NCBI RefSeq assembly: GCF_001644225.1
Contig: NZ_LSTV01000001.1
Span: 1,054,001 to 1,118,000 of the forward strand
DNA from: Microbacterium oleivorans
GTDB taxonomy: Bacteria; Actinomycetota; Actinomycetes; Actinomycetales; Microbacteriaceae
DNA length: 64,000 nt
Direction: 5' to 3'
A program made the position numbers and the translations under genes. Positions 1 to 64,000 of this stretch are shown here, one piece after another. The stretch's first letter is position 1. Each line of letters begins with the position of its first letter. The notes under the pieces are model-generated. The model did no database searches and was not told where the DNA came from. It saw nothing but the letters and a program-made list of their open reading frames with translations.

Positions 1-455
1 CGACCATGTCGCTGCTCGCCGGCGGCGGCGCGGTCAAGGAACTGGGGCTCACCCCGAAGATGCGGATGGTCTCGTTCGCCTTCGCGGGCGTCCAGCCCGA
101 GATCATGGGCATCGGCCCGATCCCCTCGACCGAGAAGGCCCTGAAGAAGGCGGGCCTCACGATCGACGACATCGGCCTGTTCGAGCTGAACGAGGCCTTC
201 GCCGTGCAGGTCATCTCGCTGCTCGACCACTTCGGCATCGCCGACGACGATCCGCGCGTGAACCCCTGGGGCGGCGCGATCGCGCTCGGGCACCCGCTGG
301 CGGCATCCGGTGTCCGCCTCATGATCCAGCTGGCGGCGCACTTCGCGGAGCGACCCGACGTCCGTTACGGCCTCACCGCGATGTGCGTCGGCCTCGGACA
401 GGGAGGCTCCGTCATCTGGGAGAACCCGCACTACAACGGCAAGAAGAAGAAGTGA
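1..455 (+). CDS. fadA: Acetyl-CoA C-acyltransferase (thiolase), C-terminal part
   Basis: This is the last 150 codons of a thiolase, which cleaves 3-ketoacyl-CoA to acetyl-CoA and a shortened acyl-CoA in the final step of beta-oxidation. The 5' end lies outside the window and the reading frame enters at base 3. The thiolase active-site blocks are visible: NEAFA, the GHPLAASG block with the catalytic histidine, and MCVGLGQGG with the proton-donor cysteine. The protein ends in a lysine-rich tail (GKKKK). The stop codon is followed 11 bases later by the start of the multifunctional beta-oxidation gene, so the two read as a fadA-fadB type operon. The family is clear; chain-length preference cannot be judged from this fragment. 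Confidence 0.93.
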   Translation, partial: TMSLLAGGGAVKELGLTPKMRMVSFAFAGVQPEIMGIGPIPSTEKALKKAGLTIDDIGLFELNEAFAVQVISLLDHFGIADDDPRVNPWGGAIALGHPLAASGVRLMIQLAAHFAERPDVRYGLTAMCVGLGQGGSVIWENPHYNGKKKK

Positions 456-466
456 GGCAGCCGACC

Positions 467-2608
467 ATGACGAACTACGACCGGATCGACTTCTCGCCCC
501 TTCTCGCCCTCTCCGACAGCGAGGTCGTGACCCACTCCCCCGTCCGCGACATCACGCTCGCCAGCGGCAAGGTCCTCGCCCTCATCACGCTCGACAACGG
601 CCGCGACCACACCCGCCCCAACACGCTGGGCCCGGCGACGCTCACCGAGCTCGGCGCAACGCTCGACACCCTGGCGGCGCGCGCGGCCGCGGGCGAGATC
701 GACGCCGTCGGCATCACCGGCAAGCAGTACATCCTGGCCGCCGGCGCCGACCTCAGCGAGGTCAGCAACGTCGGTTCGGTGGAGAACGCGCGACTCATCG
801 CCCAGCTCGGCCATCACGTGCTCGGCAAGCTGTCTGACCTCGGCGTGCCCTCGTTCGCGTTCGTGAACGGGCTCGCGCTCGGCGGCGGCCTCGAGATCGC
901 GCTGAACTCGACCTACCGGACGGTGGATGCCTCGGCTGCGGCGATCGCCCTCCCGGAGGTCTTCCTCGGGATCATCCCCGGCTGGGGCGGCGCGTACCTG
1001 CTGCCGAACCTCATCGGCATCGAGAACGCCCTCGAGGTCGTCATCTCGAACCCGCTGAAGCAGAACCGGGTGCTTAAGCCGCAGCAGGCGTACGAACTCG
1101 GCATCATGGACGCGATCTTCCCCGCCTCGAGCTACCTCGAATCGTCGCTGCGCTGGGCCGACGACGTCCTCACCGGCGCCGTCAAGGTCGAGCGTAAGAA
1201 CGCCCCCGGCAAGATCGAGCGCCTCACCAAGTGGCCCATCGCGATCAAGATGGCCCGCGGCATGCTCGAGTCGAAGATCGGAACAGTGCCCCGGTCGCCG
1301 TACGTGGCTCTGGACCTGCTCGACAAGGCCAAGAGCGGCACCAAGGCCGAGGGCTTCGCGCGGGAGGACGAGGCGCTCGCCTCGCTCGTCACGGGCGACC
1401 AGTTCGCGGCATCCATGTACGCGTTCGACCTCGTGCAGAAGCGCGCGAAGCGGCCGGTCGGTGCGCCCGACAAGGCTCTCGCGAAGAAGGTCACGAAGGT
1501 CGGCGTCATCGGTGCGGGACTCATGGCCAGCCAGTTCGCGCTGCTGTTCGTGCGCAAGCTGCAGGTGCCCGTGCTCATCACGGACCTCGACCAGGCGCGC
1601 GTCGACAAGGGTGTCGCGTACATCCACGACGAGATCGGCAAGCTCGAGGCGAAGGGCCGGCTCGACGGCGACACCGCCAACAAGCTGCGCGCCCTCGTGA
1701 CCGGGACGACGGACAAGTCCGCTTACGCGGACTGCGACTTCGTCATCGAAGCCGTCTTCGAGGAGGTCGGCGTCAAGCAGGCCGTGTTCGCCGAGATCGA
1801 GGCCGTGGTGGCCGAGGACGCGATCCTCGCGACGAACACGTCCTCGCTGTCGGTCGAGGAGATCGGCGCGAAGCTCGCGCACCCCGAGCGGCTCGTCGGC
1901 TTCCACTTCTTCAACCCGGTCGCGGTCATGCCGCTCATCGAGGTCGTGAAGACGCCGCAGACCTCGGATGCCGCCCTGTCGACCGCGTTCGTCGTCGCGA
2001 AGGGCCTCGGCAAGAACGCGGTCCTGACCGCCGATGCGCCCGGCTTCGTCGTCAACCGCCTGCTCGCCAAGGTCATGGGCGAGGCGGCCCGCGCCGTCTA
2101 CGAGGGCACCCCGGTCGCCGACGTCGAGAAGGCGTTCGCTCCGCTGGGCCTGCCCATGGGGCCGTTCCAGCTCATCGACCTCGTCGGCTGGAAGGTCGCC
2201 GCGCACGTGCAGGACACGATGGTGCGCGCCTTCCCCGACCGCTTCTACGCGAACGAGAACTTCCACGAGCTCGCCGCGCTCGACGCGGTGGTCGAGAAGG
2301 ACAAGGGGGGCCGGGTGACCGGCTTCACGAAGGCCGCGGAGAAGGTCGCGAAGAAGGCGACCGGGTCGACGCCGGCATCCGCTGAGGAGATCCTCCGCCG
2401 GGTGCAGGACGGCCTCGCGCAGGAGATCAAGCTGATGCTCGACGAGGGCGTCGTGCCCGAGGTCGAGGACATCGACCTCTGCCTCATCCTCGGTGCGGGG
2501 TGGCCCTTCATCGACGGCGGCGCCACGCCGTACCTCGACCGGGAGGGCGCCAGCGAGCGGGTGTTCGGCGACACGTTCCACCACCCGCCGATCCGCGGCA
2601 TCGCCTGA
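467..2608 (+). CDS. fadB: Multifunctional beta-oxidation protein: enoyl-CoA hydratase / 3-hydroxyacyl-CoA dehydrogenase
   Basis: A 713-residue fusion catalysing hydration of enoyl-CoA and NAD-dependent oxidation of 3-hydroxyacyl-CoA. The N-terminal third is a crotonase domain (oxyanion-hole segment around AAGADL, then GLALGGGLEIAL). The Rossmann domain starts near residue 345 with VGVIGAGLMA, and the dehydrogenase signature GFHFFNPV near residue 479 carries the catalytic histidine. The C-terminal 3-hydroxyacyl-CoA dehydrogenase domain ends in LDREGASERVFGDTF. The ATG at 467 is chosen because a GAGG ribosome site overlaps the thiolase stop nine bases upstream; a longer in-frame extension would run back into the thiolase gene. 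Size and domain order match the FadB/FadJ family. Confidence 0.95.
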   Translation: MTNYDRIDFSPLLALSDSEVVTHSPVRDITLASGKVLALITLDNGRDHTRPNTLGPATLTELGATLDTLAARAAAGEIDAVGITGKQYILAAGADLSEVSNVGSVENARLIAQLGHHVLGKLSDLGVPSFAFVNGLALGGGLEIALNSTYRTVDASAAAIALPEVFLGIIPGWGGAYLLPNLIGIENALEVVISNPLKQNRVLKPQQAYELGIMDAIFPASSYLESSLRWADDVLTGAVKVERKNAPGKIERLTKWPIAIKMARGMLESKIGTVPRSPYVALDLLDKAKSGTKAEGFAREDEALASLVTGDQFAASMYAFDLVQKRAKRPVGAPDKALAKKVTKVGVIGAGLMASQFALLFVRKLQVPVLITDLDQARVDKGVAYIHDEIGKLEAKGRLDGDTANKLRALVTGTTDKSAYADCDFVIEAVFEEVGVKQAVFAEIEAVVAEDAILATNTSSLSVEEIGAKLAHPERLVGFHFFNPVAVMPLIEVVKTPQTSDAALSTAFVVAKGLGKNAVLTADAPGFVVNRLLAKVMGEAARAVYEGTPVADVEKAFAPLGLPMGPFQLIDLVGWKVAAHVQDTMVRAFPDRFYANENFHELAALDAVVEKDKGGRVTGFTKAAEKVAKKATGSTPASAEEILRRVQDGLAQEIKLMLDEGVVPEVEDIDLCLILGAGWPFIDGGATPYLDREGASERVFGDTFHHPPIRGIA

Positions 2609-2622
2609 TCGGACGGCAGGAC

Positions 2623-2660
2623 GGGAGCGGCCCCGGGGTGGATCCCCGGGGCCGCTTCCC
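2623..2660. terminator. Bidirectional rho-independent-type hairpin
   Basis: A perfect 13-bp GC-rich stem (2626-2638 with 2644-2656, loop TGGAT) is extended by GGG/CCC at its base. It sits between the convergent stops of fadB (2608) and pepN (2666) and can serve both. There is no long T tract, which is common in high-GC actinobacteria. Confidence 0.8.
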
Positions 2661-2665
2661 CTGTG

Positions 2666-5188
2666 TCAGCGTGCCTCGAGCACCGCCTGGGCCGCACGGA
2701 CCCGCAGGTCGCGCGCCAGGTGGTCGCGCTCCTCGACGACGATGCGGCGGAGCGAGCCCGGCGCGTCCAGATGTTCGGCCAGCCACGCGTCGACCGCCGC
2801 GGTGTCCTCCGTGGCGGGGAACAGCCCCCGCACGAGACGCGACGCGATCTCGATGCTGCGCGAGCGCCAGACCGGCAGGATCCGGACGAAGTAGTCGTCG
2901 TCGAACGCCGCGACGAGTGGACGGCTCGCGCCCGCCCGGACGCCCCGGATGACCGCGTCCAGGTGATCGTTCGTCAGGGTCGGGTCGTCCCACGCCGCGC
3001 GCCACGCATCGGCACGGACGGATGCCTCGGGCCGAGCCGCGAGAGCGGCCAGACGCGCCGTGCGGCCCGACGACGTGGCATCCCGCGCCGCCTCTTCCTC
3101 GATCCGTGTCGCGTCCGCCCGGCCCGAGGCGGCGAGTCCGAACACCCACCCCCAGCGCAGGTCGGGGTCGAGCGCGAGTCCCTCGGGAGCCGGGGCCCGC
3201 CCGTCGAGGATCGCCGTCATCAGCTCGGCGCGACCGTCCGACAGCTCAGCGGCCGCCCCGACGGCACGCGCCCAGATGAGCTGCGCGTCCGAACCGGGGG
3301 CCGCGGCGTCCATCGCGGCCCCGGCGGTGTCGAGCCAGGCGTCCGCCGCCGCGGGACGGACGGCGTCCGGGACGTAGTGGCGGACCGCGAAGGCCGCGTG
3401 GGCGAGGACGTCCGCGAGCAGGGCGGGGTGCGGTTCCTGCGGCGCATGCCGCGCCGCGATGGCGAGATACACGGATGCCGCGAGCTCGCCGTCCCGGACG
3501 GCGTTCCACAGTGCAGCCCACACGACGCCCCGCGCGACCGCATCCGGCATGGTCGACAGACCCTCCTGGACTGCGGCGAGCGACCGGTCGTCGAGCCGCA
3601 CCTTCGCGTACGACCGGTCATCCACGTTCGCCACGACCAACGCGGCGTCGGGCAGGACGGGGGCGGTCACGACCGTCCGCTCCTCGAACAGGTCGACGGC
3701 GACGTCGCCGCGGGCCACGAGCCGCCCGCCCTCGTCGTCCCAGAGCGCGACGCGGACGGCATGGGGCCTGGCGACGTCCTGCGCGACCGCGAGGGGGGCG
3801 CGCTCGGTCGTGAGGGTGGGCAGACCCGTCGTCTCGAGCCACGCGGCACTCCACGACCGCAGGTCGCGGCCCGAGGCCTCTTCGAGAGCCGCCAGGAGGT
3901 CCTCCAGCGTCGTGTTGCCGTAGGCGTGCGCCGCGAAGTAGCGGCGCACTCCGCGGAAGAACGCCTCCTCGCCGACGAAGCCCACGAGCTGCTTGAGGAC
4001 TGAGGCGCCCTTGGCGTAGGTGATCCCGTCGAAGTTGAGCTTGGCCGCCTCGAGATCGGGGATGTCGGCGACGATCGGATGCGTCGTCGGCAGCTGGTCC
4101 TGCACGTACGCCCAGCCCTTCCGCCGGCTCGCGAAGGTGACCCAGGCATCCGGGTGGAGCCCCGTCGCGACGTTGGCGTGGGTCCCCATGAAGTCGGCGA
4201 ACGACTCCTTGAGCCACAGGTCGTCCCACCACCGCATCGTCACGAGGTCGCCGAACCACATGTGGGCCATCTCGTGCAGGATCGTGTTCGACCTGGCCTC
4301 GCGCTGCGCCGCCGTCGCCGCTCCCCGGAAGACGTACGCCTCGGTGAAGGTCACCAGTCCGGGGTTCTCCATCGCGCCGAGGTTGTACTCCGGGACGAAG
4401 ATCTGGTCGTACTTGCCCCACGGGTAGTCCTGGTCGAACGCGCTCGTGAAGAAGTCCAGACCGCGACGGGTGATGTCGAGGATCTCGTCCGCGTCGAGGT
4501 GCTCCACGAGCGAGGCACGACAAAGCACCCCGAGGTCGACGCTCTGGCGTTCGCCTCGCCACACACCGTCCACACGGTGATACGGGCCCACCGCGACCGC
4601 GGTGACGTAGCTCGAGAGCGGCGGCGTCTCGGCGAACGAGACCCGCACGCCGCCGTCGACGTCGGTGCGCCCGGTCTCCGCACCGCCGGAGAGGACGACA
4701 CCGTCGCCCGCGGCCGTGACGTGGAAGGTCCACCGCGCCTTCAGATCGGGCTGCTCGAAGCAGGGGTAAACCCGGCGGCTGTCGGCCGGCTCGTACTGCG
4801 TGTAGAGGTACACCGCGCCGTCGACCGGGTCGGTGAAGCGGTGCAGACCCTCACCCGACCGGCTGTACCGGCCGCGCGCGCGGATCCGCACCGTGTTGCG
4901 TTCGGCCAGGCCCGTCAGCCGAATGCGGGCGCCGTCCCAATCGACCGCTCGGGTCTCCCCGTTGATCTCCACCTCGTCGACCGACGCGCCCAGGAAGTCC
5001 ACCCACGTCTCGGAGGTCGCCGCGTCGAAGCGGAGGATGCTCTGCGTCTCGAAGTCCTCGCGCGCCGGGTCGGACGCCGATCGCACGTCGAGGTCGACCT
5101 CGATCGCCTCGACCGTGACGACGGATGCGCGGGCCGCGGCATCCTCTCGACTCAGGTTCTCATCGCCGGGATGCTGCGGTGTCTGCAT
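2666..5188 (-). CDS. pepN: Aminopeptidase N (M1 zinc metallopeptidase)
   Basis: An 840-residue cytoplasmic M1 aminopeptidase that removes N-terminal residues from peptides. The exopeptidase motif GAMENPG is followed by the zinc site HEMAH (His305, Glu306, His309) and the third ligand glutamate in LKESFADF. The C-terminal half is the ERAP1-like helical domain. Length and N-terminus (GDENLSREDAAARA) fit actinobacterial PepN. The GGAGGG directly abuts the ATG at 5188, which is unusually close, so initiation may be weak or the start may be slightly off. The gene lies 28 bases downstream of dxs on the same strand and may be co-transcribed with it. Confidence 0.95.
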   Translation of the reverse strand: MQTPQHPGDENLSREDAAARASVVTVEAIEVDLDVRSASDPAREDFETQSILRFDAATSETWVDFLGASVDEVEINGETRAVDWDGARIRLTGLAERNTVRIRARGRYSRSGEGLHRFTDPVDGAVYLYTQYEPADSRRVYPCFEQPDLKARWTFHVTAAGDGVVLSGGAETGRTDVDGGVRVSFAETPPLSSYVTAVAVGPYHRVDGVWRGERQSVDLGVLCRASLVEHLDADEILDITRRGLDFFTSAFDQDYPWGKYDQIFVPEYNLGAMENPGLVTFTEAYVFRGAATAAQREARSNTILHEMAHMWFGDLVTMRWWDDLWLKESFADFMGTHANVATGLHPDAWVTFASRRKGWAYVQDQLPTTHPIVADIPDLEAAKLNFDGITYAKGASVLKQLVGFVGEEAFFRGVRRYFAAHAYGNTTLEDLLAALEEASGRDLRSWSAAWLETTGLPTLTTERAPLAVAQDVARPHAVRVALWDDEGGRLVARGDVAVDLFEERTVVTAPVLPDAALVVANVDDRSYAKVRLDDRSLAAVQEGLSTMPDAVARGVVWAALWNAVRDGELAASVYLAIAARHAPQEPHPALLADVLAHAAFAVRHYVPDAVRPAAADAWLDTAGAAMDAAAPGSDAQLIWARAVGAAAELSDGRAELMTAILDGRAPAPEGLALDPDLRWGWVFGLAASGRADATRIEEEAARDATSSGRTARLAALAARPEASVRADAWRAAWDDPTLTNDHLDAVIRGVRAGASRPLVAAFDDDYFVRILPVWRSRSIEIASRLVRGLFPATEDTAAVDAWLAEHLDAPGSLRRIVVEERDHLARDLRVRAAQAVLEAR

Positions 5189-5216
5189 CCCTCCATGCTG
5201 TCACGCAGGCGCGACG

Positions 5217-7184
5217 TCAGTCCGAAGCGGAGTCGGCGGGGCCGCGCAGTTCGACGTCCTGCGAGGACCACACCGCCTCGTCGGTCGATTGCCGGGCGAT
5301 CGGCACGCGGGTGCCGAGGACCTGAGCGACCACGTCCTGCGCGATCTTCGGTGCCGTGAGCCCCGCATCCGCGAGGATCTGCTCGCGACTGGCGTGGTCG
5401 ATGAACTCGTCGGGGAGCCCCAGCTCATCGACCGCGGTCGACACACCGGCCTCGCGCAGCACCTGCCGGACGCGGGTGCCGACGCCGCCGACGCGGATGC
5501 CGTCCTCGATCGTGATCACGAGGCGGTGGGATGCCGCCAGGTCGACGATCGCGGGGCGGATGGGCACGGCCCATCGAGGATCCACGACGGTCGACCCGAT
5601 CCCCTGCGCGCGCAGACGTCCGGCGACGTCGACGGCGAGGTGGGCCATGGGTCCGATGCCGACGAGGAGCACGTCCTCCGCACCGCTGCGGTACAGGACG
5701 TCGGTACCGTCCTCGAGCCGCTCGATCGCCTCGAGGGCGTCGGGTACGGACCCCTTCGGGAAGCGCACGACGGTCGGGGCGTCCTCGACCATGATGGCCT
5801 CGTCGAACAGTTCGCGCAGCCGCTCGCCGTCGCGGGGTGCCGCCAGACGGATGCCGGGGACGAGCTGCAGCATGGCGAGGTCCCAGATGCCGTGGTGGCT
5901 GGGGCCGTCGGGGCCGGTGACACCCGAGCGGTCGAGGACGAAGGTGACGCCCGCCTTGTGGAGGGCGACGTCCATCATGACCTGGTCGAACGCGCGGTTC
6001 ATGAAGGTCGCGTAGATCGCGACGACGGGGTGGAGTCCGCCGAAGGCGAGTCCGGCGGCCGAGGCGACGGCGTGCTGCTCGGCGATGCCCACGTCGTACA
6101 CGCGGTCGGGGAACCGCTGGGCGAACGGCTGCAGACCGGTCGGGCGGAGCATCGCGGCGGTCATCGCGATGATGTCCTCGCGCCGGTCGCCGGCGTCGAC
6201 GAGGGCGTCCGCGAACACGTCGGTCCACGCCGCGGCATCCGATGCTCCGATGGGCTCACCCGTGACGGGGTCGATTTTGCCGACCGCGTGGAACTGGTCG
6301 GCCTCGTCGCGCCGAGCCGGCTCGAAGCCGCGCCCCTTGTCGGTGATCGCGTGCACGATGACGGGGGCGCCGTACTCCTTCGCGAGGCGGAGGGTCTCCT
6401 CCATCGCGTCGAGGTCATGCCCGTCGACGGGACCGAGGTACTTGATGTCGAGGTTGGAGTAGAGCGCGATGTTGTTCGTGAACCGGGAGAGGAACCCGTG
6501 CGTGCCGCCGCGCACACCGCGGTAGACGGCGCGCCCGATCGGGCCGAACAGGCGCGAGACGTGCGCGGAGCTGCGACGCAGCGTCTGGTAGCTGTCGGCG
6601 GTGCGCACGCGGTTGAGGTAGCGGGCCATGCCACCGATGGTCGGCGCGTACGACCGGCCGTTGTCGTTGACGACGATGACGAGGTTGCGGTCGTTGTCGT
6701 CGGAGATGTTGTTGAGCGCCTCCCACGTCATCCCGCCCGTCAGCGATCCGTCACCGACGACGGCGACGACGTGACGGTCCTTGCGCCCGGTGCGGGTGAG
6801 GGCACGCGAGACGCCGTCGGCCCAGCTGAGCGAGCTCGACGCGTGCGAGGACTCGACGACGTCGTGCGGGCTCTCCGACCGCTGCGGGTAGCCGGCGAGA
6901 CCGCCGCGGGAGCGGAGCTTCGAGAAGTCCTGTCGCCCGGTGAGCAGCTTGTGGACGTAGGACTGGTGCCCCGTGTCGAAGATGATCGGGTCGTTCGGCG
7001 AGTCGAACACTCGGTGGAGCGCGATCGTGAGCTCGACGACGCCCAGGTTCGGGCCGAGGTGACCGCCGGTGCGGGAGACGTTCTCGACGAGGAAGGTCCG
7101 GATCTCGTCGGCGAGGATGTGGAGCTCCTCGCTCGAGAATCGGTCGAGGTCACGTGGACCGGTAATTCCCTCGAGAAGACTCAT
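5217..7184 (-). CDS. dxs: 1-deoxy-D-xylulose-5-phosphate synthase
   Basis: A 655-residue ThDP-dependent enzyme condensing pyruvate and glyceraldehyde-3-phosphate to DXP, the entry step of the MEP isoprenoid pathway. Visible features are the N-terminal GGHLGPNLG and DTGHQSYVHKLLTGR segments, the ThDP/Mg motif GDGSLTGGMTWEALNN, and the transketolase-type central and C-terminal domains (DRSGVTGPDGPSHHG, then EDGIRVGGVG). Length is normal for DXS. A TAGACT hexamer ends six bases before the ATG, so the mRNA may be leaderless. The acnA terminator separates it from the upstream aconitase gene, and pepN follows closely. Confidence 0.97.
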   Translation of the reverse strand: MSLLEGITGPRDLDRFSSEELHILADEIRTFLVENVSRTGGHLGPNLGVVELTIALHRVFDSPNDPIIFDTGHQSYVHKLLTGRQDFSKLRSRGGLAGYPQRSESPHDVVESSHASSSLSWADGVSRALTRTGRKDRHVVAVVGDGSLTGGMTWEALNNISDDNDRNLVIVVNDNGRSYAPTIGGMARYLNRVRTADSYQTLRRSSAHVSRLFGPIGRAVYRGVRGGTHGFLSRFTNNIALYSNLDIKYLGPVDGHDLDAMEETLRLAKEYGAPVIVHAITDKGRGFEPARRDEADQFHAVGKIDPVTGEPIGASDAAAWTDVFADALVDAGDRREDIIAMTAAMLRPTGLQPFAQRFPDRVYDVGIAEQHAVASAAGLAFGGLHPVVAIYATFMNRAFDQVMMDVALHKAGVTFVLDRSGVTGPDGPSHHGIWDLAMLQLVPGIRLAAPRDGERLRELFDEAIMVEDAPTVVRFPKGSVPDALEAIERLEDGTDVLYRSGAEDVLLVGIGPMAHLAVDVAGRLRAQGIGSTVVDPRWAVPIRPAIVDLAASHRLVITIEDGIRVGGVGTRVRQVLREAGVSTAVDELGLPDEFIDHASREQILADAGLTAPKIAQDVVAQVLGTRVPIARQSTDEAVWSSQDVELRGPADSASD

Positions 7185-7190
7185 GTCCAG

Positions 7191-7196
7191 AGTCTA
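7191..7196 (-). promoter_or_regulatory. -10 hexamer TAGACT of dxs
   Basis: TAGACT (minus strand) is separated by six bases from the dxs ATG, which would place the transcript start at or next to the start codon. No ribosome site is present, which fits a leaderless mRNA. Confidence 0.55.
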
Positions 7197-7211
7197 CGTG
7201 GCCGTACGCGA

Positions 7212-7245
7212 GAGGACCCCGACTCCACGCGGAGCCGGGGTCCTC
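7212..7245 (-). terminator. Terminator hairpin of acnA
   Basis: A 15-bp stem with one mismatch (7212-7226 with 7231-7245, loop ACGC) lies 14 bases past the acnA stop codon and before dxs. It isolates the two same-strand genes. Confidence 0.85.
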
Positions 7246-7258
7246 TTGACAACGGACC

Positions 7259-10123
<2,865 letters not shown>

Positions 10124-10229
10124 GTGTGCTCTCCTTCGTCGGCGGGCGCGGCGTGAGCCGGCCCTCCCATCTTCGCCCCGCCCGGTCCCGGCGGCTAGTG
10201 AGGTCTGCCTTACCGTGACGGGCGAAATT

Positions 10230-10247
10230 TATCTTGATATCAAGATA
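10230..10247. promoter_or_regulatory. Perfect 18-bp palindrome upstream of acnA (candidate MarR-type operator)
   Basis: TATCTTGATATCAAGATA is a perfect inverted repeat with no spacer, AT-rich in a very GC-rich setting, between the LON-domain gene and acnA. Size and symmetry fit operators of MarR-family regulators. In Streptomyces the MarR regulator TamR is known to act at an aconitase gene, so a homologous circuit is a reasonable inference. The regulator itself is not in this window. Confidence 0.65.
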
Positions 10248-10273
10248 CCTCACGGACGCGTCCGACACGTGTG

Positions 10274-10915
10274 TCAGACGTCCTCGTCGTCCGTGTCGGC
10301 GGCATCCGCGATCCGGGCGATGAGGACTGGTTCCTCCTCGAGGCACATCCCGCGCAGCCGTTCGAGCAGATTCGCGACGCTCGTGGAACTCAGCAGGCGG
10401 AACCGGTCGTACTCCCCCAGCGGGGCCATGGCGGCCAGCTGCCACGTCGAGACGACGGGATCGTCGGCCACCTCGGCATCCGGGTCCCACCGCGCTTCGT
10501 CGAGGACCGCAGCCAACGTTGCGACACGACGCACGACGCGCTCTACCTCACGGCGCAGCGGCAGGACGTCCTCGTCCCAGGCGAGCGGCGCGACCGGTGA
10601 CACGTCCGCCACGGGATGCGGGTCGTCCTCACCCCACCTGTCGACGGCGATCCGCTCCCCTCCCACCGCGATCACGAACAGGTCCTCCGCGCCCGCCTCG
10701 ACCCGGACGATGCGCGCCAGGGTTCCGAGCATCGCGCGCTCGTCGCCGCCCCCGGCCTCGAATCCGCGCTCGATCAGGACCACCCCGAACGACGGGTCGT
10801 CGGCATCGAGCAGCCGCCCGATCATCGTGAGGTACCGCGGCTCGAAGACGCGCAGCGCGAGCGGCGTGTGCGGGAGCAGCACGCTTCCCAGCGGGAACAT
10901 CGGCACGGCGTCCAT
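10274..10915 (-). CDS. LON substrate-binding domain protein
   Basis: A 213-residue protein consisting of a stand-alone Lon N-terminal (PUA-like) substrate-binding domain without ATPase or protease domains. The opening VPMFPLGSVLLPHTPLALRVFEPRY is diagnostic of the family; residues ERAMLGTLARIVRVE and the helical C-terminal half follow. It ends in an acidic DTDDEDV tail. The function of such proteins in actinobacteria is not established. The ATG at 10915 is preferred; an in-frame TTG at 10927 adds four residues, and neither has a clear ribosome site. It is the last gene of the dut-DUF3710-DUF3159 run, 42 bases downstream of DUF3159. Confidence 0.88.
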   Translation of the reverse strand: MDAVPMFPLGSVLLPHTPLALRVFEPRYLTMIGRLLDADDPSFGVVLIERGFEAGGGDERAMLGTLARIVRVEAGAEDLFVIAVGGERIAVDRWGEDDPHPVADVSPVAPLAWDEDVLPLRREVERVVRRVATLAAVLDEARWDPDAEVADDPVVSTWQLAAMAPLGEYDRFRLLSSTSVANLLERLRGMCLEEEPVLIARIADAADTDDEDV

Positions 10916-10957
10916 GGGCTCAGTCAATCAGCCCGGCGGCGCCGGTGGGGTGGTTCC

Positions 10958-11737
10958 TCAGCTCTCGTCGAGGCGCGGGACACGCGGCGGGTACAGCGCC
11001 CGGACCGCGAGCCATGTCACGGCGACCATCGGGGCGAACAGCGGAAGACCCATGACGAGTTTGAGCGTGCCGAGTGCTGCGACCTCTCCCGCGAGGTACA
11101 ACGGGAGCTGCACGGCCAGCCGGACGTAGAACAGCGCCGCCCACGCGATCGTGAGCCAGAAGAAGGCACGACGCTTGCGTCGGTCGGCGCGCCACGCGGT
11201 GCCCTCGTTCATGAGGAAGCCGACGGCGAGCCCGATGAGCGACCAGCCGATCAGTGCCGAGATCAGCAGACCGGTGCCGTACGCGGCGTTCGTGATCAGC
11301 CCGGGGACGAAGTTGTCCTCGCCGCGACCGGTGAACAGCGCGAGCGCGGCGGCGACACCCGTCGCGACGAGACCGCCGAAGGCGGCGGCGGCCGGCGACC
11401 GCTGGAGGAGCCGGATGATCGTGAACACGGCCGCGAGTCCCACCGACGCCACGAGCGAGAGGACGAGGTCCTGCCCGGTGACGGTGAAGAGGACGACGAA
11501 GACGAGACCGGGGAGGACGGATTCGGCGATGCCGCGCCATCCCCCCATCGCCCGCCAGACGACGTGACCGGTCGTCGCATCCTCGGCCGGATCCAGTCCG
11601 GCCCGCTTCGCCGCACCGCCCAGGGCCTGCCCGAGCAGCTCGGACGCCGTCGCACCCTCGGATGCGGCCGGGGGGACGAGGTCGGGGCGGGGCGTCGAGG
11701 GCTCGTCGGATCCGCCCTGGTCCTGCGACGCGGTCAT
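10958..11737 (-). CDS. DUF3159 family membrane protein
   Basis: A 259-residue integral membrane protein of the actinobacterial DUF3159 family; its molecular function is unknown. After a hydrophilic N-terminus of about 60 residues come five to six hydrophobic segments, for example VLPGLVFVVLFTVTG, LVASVGLAAVFTII and MGLPLFAPMVAVTWLAV. The ATG at 11735-11737 overlaps the stop of the upstream DUF3710 gene (ATGA), so the two are translationally coupled. Conserved adjacency with dut and DUF3710 is common in actinobacteria, but this has not led to a function. Confidence 0.88.
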   Translation of the reverse strand: MTASQDQGGSDEPSTPRPDLVPPAASEGATASELLGQALGGAAKRAGLDPAEDATTGHVVWRAMGGWRGIAESVLPGLVFVVLFTVTGQDLVLSLVASVGLAAVFTIIRLLQRSPAAAAFGGLVATGVAAALALFTGRGEDNFVPGLITNAAYGTGLLISALIGWSLIGLAVGFLMNEGTAWRADRRKRRAFFWLTIAWAALFYVRLAVQLPLYLAGEVAALGTLKLVMGLPLFAPMVAVTWLAVRALYPPRVPRLDES

Positions 11738-12318
11738 GCGCTGCCGGGAGAGGCGGGCATCTTCAGCGGGATCAGGTCGCGCGGCGGCATGGGGGTCGCT
11801 CCCCGCACCACGACGATCGATCGGAAGAGGTCCTCGACCTGCGCCGCAGCGTCGATGTCGCTCGCGGCGGCTCCGCCGATGACGCCGCGCAGGAACCACC
11901 GGGGACCGTCGACACCCACGAACCGGGCGAGACGCTTGCCGGCCGCGCCGTCGGCTCCCGCGACGGGGACCTCGGCGAGCAGCTCGGGACCGAGCGGACC
12001 CTCGCGCTCCTCGACACGACCGCCCTGCTGGCGCACCTGCTGTCGGATCTGCTCACGCGTCTCCTCCCACAGGCCGCTCGAGCGCGGCGCGGCGAAGGGC
12101 TGGACCTGCAGCGTAGAGCCTGCGTAATCGAGGCCGACGGCCACGATGCGCTTGGTCTGCTCCTCGACCTCGAGACGCAGGTTCAGGCCCTCGCGGGGCA
12201 GCACCTTCACGCCGCCGAGATCGATGTACGGACGGACGGGGTTGGCCTCCGCCTCGTCGAAGGGACCGTTGCTGGCACGATCGCTCGGTGCCGACTTGGG
12301 GGCGAGCTCGTCGCTCAT
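11734..12318 (-). CDS. DUF3710 family protein
   Basis: A 194-residue soluble protein matching the actinobacterial DUF3710 family: RPYIDLGGVKVLPREGLNLR at the start of the domain, LQVQPFAAPRSSGLW in the middle, and RWFLRGVIGGAA near the end. No catalytic motif is recognised and the function is unknown. Its start overlaps the dut stop by four bases (ATGA) and its stop overlaps the DUF3159 start in the same way, giving a fully coupled dut-DUF3710-DUF3159 unit. Confidence 0.9.
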   Translation of the reverse strand: MSDELAPKSAPSDRASNGPFDEAEANPVRPYIDLGGVKVLPREGLNLRLEVEEQTKRIVAVGLDYAGSTLQVQPFAAPRSSGLWEETREQIRQQVRQQGGRVEEREGPLGPELLAEVPVAGADGAAGKRLARFVGVDGPRWFLRGVIGGAAASDIDAAAQVEDLFRSIVVVRGATPMPPRDLIPLKMPASPGSA

Positions 12319-12764
12319 GCGGGTTGTCCTGTCGTGTAGCCGGTGGATCCGAATCCCCCGTCGCCGCGCACACTGTCGGGAAGCGCGTCGACGGGGAGGA
12401 AGGTCGCCCGCGAGACGGGCATGACGATGAGTTGGGCGATGCGGTCGCCGGGCGCGACGTCGAACGCCTCTGCGGCATCCGTGTTCAACAGCGTGACCTT
12501 GATCTCGCCGCGGTAGCCGGCATCCACCGTGCCCGGGGAGTTGACCACCGTGATGCCGTGCTTCGCCGCGAGACCGCTGCGCGGCACGACGAAGGCGACG
12601 TAGCCTTCGGGCAACGCGATGCGCACGCCGGTGCCGATCAGGGCGCGCTGCCCGGGGGCGAGTCGGACCCGCTCCGTGGCGACGAGGTCGGCACCCGCGT
12701 CGCCCGGGTGCGCGTAGACGGGGACCTGAGCCGAGATAATGGGAACGTCCACGGTATCCATCAC
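12315..12764 (-). CDS. dut: dUTP diphosphatase
   Basis: A 149-residue trimeric dUTPase hydrolysing dUTP to dUMP and PPi, keeping uracil out of DNA and supplying dTMP synthesis. The five dUTPase motifs are visible, including HPGDAGADL, PRSGLAAKHG, the uridine-binding VNSPGTVDAGYRGEI, and the C-terminal GGFGSTG arm. The start is GTG at 12764 or the next codon, ATG at 12761; a GGGGG stretch lies just upstream. The divergent DUF3093 gene starts only 12 bases away, so each gene's promoter must lie inside the other. It heads the coupled operon with DUF3710 and DUF3159. Confidence 0.96.
   Translation of the reverse strand: MMDTVDVPIISAQVPVYAHPGDAGADLVATERVRLAPGQRALIGTGVRIALPEGYVAFVVPRSGLAAKHGITVVNSPGTVDAGYRGEIKVTLLNTDAAEAFDVAPGDRIAQLIVMPVSRATFLPVDALPDSVRGDGGFGSTGYTTGQPA
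12735..12740 (+). promoter_or_regulatory. Candidate -10 (GATAAT) for the DUF3093 gene, inside dut
   Basis: GATAAT is a close match to TATAAT in GC-rich surroundings, 36 bases before the DUF3093 ATG and within the dut coding sequence. No good -35 was seen. The only other space for this promoter is 12 bases between the two start codons. Confidence 0.4.
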
Positions 12765-12776
12765 CCCCCGAGGCTA

Positions 12777-13247
12777 ATGCACAACACCGACCGCTCCGCT
12801 CCCCCCTCGTACCGCGAGCGGCTGAGCCCGTCGCTGTGGCTGCTGGTCAGTGCCGCGGTGTGCGCGCCGATGGCCGCGGTGACCTTCGCGCCGATCGACA
12901 CGACCCTCGCGCTCGTGGTCGGTCTGGCCGTCGGCGTGGGCCTCGTCTCGGCACTCATCGCCGGCGCTCCGGTCGTCTCGGTGAGCGACGGCGAGCTCCG
13001 CGTGGGCCGCGCGCACATCGCCGTCAGCGACCTCGGCGAGCCCGAGATCCTCGCCGGCGAGGCCGCGCGGGCCGCCCGCGGCAGCGACCTCCGCCGCGAC
13101 GACTGGCACCTCCTGCGCGGAGGCATCGACGGTGTCGTCCGCGTTCCCGTCGCAGACGAGGACGACCCCACGGCGCGGTGGGTGTTCTCGTCCCGCACCC
13201 CCGAGAGGGTGGCGGCGATGATCACCCGCGCGCAGCGGGGTCGCTGA
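12777..13247 (+). CDS. DUF3093 family membrane protein
   Basis: A 156-residue protein with two adjacent hydrophobic segments near the N-terminus (LWLLVSAAVCAPMAAVTF and LALVVGLAVGVGLVSALIAG), then a soluble domain with GELRVGRAHIAVSDLGEPEIL and RWVFSSRTPERVAAMI, as in the actinobacterial DUF3093 family. Its function is unknown. The ATG at 12777 follows a GAGG at short spacing. It is divergent from dut and convergent with the DUF4193 gene (20 bases between stops). A hydrophilic open extension upstream of the ATG is antisense to dut and is not used. Confidence 0.88.
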   Translation: MHNTDRSAPPSYRERLSPSLWLLVSAAVCAPMAAVTFAPIDTTLALVVGLAVGVGLVSALIAGAPVVSVSDGELRVGRAHIAVSDLGEPEILAGEAARAARGSDLRRDDWHLLRGGIDGVVRVPVADEDDPTARWVFSSRTPERVAAMITRAQRGR

Positions 13248-13267
13248 GACCTGGAGGTCGGGGCCGG

Positions 13268-13561
13268 TCAGGCCGCGCACTCGGTGCAGATGGCACCGAT
13301 GGAGGTCTGGTGGTCGATCTGGGTGCGGTGCTTCACGAGGAAGCACTCGACACAGGTGAACTCGTCCTCCTGCGGAGGCAGGACGACGACGTCGAGGTCG
13401 ACGTCGGAGAGGTCGGCGCCGGGCAGTTCGAAACCGCTCGGGTTGTCGGAGTCCTCGACGTCGACCGAGCCGGACATCTTGTCCGGGACGCGTTCCTTCA
13501 GAGCCTCGATCGACTCGCTGTCGTCTTCGGTCTTGCGGGGGGCGTCGTAATCCGTGGCCAT
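13268..13561 (-). CDS. DUF4193 family protein (candidate zinc-binding)
   Basis: A 97-residue acidic protein of the DUF4193 family, widespread in actinobacteria. The N-terminal half is charged (YDAPRKTEDDSESIEALKER); the C-terminal half has two CxxC pairs (CVEC and CTEC) separated by about 25 residues, consistent with a zinc knuckle. Its function is unknown. The ATG at 13561 opens MATDYDAPRK, the usual family start; five residues further upstream an alternative start lacks support. It is convergent with DUF3093, and sepH diverges on the other side. Confidence 0.88.
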   Translation of the reverse strand: MATDYDAPRKTEDDSESIEALKERVPDKMSGSVDVEDSDNPSGFELPGADLSDVDLDVVVLPPQEDEFTCVECFLVKHRTQIDHQTSIGAICTECAA

Positions 13562-13779
13562 GCGAGAACGTCTCAACTTTCGGGGTGTTGCAGTGGGTGC
13601 GGCCCGTTCGGGCGGCCATAGTTTGCATCACGCACCCGTGAATCGCAAATGGGCCGCCGGGTCGCCGCCGCCTTTCGGAGGGGCCTCACCGCAAACTCGC
13701 GGCACGCCCCGGATATTCCCGTCGCCGGGCGCCCGCCGTGACACCATGGGCGCACACGCTGGATCTGGAGGACGTCCGC

Positions 13780-14802
13780 ATGGAACAGCTCAAAGTGATC
13801 GGCACCGAGGACGGTCGCCTCATGCTCGCGACCGACGCCGGTGACCGCTTCTCGCTCGCCGTCGACGAGGCGCTGCGCACGCAGTTGCGCCGCCTGCAGC
13901 GCGACGCCGAACCTCGACTCGCCCGCCCCAACCCCCGCGACATCCAGGCGCACATCCGTGCCGGGATGTCGGCTGAGGACGTCGCCCAGCTGCTCGGAGT
14001 CCGCGTCGAGGACGTCCAGCGTTTCGAAGGGCCCGTCCTCGCCGAGCGCGAGCACGTCGTCGACCAGGCCCTCGCCGTGACCGTGCTGATCGGCGGCGAG
14101 CTCGACCCCGGGGCGCAGCCCACGTTCGGCAACGCCGTGCGCGCGAAGCTCGCCGAGGCGGGCGCGACCGGCGAACGGTGGACGAGCTGGAAGGACCAGA
14201 ACGGCTGGACCGTGAAGCTCGAGTTCACCGTCGGCGAGGTCGAGCACGACGCGCGGTGGTCGTTCGACCCCCGCCGATCCTCGCTCGCACCCCAGAACTC
14301 CGACGCGACGCAGCTCTCCCGGCAAGGCTCCCTCCCGGAGGGCCTCATCCCTCGCCTGCGCGCCCTCGACACCGCTCCGCAGAAGGATGCCTCACGGTTC
14401 GACAGCGGATCGTTCGGTCCCCGCGGGCTCGTCGCCCCCGACGGCGCGGCCGAAGCGACCGACGATCGCCCCTCCTCCTCGGCGGCTGTCCAGCAGGCCG
14501 CGATCAAGCGTGCCCCGGACGCCCCGGTGACCTCCGCGGAGACGGCCGACCTCCTCGAGGCGCTCCGCCGCCGCCGCGGACAGCGCGAGCCGATGCCGAC
14601 GGAGCAGGCCGAACAGCGGTCGTCGAGCCCGGTCGCCCTGTTCGACGCGCTCGAGACGCCCGAGGAGCCCACCCCGGACGAGCCGGCACCCACCGAGACC
14701 GAGGCGAGCGAGGTTCCGGCCGAGCAGACGCGCCGCCGCGGACGCACGTCGATGCCGTCGTGGGACGAGATCGTCTTCGGCGCCCGCACCGAGGACGGCT
14801 GA
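13780..14802 (+). CDS. sepH: SepH, septation protein (DUF3071)
   Basis: A 340-residue cytoplasmic cell-division protein. In Streptomyces and mycobacteria SepH binds FtsZ and stimulates filament assembly through its helix-turn-helix region. The conserved N-terminal domain begins MEQLKVIGTEDGRLML, and the HTH is MSAEDVAQLLGVRVEDVQRFEGPV at about residues 65-90. A long disordered acidic/proline-rich linker leads to a short conserved C-terminal patch (TSMPSWDEIVFG). GGAGG eight bases upstream supports the ATG at 13780. It is convergent with the phosphodiesterase gene with only three bases between stops, so transcripts probably overlap. Confidence 0.92.
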   Translation: MEQLKVIGTEDGRLMLATDAGDRFSLAVDEALRTQLRRLQRDAEPRLARPNPRDIQAHIRAGMSAEDVAQLLGVRVEDVQRFEGPVLAEREHVVDQALAVTVLIGGELDPGAQPTFGNAVRAKLAEAGATGERWTSWKDQNGWTVKLEFTVGEVEHDARWSFDPRRSSLAPQNSDATQLSRQGSLPEGLIPRLRALDTAPQKDASRFDSGSFGPRGLVAPDGAAEATDDRPSSSAAVQQAAIKRAPDAPVTSAETADLLEALRRRRGQREPMPTEQAEQRSSSPVALFDALETPEEPTPDEPAPTETEASEVPAEQTRRRGRTSMPSWDEIVFGARTEDG

Positions 14803-14805
14803 GCG

Positions 14806-15936
14806 TCAGGCGAACGACCCCAGCCGCACCATGGGGACGACGCGCTCCTGATCGGTGAGGGATCCGTGTTGCCCGATCATGCTTTGCGGCCGCTTGTCCG
14901 GCTCCCTGTCGTCGTAGTACGCGACCGCTGAGCGGGCGGCCACCAGGACGTCGCCGATGCGAGGGAGCACCTCCGCGTCCACGATCTCGCCGAACAGGCC
15001 CGCCGCGACCGCCTCGTCGCGCGACAGCACCCAGGACCTTCCGGACTCGGCCTCGTGCCAACGCCGGAGGACGTCGTCCGCGCGTCCCTCCTCCGTGTAG
15101 AGGTGGAGCATGCGCGGCTCGCCGCCCACGATGCGGACGTCGTCCACCAGCGGATCGCCGTCCTGCAGGAGCAGGTGACGGTGCCGCGGGACGTCGACCA
15201 CCCCGTGGTCGGCCGTGACGACGGCACCCGCGTGGGCGCCCATCGCCGTGTCGAGATCGCGCGCCGCCGCGTCGACGGTCTCCAGCGCGGCCGACCATTC
15301 GTCGCTCTCCCACCCGCGCGCGTGCGCGATCGTGTCGAGCTCGGGGATGTAGGTGTAGACGAGGGCGCCAGGATGCCGCAACGCGAGATCCGCGGAGCGC
15401 TCCATGCGCTCCGCTATGGTCGTGGCCCCGATGAACTCCGCGCCGCGCTGCAGCGCGCGGGTGAACCCGGTCGCGGCGTACCGCGGCGACGAGACGACGA
15501 AGCAGGGTCGCCCGGCTGCGGTCTCGCGTTCGAGGATCGGCGCGCAGCGCTGCCACGTGAGCGGATCGAGACCGTCGGTCTCCCAGCCCTTGAGCTGATT
15601 CGGTGCCAGGTCGGTGCCCGGCACCCGCACGCGGTAACCGACGAGGCCGTGCCGGCCCGGCGACTCCCCGGTGAGCAGGCTCGTGAGCGCCGCCGCCGTC
15701 GTCGCGGGGAAGACGGTGCGCGCGGCATCCTTCTTCGTCATGCGTCCGGCGAGGAATCGGGCGTACCCGGCGCGGGCGGTGAGGTTCGATCGACCGAGTC
15801 CGTCGACCATGACGACGATCGCCGATCGTGCCGGCGCGAACCACTCGCCGCGCCCCTGTAGCGAGGCCAGGATCTGCGGCACGACACCGGTGAGGCTCCG
15901 GGCCGTGGGCGGGTCCGCGGGTAGGCTGGCAGTCAT
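14806..15936 (-). CDS. Alkaline phosphatase/nucleotide pyrophosphatase family phosphodiesterase
   Basis: A 376-residue member of the type I phosphodiesterase/nucleotide pyrophosphatase superfamily. The metal-binding aspartate is in [11 protein letters not shown], the nucleophile threonine in [15 protein letters not shown] (with [12 protein letters not shown] following), and the second metal site in [15 protein letters not shown] and [12 protein letters not shown]. No signal peptide is seen, so it is probably cytoplasmic; the substrate is unknown. The ATG at 15936 opens [10 protein letters not shown], and the divergent parC gene starts 75 bases away. A much longer reading frame upstream of this ATG is only the antisense of parC. 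Confidence 0.9.
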
Positions 15937-16011
15937 CCGGGTCAGTCTTCCACACGGCGCAACGCTGCCGTCCTGACCCCTGGCAGCATCTCCCGAAGAC
16001 CGATCGAGGCC

Positions 16012-18465
16012 ATGGCATCGCGCACTCCCCCTCCCCCTCCCGCCGTTGAACGCATCGAGGACGTCGATCTCGCCGACGAGATGCAGGGGTCCTTCCTGGA
16101 GTACGCGTACTCGGTCATCTACTCCCGTGCCCTGCCCGATGCGCGGGACGGCCTGAAGCCGGTGCAGCGCCGCATCCTGTTCCAGATGTCGGAGATGGGG
16201 CTGCGCCCCGACCGAGGCCACGTCAAGAGCGCGCGCGTCGTCGGCGACGTCATGGGCAAGCTCCACCCGCACGGCGATTCGGCGATCTACGACGCGCTCG
16301 TCCGCCTCGCCCAGGACTTCGCCCTCCGCGTCCCGCTCGTCGACGGCCACGGCAACTTCGGCTCGCTCGACGACGGTCCCGCTGCGGCGCGGTACACGGA
16401 GGTCCGACTCGCGGCATCCGCCCTCGCACTCACGGAGAACCTCGACGAGGACGTCGTCGACTTCATCCCGAACTACGACGGCCAGTTCCAGCAGCCCGAG
16501 GTGCTGTCGGCCGCCTTCCCGAACCTCCTCGTCAATGGGGCGACCGGCATCGCCGTCGGCATGGCGACCAACATGGCGCCGCACAACCTCATCGAGGTCG
16601 TCTCGGCCGCTGTCCACCTGCTCGAGCACCCCGACGCGACCCTCGACGAGCTCATGGAGTTCGTGCCGGGTCCGGACCTCCCCGGCGGCGGCGTCATCGT
16701 CGGACTCGACGGCATCAAGGAGGCGTACGAGACCGGTCGCGGCTCCTTCCGCACCCGCGCGAAGACGTCGATCGAATCGCTCGGCCCGCGCCGCACCGGC
16801 ATCGTCGTCACCGAGCTCCCCTACATGGTCGGCCCCGAGCGGGTGATGGAAAAGATCCGCGACGCCGTCACCGCGAAGAAGCTCACCGGCATCTCGGACC
16901 TGACCGACCTCACCGACCGCAACAACGGTCTGCGGCTCGTGATCAGCATCAAGACGGGCTTCGACCCGAACGCCGTGCTCGAGCAGCTGTACCGCCTGAC
17001 TCCGCTTGAGGACTCGTTCGGCATCAACAACGTCGCCCTCGTCGCGGGTCAGCCGCAGACGCTCGGGCTGAAGGACCTCCTGCGGGTGTATCTGGACCAC
17101 CGCATCCAGGTCGTCACGCGGCGCAGCCGCTACCGGCTCGCTCGCAAGCAGGAACGCCTCCACCTCGTCGAGGGCCTCCTCATCGCGATCCTCGACATCG
17201 ACGAGGTCATCCAGGTGATCCGCACCTCGGACGACAGCGACCAGGCCCGCACACGACTCATGGACGTGTTCGACCTCTCGCAGCCGCAGGCCGAGTACAT
17301 CCTCGAACTGCGCCTGCGCCGGCTGACGAAGTTCTCGCGTGTCGAGCTCGAGAGCGAGCGCGACACCCTGAAGGCCGACATCGCCGCACTGGAGGAGCTG
17401 CTGGCCAGCGACGTGCTCCTGCGCCGTCAGGTCGCGAAGGAGTTGGATGCCGCGGCCGAGGCCTTCGGCACGCCCCGCCGCACCCTGCTCATGAACGGCG
17501 GACCGGTCACCCCGCGCGGCCGCGCCGCTGCCCCCGCCGATCTGCAGATCGCCGACGCCCCCTGCCGCGTCTTCCTGTCTGCGACCGGTCGCATGGTGCG
17601 CGCCGAGCTGGTGCCCGACGCACCGGGAGGCGGCATCGTGCCGCCGGCCCGCCGATCCAAGCACGATGCCATCCGGTCGGCGGTCGACACGACGACCCGC
17701 GGCGACCTGGGCGCGGTGACCACGCTCGGACGCCTCGTCCGGTTCACCCCGGTCGACCTCCCCTCGGTCCCGGCGAACTCGGTGCAGCTGGCGGCCGGCA
17801 CACGCGCCGCGCAGTACCTCGGGTTGGGCGCGAAGGAGCATGTGCTCGCCCTCGTCCCGTTGACGGCCGACGCGCCGATCGCGCTGGGCACGGCGCAGGG
17901 CGTCGTCAAGCGTGTCGCGGCGACCGAGCTCCCGGCCGGCAAGCCGGACGTCGAGATCATCGCGCTCAAGCCGGGCGACACCGTCGTCGGGGCGGCGCTC
18001 GCGGCGGACGGGACCGAACTCGTCTTCGTCACGACCGATGCCCAGCTGCTGCGGTTCGATGCCGCGGCCGTGCGTCCCCAGGGCCGCTCGGCGGGCGGCA
18101 TGGCCGGCATCCGTCTGGCAGGCGACGCCCGTGTGATCGCGTTCACCGCCGTAGCCGCGACCGACGACACCGTCGTCGCGACCGTCGCCGGATCCACCGC
18201 GGCCCTGCCGGGGACGGATGCCGGATCCGCGAAGGTCTCCGCCTTCACCGAGTTCCCCGCCAAGGGGCGTGCGACCGGTGGCGTGCGCGCGCAGCGATTC
18301 CTGCGCGGCGAGGACGCGCTCATCCTCGCCTGGGTGGGCGATGCCCCCCGCGCCGTGGGCGCGGACGGCTCGGTCCGGCAGCTGCCCGAACCGGGAGCGA
18401 AACGCGACGCCTCCGGCCAGGCCCTCGACGCCGTCATCGGCGCCATCGGCACCGCGGTCTCCTGA
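16012..18465 (+). CDS. parC: DNA topoisomerase IV subunit A (ParC/GyrA family)
   Basis: An 817-residue type IIA topoisomerase A subunit, which breaks and rejoins DNA for decatenation with the ParE partner encoded at 20034-22106. The catalytic tyrosine is Tyr128 ([10 protein letters not shown]). The quinolone-region segment [15 protein letters not shown] keeps the serine typical of sensitive enzymes. The coiled-coil/tower region ([27 protein letters not shown]) and a degenerate beta-pinwheel C-terminal domain follow. It is assigned ParC rather than GyrA because of its position next to parE near sigA, which is the usual actinobacterial ParC/ParE arrangement; a gyrA call cannot be fully excluded from one window. 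Confidence 0.92.
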
Positions 18466-18476
18466 GACGGCACGGC

Positions 18477-19085
18477 GTGGCTCGGCGCGGCATCCATGTG
18501 GAGATCGACATCGCCGCGACGATGGAGCACCTCTGGGCGCTCACCCAGAACCCCGAGCTGCACCCGCGCTGGGACGTCCGATTCTCGCGGATCCAGCCGA
18601 CGGACACCGACGCGTCCGGGAGGCAGCGGTTCACGTACGAACGCCGGACGCCGCTCCACACGGTGCGGGGCACGGGTGTCAGCCTGGGTGAGCGCCTGCG
18701 GCCCGACGGCACCCGGACGTCGGCGCTGCGTTTCTCGACCACCGATCGGCTCTCACCGATCCGCCGGGGACGGGGGTACTGGCGCTACATCCCCCTCCCC
18801 GACGGCCGGGTGCGATTCGTGACGGGGTACGACTACGACCCCGGGTGGGGCCCCGCCGACGTCTTCGTGCGTCCGCTTCTCGGTTGGGCCACGGCATGGA
18901 GCTTCGACCGGCTGCGCATCTGGGCAGAGACGGGGGTCGCCCCGGAGCGCTGGGGCCTCGTCGCCGTCCTCGCCTGGTGGCGCGCGGACCGACCTCGCGC
19001 GGCGCGGTGCGGTCGTCGACCCGCCGGCCGGCACGCGCTCGACGACGCCCCCGCCACCCTCGCCGACCTTCGGGAGCCGACATGA
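18477..19085 (+). CDS. SRPBCC family protein
   Basis: A 202-residue protein with the START/SRPBCC (polyketide cyclase-like) fold pattern: IHVEIDIAATMEHLWALTQNPELHPRWD at the start, then alternating beta segments and a C-terminal helix (WATAWSFDRLRIWAETG). Such domains bind hydrophobic ligands; the specific role is unknown. The GTG at 18477 is 12 bases after the parC stop, and an alternative GTG at 18495 would drop six residues. The last 50 residues are Arg/Ala-rich and probably disordered. Its stop overlaps the start of the DUF4166 gene (ATGA), so the pair is translationally coupled. Confidence 0.8.
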   Translation: MARRGIHVEIDIAATMEHLWALTQNPELHPRWDVRFSRIQPTDTDASGRQRFTYERRTPLHTVRGTGVSLGERLRPDGTRTSALRFSTTDRLSPIRRGRGYWRYIPLPDGRVRFVTGYDYDPGWGPADVFVRPLLGWATAWSFDRLRIWAETGVAPERWGLVAVLAWWRADRPRAARCGRRPAGRHALDDAPATLADLREPT

Positions 19086-19723
19086 CCTCGCTCTTCCGCA
19101 CCGCCATGGGAGCGGACTTCGATCGCCTGCAACCGCAGCTCCAGCGTCGTTTCGACGTCGGACTGACGGGCGGCATGGCTTGCGTGGGACGCGGGGTCAT
19201 GACGCAGATCACGCGCGGCCCGTGGTGGACGGTGCCGTTCCTGCAGATCGGGCGCCTCCGCAACATCCTCGTCCCCGACGTGGGCGCCGACGTCCCCTTC
19301 ACCATCGCCAACTACCCCTACCTCGATCCGTACGGACGGGAGACGGTCACCTTCGTGCGCGAGTACCGGGTCCGCGGCAGGAGGCGCCGCTTCGACGCGA
19401 CGATGGTGGCAGGGCACGACGGGATCGTCGACTACCTGGGGACCCACCAGCACCTCGCGGTGGACCTCGACGTGTCGGCGGAGCCCGACGGGTCACTCCT
19501 CCTGCGCAGCGGCGCGCAGCGCTTCTACGAGGGGCCGGTCGCCTTCCGCTTCCCGATGCTGTTCAGCGGCCGCGCGACTCTCCGCGAGCGGTTCGACGAG
19601 ACCGACGGACGGTTCCACGTCGACCTTCGCGTCGACAACGACCGCTTCGGGTACCTCTTTTCGGCTACCGAGGGTCCTTTACGTGCGAGTGGATGCCGGC
19701 ATCCGACGCCCCGGCTCATCTGA
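19082..19723 (+). CDS. DUF4166 family protein, probably frameshifted at the C-terminus
   Basis: A 213-residue reading frame matching DUF4166 (LQPQLQRRFDVGL, then GHDGIVDYLGTHQHLAVDL and FRFPMLFSGRATLRERFDE). The function is unknown; it is coupled to the SRPBCC gene by an ATGA overlap. At a TTTT tract (19658-19661) the frame leaves the expected family ending and finishes in an unrelated tail (SATEGPLRAS) at 19723. The alternative frame from 19657 reads LFGYRGSFTCEW and continues to a stop at 19750-19752, which looks like the true C-terminus. The gene is therefore a recent frameshift or a sequencing error. Confidence 0.75.
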   Translation: MTSLFRTAMGADFDRLQPQLQRRFDVGLTGGMACVGRGVMTQITRGPWWTVPFLQIGRLRNILVPDVGADVPFTIANYPYLDPYGRETVTFVREYRVRGRRRRFDATMVAGHDGIVDYLGTHQHLAVDLDVSAEPDGSLLLRSGAQRFYEGPVAFRFPMLFSGRATLRERFDETDGRFHVDLRVDNDRFGYLFSATEGPLRASGCRHPTPRLI

Positions 19724-19753
19724 AGCCGCGTCGCCACGAGCGGCGCCTCTGAG

Positions 19754-20002
19754 TCAGGCGGTCAGTTTCGCCTTGACGTAGGCGACGATCGCGTTCGCGT
19801 GGCCGTGGCCGAGGCCGTGCTCCTCCTTGAGGAGCCCCACCGTCTCCATGTGCGTCCTCGTGTCGAGCGCGTCGGCCGCGAGGTCGAGCCAGTGCTGCAT
19901 GGGCTGCCCATACGTCTTCTCGATGCTCGGGAAGTACGACGCCGGCCCCTTCGGCTTGTCGCCGGGGCCGATCATGGGAGCGACGACGCGGTGGGAGGTC
20001 AT
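19754..20002 (-). CDS. DUF4287 domain protein
   Basis: An 82-residue protein with the DUF4287 pattern KGPASYFPSIEKTYGQPMQHWLDL and a helical C-terminus (GLLKEEHGLGHGHANAIVAYVKAK) that resembles DNA- or protein-binding helical modules; the function is unknown. The ATG at 20002 is used; an in-frame GTG two codons upstream is possible. A TACTCT hexamer six bases before the ATG and the lack of a ribosome site suggest leaderless expression. It lies downstream of parE on the same strand and ends two bases from the shifted end of the DUF4166 frame. Confidence 0.85.
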   Translation of the reverse strand: MTSHRVVAPMIGPGDKPKGPASYFPSIEKTYGQPMQHWLDLAADALDTRTHMETVGLLKEEHGLGHGHANAIVAYVKAKLTA

Positions 20003-20008
20003 GCGCAC

Positions 20009-20014
20009 AGAGTA
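20009..20014 (-). promoter_or_regulatory. -10 hexamer TACTCT of the DUF4287 gene
   Basis: TACTCT on the minus strand is six bases from the ATG at 20002, the spacing expected for a leaderless transcript. Confidence 0.45.
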
Positions 20015-20033
20015 GACCCGACGGAAGTCTGGG

Positions 20034-22106
20034 TCAGGCGTCGATCCGCTCGCGGTCGAGCCGTTCGCTCGAGGTGACGATGAAGTCCCGGCGGGGCGCC
20101 ACCTCGGATCCCATGAGCAGCTCGAAGACGGTGGAGGCGACTTCGGCGTCCTGCACCCGCACGCGGCGGAGAGTGCGTCCCGCGCGGTCCATCGTCGTCG
20201 TCGCGAGCTGGTCCGCGTCCATCTCGCCGAGGCCCTTGTAGCGCTGCACCGGCTCCTGCCACCGCTTGCCCGACTTTGTCAGCTTCGCAAGCAGCGTGTG
20301 CAGTTCCTGCTCGCTGTAGGTATAGATCGTCTCGTTGGGCTTGGAGCCGGGGTTCATGACGACGACGCGGTGCAGCGGCGGCACGGCGGCGTACACCCGA
20401 CCCTCTTCGATGAGGGGCCGCATGTACCGGAAGAAGAGGGTGAGCAACAGCGTGCGGATGTGTGCGCCGTCGACGTCGGCGTCGCTCATCAGGATGATCT
20501 TGCCGTAGCGGGCGGCCTCGAGGTCGAAGGAGCGGCCCGAACCGGCACCGATCACCTGGATGATCGCGGCGCACTCGGCGTTCGAGAGCATGTCGCTGAT
20601 CGACGCCTTCTGGACGTTGAGGATCTTGCCGCGGATCGGCAGCAGCGCCTGATACTCGCTGTTGCGGGCGTGCTTGGCCGTCCCGAGGGCTGAGTCCCCC
20701 TCGACGATGAACAGTTCCGACTCGGCGACGTCGTTCGTCCGGCAGTCGGCGAGCTTCGTCGGCAGCGAGGACGACTCGAGCGCGTTCTTCCGGCGCTGGG
20801 TCTCCTTGTGCGTGCGCGCCGAGATGCGCGCCTTCATCTCGGAGACGACCTTCTCGAGCAGCAGGGCGGTCTGCGCCTTGTCGTCCCGCTTCGTCGAGGC
20901 GAACTTGGCGGCGAGCTCTTTCGAGACCACCGACGTGACGATGTTGCGGACGGCCGGCGTGCCCAGGATCTCCTTCGTCTGGCCCTCGAACTGGGGCTCC
21001 GGCAGGCGGACGGTCAGCACCGCCGACAGTCCCGCGAGGATGTCGTCCTTCTCGATCTTGTCGTTCGCACCGACCTTGAGCTTGCGGGCATTCGACTCGA
21101 TCTGCCCGCGCAGCGTCTTCATGAGGCCCTGCTCGAAGCCCTGCTGGTGCGTGCCGCCCTTCGGCGTCGCGATGATGTTCACGAACGAGCGGGTGACCGT
21201 CTCGTAGCCCGTCCCCCACCGCAGCGCGATGTCGACCTCGCACTCGCGCTGCACATCGGTCGGCACCATCGCACCCGACGGCTGCAAGATGGGAACGGTC
21301 TCGGTGAACGTGCCCGTGCCGGTGAGACGCCAGGTGTCGGTGATCGGGGCATCCGGTGCGAGGAAGTCGGCGAACTCCGAGATGCCGCCGTCGAAGCGGT
21401 AGCTCGTCTCGATGGTTTCCGCGGCGCGCTGGTCGACGATCACGATCTCGAGCCCCGGCACGAGGAAGGCCGTCTGGCGGGCGCGCTGCTCCAGCTCGCT
21501 GAGATCGAACGCTGCGTCCTTTGTGAAGATCTGACGATCGGCCCAATAGCGGATGCGGGTGCCGGTGACGCCCTTGGCCGCCTTACCGACGACGCGCAGC
21601 TCGCTCGACTTCTCGAACGGGCGGAAGCCGGACGACGGGGAATCGCCCTCGAAGATGCCGGGCTCACCCCGGTGGAACGACATGGCGTACGTCTTGCCCG
21701 CCCGGTCGACCTCGACGTCGAGCCGCTCCGAGAGCGCGTTGACGACGGACGCACCGACACCGTGGAGACCACCGGATGCCGCGTACGACCCACCGCCGAA
21801 CTTGCCACCCGCGTGCAGCTTGGTGAAGACGACCTCGACACCCGTCAGGCCGGTGCGCGGTTCGACGTCCACCGGGATGCCGCGCGCCCGGTCACGGACC
21901 TCGACGCTGCCGTCGGCGTGCAGGATGATCTCGATGCGGTCGCCGTGTCCGCCGAGGGCTTCGTCGACCGAGTTGTCGATGATCTCCCACAGGCAGTGCA
22001 TGAGTCCGCGGGAGTCGGTCGAGCCGATGTACATACCGGGCCGTTTGCGCACGGCCTCGAGCCCTTCCAGGACCTGGAGATGATGGGCGGAATACTCGGC
22101 TGTCAC
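20034..22106 (-). CDS. parE: DNA topoisomerase IV subunit B (ParE/GyrB family)
   Basis: A 690-residue ATPase subunit of a type IIA topoisomerase, partner of ParC. The GHKL ATPase is visible as EIIDNSVDEALGG (Mg/ATP asparagine), DRARGIPVD and the lid GGLHGVGASVVNALS. The transducer domain is followed by the TOPRIM motifs VEGDSALG and LMSDADVDGAHIRTLLL, and the B-subunit C-terminus QRYKGLGEMDADQL. The GTG at 22106 opens VTAEYSAHHLQVLEG. GGGAGA lies four bases upstream of the GTG, and a TACGAT hexamer lies eight bases upstream. Confidence 0.94.
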   Translation of the reverse strand: MTAEYSAHHLQVLEGLEAVRKRPGMYIGSTDSRGLMHCLWEIIDNSVDEALGGHGDRIEIILHADGSVEVRDRARGIPVDVEPRTGLTGVEVVFTKLHAGGKFGGGSYAASGGLHGVGASVVNALSERLDVEVDRAGKTYAMSFHRGEPGIFEGDSPSSGFRPFEKSSELRVVGKAAKGVTGTRIRYWADRQIFTKDAAFDLSELEQRARQTAFLVPGLEIVIVDQRAAETIETSYRFDGGISEFADFLAPDAPITDTWRLTGTGTFTETVPILQPSGAMVPTDVQRECEVDIALRWGTGYETVTRSFVNIIATPKGGTHQQGFEQGLMKTLRGQIESNARKLKVGANDKIEKDDILAGLSAVLTVRLPEPQFEGQTKEILGTPAVRNIVTSVVSKELAAKFASTKRDDKAQTALLLEKVVSEMKARISARTHKETQRRKNALESSSLPTKLADCRTNDVAESELFIVEGDSALGTAKHARNSEYQALLPIRGKILNVQKASISDMLSNAECAAIIQVIGAGSGRSFDLEAARYGKIILMSDADVDGAHIRTLLLTLFFRYMRPLIEEGRVYAAVPPLHRVVVMNPGSKPNETIYTYSEQELHTLLAKLTKSGKRWQEPVQRYKGLGEMDADQLATTTMDRAGRTLRRVRVQDAEVASTVFELLMGSEVAPRRDFIVTSSERLDRERIDA

Positions 22107-22114
22107 GATCTCCC

Positions 22115-22120
22115 ATCGTA
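22115..22120 (-). promoter_or_regulatory. -10 hexamer TACGAT of parE
   Basis: TACGAT lies eight bases before the parE GTG, so the 5' leader would be at most a few bases long. Confidence 0.45.
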
Positions 22121-22300
22121 TGCGGCACCCCCGACACGACGCCGACCGACACACACGCCGTCATGAGGTCGACACGCACAGGGGGCGCATACCGTACGCG
22201 CACAGCGAAATGTCATGCAATGGCGGCATACCCGCAACATCGGCGTGGTTGTATTGCGTGACAGTTCACCCGTCTTGAGCAGTACGAGGAGGCACCTGAC

Positions 22301-22522
22301 ATGAGCACGTCGACCACCACCGAGCCCGGAGCCGTCCTCGAACACCGCCTGACGGCGATGGATCGCTGCGACTCCTGCGGAGCCCAGGCCTACATCGCCG
22401 CCGAGGTCAACGGGAGCGAACTCCTGTTCTGCGCCCACCACGGCCGCAAGTACGAAGAGAAACTCCGCGCCGTCGCCACCTCGTGGCACGACGAGACCGC
22501 CCGCCTGACCGAGTCGGTCTGA
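22301..22522 (+). CDS. DUF7455 family zinc-ribbon-like protein
   Basis: A 73-residue protein with the conserved core LTAMDRCDSCGAQAYIAA and ELLFCAHHGRKYEEKL, as in the small actinobacterial DUF7455 proteins usually found near sigA and parE. CxxC plus CxHH suggests one zinc site; the function is unknown. GAGGAGG eight bases upstream strongly supports the ATG at 22301. About 195 bases separate it from the divergent parE start, and a strong bidirectional hairpin follows. Confidence 0.9.
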   Translation: MSTSTTTEPGAVLEHRLTAMDRCDSCGAQAYIAAEVNGSELLFCAHHGRKYEEKLRAVATSWHDETARLTESV

Positions 22523-22543
22523 GCCGCGGCATCCCGATCACGA

Positions 22544-22574
22544 CGAAAGCCCCCTGCGATGCAGGGGGCTTTCG
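22544..22574. terminator. Bidirectional terminator hairpin
   Basis: A perfect 14-bp stem (22544-22557 with 22561-22574, loop GAT) flanked by AAA/TTT on the two arms. It sits between the stops of the DUF7455 gene (22522) and the ATP-grasp operon (22584) and can end both. Confidence 0.88.
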
Positions 22575-22583
22575 CGTTGCCGG

Positions 22584-23597
22584 TCAGAAGCCGACGGCAG
22601 CCTGGTACACCGGGAGGAGGCCCGTCCGCACACCCGACGCCGACGGCTTCGGCTGGAAGACGCTGGAGTTGTGGTTGCCCTCGATGACGACGGGACCGTT
22701 CGCGGTGATCGCGATGTCCCACCCCGCGTAGGGCGCCTCGGGCGTCCGACGGGCGAGGGCGGCGACCAGATCGAGGACCTCGCTGTAGAGCGGCACCCGG
22801 AATCCGACGATCGGCGTTCCCGTCACGGGGTGCTCGCGGTAGACGTTGCTGTTCTTGTCGACACCGGGGTACAGCGCGACGCCCTCGTCGTCGAGCATCG
22901 TGAACATCCCGCCCGAGGCGAAGTTGTCGATGACGTCGCCGTTGCCGATGCGCAGCACGGCCGCCAGCAGGTGCACACGGTCGTCTTTGTCGAGGAACGT
23001 GATGAGCCGGACGGTGTTGACCGCGTCCGGGTACAGCGCCGACATCTCGGGGTGCTGCACGATGAACTCGTCGAGCACCGTCTGGCCCTGGGCGGTCACC
23101 TCGGCCCGGAACCGCGCGGGGTCGACGTCGGGGCCGACCTCGTGGAGCTCGATCCCCCCGCCGCCGTGACCCTCGTTGGGCTTGGCCAGCACACGCGGGT
23201 GCCGGGAGAGGAACGCCGCCAGCTGCGCGTCGTCGACGTCCCGCAGATCGATCGTCTCGCGACCGAGCAGATCGGCGTACTCGCGGGCGAACCGGCGCTT
23301 GTCCTCGAGCTTCGAGCGCCCCTCGGGCGTGTTGTACATCTTCGTGATCCGGAAGGATTTCGGATGCGTCATCCACGTCTTCCGCTCACGCGCGTTCAGG
23401 AGTCGGATGTCCCACACCGCGTAGTCGCGGAAAGCCATGTCGTAGCGCACCGAGCACCACAGCATGTCCGCGATGATCACCGGCAGCGGCGCCTTCGACA
23501 CCCGCTGGACGGTCCGCGCGAACTCGACGAGGTTGCCCGGGCGGAGCTTGCGTGCGCGACGGATCAGGTACTGCAGGCGGACGCGGATGCGGCGCAT
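22584..23597 (-). CDS. Sugar-transfer-associated ATP-grasp family protein, copy 2
   Basis: A 337-residue ATP-grasp protein of the type found in polysaccharide-related loci (ATPgrasp_ST family). Such enzymes activate a carboxylate with ATP and join it to an amine or thiol; the substrate here is unknown. After a basic N-terminus (RRIRVRLQYLIRRARK) come the nucleotide segment VLAKPNEGHGGGGI, GNGDVIDNFASGGMFTML, and the metal-binding end GWDIAITANGPVVIEGNHNSSVF. It is closely related to the next upstream gene and 24 bases from it, a tandem duplication. GAAGGGA supports the ATG. It is the last gene of the run that begins with sigA. Confidence 0.85.
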   Translation of the reverse strand: MRRIRVRLQYLIRRARKLRPGNLVEFARTVQRVSKAPLPVIIADMLWCSVRYDMAFRDYAVWDIRLLNARERKTWMTHPKSFRITKMYNTPEGRSKLEDKRRFAREYADLLGRETIDLRDVDDAQLAAFLSRHPRVLAKPNEGHGGGGIELHEVGPDVDPARFRAEVTAQGQTVLDEFIVQHPEMSALYPDAVNTVRLITFLDKDDRVHLLAAVLRIGNGDVIDNFASGGMFTMLDDEGVALYPGVDKNSNVYREHPVTGTPIVGFRVPLYSEVLDLVAALARRTPEAPYAGWDIAITANGPVVIEGNHNSSVFQPKPSASGVRTGLLPVYQAAVGF

Positions 23598-23621
23598 GTC
23601 GGTCCCTTCGGTTGGGGTCGG

Positions 23622-24650
23622 TCAGAAGCGCATCGCAGCGCGGTAGCGGGGCAGCAGACCGCGACGGATGCCGGAGACCGAGGGCTTCGACTGGAAGACG
23701 CCGGAGTTGTGGTTGCCCTCGATGACGACGGGGCCGTCGGGCGTGATGGCGATGTCCCACCCGATGTACGGGAAGGCAGGCACGCGACGCGCGAGCCGGT
23801 CGACGAGCTCGAGAACCTCGTCGTAGAGCGGCACCTGGAACCCGGTGATGGGTGTTCCCGTCGCGGGGTGCTCGGCGAAGGGGCGCCCCTCCTCGTCGCT
23901 GGCGGCGTGGAGGGCACGACCCTGCTCGTCGAGCATCGTGTACATGCCGCCGTTGCTGAAGTTGTCGATGACGCCGCCGTTGCCGATCTTCAGCACACCC
24001 GCGAGGACGTGCACCTCGCCGTCGGGATCGAGATAGGACACCATCCGGAGCGAGTTGACGCTCCCGGGGTACAGCGCCGCCATGTCGGGATGCTGCACGA
24101 GCACCTCTTCGACGAGCGTCTGACCGTCGGCGAGCAGTCGCTCGCGGAAGGCGTCGACGTCATCGATGTCGGCGGAGTCGACGAGCGTGATCCCGTTGCC
24201 GCCCACGCCGCCGGGGTTCTTGGCGATGATGCGCGGGTGACGGGCGACGAAGGCGGCGAAGGCCGCGGCATCCGACTCACCGAGGTCGAGCCACTCACGA
24301 CCCAACTCGGGCCCGAAACGGGTGGCGAACTGGAGCTTGTCATCGAAGATCGCCCGCTGCGCGTTGTCGTTCAGGCGTCGCGAGAGGTGGAACGACTTGG
24401 GGTCGGTCATGTACGTCTTGCGTTCACGACCCTTGAGGATGCGGAAGTCCCACTCCGAGTAGTTCTCGAACGTCGTCTCGTAGCGGACCGAGCACCACGC
24501 CATGTCGGCGACGACCCACCACAGCGGCGCCTTCGACAGCCGCGCCGACTGGCGCGCGAACTGCAGGACGCGCTCGGTGTCGAAGTTGACCACCCGGCGC
24601 ACGAAGAAGCGGGCACGGCGGTAGAGCCTGTTGACGGCGCCCACGGTCAA
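23622..24650 (-). CDS. Sugar-transfer-associated ATP-grasp family protein, copy 1
   Basis: A 342-residue paralogue of the neighbouring gene with the same order of motifs: WCSVRYETTFENYSEWDFRIL, RIIAKNPGGVGGNGI, VLKIGNGGVIDNFSNGGMYTML, and GWDIAITPDGPVVIEGNHNSGVF. The glycine-rich ATP loop differs from the other copy (KNPGGVGGNG versus KPNEGHGGGG), so the copies have diverged. The TTG at 24650 overlaps the stop of the CofE-like gene (TTGA); a GTG at 24644 is an alternative start. It probably acts in the cytoplasm, and its substrate is unknown. Confidence 0.84.
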   Translation of the reverse strand: MTVGAVNRLYRRARFFVRRVVNFDTERVLQFARQSARLSKAPLWWVVADMAWCSVRYETTFENYSEWDFRILKGRERKTYMTDPKSFHLSRRLNDNAQRAIFDDKLQFATRFGPELGREWLDLGESDAAAFAAFVARHPRIIAKNPGGVGGNGITLVDSADIDDVDAFRERLLADGQTLVEEVLVQHPDMAALYPGSVNSLRMVSYLDPDGEVHVLAGVLKIGNGGVIDNFSNGGMYTMLDEQGRALHAASDEEGRPFAEHPATGTPITGFQVPLYDEVLELVDRLARRVPAFPYIGWDIAITPDGPVVIEGNHNSGVFQSKPSVSGIRRGLLPRYRAAMRF

Positions 24651-25351
24651 CCCTTCGACGGACGGATGATGCCGAGCGGCGTGGACTGGTGTCCCTGACC
24701 GAGCGGGTTGTCCGAGAGGATGCGGACGAGCCGCTGCTCCCCCGCCTTGTCGAGCGTCGACCCGAGGATGTTGCCACCGATGTCGTTGATGTCGACGACC
24801 GCCACCTCGAACGCGCCGCCGAGACGGGACTTCAGGCGCGCGGCCACGGCGGCCGGCTCCTTCGGACCGAGCACGACCGCCTTGTTGTACGGCGGGATCG
24901 TGTGCGGAGTCGGGCCGTCGATCGACCGCGCCTTGTCGCCGGCGATCCGGTAGAAGTCACCGCGTCGTCCGAACAGCTTCGTGATCGCGGCAACGCCGGC
25001 GGCGAACAGGATGCGGGGCGTCCCGCATTCGCGCAGCGCCATCTCCATCGTCTCGGGCATGCCCAGGCCGATGCCGTACTTCGTCTTGACGACGTAGCGC
25101 GAGAGGAAGCGGGCGAGCGGGCGCGGCGCGATGTCCTCGACGAGGTACGACCTGCCCTGCGTGATCGCGACGATCTTCTCCGTCACGAACAGCAGATCAC
25201 CGGGCTGCAGCTCGGGCGAGGCGTAGGTCGCGACGATCTCGTCGATGTCCTCGCCCGGCATGACGACGTGCGTCCGGATCGGGATCCGGGCGTACGTCGC
25301 GCCGTCGACCGCTCGCGTGAGCTCCTTACCCTCGTTCGCGGCGCCGCTCAT
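24647..25351 (-). CDS. CofE-like ligase (coenzyme F420-0:L-glutamate ligase family)
   Basis: A 234-residue protein of the F420-0:glutamate ligase family (PF01996 type). True CofE adds glutamate to F420-0 with GTP. Visible are [35 protein letters not shown] (family segment GD..FV..KIV...GR), and [17 protein letters not shown] in place of the DSFGRPWR-like block I recall for canonical CofE. No other F420 genes are nearby, so a different amide-forming reaction is likely. The ATG at 25351 overlaps the sigA stop (ATGA), and its own stop overlaps the first ATP-grasp gene. Function is inferred from family only. Confidence 0.75.
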
Positions 25352-26667
25352 TCGAGGTAGTCCCGGAGCGACTGCGACCGCGACGGGTGCCGCAGCTTCG
25401 CCATCGTCTTGGACTCGATCTGACGGATCCGCTCACGCGTGACGCCGAACGTGTCGCCGATCTGGTCGAGCGTCTTGGGCTGACCGTCGCCGAGGCCGAA
25501 CCGCATCCGGATGACACCCGCCTCGCGCTCACTGAGTGAGTCGAGCAGGGACTCCAGCTGACGCTGCAGCATCGTGAACCCGACGGCGTCGGCGGGGACC
25601 ACGGCCTCGGTGTCCTCGATGAGGTCACCGAACTCGCTGTCGCCGTCCTCACCGAGGGGCGTGTGGAGCGAGATGGGCTCGCGGCCGTACTTCTGGACCT
25701 CGATGACCTTCTCGGGCGTCATGTCGAGCTCGCGGCTGAGCTCCTCGGGCGTGGGCTCGCGACCCAGGTCCTGCAGCATCTGCCGCTGCACGCGGGCCAG
25801 CTTGTTGATGACCTCGACCATGTGGACGGGGATGCGGATCGTGCGCGCCTGGTCGGCCATCGCGCGGGTGATCGCCTGACGGATCCACCAGGTGGCGTAG
25901 GTCGAGAACTTGAAGCCCTTGGTGTAGTCGAACTTCTCGACGGCACGGATGAGGCCGAGGTTGCCCTCCTGGATGAGGTCCAGGAACTGCATGCCGCGAC
26001 CGGTGTAGCGCTTGGCCAACGAGACGACCAGTCGCAGGTTCGCGCCGAGCAGGTGGCTCTTGGCGCGCTGCCCGTCACGGGCGACCCACTGCAGGTCGAG
26101 ACCCAGCTGCGACGACTTCTCGGCCGCCGTCATGTGCGAGAGCTTCTCCTCGGCGAACAGGCCCGCCTCGATCCGCATCGCGAGCTCGACCTCTTCGGCC
26201 GCGTTGAGGAGCGGGACCTTACCGATCTGCTTCAGGTAGTCCTTGACCGGGTCGGCGGTCGCACCGGTGATCTGCGTCGAGTAGACCGGGACCTCGTCGT
26301 CGTCCGAGGACGAGATGACGATCGCGCCCGTCGGGAGCGGCTCGGTGAAGGCAGGCTTCGCGGGCTCGTCCTCGTCCTCGCCGTCCGCCTTCTCGGCATC
26401 CTTCTTCGTGTCGTCGTCCGAAGCGTCGTCGGCGGCGTCGACGTCGATCTCGACCTCGTCGACTTCTTCGTCCTCGTCCTCGTCGTCGGCTGCCTTCTTG
26501 GCGCGTGCCTTGGCCGGGGACGCCTTCGTCGCGGCCGGCTTCTTCGCCGCGGCCTTGCGAGCCGGAGCCTTCTTCGCCGGGGTGGTCGCCGCCTCGGGCT
26601 CGACCGCTTCGGCGTCGTCGACCGTGTCGGCCGCGCGTGTACGGGTGGTCCTCGTGCTCGAAGTCAC
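25348..26667 (-). CDS. sigA: RNA polymerase primary sigma factor
   Basis: A 439-residue sigma-70 (RpoD/HrdB type) that directs transcription of housekeeping genes. The N-terminal ~115 residues are Lys/Ala-rich then strongly acidic, standing in for region 1.1. Region 1.2 begins [16 protein letters not shown]; region 2 shows [29 protein letters not shown]; region 3 follows; region 4.2 is [22 protein letters not shown]. The GTG at 26667 is preceded by GAAAGG. The stop overlaps the CofE-like gene by four bases, so sigA heads a coupled four-gene run. The 222-bp upstream region contains a TTGACA on the minus strand (26722-26727) but no well-spaced -10 was identified. Confidence 0.96.
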
Positions 26668-26889
26668 GTTTCGCCTTTCACCGACGGCACTCCGCCGGGT
26701 TTCGGACACTAGTAAGACCCTTGTCAAGTCCGCCGGACTCGCACGGAAGCGACTCCACGGGCCCGACAACGGGTCATTTCGTCCATTCTCTCATACGTCT
26801 CGGATGCATGAAGGACGTACCCGTGTCAACACCGAATACCTTGTGCGCATTCCCCGGCGGGATGCTGTCACGGCGGCGCGGAGTGCGAC

Positions 26890-27819
26890 TCAGCCGAGCC
26901 CGGGGCGCCGGTCGTCGTCGCCGGAGGGACGGTTCGCGAGGAACCGCTCGAGCTCGGCGGCCAGCTCGTCGGCGGACGGCAGATCGCCGGTGTGGATGAT
27001 CGGCTGGGCCTGCGTCGAGCCCGCCATGTAGGCGTCGTAACGATTCTCGAGGTTGCCGAGCATGGCCGTCAGTTCCTCACTGGCCGCGACCTGGTCATCC
27101 ACCTTCTCGAGGTACTCCCGGTTCTCCTCGCGGAGGGTGTCGCTGTCGAAGACGAGACCGGTCGCGACGGAGACGCTGTCGAGCGCGGCGATCGCCGCCG
27201 CGGGGAAGTCCGTCTCCGCGAGGTAGTGCGGCACCAGCAGGGCGAACCCGGACACCGAGACACCGGCGTCCGAGAGCCGGTACTCGAGGAGGTGCCCGGC
27301 GGTCGAGGGGACCTGGGTGCGGGGCTTCCACACGGAGTGCGCCTCGGTGAGGTCGGCGCGGTTGCCGCTGACCGTCGTCCCCAGCGGCCGCGTGTGGGGC
27401 ACCGGCATCGGGATCGCGTGCACCCAGGTGACCGACCGGACCTGGAGCCCCTCGGCGAGTCCGACGACGGTGTCGACGAAGGCCTCCCAGGCGAAGTCGG
27501 GCTCGTAGCCGGACAGCAGGACGAAGGGCTGACCCAGCGAGTCGTGGACCAGCGCGAGGTCGAGGCGGGGAGGCTGGTAGTCCTCGAGGTGGTCGCCGTT
27601 GAAGGTGATGAGCGGCCGGCGGGCACGGTAGTCGAACAGCACGTCCGGGTTGAAGGTGATGACCGGTTGCGGGTCGAGCTCGGTGTGCAGGTGGTCGACG
27701 ACGCGGGTGACCGCGGAACCGGCATCCGTGAAGCCGGTCAACGCGACGACCAGCGGAAGGCCCGCGGGCACGGGCGGCGCCGTCGTGATGCGCTCGTAGA
27801 GGGGACCAGACAGGGGCAT
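26890..27819 (-). CDS. PAC2 family protein (proteasome assembly chaperone-like)
   Basis: A 309-residue soluble protein of the PAC2 family, related to archaeal/eukaryotic proteasome assembly chaperone 2. Typical segments are LVVALTGFTDAGSAVTRVV, LDLALVHDSLGQPFVLLSGYEPDFAWEAFVD, and SVTWVHAIPMPVPHTRP. No bacterial function is established. No proteasome genes lie in the window. The ATG at 27819 is preceded by GGAG and by TACAGT six bases upstream, and it diverges from pepA with 86 bases between starts. Confidence 0.9.
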   Translation of the reverse strand: MPLSGPLYERITTAPPVPAGLPLVVALTGFTDAGSAVTRVVDHLHTELDPQPVITFNPDVLFDYRARRPLITFNGDHLEDYQPPRLDLALVHDSLGQPFVLLSGYEPDFAWEAFVDTVVGLAEGLQVRSVTWVHAIPMPVPHTRPLGTTVSGNRADLTEAHSVWKPRTQVPSTAGHLLEYRLSDAGVSVSGFALLVPHYLAETDFPAAAIAALDSVSVATGLVFDSDTLREENREYLEKVDDQVAASEELTAMLGNLENRYDAYMAGSTQAQPIIHTGDLPSADELAAELERFLANRPSGDDDRRPGLG

Positions 27820-27825
27820 GTCTCC

Positions 27826-27831
27826 ACTGTA
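27826..27831 (-). promoter_or_regulatory. -10 hexamer TACAGT of the PAC2 gene
   Basis: TACAGT is six bases before the PAC2 ATG, diverging from the pepA -10 at 27893-27898. The two form a compact back-to-back promoter region. Confidence 0.5.
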
Positions 27832-27892
27832 GGAGCACGCCCGAAGCAGGCGGCGCGCCACCCGTCCCGCTCTGAGCGAACGCCCCCGTCCA

Positions 27893-27898
27893 TAGGAT
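27893..27898 (+). promoter_or_regulatory. -10 hexamer TAGGAT of pepA
   Basis: TAGGAT ends seven bases before the ATG at 27906, placing the transcript start at or near that ATG. This favours 27906 over the ATG at 27897, which lies inside the hexamer. Confidence 0.55.
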
Positions 27899-27905
27899 GG
27901 AGTCC

Positions 27906-29378
27906 ATGCCGTACCCCGAGCTGACCGTGTCCACTTCTCCTGCACGCGACGGCGGTGCCGACGCGATCATCCTCGCCCTCCCGCCGCTCGACGACGCGGC
28001 GTCGGTCCTCGCGGACTGGCCGGGTGTCGAGGAGGTCCTCCGCGGCATCGGGTTCAGCGGCACCCCCGGGACCACGACCCGGGTCTTCGCCCCCGCCTCC
28101 ACCGCGGTCCCCCTCTTCGTCGTGGGGACCGGCTCCGCGCCGTCGGCCGAGGCGATCCGGGATGCCGTCGGTGCCGCCGTGCGCACGACGACGGGGTTCG
28201 CCCGGCTCGCCGTCGCCCTCCCGCACGCCGAAGCGCACTGGCGCGCCGCAGCCGAAGGGGCGGTGCTCGGCGGATACCGCTTCGAGGGGTACAAGTCCTC
28301 CGAGCCCGGGAAGACCCGCGCCTCGCACGTCGTCCTGCACCTGTCGGCCGACGTCGACCCGCAGGAGCTGCGCGCGGTCGACGTCACCGGGTCCGCCGTC
28401 GCCCTCGTGAAGGACCTCGTCAACGTCCCCGCGGAGTGGCTCGGACCCGCCGATCTGGCCGAGCGCGCCATCGAGGCCGTCGCGGGGCTCCCCGTCGACG
28501 TCGAGGTGCTCGACGAGACCGAGCTCGCGGCGCAGGGCTACGGCGGCATCCTGGGCGTCGGCAAGGGGTCCGACCGTCCGCCGCGCCTCGTCCGCCTGAC
28601 CTACTCCCCCGCGGACGCCGACCGCCACATCGCCCTGGTGGGCAAGGGGATCACGTTCGACACCGGGGGACTGTCGCTGAAGCCACCGGCATCCATGGTC
28701 GGAATGAAGTTCGACATGGCGGGAGCGGCGACCGCGCTCGCCGTGGTGCGCGCCGCCGCGCAGCGCGAACTGCCGATCGCGGTGACCGCGTGGCTGTGCA
28801 TCGCCGACAACATGCCCTCCGGGCGCGCGACCCGCCCCGGCGACGTCCTGCGGATGCTCGACGGCACGAGTGTCGAGGTCCTCAACACGGATGCCGAGGG
28901 TCGCCTCGTCCTCGCCGACGGGCTTGTCGCGGCGAGCCGGACGCGACCCGATGTCATCGTCGACGTCGCGACGCTCACGGGTGCCGTGATCGTCGCGCTC
29001 GGCAACCGCCACACGGGGGTCATGGGCGACGACGCGACCGTGGCGCGCTACCTCGAGGCGGCCGCATCCGCCGGTGAGGCCGCATGGCAGCTGCCGCTCC
29101 CCGACCACATGGAGGACGAACTCGACTCCCCCATCGCGGACCTCCGCAACGCCAAGGTCGGCGACCCGGCGGGCGGCACGATGTTCGCCGGGCTCTTCCT
29201 GCGCCGCTTCGTCGGACGCACGGGAGAGGATGCCGACGCCCCCCGCATCCCGTGGGTGCACCTCGACATCGCGGGCAGCGGCGAGAACAAGGCCTCGCCC
29301 TTCGGCCCGACCGACAAGGGACCCACGGCGGCGACGGTCCGTTCGCTGCTCGCCTTCCTCGAAGCGGAGATCCGATGA
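27906..29378 (+). CDS. pepA: Leucyl aminopeptidase (M17)
   Basis: A 490-residue M17 dizinc aminopeptidase, normally hexameric and cytoplasmic. The N-terminal macro-like domain is followed by the catalytic domain with LVGKGITFDTGGLSLKP (metal lysine/aspartate), MKFDMAGAAT, and the signature NTDAEGRLVLAD, then VDVATLTGA. Length is normal for the family. The ATG at 27906 is preferred over 27897, which would add MES. Its stop overlaps the lpdA start (ATGA), so pepA and lpdA are translationally coupled. Confidence 0.95.
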   Translation: MPYPELTVSTSPARDGGADAIILALPPLDDAASVLADWPGVEEVLRGIGFSGTPGTTTRVFAPASTAVPLFVVGTGSAPSAEAIRDAVGAAVRTTTGFARLAVALPHAEAHWRAAAEGAVLGGYRFEGYKSSEPGKTRASHVVLHLSADVDPQELRAVDVTGSAVALVKDLVNVPAEWLGPADLAERAIEAVAGLPVDVEVLDETELAAQGYGGILGVGKGSDRPPRLVRLTYSPADADRHIALVGKGITFDTGGLSLKPPASMVGMKFDMAGAATALAVVRAAAQRELPIAVTAWLCIADNMPSGRATRPGDVLRMLDGTSVEVLNTDAEGRLVLADGLVAASRTRPDVIVDVATLTGAVIVALGNRHTGVMGDDATVARYLEAAASAGEAAWQLPLPDHMEDELDSPIADLRNAKVGDPAGGTMFAGLFLRRFVGRTGEDADAPRIPWVHLDIAGSGENKASPFGPTDKGPTAATVRSLLAFLEAEIR

Positions 29379-30745
29379 GCCGCCACGAGTTCGACGTCGT
29401 CGTCCTGGGCGGCGGCAGCGGCGGGTACGCCGCCGCGATCCGCGCGAGCGAGCTGGGCAAGAAGGTCGCCCTCATCGAGAAGGACAAGGTCGGGGGAACC
29501 TGCCTGCACCGCGGCTGCGTGCCGACCAAGGCGCTCCTCCACACCGCGGAGATCGCTGACCACGTGCGGGAAGCCGCCGCGGTCGGCGTCGACGCCTCGC
29601 TGACGGGGTTCGATCCGGCGCGGATGACCGCTTACCGCGAAGGCATCGTCGCCAAGAAGTACCGCGGCCTGCAGAGCCTGCTGTCCACGCGCGGCATCAC
29701 CGTGGTCGCGGGCGAGGGCCGGCTGAGCGCGGACCGGTCCGTGATCGTCGGCGAGGACGAGTACGCGGGTGCGGATGTCATCCTCGCGACGGGCTCGCAG
29801 ACGAGGTCGCTCCCGGGGATCGAGGTCGGCGGACGGGTGCTCACGAGCGAGACCGCGCTGACGCTCGACACCGTCCCCGGCTCGGTGGTCGTCCTGGGCG
29901 GCGGGGTCATCGGAGTCGAGTTCGCGAGCGCGTGGCGTTCGCTCGGCGTCGACGTCCTCATCGTCGAGGCCCTCGACCGACTGCTCCCGGCAGAGGATGC
30001 CGCATCGAGCAAGGCCCTCGAACGCGCGTACCGCAAGCGCGGCATCCGGACCGCCCTCTCGACCCGCTGCGAGGGCGTCTCGCAGCGCGAGGACGGCGTG
30101 GCCGTCACGCTCTCGGACGGAGCCGTCGTCGAGGCGGACTACGTCCTCGTGGCGGTCGGACGGGGTCCCGTCACCGACGGCCTGGGTCTCGACGAGGCGG
30201 GTGTCACCCGCGACCGAGGGTTCGTCGTCGTGGGCGACGACCTGCAGACCTCGGTCCCCCACGTGTGGGCCGTGGGCGACATCGTCCCCGGACTCCAGCT
30301 CGCGCACCGCAGCTTCCAGCAGGGCATCTTCGTGGCGGAGCGGATCGCCGGTCTCGCGCCGGTCGCCGTCCCCGAATCGACCATCCCGCGCGTCTCGTAC
30401 TCCCACCCGGAGGTCGCCTCGGTCGGCCTCACCGAGGAGCAGGCGCGCGCCGCGCACGGGGATCGCGTCGCGGCCTACGAGTTCAACCTCGCCGGCAATG
30501 CGAAGAGCGAGATCCTCGGGACCGCGGGCTTCGCCAAGGTCGTCCGCATCGTGGACGGCCCCGTCGTGGGCGTGCACCTCGTCGGCGACCGCGTCGGCGA
30601 GCTCATCACCGAGGGGCAGCTCGCGATCGGATGGGAAGCCCACCCCGAGGACATCGCACCCTTCATCCACGCGCATCCGACCCAGAGCGAAGCCCTCGGC
30701 GAGGCGTTTCTCGCTCTCGCGGGCAAGCCCCTCCATACCGTCTGA
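29375..30745 (+). CDS. lpdA: Dihydrolipoyl dehydrogenase (E3)
   Basis: A 456-residue FAD disulfide oxidoreductase that reoxidises dihydrolipoyl groups of the 2-oxoacid dehydrogenase complexes with NAD. The FAD motif is VVVLGGGSGGYAAA, the redox pair is Cys43/Cys48 in GGTCLHRGCVPTK, the NAD site is VVVLGGGVIGVEFAS, and the C-terminal catalytic histidine/glutamate are in HAHPTQSE. It overlaps pepA by four bases and lies 63 bases upstream of the E2 gene, fitting a shared role for E3 with E2 and AceE. Confidence 0.96.
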   Translation: MSRHEFDVVVLGGGSGGYAAAIRASELGKKVALIEKDKVGGTCLHRGCVPTKALLHTAEIADHVREAAAVGVDASLTGFDPARMTAYREGIVAKKYRGLQSLLSTRGITVVAGEGRLSADRSVIVGEDEYAGADVILATGSQTRSLPGIEVGGRVLTSETALTLDTVPGSVVVLGGGVIGVEFASAWRSLGVDVLIVEALDRLLPAEDAASSKALERAYRKRGIRTALSTRCEGVSQREDGVAVTLSDGAVVEADYVLVAVGRGPVTDGLGLDEAGVTRDRGFVVVGDDLQTSVPHVWAVGDIVPGLQLAHRSFQQGIFVAERIAGLAPVAVPESTIPRVSYSHPEVASVGLTEEQARAAHGDRVAAYEFNLAGNAKSEILGTAGFAKVVRIVDGPVVGVHLVGDRVGELITEGQLAIGWEAHPEDIAPFIHAHPTQSEALGEAFLALAGKPLHTV

Positions 30746-30771
30746 CCCCGTCGCACGGGCGACACTAAGCT
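30742..30771 (+). promoter_or_regulatory. Candidate promoter of the E2 gene
   Basis: CTGACC (30742-30747) and TAAGCT (30766-30771) with an 18-base spacer match -35/-10 elements, 38 bases before the E2 ATG and overlapping the lpdA stop region. The match is partial, especially at -35. Confidence 0.4.
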
Positions 30772-30808
30772 AGACAGCACATCGCACTTTCTTGAAGGAG
30801 ACACAGTC

Positions 30809-32575
30809 ATGAGCACATCCGTGGTCCTCCCCGCGCTCGGTGAGAGCGTCACCGAGGGAACGGTCACCCGCTGGCTCAAGAAGGTCGGTGATTCCGTCCA
30901 GGCCGATGAAGGACTCCTGGAGATCTCGACCGACAAGGTCGACACCGAGATCCCCTCGCCCGTCAGCGGCGTCATCGAGGAGATCCTCGTGCAGGAGGAC
31001 GAGACCGTCGAGATCGGCGCCGTGCTCGCGAAGATCGGTGACGGCTCGTCCGCGCCGGCCGAGTCCGAGCCCGCCGAGTCCGCGCCGGCCGAGTCCGAGC
31101 CCGCCGAGTCCGCTCCGGCCGAGTCCGCACCTGAGCAGTCCGCGCCTGAGCAGTCCGCACCCGCCGAGCCCGCCCCGCAGGAGGCTCCCGCCGAGTCCGC
31201 GCCGGCACCGGCGGCATCCGCCGACGCGAAGGACGTCGTCCTCCCCGAGCTCGGTGAGAGCGTCACCGAGGGCACCGTCACCCGCTGGCTCAAGCAGGTC
31301 GGCGACGACGTCGCGGTCGACGAGCCCCTCCTCGAGATCTCGACCGACAAGGTCGACACCGAGATCCCCTCGCCCATCGCCGGCACGCTGACCGAGATCC
31401 TGGTCCAGGAGGACGAGACCGTCGAGGTCGGCGCCGTCCTGGCCCGCGTCGGATCCGGCGCCGCCGCGGCTCCCGCCGAATCGGCCCCCGCGGCACCCGC
31501 CGAGGAGAAGGCCCCCGAGGCCCCGGCGCCGCAGAGCGAGGCGCCCGCCGCCGAACAGCCCAAGGCCGAGGAGCCGAAGGCCGAGGAGCCGAAGGCTGAG
31601 CAGCCCAAGGCCGAGCAGCCCGCTCCGGCCGCACCGGCGCCGGCCGAGTCGGCGTCGGACGACGAGGGCGTCACCTACGTGACTCCTCTCGTGCGCAAGC
31701 TCGCCCAGCAGCACGGCGTCGACCTGTCGAACGTGCGTGGCAGCGGCGTCGGTGGACGCATCCGCAAGGAGGACGTCCTCAAGGCCGCCGAGGCCCCCAA
31801 GGCCGAGTCCGCACCGGTCGCTGCCGCCGCGCCGGCGCCCGCCGCCGTGGAGGTCTCGCCGCTGCGCGGCACCACCCAGGCGATGTCGCGTCTGCGCAAG
31901 GTGCTCGCCAGCCGTGCCGTCGAGTCGATGCAGCAGACCGCTCAGCTGACGACGGTCGTCGAGGTCGACGTCACGAAGCTCGCGAACTACCGAGACTCGG
32001 TGAAGAACTCGTTCCTCGAGAAGACCGGCGACAAGCTGTCGTTCCTGCCGTTCTTCGCGCTGGCGGCCGCCGAAGCCCTCAAGGCGTTCCCGATCATCAA
32101 CGCGACCGTCGACGGCGACCAGATCGTCTACCCCGCGAGCGAGAACCTCTCGATCGCGGTCGACACCGAGCGGGGTCTGCTGACGCCCGTCCTGCGTGAC
32201 GCGGGCGACAAGAACATCGCACAGATCGCGCACGAGATCGCCGACCTCGCCGACCGGACGCGCAACAACAAGCTGAAGCCCGACGAGCTGGCCGGCGGCA
32301 CGTTCACGCTCACCAACACCGGTTCGCGTGGCGCACTGTTCGACACCCCCGTGGTGTTCCTGCCGCAGTCGGCCATCCTGGGCACGGGCGTCGTCGTGAA
32401 GCGTCCCGGAGTCGTCTCGGTCGACGGGAAGGACGCGATCAGCGTCCGCTCCTACGTCTACCTGGCGCTGTCCTACGACCACCGCGTCATCGACGGTGCC
32501 GACGCCGCGCGCTTCCTCAGCGCGGTGAAGGCTCGCCTTGAGGCGGCGCAGTTCGAGGGTCAGCTCGGCGTCTGA
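30809..32575 (+). CDS. sucB: Dihydrolipoamide acyltransferase (E2 of 2-oxoacid dehydrogenase)
   Basis: A 588-residue E2 core of the pyruvate/2-oxoglutarate dehydrogenase complexes. It has two near-identical lipoyl domains, each with the lipoyl-lysine motif [13 protein letters not shown]. They are joined by Ala/Pro/Glu/Ser linkers, followed by an E1/E3-binding domain ([24 protein letters not shown]) and the acyltransferase domain ending in [16 protein letters not shown] (catalytic His/Asp). Automatic annotation usually says succinyltransferase; in Corynebacterium the homologue is the shared AceF-type E2, so the acyl group is uncertain. AAGGAG supports the ATG. A strong terminator follows, inside the convergent gene. 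Confidence 0.94.
31052..31218 (+). repeat. Short tandem repeats encoding the Pro-Ala-Glu-Ser interlipoyl linker
   Basis: Repeated 12-15 base units encode PAESEPAES-type pentapeptides between the two lipoyl domains. A second shorter series ([10 protein letters not shown] units) lies at about 31558-31626. Such linkers are flexible tethers; the repeated DNA allows in-frame length change. Confidence 0.75.
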
Positions 32576-32589
32576 CACCCCCAGCGGGA

Positions 32590-33864
32590 TCATGGCTGGT
32601 CCGCGAGGTCGTACACCTCGCGGACCAGCCATCGCTTTTCCTCCCGCACCATGACGAGCACCTGGGTCACCTCGGCCGTCACGATCCGGACGGCCGCGGC
32701 ACCGCCGTACTCGTCGACCACCTCCACCGCGTAGTCCCCACCCGCGGCGTCGATCGGTCGGGCCGATCCGGGCTCCTCCCAGAGCTTTTCGAGACAGGCG
32801 GCGTCACCACAGGCAGCCAGCGCGTCCACTAGGCCGCGAGCCGCGTCGACGATCTCCGCCGGCCCCTCATCGGACCGGGCGGCGTCCGCCGTCGCAGGAT
32901 TCTCGTCGCGCACCGGAGAGGCGGATGCCGACGGCGCCGCCGCGCGCGTCGGATCAGCGGACCCGCCGACCACCGTTGCCGGGCGCTCCCCCTCCCCTGA
33001 CGGCCACAGGGCGCCCCCGACGATGACCGCCGTGGCCACGGCTGCCGCGACGAGGAGGACACGGCGGCGTCCCCCCGTGGGCCGGTCTGCGTGCCGATCA
33101 CCCACGCGCGGCGTCGCACGGGTGCGACGGACGACCGCGGCCCACGCGCGCGCGACCCGCTCGGCGACCCCCACGTCCACCAAGCGCGCGAGCAGGGCCC
33201 GCACGGTGCCGGCGACGCTCCCACTCCCGTGCGGCGGAGCCACGGCGCGTTCGCGTCTCTTGGGCAGGTGCCCGTCCTCGCGCCGTTCCGTCGGAAGCGG
33301 TTCGGGATCGGCCGCGGCGAACAACGCGCCTTCGATCGCCTCGCCCTCTCGGCGCAGGAGCCGGGGGTCGCCGATCGCCGCCGCGGCGCTCTCGAGTGCT
33401 CGCTGCAGCGCCGGGTCCGCGGCATCCACCCGCCGGAGGAGGTCGACGGTGTCCTCGCGCCAGGCGAGCGTGCCGGTCAACGCGAGGACGGGTCTGCCCT
33501 CGGTGGTGACCCACCATCGCCCGACCTCGGCACCGAGTCCGTCCGCCTCGCGTGCGCCTCGGAGGGCGCTGACCGCCAGCGTGACGAGGACACCCGGCGG
33601 GAGCGAGCCGTCCGTCAGCACCTCGTCGAGCCTGACGGGACAGTGCGGCAGGACGAAACGGGGACCTTCCGGCGTCCCCGCGGCGTCCATCGGGGCGAGG
33701 AGGTGCTCGGCCCCGTGCGCCGCCCACGCGGGCGAGGCGCCGAAGGCAGCGGCGTCCACCCACACGGTCGGCGGGTCACCGGCGCGCAGTACCCCGGCGA
33801 ACGGGGCCTCGGCCGCGGTGAGCTCGCGCAGCGCCGGCGGGATGTCCAGAGCGACGGGTTCCAT
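32590..33864 (-). CDS. Membrane-anchored protein with degenerate Ser/Thr kinase-like domain
   Basis: A 424-residue protein not matched to a named family. By eye, residues 15-165 resemble an actinobacterial Ser/Thr kinase fold: HLLAPMDAAGTPEGPRFVLPHC, then LPPGVLVTLAVSALRGAREADGLG, then WWVTTEGRPVLALTG where active kinases have VL..DGRPVL.DFG. The HRD-type catalytic loop and DFG are missing, so it would be a pseudokinase. A basic, Arg-rich juxtamembrane stretch leads to one transmembrane segment at about 268-286 (VLLVAAAVATAVIVGGALW), then a Ser/Ala/Pro linker and an extracytoplasmic domain with two cysteines. GGAGGA supports the ATG. Kinase relationship is inference. Confidence 0.7.
   Translation of the reverse strand: MEPVALDIPPALRELTAAEAPFAGVLRAGDPPTVWVDAAAFGASPAWAAHGAEHLLAPMDAAGTPEGPRFVLPHCPVRLDEVLTDGSLPPGVLVTLAVSALRGAREADGLGAEVGRWWVTTEGRPVLALTGTLAWREDTVDLLRRVDAADPALQRALESAAAAIGDPRLLRREGEAIEGALFAAADPEPLPTERREDGHLPKRRERAVAPPHGSGSVAGTVRALLARLVDVGVAERVARAWAAVVRRTRATPRVGDRHADRPTGGRRRVLLVAAAVATAVIVGGALWPSGEGERPATVVGGSADPTRAAAPSASASPVRDENPATADAARSDEGPAEIVDAARGLVDALAACGDAACLEKLWEEPGSARPIDAAGGDYAVEVVDEYGGAAAVRIVTAEVTQVLVMVREEKRWLVREVYDLADQP
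32592..32632 (+). terminator. Terminator of the E2 gene, embedded in the end of the convergent gene
   Basis: A perfect 18-bp stem (32592-32609 with 32615-32632, loop CGTAC) is followed on the plus strand by CGCTTTT, a good rho-independent signal 17 bases after the E2 stop. The whole stem is also coding sequence for the last residues of the gene on the opposite strand. Confidence 0.85.
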
Positions 33865-33969
33865 TCCTCCACCCTCCGCCCGCGCCCACCATCATCGGCT
33901 GCGCCCCGACGACCTGTGGACAGCCGCCCGCGCCCGACGACGTGTGAAGAAGTCCGCGGGCCGCGAAGG

Positions 33970-33975
33970 TAGGCT
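33970..33975 (+). promoter_or_regulatory. -10 hexamer TAGGCT of the DUF4191 gene
   Basis: TAGGCT ends six bases before the ATG at 33982, with no ribosome site between them; this is a leaderless-type arrangement. Confidence 0.55.
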
Positions 33976-33981
33976 GAGCAC

Positions 33982-34692
33982 ATGGCATCCCGCAGTACCG
34001 CACCTGAGAAGCGCCCCGGATTCTTCTCCCAGATCCGCTCGCTGTACACGTTCACCCGGAGCGAGTTCCGGTGGTTGCCGTGGGCCTTGATCGGTGCCCT
34101 GCTCCTCGGTGTCGCCCTGGGCGTCGGCCTCGGCTTCCTCGTGCCGCCGGTGGAGATCTGGAGCGTCATCCTCTGGGGTGTCAGCGGCCTGCTCATGGGC
34201 TTCCTCTTCGCGATGATCCTGCTGACGCGCCTGTCGACGCGGGTCATGTACAAGAAGCTCGATGGGATGCCGGGTGCCACCGGGCACATCCTCTCGACCG
34301 GTCTCGGTCGGAGCTGGGTGACGTCCGACATGCCCGTGGGTGTCAACCCGCGGACGCAGGACGCCGTCTACCGGGCCGTCGGTCGCGGCGGGGTCGTCAT
34401 CATCGGAGAGGGTGCGCGTGGGCGACTGACGCGCCTCGTGAACGACGAGCGCAAGAAGGTCGCGCGGGTCGCCTCGGGCATCAACATCGAGGTCCTCTAC
34501 GTCGGCGAGGGCGAGGGCGACGTCCACATCTCCAAGCTCGCCAAGACCATCAAGGCGCTGCCCAAGACCGTCGATCGCGCCACCCTCGCGGCCGTCGTCA
34601 AGCGCATCGACTCGGTGTCGCAGTCGGTGACGTCGCTGCCGATCCCCAAGGGCATCGACCCGACGCGCGCCCGCGCTCCGCGACCCCGGTAA
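33982..34692 (+). CDS. DUF4191 family membrane protein
   Basis: A 236-residue actinobacterial DUF4191 protein with two transmembrane segments (WALIGALLLGVALGVGLGFLV and VILWGVSGLLMGFLFAMILL), then a soluble domain with ILSTGLGRSWVTSDMPVGVNPRTQDAVYRAVGRGGVVIIGEG and KTVDRATLAAVVKRID. Its function is unknown. It is convergent with the RDD gene, nine bases between stops. Positions next to glnA and lipoate-related genes are typical for this family. Confidence 0.9.
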   Translation: MASRSTAPEKRPGFFSQIRSLYTFTRSEFRWLPWALIGALLLGVALGVGLGFLVPPVEIWSVILWGVSGLLMGFLFAMILLTRLSTRVMYKKLDGMPGATGHILSTGLGRSWVTSDMPVGVNPRTQDAVYRAVGRGGVVIIGEGARGRLTRLVNDERKKVARVASGINIEVLYVGEGEGDVHISKLAKTIKALPKTVDRATLAAVVKRIDSVSQSVTSLPIPKGIDPTRARAPRPR

Positions 34693-34701
34693 GCCGCCGC
34701 G

Positions 34702-35130
34702 TCAGCCGCGGACGAGGACGGTTCCGACCGCCTTGTCGTGGAGGCCACGCTGGTCGGCGTCCCAGATCACTGCGGGCAGCACGACGACGAGCAGTGCCGT
34801 GCGGACGATGGGACGCCAGAGGCCGGGCCATCCGCCGCGCGCCAGCTCCACCCGCATCCCGAGGATCCGGTGACCCGGACTCCCGCCGATCGTGGGGACG
34901 AACAGGATCTGGAGGGCGGCGAACACGATCATCGGCGCGAACAACGTCCAGCCGGCCTTCTCGGGCAGGGCGAACTGGTCGTATCCGAAGAACGCCGTCG
35001 CCAGCACCGTCGCCGCCGCATAGTCGATGAACAGGGCGCCGATGCGCCGGCCGGGCCGGCCGATGCTGCCGCGGCCGGTGGCGGGACGTCCGAGCCGTTC
35101 GCCGGGGTAGTCGGGCAGGGTCGATGACAC
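34702..35130 (-). CDS. RDD family membrane protein
   Basis: A 142-residue protein with the RDD pattern: GRRIGALFIDYAAATVLATAFF (Arg/Asp in the first transmembrane helix), GGSPGHRILGMRVE, and WDADQRGLHDKAVGTVLV at the end. Three hydrophobic segments are seen. RDD proteins are poorly characterised membrane proteins. The GTG at 35130 is chosen because TACGCT lies six bases upstream; an in-frame extension to 35244 would overlap the glnA promoter region. It diverges from glnA. Confidence 0.88.
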   Translation of the reverse strand: MSSTLPDYPGERLGRPATGRGSIGRPGRRIGALFIDYAAATVLATAFFGYDQFALPEKAGWTLFAPMIVFAALQILFVPTIGGSPGHRILGMRVELARGGWPGLWRPIVRTALLVVVLPAVIWDADQRGLHDKAVGTVLVRG

Positions 35131-35136
35131 CGTCTC

Positions 35137-35142
35137 AGCGTA
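35137..35142 (-). promoter_or_regulatory. -10 hexamer TACGCT of the RDD gene
   Basis: TACGCT is six bases from the GTG at 35130, which supports this start and a leaderless transcript. Confidence 0.5.
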
Positions 35143-35201
35143 ATCCGGACCGCGTAACATCTTCGAAACATCGGGGACACTGCCGGGCAACTGCACCCCG
35201 A

Positions 35202-35207
35202 TAGGTT
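35202..35207 (+). promoter_or_regulatory. Candidate -10 (TAGGTT) of glnA
   Basis: TAGGTT lies 54 bases before the glnA ATG and would give a leader of about 47 bases that contains the GGAG ribosome site. No convincing -35 or regulator site was identified. Confidence 0.35.
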
Positions 35208-35261
35208 CGAGGAGCGCCTGATCCGACGGGCGACGACAACGCACCCGATCTTGGAGACTCC

Positions 35262-36686
35262 ATGTTCAAAGATTCTTCCGAGGTGCTCGCGTTCATCAAG
35301 GACGAGGACGTCAAGTTCCTCGACATCCGTTTCACGGACCTCCCTGGTGTGCAGCAGCACTTCAACATCCCGGCCTCGACCGTCGACGAGGAGTTCTTCA
35401 CGGTCGGCCAGCTCTTCGACGGCTCCTCGATCCGCGGCTTCGCGAACATCCACGAGTCGGACATGCAGCTCATCCCGGATGTCACGACGGCCTACCTCGA
35501 CCAGTTCCGCGAGGCGAAGACGCTCGTCATGATCTTCGACATCTACAACCCGCGCACCGGCGAGATCTACCACAAGGACCCGCGTCAGGTCGCCAAGAAG
35601 GCGGAGAAGTACCTCGCGTCGACCGGCATCGCCGACACCGCGTTCTTCGCCCCCGAGGCGGAGTTCTACATCTTCGACGACGTCCGCTACGAGGTGAAGC
35701 AGAACTCGAGCTTCTACTCCGTCGACTCCGAGGAGGGCGCCTGGAACACCGGCCGCGCCGAAGAGGGCGGCAACCTCGCCAACAAGACGCCGTACAAGGG
35801 CGGATACTTCCCGGTCAGCCCGGTCGACAAGACCGCCGACCTGCGTGACGACATCACGCTGAAGCTGATCGAGGCCGGTTTCGTCCTCGAGCGCTCGCAC
35901 CACGAGGTGGGCACCGGCGGCCAGCAGGAGATCAACTACCGCTTCGACACCATGGTGCACTCGGCGGACGACATCCTGAAGTTCAAGTACATCGTCAAGA
36001 ACACCTGCGAGCAGTGGGGCAAGGTCGCGACCTTCATGCCCAAGCCGCTCTTCGGCGACAACGGCTCCGGCATGCACACGCACCAGTCGCTGTGGCTCGA
36101 CGGCAAGCCGCTCTTCTACGACGAGAAGGGCTACGGCGGGCTGTCGGACACCGCTCGCTGGTACATCGGCGGTCTGCTGGCGCACGCCCCCGCGGTCCTC
36201 GCGTTCACCAACCCGACGATCAACTCGTACAAGCGACTGGTCAAGGGCTACGAGGCGCCGGTCAACCTGGTCTACTCGGCCGGCAACCGCTCGGCGGCCA
36301 TCCGCATCCCGATCACCGGGTCGAACCCGAAGGCCAAGCGCATCGAGTTCCGCGCACCGGATGCCTCCGGTAACCCGTACCTCGCCTTCGCCGCGCAGAT
36401 GATGGCCGGCCTCGACGGCATCATCAACCGCATCGAGCCGCACGAGCCGGTCGACAAGGACCTGTACGAGCTTCCCCCTGAGGAGGCCAAGAACATCCCG
36501 CAGGTCCCGAACTCGCTCCTCGACTCGCTCGAGGCGCTGCGCGCCGACAACGAGTTCCTGACGCGGGGCAACGTGTTCACGCCCGAGCTCATCGAGACGT
36601 GGATCGAGTACAAGATCGAGAACGAGATCACGCCGATCGCGGCGCGTCCGCACCCGTTCGAGTACGAGCTGTACTTCGGGGTCTGA
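35262..36686 (+). CDS. glnA: Glutamine synthetase type I
   Basis: A 474-residue GS-I dodecamer subunit making glutamine from glutamate, ammonia and ATP. Typical segments include [40 protein letters not shown] (glutamate/ammonia site) and NRSAAIRIP. The adenylylation tyrosine is Tyr402 in [10 protein letters not shown], the target of GlnE, encoded at 38002-40983. GGAG five bases upstream supports the ATG. A hairpin terminator follows, so it is monocistronic. Confidence 0.97.
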
Positions 36687-36699
36687 TCTCCCGACTGTG

Positions 36700-36730
36700 A
36701 AGGCCCGCCGGCATCGCGCCGGCGGGCCTT
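36700..36730 (+). terminator. Terminator of glnA
   Basis: A perfect 13-bp stem (36700-36712 with 36718-36730, loop ATCGC) ends in TT and TCGC, 14 bases past the glnA stop. It can also act on the convergent small gene. Confidence 0.88.
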
Positions 36731-36750
36731 TCGCGTCTGCGGTCGTCGGG

Positions 36751-37017
36751 TCAGAACCCGGGGAGGTTGATGTCCTTGGGGTCGACCTCGACCTCGCCGA
36801 CGTCGTCGGGTCCCCCGGTGCCCGGCGCGACCTGGACCTGATCCTCGTCGATGTCGCCCGCGACCTCGTCGGAGACGTGCTCGTCCTGCTTCTGCTGCGT
36901 CTCGGTCTCGCTACCGGGGCTGTACGCGGTGTCGTGATCGATCTGGTCGTCCTGCGAGTGGGCGGTGTCGGTGGCCTCGGTGGGCTCGACCGGAGCGGAG
37001 TTCTGATCGTTGGTCAT
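36751..37017 (-). CDS. Small acidic hypothetical protein
   Basis: An 88-residue, strongly acidic, Gln/Asp/Glu-rich protein (TEATDTAHSQDDQIDHDTAY) with no cysteine, no hydrophobic segment and no recognised domain; it is probably disordered. Its C-terminus is DVGEVEVDPKDINLPGF. The ATG at 37017 has TACCGT six bases upstream, which supports both the start and its expression. It lies between glnA's terminator and the DUF808 gene. No function can be assigned. Confidence 0.65.
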   Translation of the reverse strand: MTNDQNSAPVEPTEATDTAHSQDDQIDHDTAYSPGSETETQQKQDEHVSDEVAGDIDEDQVQVAPGTGGPDDVGEVEVDPKDINLPGF

Positions 37018-37023
37018 GACTGG

Positions 37024-37029
37024 ACGGTA
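37024..37029 (-). promoter_or_regulatory. -10 hexamer TACCGT of the small acidic protein gene
   Basis: TACCGT is six bases before the ATG at 37017, with no ribosome site. Confidence 0.45.
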
Positions 37030-37065
37030 CGGCCCCGCACGGCAGCCGCCGGACCCCTTGACAGG

Positions 37066-37974
37066 TCAGTGAACGGAGGCGGACGAACTGCCGCGGTGCT
37101 CCTTGTGGCCTCCGCGGAGCCGGCCGACGAGCATGATCACCCCGACGATCACGAGGCCGAGGAGAAGGCCGGCGATCGCGGAGACCAGCGTCTCGCCGAC
37201 CCAGACCACGACCGGACCGGCAGCCTCGAGCAGGTGCTCGACGCCGTGCAGGAGGTCGGTCGTCCAGTGCCATCCGACCTTGCCCACGTTCTCGAGGACG
37301 AGGTGTCCACCGACCCACAGCATCGCCACGGTCCCCAGGATGCTGATCCCGCGGAACACCGCGGGCATGGACCGCACGATGCGGGCGCCGTTGTGGCGGA
37401 CGCGCTTGACCGGGCTCTTCGCCATCCGCAGACCGATGTCGTCGATCTTCACGAGCAAGGCGACGGCCCCGTAGACGAGCAGCGTCATCATGAATCCGAT
37501 GACGGCGAGGATGGCGAGGGTCTGCCAGATCCCGAGCCCCTCCTCCAGGCTGTCCAGCGAGATGAGCATGATCTCGCTCGAGAGGATGAGGTCGGTGCGG
37601 ACGGCGCCCAGCACGAGCTTCTTCTCATCGCGCTCCGCCTCCTCCTCCGCGTGGAGGTGGAACCCGAACCACTCGAGGACCTTCTCCGCACCCTCGAAGC
37701 AGAGGAAGGCGCCGCCCAGGATCAGGAGGTAGGGCAGCACCCACGGCGCGAACGCGGTCAGGACGAGGGCGATCGGGATGATGATCAGGAACTTGTTGAT
37801 CAGCGAGCCGAGGGCGATCTTGCCGACGATCGGCAGTTCACGGGCCGGGGTCACACCCTGCACGTACTGCGGGGTCACCGCGGCGTCGTCGATGACGACG
37901 CCCGCAGTCTTGGACGATGCCTTCAGGGCGGCGCTCAGGATGTCGTCAACGACGGCCAGCAGTCCAACGGACAT
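37066..37974 (-). CDS. DUF808 family inner membrane protein
   Basis: A 302-residue polytopic membrane protein of the DUF808 (YedI-like) family: opening MSVGLLAVVDDILSAALKAS, then DDAAVTPQYVQGVTPARELPIVGKIALGSLINK, FEGAEKVLEW, and RTDLILSSEIMLISL. About five to seven hydrophobic segments are visible. Its function is unknown. GAAAGG seven bases upstream supports the ATG. It lies 27 bases downstream of glnE on the same strand. Confidence 0.9.
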   Translation of the reverse strand: MSVGLLAVVDDILSAALKASSKTAGVVIDDAAVTPQYVQGVTPARELPIVGKIALGSLINKFLIIIPIALVLTAFAPWVLPYLLILGGAFLCFEGAEKVLEWFGFHLHAEEEAERDEKKLVLGAVRTDLILSSEIMLISLDSLEEGLGIWQTLAILAVIGFMMTLLVYGAVALLVKIDDIGLRMAKSPVKRVRHNGARIVRSMPAVFRGISILGTVAMLWVGGHLVLENVGKVGWHWTTDLLHGVEHLLEAAGPVVVWVGETLVSAIAGLLLGLVIVGVIMLVGRLRGGHKEHRGSSSASVH

Positions 37975-38001
37975 GGGTGAAGCCTTTCGGTGGGTCGGCG
38001 C

Positions 38002-40983
38002 TCAGCCGTAGAAGAGATTCTCGAAGGCACGACGGGCTCGCCGCGCGGTCCGCAGCCAATCCTCCTCCACCTGCGTGGCGGAGCGCGGTTCGTACTCCAG
38101 GAGGCGGCCGATCCCGTCGAGTTTGCCACGGTCGCTCGGCAGCACGTCGCTCGTCTGGCCGGACAGGAGCGTATTCGCCGATCGGAGGCGACTCGCGAGC
38201 CACCAGGCGGAGGAGAGTCGCTCGGCTGCGGCATCCGGGATCAATCCGGCGCCCTGCGCCGCCGCGAGTGCCTGTGTCGTGGAAGTCGTGCGAAGACCCT
38301 CGACCTGCGCGGCATGCTGCAACTGCAGCAACTGCACGAGCCATTCGACGTCGCTGAGTCCGCCGGGGCCGAGCTTCAGGTGACGCGACCGGTCGGCCCC
38401 CTGCGGCAGCCGCTCGTTCTCGACGCGCGCCTTGATGCGTTTGATCTCGCGCAGTCCTTGCGGGTCGGGATCGAGCGGATAACGGACCTCGTCCGCCAAC
38501 GCCATGAACCGCGCGATCAGCTTGACGCTGCCGGCGACGCCCCTCGCCCGCAGCAGGGCCTGCGCCTCCCACGACAGGGACCAGCGCCGGTAGTACTCGG
38601 CGTAGGCGTCGATCGAGCGCGCCATGGGTCCGTTCCGACCCTCGGGCCGCAGCCCCGCGTCGAGGTCGAACGGGGCGCGGTGGTCCTCGGAATGCGTGCG
38701 CAGACCCTGCACGATCTTCAGCGCGAGATCGTGGGCGCGCTGAGGCGGCACACCGTTGGGGTCGTAGACGAACATGACGTCGGCATCCGACCCGAAGCCC
38801 AACTCGCCGCCGCCGAAGCGCCCCATCGCGATCACCGCGAAATCGAGCGAGTCGTCCTCGGGGGGCACGACCTCCCGCCAGACGGCCCGCAGCGTCGCCT
38901 GGATCGTCACCTCGCTGATGGAGGTGAGACCGTCGGCGAGCTCGGCCATCGTCAACTCGCCGAGCAGGCCGCCGAGGGCGAGACGCAGCAGTTCCCGGCG
39001 CCGCAACGCACGGACCGACCGCATCGCGTCACCGATCGACTCGTGACGAGCCTGGATGGCGCGAGCCTCCTGCTGCAGGGCGAACCCGGACCTCGGGCGC
39101 AGCTGTTCGGACGAATCCAGCCACGCGACCGCCTCGGGGATCCACTCCATGAGGTCGGCGGCGTAGCGGGAGCCGGAGAGCACGTGGGTGAGACGTTCGG
39201 CCGCGCCCGAAGAGTCCCGGAGCATGCGGAGAAACCACGGCGTGTCGCCGAGGCGTTCGCTGATGCGGCGGAACGAGACCATCCCGTAGTCGGGGTCGAC
39301 GCCGTCGGCGAACCACCGGATCATCACCGGCATGAGGTGCCGTTGGATGGTGGCCTTGCGGCTGAGGCCGCTCGTCAGTGCGCCGATGTGGCGGAGTGTG
39401 CCGGCGGGATCGCGGAAGCCGATGGCCGCGAGACGATCGTGCGCCTGCGTGGACGACAGCGCCCCCTGCTCCTCGGCCGGGAGGGCCGCCACGGCCGACA
39501 GCAGCGGGCGATAGAACAGACGGATGTGGATCTCGCGTACCTGCTGCTTGATCCGCTCCCAGACCGCACCGATGCCCGCCGCGTCGGCGGCGAGGCCCGT
39601 GGCCCGCGCCAGGACGCGCAGCTCGTCGTCCGTGGTCGGCATGAGGTGCGTGCGCTGCAGGCGGCGCAGCTGCAGTCGGTGCTCTATGACCCGGAGGGTG
39701 CGGTAGTGCTGGCCGAAGGCCGCGGCATCCGTCCGTCCGATGTACCCCTCCCCGACGAGCGCGACGAGGGCCCCGAGCGTGCTCTGCTGCCGGATCCCCT
39801 CGTCGGCGAGACCGTGGACCAGTTGCAGCAGCTGAACCGTGAACTCGATGTCGCGGATGCCGCCCGGCCCGAGCTTCAACTGCCGCGCGACCTCGTCGGC
39901 GGGGATGTGATCCGTCACGCGTTCGCGCATCCGCTGCACGCTGTCGACGAAGTTCTCGCGCGCGCTGCTCGTCCACACCTGCGGCTGCACGGCCGCGCAG
40001 TACTCCTCCCCCAGCGCCAGGTCGCCCGCGAGCGGGCGCGCCTTGAGGAGGGCCTGGAACTCCCAGCTCTTCGCCCACCGGGCGTAGTAGGAAAGGTGCG
40101 AATCGAGAGTCCGCACGAGCGCACCCTGCTTGCCCTCCGGGCGCAGGTTGGCGTCGACCTCCCACAGGGGCGGTTCGATCTCGACGTCCGAGATGCCGCG
40201 CATCGTGAGGGTGGCCAGACGGGTCGCGATGTCGATCGCGCGCCCCTCCGCCAGGTCGGCGCCGTCGACGACACCCGCGACGAAGATCACGTCGACGTCG
40301 CTCACGTAGTTCAGTTCGCGGGCCCCGGTCTTGCCCATCCCGATGACGGCCAGCCGCGTCGCCGCCACCTGCTCGCGCGGGAACATCGCGACCGCTGCGC
40401 GCGTCCGCGCCGCGCACAGCGAGGCGTCGAGGGCGGCGCCGGCGGCGTCGGCGAGGGCGGCCGCGACCTCGGGCAGGACGTCGGTCGCGTCGTCCGCGGC
40501 GAGATCGTACGCCGCGATGAGGGCGACGATCCGCCGGTAGCGGACGCGCAGGGCGACCCACGCGGATTCATCGGATGCCGACGCGAAACCGTCGGCATCC
40601 GCTCCGATCGCCTCGAGCAGACCCTCCCGCATCGCCTGCGGCGAGGGGAGCATGCGACCGGCCCCGACGAGGTGGGTGAGCTCCTCGGGGTGGCGGAGGA
40701 AGAAGTCCGCGAACCCCGACGAGGCACCGAGCAGCGACCACAGCACCGCGCCCGCGTCGTCCATGGCGGTGCGCAGGGCGGCGGCATCGCGTCGGCCGAT
40801 CCGCACGCACGCCTGCACCGCGCCGTCGGGATCCGCCGCTCGCTGGGCGCTCTCGACGAGGTGGCCGCGGTCGATCCCGGTGAGGGAGCTCAGCTCGTCG
40901 AGGGCGTCGGAGGATGCCTCGAGGTCGGAGAAGCCCGCACGGGCCAGGTCGGTGAGTGCTGCGCGTCGCTCGGTGGAGGCCAT
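38002..40983 (-). CDS. glnE: Bifunctional glutamine synthetase adenylyltransferase/deadenylase
   Basis: A 993-residue enzyme that adds AMP to, and removes it from, the GS-I tyrosine, tuning glutamine synthesis to nitrogen status. It has two nucleotidyltransferase domains: GKTGARELNYVSDVDVIFV at about residues 214-235 (N-terminal, deadenylylase side) and GRFGGGELGFGSDADVMFVYD at about 720-741 (C-terminal, adenylylase side), each followed by helical bundles. Length and order are normal. It starts four bases after the glnA2 stop, so the two are an operon. Confidence 0.96.
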   Translation of the reverse strand: MASTERRAALTDLARAGFSDLEASSDALDELSSLTGIDRGHLVESAQRAADPDGAVQACVRIGRRDAAALRTAMDDAGAVLWSLLGASSGFADFFLRHPEELTHLVGAGRMLPSPQAMREGLLEAIGADADGFASASDESAWVALRVRYRRIVALIAAYDLAADDATDVLPEVAAALADAAGAALDASLCAARTRAAVAMFPREQVAATRLAVIGMGKTGARELNYVSDVDVIFVAGVVDGADLAEGRAIDIATRLATLTMRGISDVEIEPPLWEVDANLRPEGKQGALVRTLDSHLSYYARWAKSWEFQALLKARPLAGDLALGEEYCAAVQPQVWTSSARENFVDSVQRMRERVTDHIPADEVARQLKLGPGGIRDIEFTVQLLQLVHGLADEGIRQQSTLGALVALVGEGYIGRTDAAAFGQHYRTLRVIEHRLQLRRLQRTHLMPTTDDELRVLARATGLAADAAGIGAVWERIKQQVREIHIRLFYRPLLSAVAALPAEEQGALSSTQAHDRLAAIGFRDPAGTLRHIGALTSGLSRKATIQRHLMPVMIRWFADGVDPDYGMVSFRRISERLGDTPWFLRMLRDSSGAAERLTHVLSGSRYAADLMEWIPEAVAWLDSSEQLRPRSGFALQQEARAIQARHESIGDAMRSVRALRRRELLRLALGGLLGELTMAELADGLTSISEVTIQATLRAVWREVVPPEDDSLDFAVIAMGRFGGGELGFGSDADVMFVYDPNGVPPQRAHDLALKIVQGLRTHSEDHRAPFDLDAGLRPEGRNGPMARSIDAYAEYYRRWSLSWEAQALLRARGVAGSVKLIARFMALADEVRYPLDPDPQGLREIKRIKARVENERLPQGADRSRHLKLGPGGLSDVEWLVQLLQLQHAAQVEGLRTTSTTQALAAAQGAGLIPDAAAERLSSAWWLASRLRSANTLLSGQTSDVLPSDRGKLDGIGRLLEYEPRSATQVEEDWLRTARRARRAFENLFYG

Positions 40984-40987
40984 CGCC

Positions 40988-42325
40988 TCAGAGCATCTCG
41001 AGGTTCTTCTGCAGCTCGAACGGGGTGACCTGCGACCGGTACTCCTGCCACTCGCGGCGCTTGTTCAGCAGCACGTAGTTGAACACCTGCTCGCCGAGGG
41101 TCTCGGCGACGAGCTCGGACTCCTCCATGTACTCCAGGGCGTGGTCGAGGCTCGAGGGAAGCGGACCGTAGCCGAGGGCCCGGCGCTCGGCATCTGTCAA
41201 CGACCACACGTTGTCCTCGGCCTCGGGCGGGAGCTCGTACTCCTCCTCGATGCCCTTGAGGCCGGCGGCGAGCATGAGTGCGTACGCGAGGTAGGGGTTG
41301 GCGGCGGAGTCCAGCGCGCGGTACTCGACGCGCGTCGACTGGCCCTTGTTGGGCTTGTACATCGGCACCCGCACCAGCGCGGAGCGGTTGTTGTGGCCCC
41401 AGCAGATGAAGCTCGGGGCCTCGTCCCCGCCCCAGAGGCGCTTGTAGGAGTTTACGAACTGGTTCGTGACGGCCGAGATCTCGTTCGCGTGGCGCAGGAG
41501 GCCGGCGATGAACTGGCGGCCGGTCTTGGAGAGCTGGTACTGCGCGCCCTCCTCGTAGAACGCGTTCATGTCGCCCTCGAACAGGGACATGTGCGTGTGC
41601 ATGCCGCTGCCCGGCTTGCCGCTGAGGGGCTTCGGCATGAAGGTCGCGTAGACGCCCTGCTCGATCGCCACCTCCTTCACGACCGTGCGGAACGTCATGA
41701 TGTTGTCGGCCGTCGCCAGCGCGTCGGCGTACCGGAGGTCGATCTCGTTCTGACCCGGGCCGCCCTCGTGGTGGCTGAACTCGACGGAGATGCCGAGGTC
41801 CTCGAGCATCCGCACGGAGCGGCGGCGGAAGTCGTGCGCCGTGCCGCCGGGGACGTTGTCGAAGTAGCCCGCCGAGTCGACCGGCTCGGGTCCCTCGGGA
41901 CCGAAGGACGACGACTTGAGCAGGTAGAACTCGATCTCGGGGTGCGTGTAGAACGTGAAGCCGGCGTCCCCCGCCTTGGCGAGGGCGCGCTTGAGCACGT
42001 TGCGCGGATCGGCGACCGCGGGCTGCCCGTCGGGGGTCGTGATGTCGCAGAACATGCGCGCCGTCGGGTCGATCTCGCCGCGCCAGGGCAGGGTCTGGAA
42101 CGTGGAGGGGTCCGGGTGGGCCAGCAGGTCGGACTCGTAGGAACGGGTCAGACCCTCGATCGCGGACCCGTCGAAGCCGAGTCCCTCCGCGAAGGCGCCC
42201 TCCACCTCGGCGGGAGCGATCGCGACCGACTTGAGGGTTCCGGTCACATCGGTGAACCACAACCGGATGAACTTGACCCCCCGTTCCTCGATCGTCCTCA
42301 GAACGAAGTCACGCTGCTTGTCCAT
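40988..42325 (-). CDS. glnA2: Glutamine synthetase type I, second copy (GlnA2)
   Basis: A 445-residue GS-I paralogue: LWFTDVTGTLKSVAI, FDGSAIEGL, EIEFYLL, EFSHHEGGPGQNEID, GSGMHTHMSLF and NNRSALVRVP are intact. A YELPPE segment with a tyrosine (Tyr363) sits at the position of the GlnA adenylylation site, but the flanks differ (EEEYELPPEAED). AAGGA supports the ATG. The glnA2-glnE order is conserved in actinobacteria. In mycobacteria GlnA2 is not the main ammonia-assimilating enzyme, so a special role is possible here. Confidence 0.94.
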   Translation of the reverse strand: MDKQRDFVLRTIEERGVKFIRLWFTDVTGTLKSVAIAPAEVEGAFAEGLGFDGSAIEGLTRSYESDLLAHPDPSTFQTLPWRGEIDPTARMFCDITTPDGQPAVADPRNVLKRALAKAGDAGFTFYTHPEIEFYLLKSSSFGPEGPEPVDSAGYFDNVPGGTAHDFRRRSVRMLEDLGISVEFSHHEGGPGQNEIDLRYADALATADNIMTFRTVVKEVAIEQGVYATFMPKPLSGKPGSGMHTHMSLFEGDMNAFYEEGAQYQLSKTGRQFIAGLLRHANEISAVTNQFVNSYKRLWGGDEAPSFICWGHNNRSALVRVPMYKPNKGQSTRVEYRALDSAANPYLAYALMLAAGLKGIEEEYELPPEAEDNVWSLTDAERRALGYGPLPSSLDHALEYMEESELVAETLGEQVFNYVLLNKRREWQEYRSQVTPFELQKNLEML

Positions 42326-42403
42326 CGCATCCTTCCCGGTGCCGAGCCGACTGCAAGACTATCGGTCCGCCACGGCGCCGCACTCACGCGACGCGGGCGC
42401 GCC

Positions 42404-42586
42404 TCAGTCGTCTTCGGCCGCGTCCTCCGCCGCCCACGCGCGGGAGCGTTCGCGCATGATCTCGGGAGCGCGCGCCGCCTCTTCGGCGGTGTCGAACGGG
42501 CCGGCCCGATCGGCCGACGGCACCTCGAACCCCTGCTGCACCTCGCCCGTCTTCAGGTTGTACCAGTACTTGTCGGCGTCGCTCAT
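42404..42586 (-). CDS. Small SPOR-like protein
   Basis: A 60-residue protein, MSDADKYWYNLKTGEVQQGF then RAGPFDTAEEAARAPEIMRERSRAW, which resembles the small SPOR-like proteins of Microbacteriaceae; the PFDTAEEAA segment is typical of SPOR repeats. Its function is unknown. GAGGAGG upstream gives a strong ribosome site for the ATG at 42586. It precedes glnA2 on the same strand (78-base gap). Confidence 0.8.
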   Translation of the reverse strand: MSDADKYWYNLKTGEVQQGFEVPSADRAGPFDTAEEAARAPEIMRERSRAWAAEDAAEDD

Positions 42587-42665
42587 GGGGTCCTCCTCGG
42601 CCTCGTCTGCTTCATCCTACGAAGGCGGCGCCCGGCATCCTACTATTCACATCGCGCGGTCGCAG

Positions 42666-42671
42666 TAGGCT
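42666..42671 (+). promoter_or_regulatory. -10 hexamer TAGGCT of ppgK
   Basis: TAGGCT ends seven bases before the ppgK ATG; a GGAGG sits inside the short gap, too close to act as a normal ribosome site. Confidence 0.5.
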
Positions 42672-42678
42672 CGGAGGC

Positions 42679-43500
42679 ATGACTGGGACCGCCACCACCG
42701 CCGTCGGCATCGACATCGGAGGGACGGGCATCAAGGGTGCCCTCGTCGACCTCTCGCAAGGAACGCTCCTCACCGACCGGATCAAGGTCCCGACGCCCAA
42801 GGGCGCCGAACCCGACGACGTGCTCACGGCCGTGCGCGAGGTGCTCGAGAAGCTCGAGGTGACCGACGCCGACGTCCCCCTGGGCGTCGCGTTCCCGGCG
42901 ATCGTGAAGAACGGCCGCACCCTGTCCGCCGCGAACGTCGCCGACACGTGGATCGACTTCGAGGCCGAGGCGTTCTTCGAGAAGGGACTCGGCCGCCAGA
43001 TCCACTTCGCCAACGACGCGGACGTCGCCGGCGTCGCCGAGATGCGCTACGGCGCCGCGAAGGACCGCAACGGCCTCGTCCTGCTGACGACCCTCGGCAC
43101 CGGCATCGGCACCGCGATGATCTACAAGGGCGTCCTGGTGCCGAACACCGAGCTCGGGCACCTGCACCGCCCCGGTCACAAGAAGGACTTCGAGCACTTC
43201 GCCGCCTACTCGGCGATGGAGCGCGAGGAACTCGAATGGGATGCCTGGGCCGGCCGTCTGCAGCAGTACTACAGCCACCTCGAGTTCCTGTTCACGCCCG
43301 ACCTGTTCGTCGTCGGCGGCGGCGTCTCGAAGCACGCCGACAAGTTCCTGCCGCTGCTCGATCTGAAGACGGAGATCGTCCCCGCCGTGCACCGCAACAA
43401 CGCGGGCATCATCGGCGCGGCAGCGCTCGCTCTCGCGGGCGAGCGTGAGGACGTGCCGGCCGAGCAGGGCGGCGACCTGGCTGACACCACCGCGCGCTGA
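42679..43500 (+). CDS. ppgK: Polyphosphate glucokinase (ROK family)
   Basis: A 273-residue ROK kinase that phosphorylates glucose using polyphosphate (and usually ATP). The phosphate-binding motif is GIDIGGTGIKGALVDL, the polyphosphate glucokinase segment is LTTLGTGIGTAMIYKGVLVPNTELGHL, and the sugar-binding HFAAYSAMEREELEWDAWA and LFVVGGGVSKH follow. Length fits the actinobacterial enzymes. It is convergent with rnpB. Confidence 0.93.
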   Translation: MTGTATTAVGIDIGGTGIKGALVDLSQGTLLTDRIKVPTPKGAEPDDVLTAVREVLEKLEVTDADVPLGVAFPAIVKNGRTLSAANVADTWIDFEAEAFFEKGLGRQIHFANDADVAGVAEMRYGAAKDRNGLVLLTTLGTGIGTAMIYKGVLVPNTELGHLHRPGHKKDFEHFAAYSAMEREELEWDAWAGRLQQYYSHLEFLFTPDLFVVGGGVSKHADKFLPLLDLKTEIVPAVHRNNAGIIGAAALALAGEREDVPAEQGGDLADTTAR

Positions 43501-43517
43501 CGCGTCGTCCGGGGGGC

Positions 43518-43884
43518 GAATGGGCCGGCCTGTACGCCGGGTTCTGTCCGGGGGTCCTCGCGGACCCCGTGGACGGTCATCTCTCTCGGCGACACGTTGC
43601 CGTGCCGCTCCAGCGGTCTACCCGGGGACTCAGCGGGCCGCGTCGGCATCCCCTGTCTGACCTTGCTCCGGGCGAGGTTTACCGTGCGGGTCGTGTCACC
43701 ACGACCCCGGTGGTCTCTTACACCACCCTTTCACCCTTACCCCGGTCGGAACCGGGGCGGTCTGCTCTCTGTGGCACTGTCTCGCGGATCACTCCGGGTG
43801 GGTGTTACCCACCGCCCTGCCCTGTGGAGCCCGGACGTTCCTCGGTGCGCTCTCGCGCCACGCGACCGTCCAGCCGACCCATTC
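43518..43884 (-). ncRNA. rnpB: RNase P RNA (type A)
   Basis: The minus strand carries the universal P-RNA segment GAGGAACGTCCGGGCTCC near its 5' end and ACAGAACCCGGCGTACAGG at its 3' end. Helix P1 is directly visible: GAATGGGTCGG at the 5' end pairs over 11 bp with CCGGCCCATTC at the 3' end (one G-U). Size is about 367 bases, normal for actinobacterial type A RNA; exact ends may differ by a few bases. This is the catalytic RNA that matures tRNA 5' ends. It explains the stretch between ppgK and the polymerase gene. Confidence 0.95.
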
Positions 43885-43912
43885 GCGGGGTCGAGTCTAT
43901 CCGGCCGGCCGG

Positions 43913-45637
43913 TCACTCCTTCGCGGCGTCGACCCGCACCTGCAGGTCGAGGCGGAAGTCCAACGGGATGTCGCCGAAGAGCAGGCGCGTGGCCGCGTCG
44001 GCCGCGAGCGACACCGCCTCGGCCGCGAGCGCCGCGTGCGCGGCGGGCGTGTGGACGATGACCTCGTCGTGCAGGAAGAAGGCCAGGTGCGCCTGCCGTG
44101 CGTGGATCGGACCCGACCGCGGCGCGGCATCCGCCTCGTCGACGAGCGGCAGCGCCGCGAGGCGCGCACGCAGGTCGCCCAGCCACGCGAGGGCCCATTC
44201 CGCCGCCGTCCCCTGCACGACGAAGTTGCGCGTGAAGCGCCCACGGTCACGGGCGGCGCGGCGGGCACGGGTCCGGTCCGCCTCAGTCGCATCGGGATCG
44301 CCCGCGCTCCTCTGCAGAGCCCGCCACCCCGGCGACGGCGGTGGACTGGAGCGCCCGAGCCACGTCGAGACGACACCGCCTTCCTCGCCGACGCGAGCAG
44401 CGTCGTCGACGAGCCCCATCGCGCGCGGGTAGGCACGGCGCAACGCCGGCACGAGTCGTCCGCTGTCCCCCGTCGTCGCGCCGTACATCGCGCCGAGCAA
44501 CGCGAACTTCGCCTCGGACCGGGTGCTCACGACGCCGCGCGAGACGATGCCCTCGTAGAGGTCCGTGTCCCTCGCACTGTCGGCCAAGGCGGCATCCCGC
44601 GACATCGCGGCGAGCACCCGCGGTTCGAGCTGCGCCACGTCGGCAACCACGAGCGACCATCCGGGGTCGGCCCGCACCGCGGGGCGCAGCTGACGCGGCA
44701 TCTGCAGCGCACCTCCGCCGGACGACGCCCACCGTCCCGTGACCACGCCGCCCGGCACGTACACCGGGCGAAACCGGCCGTCGGGTGCCCACTCGTCGCG
44801 CCAGGCCCACCCGTTCGCGGTGAACAGCCGCATGAGGCGCTTGTACTCGAGCAGTGGCGCGATCACCGGATGGTCGTACTCGCGCAGCTCCCACTTGCTG
44901 GTCGACGCCGCCGCGACCCCCACGCGGTGCAGCGCGCGCAGGAGCTTCGGCTGCGAGTCGATGCTGACACCGGGGTCGCCGAGGAGCGCACGGACCTCGG
45001 CGCCGAGCGCCTCGATGCGCGCCGGCAGACGCCCGGCGGGTTCCCGGGACCCCAGCATCCCGGTCAGGATCCCGTCGTGCACCTCCGCGTCCCAGGGAAC
45101 GCCCGCCGCGTGCATCTCGGTCGCGACGAGGGCACCCACCGACTCCGCGGCCACCAGCAGGCGCAGCCCCGCCGCGCTCGCGGCGATCACCTCGCGCTGT
45201 CGTCCGAACTCCGCCAGGGCCGAGTCCAGGTCGTGGGGCACCTCGCGCGTGCCCGGATCGATGTCGAAGAGCGCGCTCGGTCCGTCATCGACGACGGATG
45301 CCGCGGCATCCCACTCCCTCGCGGAGCGCAGGCGGTCCGCTGCCACCGCACGGGCGCTGTCGCGCAGGATCGCGTGCGCGAGGCGCAGGTCGTGACACCG
45401 CGCGACGCGGACGCCTCCCGCGAGGAGGGCCGGGTACCACGCGGTCGTGTCGCTCCACACCCAGCGGGTGGTGCCCTCCGTGCGCCGCACCCGCTCGGCG
45501 AAGTCGCGCCTGTCGAGGTGGGTCGTGTCGCCGCGTGATCCGTCGGCGGCGACGGGGACGAGGGCGACACCGTCGCCGATGGCCCCCACCACGATCCAGG
45601 GGACGGCGTCCCCGGCGGAGGCGCCCGGGACGGTCAG
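43913..45637 (-). CDS. Bifunctional 3'-5' exonuclease/DNA polymerase (PolA-like, no 5' nuclease)
   Basis: A 574-residue family-A polymerase without the 5'-nuclease domain of PolI, as found in many actinobacteria beside polA. Polymerase motifs: A in VVADVAQLEPRVLAAM, B in KFALLGAMYGATTG, and C in FFLHDEVIVHTP. The N-terminal third matches the exonuclease-like domain. The start is uncertain: the in-frame CTG at 45637 overlaps the stop of the zinc-ribbon gene (CTGA); GTG codons at 45685 and 45676 are the alternatives and overlap it further. No ATG is suitable. Its role is probably accessory repair synthesis. Confidence 0.87.
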   Translation of the reverse strand: MTVPGASAGDAVPWIVVGAIGDGVALVPVAADGSRGDTTHLDRRDFAERVRRTEGTTRWVWSDTTAWYPALLAGGVRVARCHDLRLAHAILRDSARAVAADRLRSAREWDAAASVVDDGPSALFDIDPGTREVPHDLDSALAEFGRQREVIAASAAGLRLLVAAESVGALVATEMHAAGVPWDAEVHDGILTGMLGSREPAGRLPARIEALGAEVRALLGDPGVSIDSQPKLLRALHRVGVAAASTSKWELREYDHPVIAPLLEYKRLMRLFTANGWAWRDEWAPDGRFRPVYVPGGVVTGRWASSGGGALQMPRQLRPAVRADPGWSLVVADVAQLEPRVLAAMSRDAALADSARDTDLYEGIVSRGVVSTRSEAKFALLGAMYGATTGDSGRLVPALRRAYPRAMGLVDDAARVGEEGGVVSTWLGRSSPPPSPGWRALQRSAGDPDATEADRTRARRAARDRGRFTRNFVVQGTAAEWALAWLGDLRARLAALPLVDEADAAPRSGPIHARQAHLAFFLHDEVIVHTPAAHAALAAEAVSLAADAATRLLFGDIPLDFRLDLQVRVDAAKE

Positions 45638-46365
45638 AGCCCGGAGTCCTCGCCGCGGACGAGGATGCAGCCGCACTCGGGACACGTGACGACGTCGTCC
45701 TCGGCCGCCGCGCGGACGGTGTTCAGGTCGGTCCCCGACAGCACCATGCGGCACCCGCCGCAGGTGCGGTGCTGCAGGAGACCGGCGCCGACGCCCCGGG
45801 CCGCGAGGCGGTCGTACATCGCGACCAGGTCGGCCGGCAGGCTCGCCGCGATCGCGGCGCGGTCACGCGTGGCGGCCTCGTGGCGGGCGGTCGCGTCGGC
45901 CACGACCTCCTTGGCCTCGGCGCTCAGGCGGGCACCCTCCTCGTTGACCGAGGCGATGAGCGCCTCCTGGGCGGCGACCGCAGCCTCCGCCTCCTCGAGG
46001 CGCTCCATGACCTCGAGCTCGGCGTCCTCGAGGTCGGACTTGCGCTTGGCGAGCGAGGCGATCTCGTGCTCGAGCCCCTGCGCGTCCTTCGCGCTCGACG
46101 TCGACGCGAGCCGCTCGTTGTCGCGGGCGGTCCGGGCGTCGACGACGGCGACGTCGGACTGGATGCGGGCGAGCTCCGCCTTCGCGTCGTCACGGGCTCC
46201 GAGTCGACGGGTGAGCTCGGCCGAGTGCGTCGCGCGCTCGGCGAGCAGCTCCTTCACGCGGGCGGCCTGCGCGGGGTTGCGGCGAGCGTGCTCCGCCTGC
46301 TGCGCGGCGAGGTCCGCGTCGGCGAGATCGAGGAGGCGGCGCTGGTCGGCGAAGCTGGCTTTCAC
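45634..46365 (-). CDS. C4-type zinc ribbon protein with coiled coil
   Basis: A 243-residue protein: a long N-terminal coiled coil (residues ~1-170, Ala/Glu/Arg-rich heptads) ending in a zinc ribbon with CGGC and CPECGC pairs (RTCGGCRMVLSG, then VVTCPECGCILVR). This is the zf-RING_7/CT398-like family; a nucleic-acid-related role is suspected but not shown. GTG at 46365 has GGAGGG and TAGGTT just upstream. It is coupled to the downstream polymerase gene. Confidence 0.9.
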   Translation of the reverse strand: MKASFADQRRLLDLADADLAAQQAEHARRNPAQAARVKELLAERATHSAELTRRLGARDDAKAELARIQSDVAVVDARTARDNERLASTSSAKDAQGLEHEIASLAKRKSDLEDAELEVMERLEEAEAAVAAQEALIASVNEEGARLSAEAKEVVADATARHEAATRDRAAIAASLPADLVAMYDRLAARGVGAGLLQHRTCGGCRMVLSGTDLNTVRAAAEDDVVTCPECGCILVRGEDSGL

Positions 46366-46372
46366 GCCCTCC

Positions 46373-46378
46373 AACCTA
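46373..46378 (-). promoter_or_regulatory. -10 hexamer TAGGTT of the zinc-ribbon gene
   Basis: TAGGTT lies seven bases before the GTG; the gap is GGAGGGC, so the transcript could be leaderless or carry only this ribosome site. Confidence 0.45.
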
Positions 46379-46471
46379 CCCTCGGCCGACGGGCCGCCGG
46401 GGCGTCGGCTACGAGCGGGATGCCGCGACGCACTAGCATGACGTGCCGGAATCGCGCGGGAGGAGATCAGC

Positions 46472-47953
46472 ATGAGCATGCTGCGCACCAAGACGGTCGA
46501 ACAGTCGATCGCCGACACCGAGGAGCCGGAGTTCCGGCTCAAGAAGTCGCTGTCCGCGCTCGATCTCACCGTCTTCGGCGTCGGTGTCGTCATCGGCGCC
46601 GGCATCTTCACCCTGACCGGGCGCGCCGCGCACGAGGTCGCCGGGCCCGCGATCGTCATCAGCTTCGTCGTCGCGGCCATCGCGTGCGGGCTGGCCGCCA
46701 TGTGCTACGCCGAGTTCGCCTCGACCGTCCCGGTGTCGGGATCCGCGTACACCTTCTCCTACGCCTCCCTCGGCGAGCTCTTCGCCTGGATCATCGGGTG
46801 GGACCTCATCCTCGAGATGTTCCTCGGAGCGAGCGTCGTGGCGCAGGGGTGGAGCGCCTACCTCGGGTCGCTGATGGAACAGCTCGGCGCACCGATCCCC
46901 GCGGCCATCGGCTACGGCGGGACCGTCGACGTGATGGCCGTGCTGCTCGTCGTCGTTCTGGGCGTGCTCATCACCCTCGGCATCCGGGAATCCCTGCGCG
47001 TCAACCTCGTCCTCGTCGCGGTCAAGCTCTTCATCGTCCTCTTCGTGATCATCGCCGGTCTCCTGTTCGTGAACCCCGCGAACTACTCCCCCTTCATCCC
47101 GGATGCCGCGCCGCGCGAGACGGCGTCGGGGCTCACGCAGCCCCTCCTGCAGTTCTTCTCCGGCATCGAGCCGACCGCCTTCGGCGTGGGCGGGATCTTC
47201 GCCGGCGCCGCGCTCGTCTTCTTCGCCTACATCGGGTTCGACGTCGTCGCCACGACGGCCGAGGAGACCAAGCGCCCGCAGCGCGACCTCCCGATCGGCA
47301 TCATCGCCTCGCTCGTCATCTGCACGATCCTGTACGGGGCCGTCGCCCTCGTCGTCACCGGCATGGTGCCGTACCAGGACCTCGACCCGGCCGCCGCGCT
47401 CGCGAACGCCTTCGCCTTCCACGGCCAGACCTGGATGGCCACCGTTATCTCCGCCGGCGCCGTCGCCGGGCTCACGACGGTCGTCCTGACGCTCATGATC
47501 GGCGCGACCCGCATCATCTTCGCGATGTCGCGCGACGCGCTCCTGCCCCGCGGACTCGCGAAGGTGCACCCCCGCTTCCGGACCCCGTGGGTGATCTCGA
47601 TCATCGTGACGGCCATCGTCGCCGTGGTCGCCGGGCTCACCCCGGTCGGCGTGCTGGAGGAGATGGTCAACATCGGCACGCTGTCGGCGTTCGTCCTCGT
47701 CTCCGTCGGGGTCATCGTGCTGCGACGCCGTCGCCCCGACCTGCCGCGCGGGTTCCGCGTGCCGCTGAACCCGTGGCTGCCCGCCCTGTCGGCCGTCGTC
47801 TGCATCTACCTGATGCTGAACCTCACGGTCGAGACCTGGCTGCGCTTCCTCATCTGGCTCGCGCTCGGCTTCGTCATCTACTTCGCGTACTCGCGCCGGC
47901 ACTCGCGGCTGGCGAAGGGCGGCGACCTCTACACCGCACCCACCGCGCGGTGA
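46472..47953 (+). CDS. Amino acid permease (APC superfamily, CAT-like)
   Basis: A 493-residue transporter with about 12 transmembrane helices. The APC hallmark GVGVVIGAGIFTLTG is in helix 1, with CYAEFASTVPVSGSAYTFSYASLGELFAWIIGWDLILE next and FFAYIGFDVVATTAEETKRPQRDLPIGI in the middle, all typical of cationic amino acid transporter-like proteins. Substrate is not determinable from sequence. GGAGGAG gives a strong ribosome site for the ATG. It is followed by tRNA-Val. Confidence 0.92.
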   Translation: MSMLRTKTVEQSIADTEEPEFRLKKSLSALDLTVFGVGVVIGAGIFTLTGRAAHEVAGPAIVISFVVAAIACGLAAMCYAEFASTVPVSGSAYTFSYASLGELFAWIIGWDLILEMFLGASVVAQGWSAYLGSLMEQLGAPIPAAIGYGGTVDVMAVLLVVVLGVLITLGIRESLRVNLVLVAVKLFIVLFVIIAGLLFVNPANYSPFIPDAAPRETASGLTQPLLQFFSGIEPTAFGVGGIFAGAALVFFAYIGFDVVATTAEETKRPQRDLPIGIIASLVICTILYGAVALVVTGMVPYQDLDPAAALANAFAFHGQTWMATVISAGAVAGLTTVVLTLMIGATRIIFAMSRDALLPRGLAKVHPRFRTPWVISIIVTAIVAVVAGLTPVGVLEEMVNIGTLSAFVLVSVGVIVLRRRRPDLPRGFRVPLNPWLPALSAVVCIYLMLNLTVETWLRFLIWLALGFVIYFAYSRRHSRLAKGGDLYTAPTAR

Positions 47954-47982
47954 CGGCGCACCGGGCCTGCGGCTCCCGCCCG

Positions 47983-47988
47983 TAGACT
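47983..47988 (+). promoter_or_regulatory. Candidate -10 (TAGACT) of tRNA-Val
   Basis: TAGACT ends ten bases before the mature 5' end of tRNA-Val, giving a very short leader for RNase P to remove. Confidence 0.5.
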
Positions 47989-47998
47989 CGGTCCGTCA

Positions 47999-48071
47999 GG
48001 GCCTTTAGCTCAGCTGGTAGAGCGCCACGTTTACACCGTGGATGTCGTCGGTTCGATCCCGGCAGGGCCCA
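47999..48071 (+). tRNA. tRNA-Val (anticodon TAC)
   Basis: The full cloverleaf is visible: acceptor GGGCCTT with AGGGCCC, D arm GCTC/GAGC, anticodon stem CCACG/CGTGG with loop TTTACAC (anticodon TAC), and T arm GTCGG/CCGGC with TTCGATC. Length is 73 nt with discriminator A; CCA is not encoded. Confidence 0.97.
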
Positions 48072-48140
48072 CTCCCGGCATCCGCCCTCCGCTGTCTCAT
48101 CTCGCCGTCTCGAACGGCGAACGCCGCCGGGCGCAATGGG

Positions 48141-48146
48141 TAGGCT
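48141..48146 (+). promoter_or_regulatory. Candidate -10 (TAGGCT) of aceE
   Basis: The same hexamer seen at several leaderless genes, here 90 bases before the aceE GTG. It leaves a leader of about 83 bases that contains an inverted repeat. Confidence 0.45.
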
Positions 48147-48201
48147 GAGGACAAGCGAGTTGTGCGCGGCGAACAAGCGCGCCCTCGCTCGAACCCTCCT
48201 T

Positions 48202-48220
48202 CCTGGCACGATCTGCCAGG
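48202..48220. promoter_or_regulatory. Inverted repeat in the aceE leader
   Basis: CCTGGCA (48202-48208) and TGCCAGG (48214-48220) form a perfect 7-bp inverted repeat with a CGATC spacer, ending about five bases before the AAAGG ribosome site. It could be a regulator site or a leader hairpin affecting translation. Confidence 0.5.
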
Positions 48221-48236
48221 CGACGAAAGGCCTCTT

Positions 48237-50963
48237 GTGACTGTCAACGATCAGGATCCGTACTCGCAGGGCCCGCAGGACAGCGACCCGGAAGAGACGT
48301 CGGAGTGGCAGGAATCCCTGCGCCAGCTCGTCGACGCCCGGGGCGCCGGCCGCGGCCGCGAGATCATGCTGAGCCTGCTGCAGAGCTCGCGCGAACTGCA
48401 CCTGAATGTCCCGCAGGTCCCCACCACGGACTACATCAACACGATCCCGGCAGACAGCGAGCCCGAGTTCCCCGGTGACGAAGAGATCGAGCGTCGCTAC
48501 CGCCGCTGGATTCGCTGGAACGCCGCGCTGACGGTGCACCGCGCCCAGCGTCCCGGCATCGGCGTCGGCGGCCACATCTCGACCTACGCCTCGTCGGCGG
48601 CCCTCTACGAAGTCGGTTTCAACCACTTCTTCCGCGGCCCAGACCACGAGAGCGGGGGCGACCAGGTCTTCTTCCAGGGCCACGCCTCCCCCGGCATGTA
48701 CGCCCGCTCCTTCCTCGAGGGCGGTCTCACGAGCCAGCAGCTCGACGGCTTCCGCCAGGAGGCATCCGCTGCCCCCCACGGTCTGCCGTCGTACCCGCAC
48801 CCGCGCCTCATGCCCGACTACTGGCAGTTCCCGACCGTGTCGATGGGTCTCGGCCCGATCAACGCCATCTACCAGGCGATGACGAACAAGTACCTCACCA
48901 ACCGCGGGATCAAGGACCTCTCCGACTCGCACGTCTGGGCCTTCCTCGGCGACGGCGAGATGGACGAGGTCGAGAGCCGCGGTCAGCTGCAGGTCGCGGC
49001 GAACGAGGGCCTCGACAACCTCACCTTCGTCGTCAACTGCAACCTGCAGCGGCTCGACGGCCCGGTGCGCGGCAACGGCAAGATCGTGCAGGAGCTCGAG
49101 AGCTTCTTCCGCGGCGCCGGCTGGAACGTCATCAAGGTCGTCTGGGGCCGCGAGTGGGACGACCTGCTCTCCCGCGACACCGACGGCGCGCTGCTGAACC
49201 TCATGAACAGCACCCCCGACGGTGACTTCCAGACGTACAAGGCCGAGAACGGCGCGTACGTCCGCGAGCACTTCTTCGGCCGCGACGAGCGCGCCGCCGC
49301 CCTCGTCAAGGACTACTCCGACGAACAGATCTGGAACCTCAAGCGCGGCGGGCACGACTACCGCAAGGTCTTCGCGGCGTACAAGGCCGCCGTCGAGCAC
49401 AAGGGCCAGCCCACCGTCATCCTCGCCAAGACGGTCAAGGGATACGGCCTCGGTCCGCACTTCGAGGGGCGCAACGCGACGCACCAGATGAAGAAGATGA
49501 CCCTCGACGACCTCAAGCTCTTCCGCGACCAGATGCACATCCCGCTGACGGACGCGCAGCTGGAGGAGAACCCGTACGAGCCGCCGTACTACCACCCGGG
49601 TGAGGGCGACGAGACCATCGAGTACATGGTCGAGCGTCGTCGCGCACTGGGCGGGACGCTCCCGCAGCGTCGCAGCACGCACACCGCGATCAGCCTCCCC
49701 GACGACAGCGTCTACGCGCTGCCGAAGAAGGGCTCGGGCACGCAGGAGGTCGCCACCACGATGGCGTTCGTCCGCCTGCTCAAGGACCTGCTGCGGACGA
49801 AGGACTTCGGCCACCGCATCGTGCCGATCATCCCCGACGAGGCGCGCACGTTCGGTATGGACGCCTACTTCCCGACCGCGAAGATCTACAACCCGAACGG
49901 GCAGAACTACACGTCCGTCGACCGCGAGCTGCTCCTGGCCTACAAGGAGAGCCCGCAGGGTCAGATCATGCACGTCGGCATCAACGAGGCCGGCGCCCTC
50001 GCCGCCTTCACGGGTGTCGGCACCTCCTACGCGACGCACGGCGAACCGCTCATCCCGGTCTACGTCTTCTACTCGATGTTCGGCTTCCAGCGCACGGGCG
50101 ACGCCCAGTGGGCGGCGGGCGACCAGATGGCGCGCGGCTTCATCATCGGCGCCACCGCCGGACGGACCACCCTGACCGGTGAGGGCCTCCAGCACGCCGA
50201 CGGCCACTCGCACCTGCTCGCCTCGACCAACCCGGCGACGGTCTCCTACGACCCGGCCTACGGCTACGAGATCGCGCACATCGTGCAGTCGGGACTCGAG
50301 CGCATGTACGGCGGGGAGCACGAGGACCCGAACGTCATGTACTACATCACGGTCTACAACGAGCCGATCGTCCAGCCGAAGGAGCCGGAGGATGTCGACG
50401 TCGACGGCATCATCCGCGGCATCCACCGCGTCGCGACCGGGTCGGGTGAGGGCCACCGTGCCCAGATCCTCGCCTCGGGCGTGGGTCTGCCGTGGGCGCT
50501 CGAGGCGCAGGAGCTGCTGCAGAAGGACTGGGGCGTGAGCGCCGACGTCTGGTCGGTCACCAGCTGGACCGAACTGCGTCGTGACGGTCTGGCGGCGGAC
50601 GAGCACAACTTCCTGCACCCGACCGAAGAGCCCAAGACGGCCTACGTCACCGAGAAGCTGCGCGACTCCGAAGGTCCGATCGTCGCCGTCAGCGACTTCA
50701 TGCACGCCGTGCAGGACCAGATCCGCCAGTGGATCCCCCGCCGGTACGCGACGCTCGGCGCCGACGGCTTCGGCTTCTCCGACACGCGCGCCGCGGCCCG
50801 TCGCCAGTTCAAGATCGACGGCCCGTCGATCGTCGTGCGCACGTTGCAGGCCCTGGCCGAGGACGGCGTCGTCGACCGCGGCCTGTCGGCTCAGGCGATC
50901 GAGAAGTACCGTCTGCACGACGTCAACGCCGGCACCTCCGGCAACGCGGGCGGCGAAGCCTGA
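48237..50963 (+). CDS. aceE: Pyruvate dehydrogenase E1, homodimeric type
   Basis: A 908-residue ThDP-dependent E1 that decarboxylates pyruvate and acetylates the E2 lipoyl groups (E2 at 30809-32575, E3 at 29375-30745). The ThDP/Mg motif [14 protein letters not shown] ends with [39 protein letters not shown] and the central [11 protein letters not shown]-type core are as in E. coli AceE-like enzymes. The GTG at 48237 follows AAAGG at good spacing. The regulator gene fasR starts eight bases after its stop, so they are probably co-transcribed. Confidence 0.97.
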
Positions 50964-50971
50964 CCCGCGCG

Positions 50972-52174
50972 ATGACCGAACGGCCGACCGCCCAGGAGAA
51001 GGCGGAGACACTGGCGTGGCTCCGTCGCATCTCGGGTGATCTCGCGACCACCACTCTGCGCAGGCTCGAAGAGTCCCTGCCGTGGTACGCCGAGATGCCC
51101 CCCGGGCGGCGGTCGGCCGTCGGTCTCGTCGCCCAGTCGGGCATCTCGTCGTTCGTCGACTGGTACGACGACCCGAACTCGACGCCCTGGATCGCGGCCG
51201 ACGTCTTCGCGTCGGCGCCGCGCGAGTTGCTCCGGAGCATCAGCCTCACCCAGACGCTCCAGCTCATCAAGGTGACGGTCGAGACGACCGAGGAGCGGGT
51301 CGCCGGACGGGGCAACGGACTGCGCGAGAGCATCCTGCTGTACTCGCGCGAAGTCGCCTTCGCCGCTGCGGACGTCTACGCCCGCGCGGCCGAGGCGCGC
51401 GGACTGTGGGACGCCCGCCTCGAAGCCCTCGTCGTCGACTCGATCCTGACGGGCGAGGCCGACGAGGAGCTGCCGAGCCGCATCGCGGCGCTGGGCTGGC
51501 ACGGTCACGGCGAGGTCGCCGTCCTGGTGGGGACGACACCGCCTCAACTGGACGTCGACCAGGTGCGTCGGACGGCCCGCAAGCTCGGCGTCGACGTCCT
51601 CATCGGAGTGCAGGGTTCGCGCCTCGTGCTCGTCATCGGGCGGGCCGACCAGACGGGCCGGGAGGATGCCGAGGAGCTCCCGTTCACCGAGATCGCGACG
51701 CGTCTCGAGCCGGGGTTCGGGAGCGGTCATCTCGTGCTGGGCCCGACGGCGCCCGCCCTGTTGGATGCCGGCATCAGCGCGCGTGCCGCCCTCGCCGGCT
51801 TCGCGGTGGCGAAGTCCTGGCGTCACGCGCCGCGGCCGGTTGACGCCGACGACCTGCTGCCCGAACGCGCCCTCGCCGGTGACCCCCTCGCGAAGGCCAC
51901 CCTCATCGACAAGATCTACCGACCGCTGCAGGCGCACTCGACGGACCTCGTGACGACCCTCTGGAGCTACCTCGACAATGGTCGCTCGCTCGAAGCGACG
52001 GCCCGCGAGCTCTTCGTCCACCCCAACACGGTGCGGTACCGCCTGAAGCGGGTGTCGGACGTGATCGGTTGGGATGCCACCGGTCCCCGCGAGGCGCTCA
52101 TCCTCCAGACGGCGCTGATCCTCGGCTCGATCGGCGCCGAGGTGACCCGCCGGCGCCCGACGCGCCGCGGCTGA
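50972..52174 (+). CDS. fasR: PucR-type transcriptional regulator of fatty acid synthesis (FasR-like)
   Basis: A 400-residue PucR/CdaR-type regulator. The C-terminal HTH_30 domain is clear: SLEATARELFVHPNTVRYRLKRVSDVIG; a GGDEF-like middle domain and an N-terminal helical domain precede it. In Streptomyces coelicolor the homologue FasR, located just before fabD, activates the fabD-fabH-acpP-fabF operon; the same order here supports that role. It starts eight bases after aceE and ends 85 bases before fabD. Ligand and binding site are unknown. Confidence 0.9.
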   Translation: MTERPTAQEKAETLAWLRRISGDLATTTLRRLEESLPWYAEMPPGRRSAVGLVAQSGISSFVDWYDDPNSTPWIAADVFASAPRELLRSISLTQTLQLIKVTVETTEERVAGRGNGLRESILLYSREVAFAAADVYARAAEARGLWDARLEALVVDSILTGEADEELPSRIAALGWHGHGEVAVLVGTTPPQLDVDQVRRTARKLGVDVLIGVQGSRLVLVIGRADQTGREDAEELPFTEIATRLEPGFGSGHLVLGPTAPALLDAGISARAALAGFAVAKSWRHAPRPVDADDLLPERALAGDPLAKATLIDKIYRPLQAHSTDLVTTLWSYLDNGRSLEATARELFVHPNTVRYRLKRVSDVIGWDATGPREALILQTALILGSIGAEVTRRRPTRRG

Positions 52175-52259
52175 TCCTGTACGACACAGACAAACGATCC
52201 GCACTTTGTTGTGCGCCGACCGACAGCACGTCCGACTCGAACTTGCAAGGATGGAAACC

Positions 52260-53177
52260 GTGATCATCGCCGTCTTCCCGGGCCAGGGTTCGCAGACCCC
52301 CGGGTTCCTCACCCCGTGGCTCGACACCGAAGGCACCCGCGAGCTGCTCGAGCAGTACTCCGCGTTCGCCGAGGTCGACCTCGTCGCCGCCGGAACCGAG
52401 TGGGATGCCGACCGCATCCGCGACACCAAGGTCGCCCAGCCCCTCATCGTCGCCGCGAGCCTGCTCTCCTGGCGCGCGCTCGTCGCTGCCGGTCACCGGC
52501 CGGACGGTGTCGCCGGACACTCCGTGGGCGAGATCGCGGCGCTCGTCGCCGCCGGCGTCCTCACCGAGGAGGACGGTATGCGCCTCGTGGGCATCCGCGG
52601 CCGCGCGATGGCCGGGGCCGCCGCGCTCGAGGAGACCGGCATGAGCGCCGTCGTCGGAGGAGACGAGGCCACGGTGCTCGGCCGCCTCGAGGAGCTCGAC
52701 CTCACCCCCGCCAACTACAACGGCGGCGGTCAGATCGTCGCCGCCGGCGCGCTGCCCGCCCTCGCGGAACTAGCCGCCGAAGCGCCGCGCGGCAGCCGCG
52801 TCATCCCGCTGCAGGTCGCCGGTGCCTTCCACACGCGGTACATGGCGCCGGCCGTCGAGACGCTGCGGTCGGCTGCGGCCGACGTCTCGGCATCCGATCC
52901 CTCCCTCACGCTGTGGAGCAACCGCGACGGCGGCACCGTCACCGACGGCCGCGCCGCGCTGGATCTGCTCGTCGCGCAGGTCGCGAACCCCGTCCGCTGG
53001 GATCTGTGCATGGCTTCGTTCGCCGACAACGGCGTCACCGGGATCATCGAGCTCGCACCGGCGGGCACGCTCGTCGGACTCGCCAAGCGCGGGCTGCGCG
53101 GCGTACCGTCTGTTGCGGTGAAGACGCCCGAGGACCTCGCCGCCGCGAACGCCCTCCTGACCGGAGAGAACGCATGA
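52260..53177 (+). CDS. fabD: Malonyl-CoA:ACP transacylase
   Basis: A 305-residue malonyl transferase loading malonate on ACP for FAS II. The N-terminal VFPGQGSQTPGFL and the serine nucleophile motif GHSVGEIAAL (Ser88) are intact, with the catalytic histidine in GAFHTRYM. The GTG at 52260 is preferred (AAGGA at nine bases, matching the usual family start MIIAVFPGQG); an ATG at 52251 would add three residues. The stop overlaps the fabH start (ATGA). The 85-base upstream region holds a weak inverted repeat, CGCAC/GTGCG at 52200-52215. Confidence 0.96.
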   Translation: MIIAVFPGQGSQTPGFLTPWLDTEGTRELLEQYSAFAEVDLVAAGTEWDADRIRDTKVAQPLIVAASLLSWRALVAAGHRPDGVAGHSVGEIAALVAAGVLTEEDGMRLVGIRGRAMAGAAALEETGMSAVVGGDEATVLGRLEELDLTPANYNGGGQIVAAGALPALAELAAEAPRGSRVIPLQVAGAFHTRYMAPAVETLRSAAADVSASDPSLTLWSNRDGGTVTDGRAALDLLVAQVANPVRWDLCMASFADNGVTGIIELAPAGTLVGLAKRGLRGVPSVAVKTPEDLAAANALLTGENA

Positions 53178-54175
53178 CCCCCCAGCTGATCCAGCCGACC
53201 GGCGCCGCCCACACCCGCATCTACTCCTACGGTGCGGCGCGCGGTCAGAACGCCGTCCCCAACGAGGACCTGATCGAACCGATCGACTCCAGCGACGAGT
53301 GGATCCGTCAGCGCACCGGCATCATCACCCGTGTGAGGGCGGATGCCGACACCTCGGCGATCGATCTCGCCGCTGACGCCGCCGCCGAAGCGATCGAACG
53401 CTCCGGCATCCCGGCCGACAGGATCGACGCCGTCATCGTCGCGACGATCTCGAACCCGAAGCAGACGCCGTCGGTCTCGGCGATCGTCGCCGACCGCGTG
53501 GGCGCGAACCCGGCGGCCGCCTACGACCTCAACGCCGCCTGCGCCGGGTTCGCCTACGGGGTCGCCCAGGCCGATGCCCTCATCCGCGCCGGCGCCGCCC
53601 ACTACGCGCTCGTCATCGGTACCGAGAAGCTCAGCGACGTCGTGGACCCCACCGACCGCTCCATCTCGTTCCTCCTGGGCGACGGCGCGGGCGCGGTCGT
53701 CGTCGGACCGAGTGAGACTCCGGGCATCGGTCCGACCATCTGGGGCTCGGACGGCTCGAAGGCGGATGCCGTGGGCATGAACCACACGCTGACGGAGTTC
53801 CGCGACGGCCTCGCCCCCTGGCCCACCCTCCGCCAGGAGGGGCCGACGGTGTTCCGCTGGGCCGTGTGGGAGATGGTCAAGGTCGCACGGCAGGCCATCG
53901 AAGCCGCCGGGATCACCCCCGACGACCTGGCCGCCTTCGTGCCGCACCAGGCCAACATGCGCATCATCGACGAGTTCGCCAAGCAGCTGAAGCTGCCCGA
54001 GTCCGTCGTGATCGGTCGAGACATCGAGACGACGGGCAACACCTCCGCGGCATCCATCCCGCTGGCGACGCACCGTCTGCTCGAAGAGCACCCCGAACTC
54101 AGCGGCGGCCTCGCCCTGCAGATCGGATTCGGAGCCGGACTCGTGTTCGGCGCCCAGGTCGTCGTCCTCCCGTGA
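53174..54175 (+). CDS. fabH: 3-oxoacyl-ACP synthase III
   Basis: A 333-residue KAS III that starts fatty acid synthesis by condensing an acyl-CoA with malonyl-ACP. The triad is visible: Cys123 in NAACAGFAYG, His258 in VPHQANMRI, and asparagine in TTGNTSAASIP. Branched-chain primer use is usual in this group but is not readable here. It is coupled to fabD by a four-base overlap. Confidence 0.96.
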   Translation: MTPQLIQPTGAAHTRIYSYGAARGQNAVPNEDLIEPIDSSDEWIRQRTGIITRVRADADTSAIDLAADAAAEAIERSGIPADRIDAVIVATISNPKQTPSVSAIVADRVGANPAAAYDLNAACAGFAYGVAQADALIRAGAAHYALVIGTEKLSDVVDPTDRSISFLLGDGAGAVVVGPSETPGIGPTIWGSDGSKADAVGMNHTLTEFRDGLAPWPTLRQEGPTVFRWAVWEMVKVARQAIEAAGITPDDLAAFVPHQANMRIIDEFAKQLKLPESVVIGRDIETTGNTSAASIPLATHRLLEEHPELSGGLALQIGFGAGLVFGAQVVVLP

Positions 54176-54245
54176 CGACGGCACTCCCCCACCTAAACTG
54201 ACTACCGGCCCGGCTGGGCCCGATTCCCACAGAAGGAGAAATCCC

Positions 54246-54494
54246 ATGGCATTCACCAACGACGAGGTCCTCGCCGGCCTGGCCGAGCTCATCACCGACG
54301 AGACCGGAATCTCGTCCGACGAGGTCGCCCTCGAGAAGTCGTTCACCGACGACCTCGACATCGACTCGATCTCGATGATGACGATCGTCGTCAACGCCGA
54401 GGAGAAGTTCGGCGTCACCATCCCCGACGACGAGGTCAAGAACCTCAAGACCGTCGGCGACGCCGTCACCTACATCTCGTCCAACCAGGCCTGA
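54246..54494 (+). CDS. acpP: Acyl carrier protein
   Basis: An 82-residue acidic ACP. The phosphopantetheine serine is Ser41 in DDLDIDSISMM, the actinobacterial form of the DSL motif, followed by the helix III segment AEEKFGVTIPDDEVKNLKTV. AGAAGGAG directly upstream is a strong ribosome site. It is the carrier for the FabD, FabH and FabF products in this cluster. Confidence 0.97.
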   Translation: MAFTNDEVLAGLAELITDETGISSDEVALEKSFTDDLDIDSISMMTIVVNAEEKFGVTIPDDEVKNLKTVGDAVTYISSNQA

Positions 54495-54544
54495 TCCGCG
54501 CGTCCGGTGGGGGTTCGCCCCCACCGGAGCAGCACGAGGGAACC

Positions 54545-55783
54545 ATGAGCAACAAGCGAATCTTCGTCACCGGCATCGGTGCGACCTCCCCCATCGGCGG
54601 AACCGCCGGCGAGAGCTGGGACGCCCTCCTCGCCGGAGAGTCCGGCGCGCGCACCCTCGAGCACGAGTGGGTCGAGCAGTACCAGCTGCCCGTCACGTTC
54701 GCCGCCGAGGCGAAGGTGCGCCCCGAGACGGTGCTGGAACGCCCCGTCGCCAAGCGGCTCGACCCGTCGTCGCAGCTCGCGATGGTCGCCGCCAAGGAGG
54801 CCTGGGAGGACGCGGGTTCGCCCGAGGTCGACCCTGAGCGCCTCGGCGTCGAGTTCGCCACGGGCATCGGCGGCGTGTGGACGCTCCTCGATGCCTGGGA
54901 CACCCTGCGCGAGAAGGGGCCGCGTCGCGTCATGCCGATGACGGTACCCATGCTCATGCCCAACGCGGCGGCGGGCAACCTGTCGCTGCACTTCGGTGCC
55001 CGCGCCTACGCCCGCACCTTCGCGAGCGCCTGCGCGTCGAGCACCGAGTCGATCGTCAACGCCCTCGAGCACATGCGCGCGGGCCTCGCCGACGTCGTGA
55101 TCGCCGGCGGTACCGAATCGGCGATCCACCCCATCACGATCGCGTCGTTCGCCTCGATGCAGGCGCTCTCGCGACGCAACGACTCCCCCGAGACGGCATC
55201 CCGTCCCGGCAGCATCGACCGCGACGGCTTCGTCATGGGCGAGGGGGCGGCCGTACTGATCCTCGAGACCGAGGAGCACGCGAAGGCGCGCGGCGCCAAG
55301 ATCTACGCCGAGCTCGTCGGCGGCGGCGTGACGGCGGATTCGTACCACATCACCGCCAACGACCCCGAGGGCACCGGCGCCGCGCGCGCCGTCCGTCTCG
55401 CTCTGGAGATGGCGGATGCCGCGCCGGACGACGTGACCCACGTCAACGCGCACGCGACCTCCACCCCGGTCGGCGACCCGAACGAATACGTCGCACTGAA
55501 GTCCGTCTTCGGCGACCGTGTCGAGGAGATGCCGGTCTCGGCTACGAAGGCCTCCACGGGCCACCTGCTGGGCGGTACGGGCGCCCTCGAGGCGATGTTC
55601 ACGGTGCTCGCCCTGCGCGACCGTGTCGCTCCCCCGACGATCAACATCACCGAGCCGGACCCGGCCGTGCCGTTCCGCCTGTCCGGCGACGCGGTGCCGC
55701 TCGGCGACGGTGACCAGCTGGCCATCAGCAACTCGTTCGGCTTCGGCGGTCACAACGCCGTCGTCGCGTTCCGCTCGGTCTGA
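54545..55783 (+). CDS. fabF: 3-oxoacyl-ACP synthase II
   Basis: A 412-residue KAS II elongating enzyme. Catalytic Cys163 is in FASACASSTES; the two histidines are in NAHATSTPVGD and KASTGHLLGG; the C-terminal glycine-rich loop is NSFGFGGHNAVV. Length is normal. A ribosome site (GAGGGA) precedes the ATG. A 17-bp terminator follows, closing the fab cluster. Confidence 0.96.
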   Translation: MSNKRIFVTGIGATSPIGGTAGESWDALLAGESGARTLEHEWVEQYQLPVTFAAEAKVRPETVLERPVAKRLDPSSQLAMVAAKEAWEDAGSPEVDPERLGVEFATGIGGVWTLLDAWDTLREKGPRRVMPMTVPMLMPNAAAGNLSLHFGARAYARTFASACASSTESIVNALEHMRAGLADVVIAGGTESAIHPITIASFASMQALSRRNDSPETASRPGSIDRDGFVMGEGAAVLILETEEHAKARGAKIYAELVGGGVTADSYHITANDPEGTGAARAVRLALEMADAAPDDVTHVNAHATSTPVGDPNEYVALKSVFGDRVEEMPVSATKASTGHLLGGTGALEAMFTVLALRDRVAPPTINITEPDPAVPFRLSGDAVPLGDGDQLAISNSFGFGGHNAVVAFRSV

Positions 55784-55791
55784 TCCGACAC

Positions 55792-55832
55792 ACGACAGAC
55801 GCCCCCGGGAAGCCACCGGGGGCGTCTGTCGT
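55792..55832 (+). terminator. Terminator of the fab cluster
   Basis: A perfect 17-bp stem (55792-55808 with 55816-55832, loop GAAGCCA), eight bases past the fabF stop, followed by TCTAT. From here to 55953 no gene is seen; the convergent DUF3145 gene ends at 55954. Confidence 0.9.
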
Positions 55833-55953
55833 TCTATCCAGGCGGGGCCGAGGCCGCCCCGGTCTCCGGGAAGCCGTCCGAAGCCGGTCGAGGCTCTCCT
55901 GCCCCGCCTGAAGACCTGTCCGATCGTGGAGTGTCCGCTCGGGACGGGTCGTC

Positions 55954-56457
55954 TCAGCCGACCTTGTGCAGCCAGACGACCGGTGCGTCGTCGCTGGCGT
56001 GACGGAACGGCTCGAGTTCGTCGTCCCAGGCGACGCCGAGCGCGACGTCGAGCTCTCGCTGGAGTTCGGTGATGTCGCCGGCCGCGATCTCCATGGCGTA
56101 CCGAAGGCGGTCCTCGCCGATGACGACGTTGCCAGCCGAGTCCGTCTGGGCATAGTGGATGCCGAGGCTCGGCGTGTGCAGCCACCGGCCGCCGTCGCTG
56201 CGCGGCGTCGGGTCCTCGCTCACCTCGTAACGCAGGTGCTCCCACCCGCGCATGGCGGTCGCGAGGGCGGCGCCGGTGCCGGCGGGTCCCTCCCAGTAGA
56301 ACTCCGCGCGTCGGCTGCCGTCGAGGACGGGCTGGTCCGCCCACTCGAAGTTGACGGCGTGCCCGAGGGCACGCCCGGCCGCCCACTCGAGGTGGGGGCA
56401 CAGCGCGCGTGGCGCGGAGTGGATGAAGATCACTCCGCGCGCCTGAGGTGTGGCCAT
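55954..56457 (-). CDS. DUF3145 family protein
   Basis: A 167-residue protein of the actinobacterial DUF3145 family, commonly found next to fab clusters: RGVIFIHSAPRALCPHLEWAAG, then FEWADQPVLDGSRRAEFYWEGPAGTGAALA and a C-terminal LGVAWDDELEPFRHASD. Its function is unknown. GGAGAG supports the ATG. Its promoter is probably the TTGTGA/GATAAT pair at 56537-56566. Confidence 0.93.
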   Translation of the reverse strand: MATPQARGVIFIHSAPRALCPHLEWAAGRALGHAVNFEWADQPVLDGSRRAEFYWEGPAGTGAALATAMRGWEHLRYEVSEDPTPRSDGGRWLHTPSLGIHYAQTDSAGNVVIGEDRLRYAMEIAAGDITELQRELDVALGVAWDDELEPFRHASDDAPVVWLHKVG

Positions 56458-56536
56458 CGATCTCTCCGTTTCGTTCAGGTACGTCTTCCCCTACGACCTG
56501 ATGGAGAGTGCTGGCCGGATATCCGGTTGTGCCGCC

Positions 56537-56566
56537 ATTATCGCCTACGTCGACGTCGAATCACAA
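56537..56566 (-). promoter_or_regulatory. Promoter of the DUF3145 gene
   Basis: On the minus strand TTGTGA (56561-56566) and GATAAT (56537-56542) are separated by 18 bases, a good sigma-A match, about 80 bases before the ATG. This is the best -35/-10 pair seen in the window. Confidence 0.65.
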
Positions 56567-56657
56567 CCGTGTAACACTCACGGCTCCGGTCATCCGTCAA
56601 CCCCGTAGGACGCTGCCCTGTGCAGAGGCACAGTGGCCGCACGACGGAAGGAAGATC

Positions 56658-56846
56658 ATGAGCGAGAACACCCCTCACCACCGCGACGCCGACGACGCCC
56701 ACGCCGACGACGCGCCGCCGACCGACGCCGCGAGCGACGAGGTCAAGGCCGACGCGGCCCGAGCCGGCGACGAGGTGTCGGACGACGGCCTGTCGGACGA
56801 CGAGGACGACCCCTTCCCCCAGGGACCGTCGATCACGCATCCCTGA
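56658..56846 (+). CDS. Small acidic hypothetical protein
   Basis: A 62-residue, Asp/Ala-rich, very acidic protein (DADDAHADDAPPTDAASDEV, then DDGLSDDEDDPFPQGPSITHP) with no recognised domain; it is probably disordered. GGAAGGA gives a good ribosome site for the ATG at 56658. Its stop shares one base with the next start (TGATG), so it is coupled to the split gene that follows. Confidence 0.65.
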   Translation: MSENTPHHRDADDAHADDAPPTDAASDEVKADAARAGDEVSDDGLSDDEDDPFPQGPSITHP

Positions 56847-57259
56847 TGGGGCGAGGATCCGCGGTCGTCGGCCGCGCACTCGCCCTCGTGTTCCTCGGCG
56901 TGCAACGGGTGCGGCATCCACGCCCGATCCATCCCCGCGGATTGCCGTTGACCGGCTCGGTGCACTGGATGCCTCGGAACACCCGCTCCGGCATCCGTTG
57001 GATCGACGACCCCGCCGCCGGGGAACGCCAGCCGCTCGAGGGGCGCCTCTCGCGCTCGATCGGACTCCCGGCGCCGCTGCCCGACGTCATCGGGCTCGCG
57101 CTGCGCGTGCAGACGCCCGAGGGACCGGCCGACATCGAGTTCGCCTCGACCGGGTCCGGCGTGCCGCTCAGATTCACCCTCCTGCTGCGCTTGCGACCGT
57201 CGCCGAGCGTGTACGGCACACTCGTGCCGTACGAAAGCGATCAGATCAGGGCCGCGTGA
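56846..57259 (+). pseudogene. N-terminal part of a split conserved hypothetical protein
   Basis: A 137-residue frame starting at the TGATG junction with the acidic protein gene. Segments include LPLTGSVHWMPRNTRSGIRWID and LPAPLPDVIGLALRVQTPEGPADIEFASTG, then VYGTLVPYESDQ. It then ends early (IRAA and stop) just after a direct 5-bp duplication, ATCAG at 57240-57244 and 57245-57249. Removing one copy continues the frame as SDQGRVMVRARS into the next frame. So this and 57259-57534 look like halves of one protein of about 230 residues, of a conserved actinobacterial type sometimes labelled phosphodiesterase; that label is weak. It could be a real frameshift, a sequencing error, or two coupled polypeptides. 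Confidence 0.65.
57240..57249 (+). repeat. 5-bp tandem duplication ATCAG-ATCAG that breaks a reading frame
   Basis: Two adjacent ATCAG copies. The frame upstream stops eight bases after the repeat, and deleting one copy joins it to the downstream frame without a stop. Confidence 0.8.
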
Positions 57260-57534
57260 TGGTGCGTGCGCGCTCGCTCGGGCCGCGTCTACCCGCGCGG
57301 ATGTCCGAGCTGCACCGCACGCTGCGTCGGACGGCGTGGTGGGTGGAGCTCTCGCATGCGACACCCACGGGGCCGTGGCATCCGTTCGCCCTGGTCGACC
57401 TTCGGACAGCCGACAATCCGGACGCGATGAGGGCGGATGCCGGTCGTCGCCTCATCCCCGGCGCACGGATGCCCGCGTGGTTTCAGGCGCTGCGTCAGCC
57501 GTCCTACGACGCGGTGCAACGCGGTGATCGGTAG
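57259..57534 (+). pseudogene. C-terminal part of the split conserved hypothetical protein
   Basis: A 91-residue frame (MVRARSLGPRLPARMSELHR, then WWVELSHATPTGPWHPFALVDL and LRQPSYDAVQRGDR). It begins with an ATG that shares a base with the previous stop (TGATG), so reinitiation could make it as a separate chain. It reads naturally as the second half of the protein interrupted by the ATCAG duplication. Its TAG stop codon coincides with the 3' end of the tRNA-Met gene on the other strand. Confidence 0.65.
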
Positions 57535-57605
57535 GGCGGGTGGGACTTGAACCCACGATCGTCGGGTTATGAGCCCGCTGCCTTGACCAGCTTGGCCACC
57601 GCCCC
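57532..57605 (-). tRNA. tRNA-Met (anticodon CAT)
   Basis: Minus-strand cloverleaf of 74 nt: acceptor GGGGCGG with CCGCCCT, D arm GCC/GGC, anticodon loop CTCATAA (anticodon CAT), T arm GTGGG/CCCAC with TTCAAGT, and discriminator A. The anticodon stem has the GGG/CCC pairs of initiators, but the D stem has C11-G24 and the 1-72 position is paired, so it is more likely elongator Met than fMet. Ile2 (modified CAT) cannot be excluded. CCA is not encoded. Confidence 0.9.
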
Positions 57606-57619
57606 CTGTGAGGACGAGC

Positions 57620-58699
57620 CTATCGTTTCGGTCGTTCCTCGTCCTTGACGGGCGGATCCGGCCAGACCTTCGCGACGGTCTCCGTGATCCGGATCGATCC
57701 CGTCGTGGGCTTCTTGCCGTCGGTGAACTCGGTGCTGCCGCGGGAGATCGGGATCTCCTGGCTGTCGCTGATCACCTGCGGGTGGTACCGAGCGAGCTGG
57801 AAGACGCCGACGATCGCCAGAGCGCCCGCCACGGTGAATCCGATGTACGCCCAGAACGGCGCACCGCTCGCCTCGTCGAGGACGGCGAGCCCGATGACGA
57901 TCGCGACGATCGGGTCGATCACCGTGAGCCCGGCGATGACGAGATCCGGGGGGCCCGACGAGTACGCCGTCTGGACGAAGTAGGCACCCATCGCCGTTCC
58001 GGCGAGCAGCGCGACGATGCACAGGACCGTCAGCCACTCGAAGTCGCCGTTGGCGATGCGGTTGATGACGACCTTCGCGAGGGTCGCGACGAAGCCGTAG
58101 ACGATGCCGGCCGCGACGATGTAGAAAAGGGCCCGCATCCGCTTGCGGAGGGTCACCCACAGGACGCCCAGCACGACGACGACGCCGAGGAGGATCCAGA
58201 GGACCGTCAGCAGCTGCGGGTCGCTGATCGGGCGCTCGGTCGCGTACAGCGCGGCGACCGTCACGAAGATGAAGATGCCGCCGACGCACAGGGCGATCGA
58301 GGTGATCGAGCGTCGCGTCGGCTTGTGACCGCTGACCCTTGCGTTGAGCAGCGTGGTGATGACGAGAGAGATCGCACCGATCGGCTGTACGAGGATCAGC
58401 GGCGCGAAGGACAGTGCCGCGAGCTGGCAGAGGATCGCGAGGCCCAGCATGACGGTCCCGAGGACCCACGACGGTCGACGCAGCAGCCGCAGCAGCTGAC
58501 CGCCGGTCAGGCCGGAGACGCCCGCCTGCGCGGTGAGCTGCTCGACCTTCTGCACGCCGCGGTGCTGGTACTGCGCCCCGAACGACATGAACACCGCGCC
58601 GATGATCGCGAGCGGGATGCCGATGAGGATCGCCGGGTTCCCGAAGACGCCGACGAGTTCGTCGGTGAGGTCGTCGATCGGCGTCCCGGGGAGAATCAC
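57620..58699 (-). CDS. DMT family transporter
   Basis: A 359-residue membrane protein with about nine to ten hydrophobic segments in two EamA-like halves: IGIPLAIIGAVFMSFGAQYQHRG at the start, LAALSFAPLILVQPIGAISLVITTLLNAR as the first-half core, and AYSSGPPDLVIAGLTVIDPIVAIVIGLAVL as the second-half core. A ~50-residue hydrophilic C-terminal tail is predicted cytoplasmic. Substrate is unknown. GTG at 58699 has TATCGT six bases upstream. It diverges from def. Confidence 0.9.
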   Translation of the reverse strand: MILPGTPIDDLTDELVGVFGNPAILIGIPLAIIGAVFMSFGAQYQHRGVQKVEQLTAQAGVSGLTGGQLLRLLRRPSWVLGTVMLGLAILCQLAALSFAPLILVQPIGAISLVITTLLNARVSGHKPTRRSITSIALCVGGIFIFVTVAALYATERPISDPQLLTVLWILLGVVVVLGVLWVTLRKRMRALFYIVAAGIVYGFVATLAKVVINRIANGDFEWLTVLCIVALLAGTAMGAYFVQTAYSSGPPDLVIAGLTVIDPIVAIVIGLAVLDEASGAPFWAYIGFTVAGALAIVGVFQLARYHPQVISDSQEIPISRGSTEFTDGKKPTTGSIRITETVAKVWPDPPVKDEERPKR

Positions 58700-58705
58700 G
58701 CCTCG

Positions 58706-58711
58706 ACGATA
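58706..58711 (-). promoter_or_regulatory. -10 hexamer TATCGT of the DMT transporter gene
   Basis: TATCGT is six bases before the GTG; together with the def -10 at 58729-58734 it forms a 41-base divergent region. Confidence 0.5.
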
Positions 58712-58728
58712 CCGGGCGCGAGCCTCGT

Positions 58729-58734
58729 TAGGCT
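58729..58734 (+). promoter_or_regulatory. -10 hexamer TAGGCT of def
   Basis: TAGGCT ends six bases before the def GTG, with no ribosome site between; this is a typical leaderless arrangement. Confidence 0.55.
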
Positions 58735-58740
58735 TCTGAC

Positions 58741-59307
58741 GTGGCCGTACTTCCGATTCGCATCATGGGCGATCCCGTCCTCCATTCCGTCGCCGCTCCC
58801 GTCGACGAGGTGACCGACGACATCCGCACGCTCGTCGCCGACATGTTCGAGACGATGGACACGGCACCGGGTGTCGGCCTCGCCGCCCCCCAGGTCGGTG
58901 TCGGGCTCCGCATCTACACGTACTCGTATCAGGACGACGACGGGCAGCCGTGGCGGGGCGTCCTGATCAATCCGGAACTCTGGATGACGCCTCCCGAGCC
59001 CGGCTCCCCCGACCCCGACGACGAGTCCGAGGGGTGCCTGTCCTTCCCGGGCGAACGGTTCCCCCTGCGCCGGGCCGACGCGGTCCTGGTGACGGGCACG
59101 GACCTCGACGGGGCACCGGTCGAGATCCGGGTCGAGGGCTGGCGCGCACGCATCATGCAGCACGAGTTCGACCACCTCAACGGCATCCTCTACATCGACC
59201 GCCTGTCGGATTCCGACTGGAAGACCACCCAGAAGATCGCCCGCAAGCGCGGCTGGGGCAAGCCCGGACAGAGCTGGATGCCGGGCGTCGACGACCTCGA
59301 CGCCTGA
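58741..59307 (+). CDS. def: Peptide deformylase
   Basis: A 188-residue iron/zinc enzyme removing the formyl group from new proteins. The three motifs are intact: GVGLAAPQVG, EGCLSFPG (metal ligand Cys99), and QHEFDHLNG (His141, Glu142, His145). Length is normal. The GTG start is supported by TAGGCT six bases upstream. The following SnoaL-like gene starts 14 bases after its stop. Confidence 0.96.
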   Translation: MAVLPIRIMGDPVLHSVAAPVDEVTDDIRTLVADMFETMDTAPGVGLAAPQVGVGLRIYTYSYQDDDGQPWRGVLINPELWMTPPEPGSPDPDDESEGCLSFPGERFPLRRADAVLVTGTDLDGAPVEIRVEGWRARIMQHEFDHLNGILYIDRLSDSDWKTTQKIARKRGWGKPGQSWMPGVDDLDA

Positions 59308-59321
59308 CCGGCCGTCCCGCC

Positions 59322-59711
59322 ATGGAGCCGTGGGAGCTGCACGGGTGGTTCGGCGACTTCGTCGACACCTGCAACCGGCACGATCTGGCGGCGATCCGGG
59401 ATCTTGTCGATCCGAGTGTCCGGCGCGCCCACCTGCCCGCCGGAGCGGATGCCTGGATCGATGACCTGGCCGATCTGTTCCACGGCTTCCCGGACTGGCG
59501 GTGGAAGACGATCCAGGTGGTCGCCGAGGACGATCGGATCGCCGCGCACCTGCGCGCCGGCGGAACTCACACCGGGGTGTGGCGCGGCATCCCGCCGACG
59601 CGCCGACACGTGAACGTCGCCGAGTTCCTGTTCCTGCGCATCACGGCAGGACGCGTGGTCGCCGTGACCGGATCGGGCGACGAGGCCATGCAGGCCCAAC
59701 TCACCGACTGA
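59322..59711 (+). CDS. SnoaL-like / NTF2-fold protein
   Basis: A 129-residue protein with the SnoaL/ester-cyclase pattern: FVDTCNRHDLAAIRDLVDPSVRRAH, DWRWKTIQVVAEDDRIAAHLRAGGTHTGVWRGIPPTRRHVNVAEFLFLRITAGRVV. Such small NTF2-fold proteins often act on small hydrophobic molecules; substrate is unknown. The ATG at 59322 is 14 bases after def, so they may be co-transcribed. Confidence 0.85.
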   Translation: MEPWELHGWFGDFVDTCNRHDLAAIRDLVDPSVRRAHLPAGADAWIDDLADLFHGFPDWRWKTIQVVAEDDRIAAHLRAGGTHTGVWRGIPPTRRHVNVAEFLFLRITAGRVVAVTGSGDEAMQAQLTD

Positions 59712-59769
59712 CACCGATGTCCGCCGCTCTGCGTACGATCGCGGAGTCGGCCGGAGAGAGGGATGCCGG

Positions 59770-60078
59770 TTGGGTGCGAACAGGCGGTACGCGGCGAGCG
59801 TCGATGCGCGGATGGACGACCGCATCCTGCAGCGGGTGGCGTCGCGCGGCATCCTGCAGTCCCTCACGAAAGAGGAGCTGGATCTGGACCGCAGGCCCGT
59901 GACGACCGATCCGCGCCCCGCCCGGGTGCAGGCGTGGGTGCGCTTCGGCACCGAGCCGGTGCTCGTCGATGCGGATCTGTGCATGTGGACCGACCGGGCC
60001 GCGGCGATCCGATTCCGGGTGGGCGATCAGGAGCGCCGGTGCTGGGTGTGGTCGGGCGCTGTGCTCCGCGACGAGTGA
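59770..60078 (+). CDS. Conserved hypothetical protein
   Basis: A 102-residue protein with no recognised domain: GANRRYAASVDARMDDRILQRVASRGILQSLTKEEL, then ARVQAWVRFGTEPVLVDADLCMWTDRAAAIRFRVGD and CWVWSGAV. The regular pattern of Trp/Phe/Val suggests a folded beta-rich protein rather than a chance frame. TTG at 59770 is preceded by a purine-rich GGAGAGAGGGA, so the start is moderately supported. No function is assigned. Confidence 0.7.
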   Translation: MGANRRYAASVDARMDDRILQRVASRGILQSLTKEELDLDRRPVTTDPRPARVQAWVRFGTEPVLVDADLCMWTDRAAAIRFRVGDQERRCWVWSGAVLRDE

Positions 60079-60113
60079 GGTCAGGCCCGGCGTGATCGCC
60101 GCGCTCCCCATCG

Positions 60114-60506
60114 TCAGGTCGCGACGGCGACGCCCGGCACCTCGGCGAGGGAGGTGTACACCGGGAGGCCGCGCTCCCGCGCGATCGCCACGTCCTGGTC
60201 TGCGCCTCGGGACTCGCCCGGAAGGCGCAGCACGGCGTCGCAGTGCTGCAGCAGTCGCTCGGCCGTCGGGTACATGACCTGCGCGGCCAGGGGATCGTGC
60301 GGACCCTCGGCGCCGGCGCTGCGCAGAATGGGCAGCGCCACCCACTCCCCGATCATCGGGATGTGGCCCGCTCGGAAGATCGGCCAGGCGGCCTGCTCGA
60401 GGCGCTCGAGATTGCGCCGCATGAGGTCGGGGTCCCCGTTCGTACCCGAGGCGTACGGGCCGGCGATGAGGATCAGGAGGGGGCGAGGTGCGTCGGAGGG
60501 AGTCAT
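60114..60506 (-). CDS. DUF4406 / nucleoside 2-deoxyribosyltransferase-like protein
   Basis: A 130-residue protein: LLILIAGPYASGTNGDPDLMRRNLERLEQAAWPIFRAGHIPMIGEW near the N-terminus and CDAVLRLPGESRGADQDVAIARERGLPVY later. The GPYASG opening and GESRGADQDVAIA segment resemble the DUF4406/nucleoside deoxyribosyltransferase-like group; this is tentative. The ATG at 60506 diverges from the DeoR gene across a 45-base region with tandem repeats, so DeoR may control it. Confidence 0.72.
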   Translation of the reverse strand: MTPSDAPRPLLILIAGPYASGTNGDPDLMRRNLERLEQAAWPIFRAGHIPMIGEWVALPILRSAGAEGPHDPLAAQVMYPTAERLLQHCDAVLRLPGESRGADQDVAIARERGLPVYTSLAEVPGVAVAT

Positions 60507-60511
60507 GCTGA

Positions 60512-60517
60512 TAGAAT
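60512..60517 (+). promoter_or_regulatory. Candidate -10 (TAGAAT) of the deoR-family gene
   Basis: TAGAAT is a good -10 immediately upstream of the GCACAAAC repeats, 34 bases before the ATG at 60552. Confidence 0.5.
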
Positions 60518-60519
60518 AA

Positions 60520-60537
60520 GCACAAACATGCACAAAC
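60520..60537. promoter_or_regulatory. Tandem operator-like repeats GCACAAAC
   Basis: Two exact GCACAAAC copies (60520-60527 and 60530-60537) repeat at a 10-base period, i.e. one helical turn, between the divergent DUF4406-like and DeoR genes and next to the -10. Direct repeats of this kind are typical DeoR-family operators; autoregulation is likely. Confidence 0.6.
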
Positions 60538-60551
60538 GTGAAGGATCGCGA

Positions 60552-61307
60552 ATGCTCGCCGCCACCCGCAAGCAGTTGCTACTCGACCGACTCCGCTCGG
60601 ACGGCCGCATCGTCGCGAAGGAGCTCGCCGCGGAACTGGGGCTCTCCGAGGACAGCATCCGCCGCGATCTCCGCGAACTGGATGCCGCCGGCCTGGCCGT
60701 CCGGGTGTACGGCGGCGCCCTTCCCGCATCCCCCGCCGTCGCGGACTACGGGGTGCGCGAAACCGTCGCGACCGACAGCAAGACTCGCGTCGCGCGGCGC
60801 GCGGCCCAGCTGATCGAACCGGGCAGCACCGTCATCCTCGACGGTGGAACGACTGCGCTCGCGGCCGTGCGCGCCCTCGACCTCGGACGCGAGTGCACGA
60901 TCATCACGCACAGCCCCACCGTGGCGGCCGCGCTGCTGCACCACGCGGCCGAGGTCATCATCCTCGGGGGCCGCCTGTTCAAGCACTCGGCGGTCGCCTC
61001 GGGCGCCGCCGCCGTGGAGGCGGCGATGACCGTTTCCGCGGACCGGTTCCTGCTCGGCGTCACGGGTGTCCACGAGGACGCCGGTCTCACCACCGGCGAC
61101 GCCGACGAGGCCGCGATGAAGCGCACGCTCGCGAGTCGTGCGGCGGAGACGTTCGTCCTCGGCAGTGCGGAGAAGATCGGGGCCGCGTCGCGGTATCGGG
61201 TTTTGACGTGGGATGCGGTCGACGGGGTGATCGTCGACGCGGAGGATGCTGCCGGCGCCACGACGCTGTCCGCTCTCGAACGGCGCGGGGTCAGCGTCCT
61301 GCGCTGA
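60552..61307 (+). CDS. DeoR/GlpR family transcriptional regulator
   Basis: A 251-residue repressor-type protein. The N-terminal HTH is KQLLLDRLRSDGRIVAKELAAELGLSEDSIRRDLRELDAAG with the family VYGGALPAS following; the effector domain has the sugar-isomerase-like ILDGGTTALAAVRAL and FLLGVTGVHEDAGLTTGDADEA. Such proteins usually sense phosphosugars. AAGGA supports the ATG at 60552; an upstream in-frame ATG at 60528 lies inside the repeats. No sugar gene is adjacent, so the target beyond itself is unknown. Confidence 0.92.
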   Translation: MLAATRKQLLLDRLRSDGRIVAKELAAELGLSEDSIRRDLRELDAAGLAVRVYGGALPASPAVADYGVRETVATDSKTRVARRAAQLIEPGSTVILDGGTTALAAVRALDLGRECTIITHSPTVAAALLHHAAEVIILGGRLFKHSAVASGAAAVEAAMTVSADRFLLGVTGVHEDAGLTTGDADEAAMKRTLASRAAETFVLGSAEKIGAASRYRVLTWDAVDGVIVDAEDAAGATTLSALERRGVSVLR

Positions 61308-61310
61308 GGG

Positions 61311-61547
61311 TCAGCGCTCGTGCGAGGGCGCCCGCCTGCGAAACCGGGCTTCGCGCGACGCGACGTGGACGCCGAGCCCGGTGATGCCCGCGACGAGCGC
61401 GCCGAAGAGGGCGAAGAAGGCGACGTCGTGCCCGGCGCCGTACTGGAAAGCGGCCCAGACCAGCAGGATCACGGAGGCGGCGAGGACGATCACGCCCGCG
61501 CGTTCGCCCCAGCTCCACGCCTTCCAGTCTCCGACGACGGTGTTCAT
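61311..61547 (-). CDS. Small two-helix membrane protein
   Basis: A 78-residue protein with two hydrophobic segments (AGVIVLAASVILLVWAAFQYG and VAFFALFGALVAGITGLGVHV) and a basic C-terminus (SREARFRRRAPSHER). No family is recognised. CTGGAG precedes the ATG at 61547. It is convergent with the DeoR gene, three bases between stops. Confidence 0.75.
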   Translation of the reverse strand: MNTVVGDWKAWSWGERAGVIVLAASVILLVWAAFQYGAGHDVAFFALFGALVAGITGLGVHVASREARFRRRAPSHER

Positions 61548-61636
61548 GGCTCCAGGATGGGGCCGCTGCGGGCCTCGCGCAAGCAAACATCTCGGAAGAG
61601 CGGATGCCGCGCCCGGCATCCGTCACCGGGAAAGCG

Positions 61637-61663
61637 GAAACCCCCGGCGGGACCGGGGGTTTC
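61637..61663 (-). terminator. Terminator of tRNA-Asn
   Basis: A perfect 11-bp stem (61637-61647 with 61653-61663, loop CGGGA) lies six bases past the 3' end of tRNA-Asn, followed on the minus strand by CGCTTTCC. Confidence 0.85.
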
Positions 61664-61669
61664 GTTCAA

Positions 61670-61745
61670 TGGCTCCCCGGCTTGGACTCGAACCAAGAAC
61701 CTATCGGTTAACAGCCGATTGCTCTGCCAATTGAGCTACCGAGGA
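61670..61745 (-). tRNA. tRNA-Asn (anticodon GTT)
   Basis: Minus-strand cloverleaf of 76 nt with encoded CCA: acceptor TCCTCGG with CCGGGGA, anticodon stem ATCGG/CCGAT with loop CTGTTAA (anticodon GTT), and T arm CTTGG/CCAAG with TTCGAGT. Unlike the other two tRNA genes here, the CCA end is genomically encoded. Confidence 0.97.
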
Positions 61746-61774
61746 TCAGTCACCCGCGACCGGGCAACCACACA

Positions 61775-61780
61775 ATCGTA
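61775..61780 (-). promoter_or_regulatory. Candidate -10 (TACGAT) of tRNA-Asn
   Basis: TACGAT lies 29 bases before the mature tRNA-Asn 5' end, in an otherwise featureless spacer. Confidence 0.4.
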
Positions 61781-61806
61781 GCAAAGCCCGAGGGGTGCTC
61801 GTGACA

Positions 61807-62574
61807 TCAGCCGCCGATTCGTGTCGCTTCGTCGGGGGTCCAGAGCACGTCGTCCAGGGTGGGGCCGACACCGATCGGGTGGCCGGCGCGCAGGACGAGG
61901 ACCTGGGCCTCGAGGTCGGCCACGAGCTCGCGCTCGTTCGTGACGACGAGCAGAGCCATCCCGTCGTCGACACGTCGCCGGAGAGCGTCGAGGACGGCGG
62001 GCCGGACGTCGACATCGAGGTTCGCATAGGGCTCGTCCGCGATGAGGACCGTGGGATCGAGCACGAGGCTGCGCGCGATCGCGACGCGTTGACGCATGCC
62101 GGAGCTCAGCTCGTAGGGGTACTTCTCCGACGCCCCGATGGGGAGCTGCAACTCGTCGAGCAGCGAGGCGACCCGCAGCGCGAGGGCGCGCTCGTTGACC
62201 TTGCGATCGCGGGCGGTGATCGGTTCCGCGACGATCTCCGAGATGGTGAGCCGCGCCGGAAGATCCGAGTTCGCGCCTTGACGCAGGTGCCCAGTGCGAT
62301 AGGTCAGGACCCGCCGAGCGCGACCCCGTGCACGAAGGGAGATGCCGGCGACCTCCCCGACCCCGCCGACGATGCGCAGGTCGCGGTGGTCCGCCCCCGC
62401 GAGACAGGAGGCGAGACTCGACTTGCCGGAACCCGTCGCGCCCATCACCGCGACGACCTCGCCCGGCGCGACCCGCAGAGACACCCCGTCGATGACACGC
62501 GTATCTGCGGAGACACGAGCGATCGACAGGTCGGAGCAGTAGATGGCGGCATCCGGTTCGGTCACTCGAGGCAT
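61807..62574 (-). CDS. ABC transporter ATP-binding protein (no adjacent permease)
   Basis: A 255-residue ABC ATPase: Walker A GATGSGKSS, signature LSSGMRQRVAIARSL, Walker B VLIADEPYANLD, and a C-terminal switch region with LLVVTNERELVADL. The sequence between Walker A and signature (SDLPARLTISEIVAEPI) is of the peptide/nickel-importer or exporter type. Switch asparagine (TNERE) replaces the usual histidine, so ATP hydrolysis may be impaired. No permease or binding protein lies beside it in this window. The start at 62574 is chosen among ATG 62574, ATG 62586 and GTG 62565. Confidence 0.82.
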   Translation of the reverse strand: MPRVTEPDAAIYCSDLSIARVSADTRVIDGVSLRVAPGEVVAVMGATGSGKSSLASCLAGADHRDLRIVGGVGEVAGISLRARGRARRVLTYRTGHLRQGANSDLPARLTISEIVAEPITARDRKVNERALALRVASLLDELQLPIGASEKYPYELSSGMRQRVAIARSLVLDPTVLIADEPYANLDVDVRPAVLDALRRRVDDGMALLVVTNERELVADLEAQVLVLRAGHPIGVGPTLDDVLWTPDEATRIGG

Positions 62575-62614
62575 GCGTTCCATCCTCATGCGTCGGCGAC
62601 GCGGGCGCCAGTCC

Positions 62615-62674
62615 GGGGCGGTGCGGGGGCGGCGGGTCCGGTGCGTTGTTCCGGGGGGGTTGGGGGGCACGGGG
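62615..62674 (+). other. G-rich tract with G-quadruplex potential
   Basis: Runs of G on the plus strand: 62615-62618 (4), 62625-62629 (5), 62634-62636 (3), 62653-62659 (7), 62662-62667 (6), 62671-62674 (4). The last three runs alone allow a four-tract quadruplex with loops of 1-3 bases. The tract sits in the 277-bp spacer between the ABC gene and the DUF222/HNH gene, which holds no gene otherwise. Confidence 0.6.
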
Positions 62675-62851
62675 TGTCGTCGTCGTCGTGATCCGCGCAC
62701 GCATTCGAGCGTGGGGGCGTGAGGTGTCGCGACATTCGCTCGCGCCCGGCTGACGAGGATGAGAGGACTCTCATTCTCGGGGTGTGCATAACGCGTGTTC
62801 TGAGCCTGTTTCACCGGGGTGGATGTCGGAGGTCCCTGGCAGAGTGCAGGT

Positions 62852-64000
<1,149 letters not shown>

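What the first reader, a model, noticed from the sequence alone, without database searches (positions are those of the whole stretch)
10230..10247. Perfect 18-bp AT-rich palindrome upstream of aconitase
TATCTTGATATCAAGATA has no mismatch and no spacer, in a GC-rich intergenic region about 107 bases before acnA. It fits a MarR/UrtR-type operator. Streptomyces TamR, a MarR regulator, is known to act at an aconitase gene, so a citrate/trans-aconitate-responsive circuit may exist here.
Basis: partly seen in the sequence, partly recalled or inferred. Interest (0 to 1): 0.6.

Follow-up and report, generated by a model that had tools for sequence, protein, structure and literature searches.

The report
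Citrate-type repressor site controlling aconitase
The palindrome is a conserved binding site for a MarR-type regulator, most likely a citrate sensor related to Streptomyces TamR, that appears to control aconitase and two further citric-acid-cycle genes in Microbacterium; it extends a known kind of circuit to a new bacterial group.

Summary
The palindrome TATCTTGATATCAAGATA (10230-10247) is real. Its length alone is near chance (0.93 expected per window), but its conservation is not. It lies 107 bp before acnA and is the genome's only such site within 3 mismatches. 143 of 149 congeners (Microbacterium) carry a match, and 26 of 29 loci inspected lie upstream of acnA. Elsewhere the same 20-mer lies at the start of MarR-family genes (24 of 37 non-acn loci). 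The best-fitting regulator in this genome, P0001, is a UrtR-subfamily MarR resembling MftR, PecS and HucR. It is 56-62% identical to actinobacterial MarRs that carry this operator, at least one divergent from a trans-aconitate methyltransferase gene (the tamR-tam arrangement). P0001 orthologues and the acn site co-occur across Microbacteriaceae, though independent losses are few. The genome's next-best two sites lie upstream of sucC and icd; sites there are conserved (28 of 28 each in a genus sample). Best reading: a TamR-like repressor of acnA, icd and sucC, released by citrate-type ligands. Binding, repression and ligand are inferred. Unlike Streptomyces, tamR is not beside tam, no tam was found, and tamR lacks the site.

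The parts
10230..10247 (.). 18-bp perfect palindrome, proposed operator of the TamR-like MarR P0001
10227..10250 (.). Position of the 24-bp palindrome seen in relatives (ATTTATCTTGATRTCAAGATAAAT); here 10 of 12 pairs remain, the acn-distal flank has changed
10248..10256 (-). Place where relatives carry an extended -10-like element TGnTAnnnT abutting the operator (53 of 62 distinct promoters); the window sequence TCCGTGAGG does not match it
10193..10214 (-). Second conserved leader element GGTAAGGCAGACCTCACTAGCC, candidate DtxR/IdeR-type iron box (naming uncertain)
7259..10123 (-). acnA, aconitate hydratase, the proposed target gene
10274..10927 (-). Upstream neighbour with LON substrate-binding domain; the palindrome lies between its end and acnA. 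Not conserved as neighbour (found in 2 of 30 loci, own and L009)

Best explanation
The palindrome is the operator through which a TamR-like, UrtR-subfamily MarR dimer (P0001; G000:C1:604959-605453, minus strand, outside the window) controls acnA. The same protein is proposed to control icd and sucC through weaker sites, making a small citric-acid-cycle regulon. Without ligand the dimer sits on the operator, which in most relatives abuts the promoter's extended -10 and would cover the start of transcription, so acnA is repressed or damped. When citrate or trans-aconitate builds up (for example when the iron-sulphur cluster of aconitase is damaged or iron is short), the ligand releases the dimer and aconitase and the next enzymes rise. 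Shown by computation: conservation, association with MarR genes, co-occurrence with P0001 orthologues, and the icd and sucC sites. Inferred: binding by P0001, direction (repression), and ligand (by analogy with Streptomyces TamR).
For: (1) Conserved site: 143 of 149 congeners, 138 of 249 family genomes and 58 of 85 genera within 2 mismatches. (2) Exact 20-mer in 80 loci: 43 upstream of acn; of the other 37, 24 have a MarR gene whose start lies by the site (21 within about 115 bp, 3 with the site inside the 5' end of the ORF as called). (3) 20 of those 24 MarRs match P0001 best among this genome's MarRs. (4) Planotetraspora homologue, 62% identical, shares the operator with a divergent tam gene above NCBIfam's cut-off. 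(5) Co-occurrence: site within 2 mismatches in 134 of 216 family genomes with a P0001 orthologue and 4 of 33 without (Fisher p 6e-8). A matrix trained on other genomes finds the acn site in 44 of 44 orthologue-bearing genomes that had looked site-less, against 2 of 26 lacking it. (6) The next-best two sites in this genome lie upstream of sucC and icd; 28 of 28 icd and 28 of 28 sucC promoters in a genus sample score above all shuffles. (7) Other targets in the family: icd of two unrelated types, sucC, sdhCDA. (8) UrtR fold and T/S-S-G-T loop. (9) Extended -10 abutting the operator in 53 of 62 promoters.
Against: P0001's own gene has no site and no tam was found in this genome (an empty answer without positive control). 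The icd and sucC sites here have 5 mismatches to the acn site. Independent losses are few: 5 changes on the acn tree and only 1 independent pair on well-supported branches, so the phylogenetically corrected test is not significant. No other MarR was run as a co-occurrence control. The extended -10 is missing in this very genome. 4 of 24 operator-linked MarRs (L088, L089, L117, L153) resemble other own MarRs more, so other MarR branches can use this word. S. coelicolor TamR itself was not compared.
Confidence: 0.78

Rival explanations
1. Another regulator of the same genome, a different MarR paralogue (such as L040) or a non-MarR protein, binds the palindrome, and P0001 co-occurs by shared ancestry.
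For: The genome holds 21 matches to the Pfam MarR model; 4 of 24 operator-linked MarRs are closer to other own MarRs; few independent losses.
Against: 20 of 24 operator-linked MarRs match P0001 best. Genera g17 and g71 have genomes of normal size (2.1-3.7 Mb) with many MarR-like first-look candidates in g17, yet lack both P0001 orthologue and site. Only one orthologue-grade copy exists here.
Confidence: 0.1
2. P0001 binds the site but activates acnA, or its ligand is not citrate or trans-aconitate (for example urate or another acid).
For: This genome lacks the abutting -10 element, so the promoter geometry is unproven here. UrtR relatives sense urate (passages of PMC12893000), and the ligand cannot be read from sequence.
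Against: In 53 of 62 distinct promoters the operator abuts the -10, as for a repressor. The targets are acn, icd, sucC and sdh, where a citrate-type signal makes sense. TamR represses aconitase and answers to citrate and not to urate (passages of PMC5487221 and PMC6391409).
Confidence: 0.2
3. The palindrome acts as an RNA hairpin in the acnA leader or as a terminator of the upstream gene.
For: The 48-nt transcript folds better than most shuffles (-14.5 kcal/mol, z -2.85, 3 of 200 shuffles as good).
Against: Variants such as TATCTCGACATCAAGATA break the stem on one strand. The site recurs upstream of MarR, icd and sucC genes. The upstream neighbour is not conserved. The conserved -10 abuts it, which puts it at the start of the transcript.
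Confidence: 0.03
4. Chance palindrome without function.
For: About 0.93 palindromes of this length are expected in the window.
Against: Conservation at acnA in the genus and family, and a matching regulator.
Confidence: 0.01

Closest known systems
TamR of Streptomyces coelicolor (MarR family; Huang and Grove 2013; Huang et al. 2015; both recalled, not read)
   Same: MarR/UrtR-type regulator; aconitase gene as target; regulon of citric-acid-cycle genes including isocitrate dehydrogenase (idh, mdh and aceB1 as S. coelicolor targets are recalled); homologues in Planotetraspora and Nocardioides share this operator with a divergent tam-like gene.
   Different: Here the regulator gene lies between tRNA-Gln and another gene, not beside tam; no tam was found; no operator at its own gene; sucC and, in some relatives, sdhCDA carry the site. 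These two are not among the S. coelicolor targets I recall.
UrtR subfamily: MftR, PecS, HucR
   Same: Extra N-terminal helix, T/S-S-G-T loop, best structural matches.
   Different: Targets are central-metabolism genes; response to urate not tested.
AcnR and RipA control of acn in Corynebacterium
   Same: Aconitase promoter under a dedicated regulator and, through RipA/DtxR, under iron (passages of PMC13001254).
   Different: AcnR is TetR-type and encoded beside acn (recalled; DIP1284 beside acn is listed as TetR family in PMC13001254). No MarR gene was found in the 43 acn loci of about 3-8 kb searched.

Membership tests
UrtR subfamily of MarR (for P0001) | MarR winged helix-turn-helix domain | tested here: met
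   Pfam MarR_2 58.5 bits and MarR 31.1 bits, both over cut-off
UrtR subfamily of MarR (for P0001) | Additional N-terminal helix | tested here: met
   Model pLDDT 91.9, helix 7-18 before the core helix 25-50; that this is a UrtR hallmark is recalled
UrtR subfamily of MarR (for P0001) | T/S-S-G-T element in the alpha3-alpha4 loop | tested here: met
   S85-S86-G87-T88 in P0001; S86 and G87 invariant in 15 sequences; element described in passages of PMC12893000
UrtR subfamily of MarR (for P0001) | Residues equivalent to HucR D73, R80, R106 (names recalled) | tested here: met
   D59, R66, R92 fall on them in the ungapped HMMER alignment to 2fbk; D59 and R66 invariant, R92 nearly so
UrtR subfamily of MarR (for P0001) | Solved UrtR structures as nearest relatives | tested here: met
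   Foldseek ranks 1-9 are MftR, PecS and HucR
UrtR subfamily of MarR (for P0001) | Release from DNA by urate | not testable with these tools
   biochemical
TamR | Operator at the aconitase gene | tested here: met
   site at acnA, with P0001 as best candidate regulator; binding itself untested
TamR | Regulator gene divergent from tam | tested here: not met
   P0001 gene stands by tRNA-Gln and no tam match in this genome. Met in the Planotetraspora homologue L085 by NCBIfam and in Nocardioides L083 by eye
TamR | Operator at its own gene (autoregulation) | tested here: not met
   best match in 18 kb around the gene has 7 of 18 mismatches and does not lie upstream of it
TamR | DNA release by citrate and trans-aconitate | not testable with these tools
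   biochemical
TamR | Sequence orthology with S. coelicolor TamR | not tested

The most novel reading that the evidence does not exclude
In Microbacteriaceae a TamR-type sensor has been cut loose from trans-aconitate detoxification (no tam, no autoregulation) and become a stand-alone regulator of the oxidative citric-acid cycle (acnA, icd, sucC, in some lineages sdhCDA), hitting two unrelated isocitrate dehydrogenases through the same operator. At acnA it is paired with a second conserved leader element, so that aconitase is gated by both citrate and iron.
Probability: 0.35. Interest if true: 0.5.

Novelty: new variant of a known kind. Interest (0 to 1): 0.4.

Why it matters
It gives a named candidate regulator, operator and target set for control of the citric-acid cycle in a large group of soil and environmental actinobacteria. 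It also shows how a small ligand-sensing regulon is re-wired: the aconitase link is kept while tam and self-control go. The prediction is sharp (one protein, three promoters, two or three ligands) and cheap to test.

Tried and rejected
Chance palindrome: length alone is near expectation, rejected on conservation. Own-genome search for further perfect copies: none within 3 mismatches; only a degenerate pattern revealed sucC and icd. Site upstream of the regulator's own gene: none. tam in this genome: none, uncontrolled. Corynebacterial AcnR-type arrangement: no MarR gene in the 43 acn loci; TetR genes were not searched for. RNA hairpin: considered and set aside. Full 19-bp DtxR consensus: weak, 11 of 91 leaders within 6 mismatches; the shorter core is the conserved part. 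Phylogenetically corrected co-loss test: not significant. Literature searches by operator sequence and by PDB code gave nothing of use.

Rows left out before counts: 80 genomes were searched for acn and 74 had it. Of these, 70 were scanned. Not fetched were G186, G249, G303 and G355, all lacking the orthologue; the first three are incomplete assemblies with a site within 2 mismatches (G249's is about 110 bp before acn), the fourth has none. 41 of the 82 orthologue-bearing site-less family genomes were given.

Full report
Setting. The window lies in a 2.97-Mb genome. Its genus group is Microbacterium by inference: contigs of unnamed congeners have the same lengths as named Microbacterium contigs, for example G078:C4 (300759) and M. 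aerolatum, G095:C8 (471993) and M. gallinarum, G105:C77 (170712) and M. ginsengisoli. acnA is the minus-strand ORF 7259-10123.

Observation. The palindrome is exact and at the stated place. A spacer-free palindrome of this length is expected about 0.93 times per window, so its length is no evidence. The word itself is unique in the genome within 3 mismatches, and 143 of 149 congeners have it within 2 mismatches. Of 29 genus loci looked at, 26 are upstream of acnA. Of the six congeners without such a match (G035, G051, G055, G059, G136, G146), five have a more diverged site at acn; in G055 no acn was found in an assembly 87% complete.

What binds it. One exact scan of a public collection for the 20-mer TTATCTTGATATCAAGATAA returned 80 loci; 80 is also that tool's usual limit, so the list may be capped. 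43 are upstream of acn, among them Brevibacterium, Marmoricola and a Nanopelagicales assembly as well as Microbacterium. Of the other 37, 24 carry a MarR-type ORF at the site, from many phyla: 21 have the site within about 115 bp of the called start and 3 (L090, L100, L148) inside the called 5' end. Some of the remaining 13 are cut off beside the site (L105, L106, L151, L158). Among this genome's MarRs (21 matches to the Pfam model), 20 of the 24 operator-linked MarRs match one best; four (L088, L089, L117, L153) match others. That one is P0001, 165 aa, at G000:C1:604959-605453 on the minus strand.

P0001. It has the MarR domain, a confident model with an extra N-terminal helix, and MftR-DNA, PecS and HucR as best structural matches. 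It carries S-S-G-T in the loop described as conserved in UrtR proteins (passages of PMC12893000). D59, R66 and R92 align with HucR D73, R80 and R106 (the role of those residues is recalled). Homologues in Planotetraspora and Nocardioides, 56-62% identical, have the operator beside them. In Planotetraspora thailandica the divergent gene is a trans-aconitate 2-methyltransferase (341.6 bits against a cut-off of 320). In Nocardioides the divergent gene looks the same by eye. This is the arrangement after which TamR is named. In the present genome P0001 stands by a tRNA-Gln gene, no tam was found (uncontrolled), and no operator lies upstream of it.

Co-occurrence. In 249 family genomes, 134 of 216 with a P0001 orthologue (E 1e-25 or better) have a site within 2 mismatches, against 4 of 33 without (p 6e-8); the four (G186, G249, G303, G329) are assemblies 85-93% complete. 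A matrix trained on 46 acn sites of other genomes then found the acn site, 35-190 bp from the aligned start, in 44 of 44 orthologue-bearing genomes that had seemed site-less, some of them weak (G248, G178). It found it in 2 of 26 genomes without the orthologue: G329, and G153 with a decayed site. Genera g17 and g71 lack both although their genomes are of normal size. The genomes are not independent: on an acn tree of 66 rows both traits change 5 times, and only 1 independent pair rests on well-supported branches, so a corrected test cannot reach significance. In the genus, 148 of 149 genomes have the orthologue; the exception is 44% complete.

Regulon. A degenerate pattern gives 18 places in this genome within 3 mismatches, against 5 for the reversed control. 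Only three are within 1: acnA, C1:44892 and C1:80542. The latter two lie directly upstream of sucC and of monomeric icd. In 29 congeners sampled, 28 of 28 icd promoters and 28 of 28 sucC promoters found score above all 60 shuffles, two sucC ones weakly (G003, G026). Of 58 other site loci examined, 24 are at monomeric icd, 5 at the unrelated dimeric icd, 6 at sucC, 2 at sdhC, 8 at acn, 3 at PrpD-like genes, 3 at tamR-type genes, 1 at an IclR-type gene and 1 at a glyoxalase-like gene; 3 show only the acetyltransferase gene that neighbours icd elsewhere, and 2 are cut off. One PrpD was tested with NCBIfam and fell below the curated cut-off; the other two were judged by eye. The sites are therefore mainly on citric-acid-cycle genes.

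Mechanism. In 53 of 62 distinct promoters an extended -10-like TGnTAnnnT abuts the operator, and at no other offset is it found more than twice. The operator would then cover the start of transcription, as for a repressor. This window lacks that element, so here the geometry is less sure. Repression released by citrate or trans-aconitate is taken from TamR (passages of PMC5487221 and PMC6391409) and is not shown here.

A second element. The acn leader holds TWAGGnnnnCCT in 70 of 85 distinct leaders, against 0.16 expected; in the window it is at 10201-10212, within 10193-10214. It resembles the core of a DtxR-type iron box, but the full consensus fits poorly in most leaders. [quoted passage not shown] It is absent from the 180-bp icd and sucC stretches examined in this genome.

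Literature. Searches of the held library for TamR with aconitase, citrate or isocitrate dehydrogenase, and for Microbacterium with aconitase and MarR, returned no account of this circuit in Microbacteriaceae (listings, with passages of the papers named above); one search gave none for a six-term combination including succinyl-CoA synthetase. Subscription papers are mostly not held, and the two primary TamR papers were not read.

Verdict. The operator is real and conserved; the regulator is very probably P0001; the circuit works like TamR's, but two features of the TamR arrangement (beside tam, operator at its own gene) were tested and not met here. I therefore call it TamR-like and a new variant of a known kind.

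Noticed in passing
10193-10214, minus strand: Second conserved element in acn leaders (GGTWAGGnnnnCCTYnCTAGCC-like), 70 of 85 distinct leaders against 0.16 expected; candidate iron box.
   Followed up: partly
L332 1501-1518 (G000:C1:44892-44909) and L333 1501-1518 (G000:C1:80542-80559): Degenerate operator sites upstream of sucC and icd, the next-best in the genome.
   Followed up: yes
L322, L323, L056, L330, L331 against L016, L020 and others: The same operator stands before two unrelated types of isocitrate dehydrogenase (dimeric and monomeric) in different genera.
   Followed up: partly
L302 and L306: Operator upstream of sdhC (sdhCDA), divergent from what looks like a mannose-1-phosphate guanylyltransferase gene, in two Microbacterium genomes.
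   Followed up: partly
L084 and L161 (Brevibacterium), L073: Operator upstream of PrpD-like genes (2-methylcitrate dehydratase), suggesting a link to 2-methylcitrate.
   Followed up: no
L085, L100, L106, L120, L123, L126, L140, L152: Two operators in tandem at MarR-type genes or loci, about 26-39 bp apart.
   Followed up: no
L066 1501-1518: Operator upstream of an IclR-family regulator gene in a small-genome relative.
   Followed up: no
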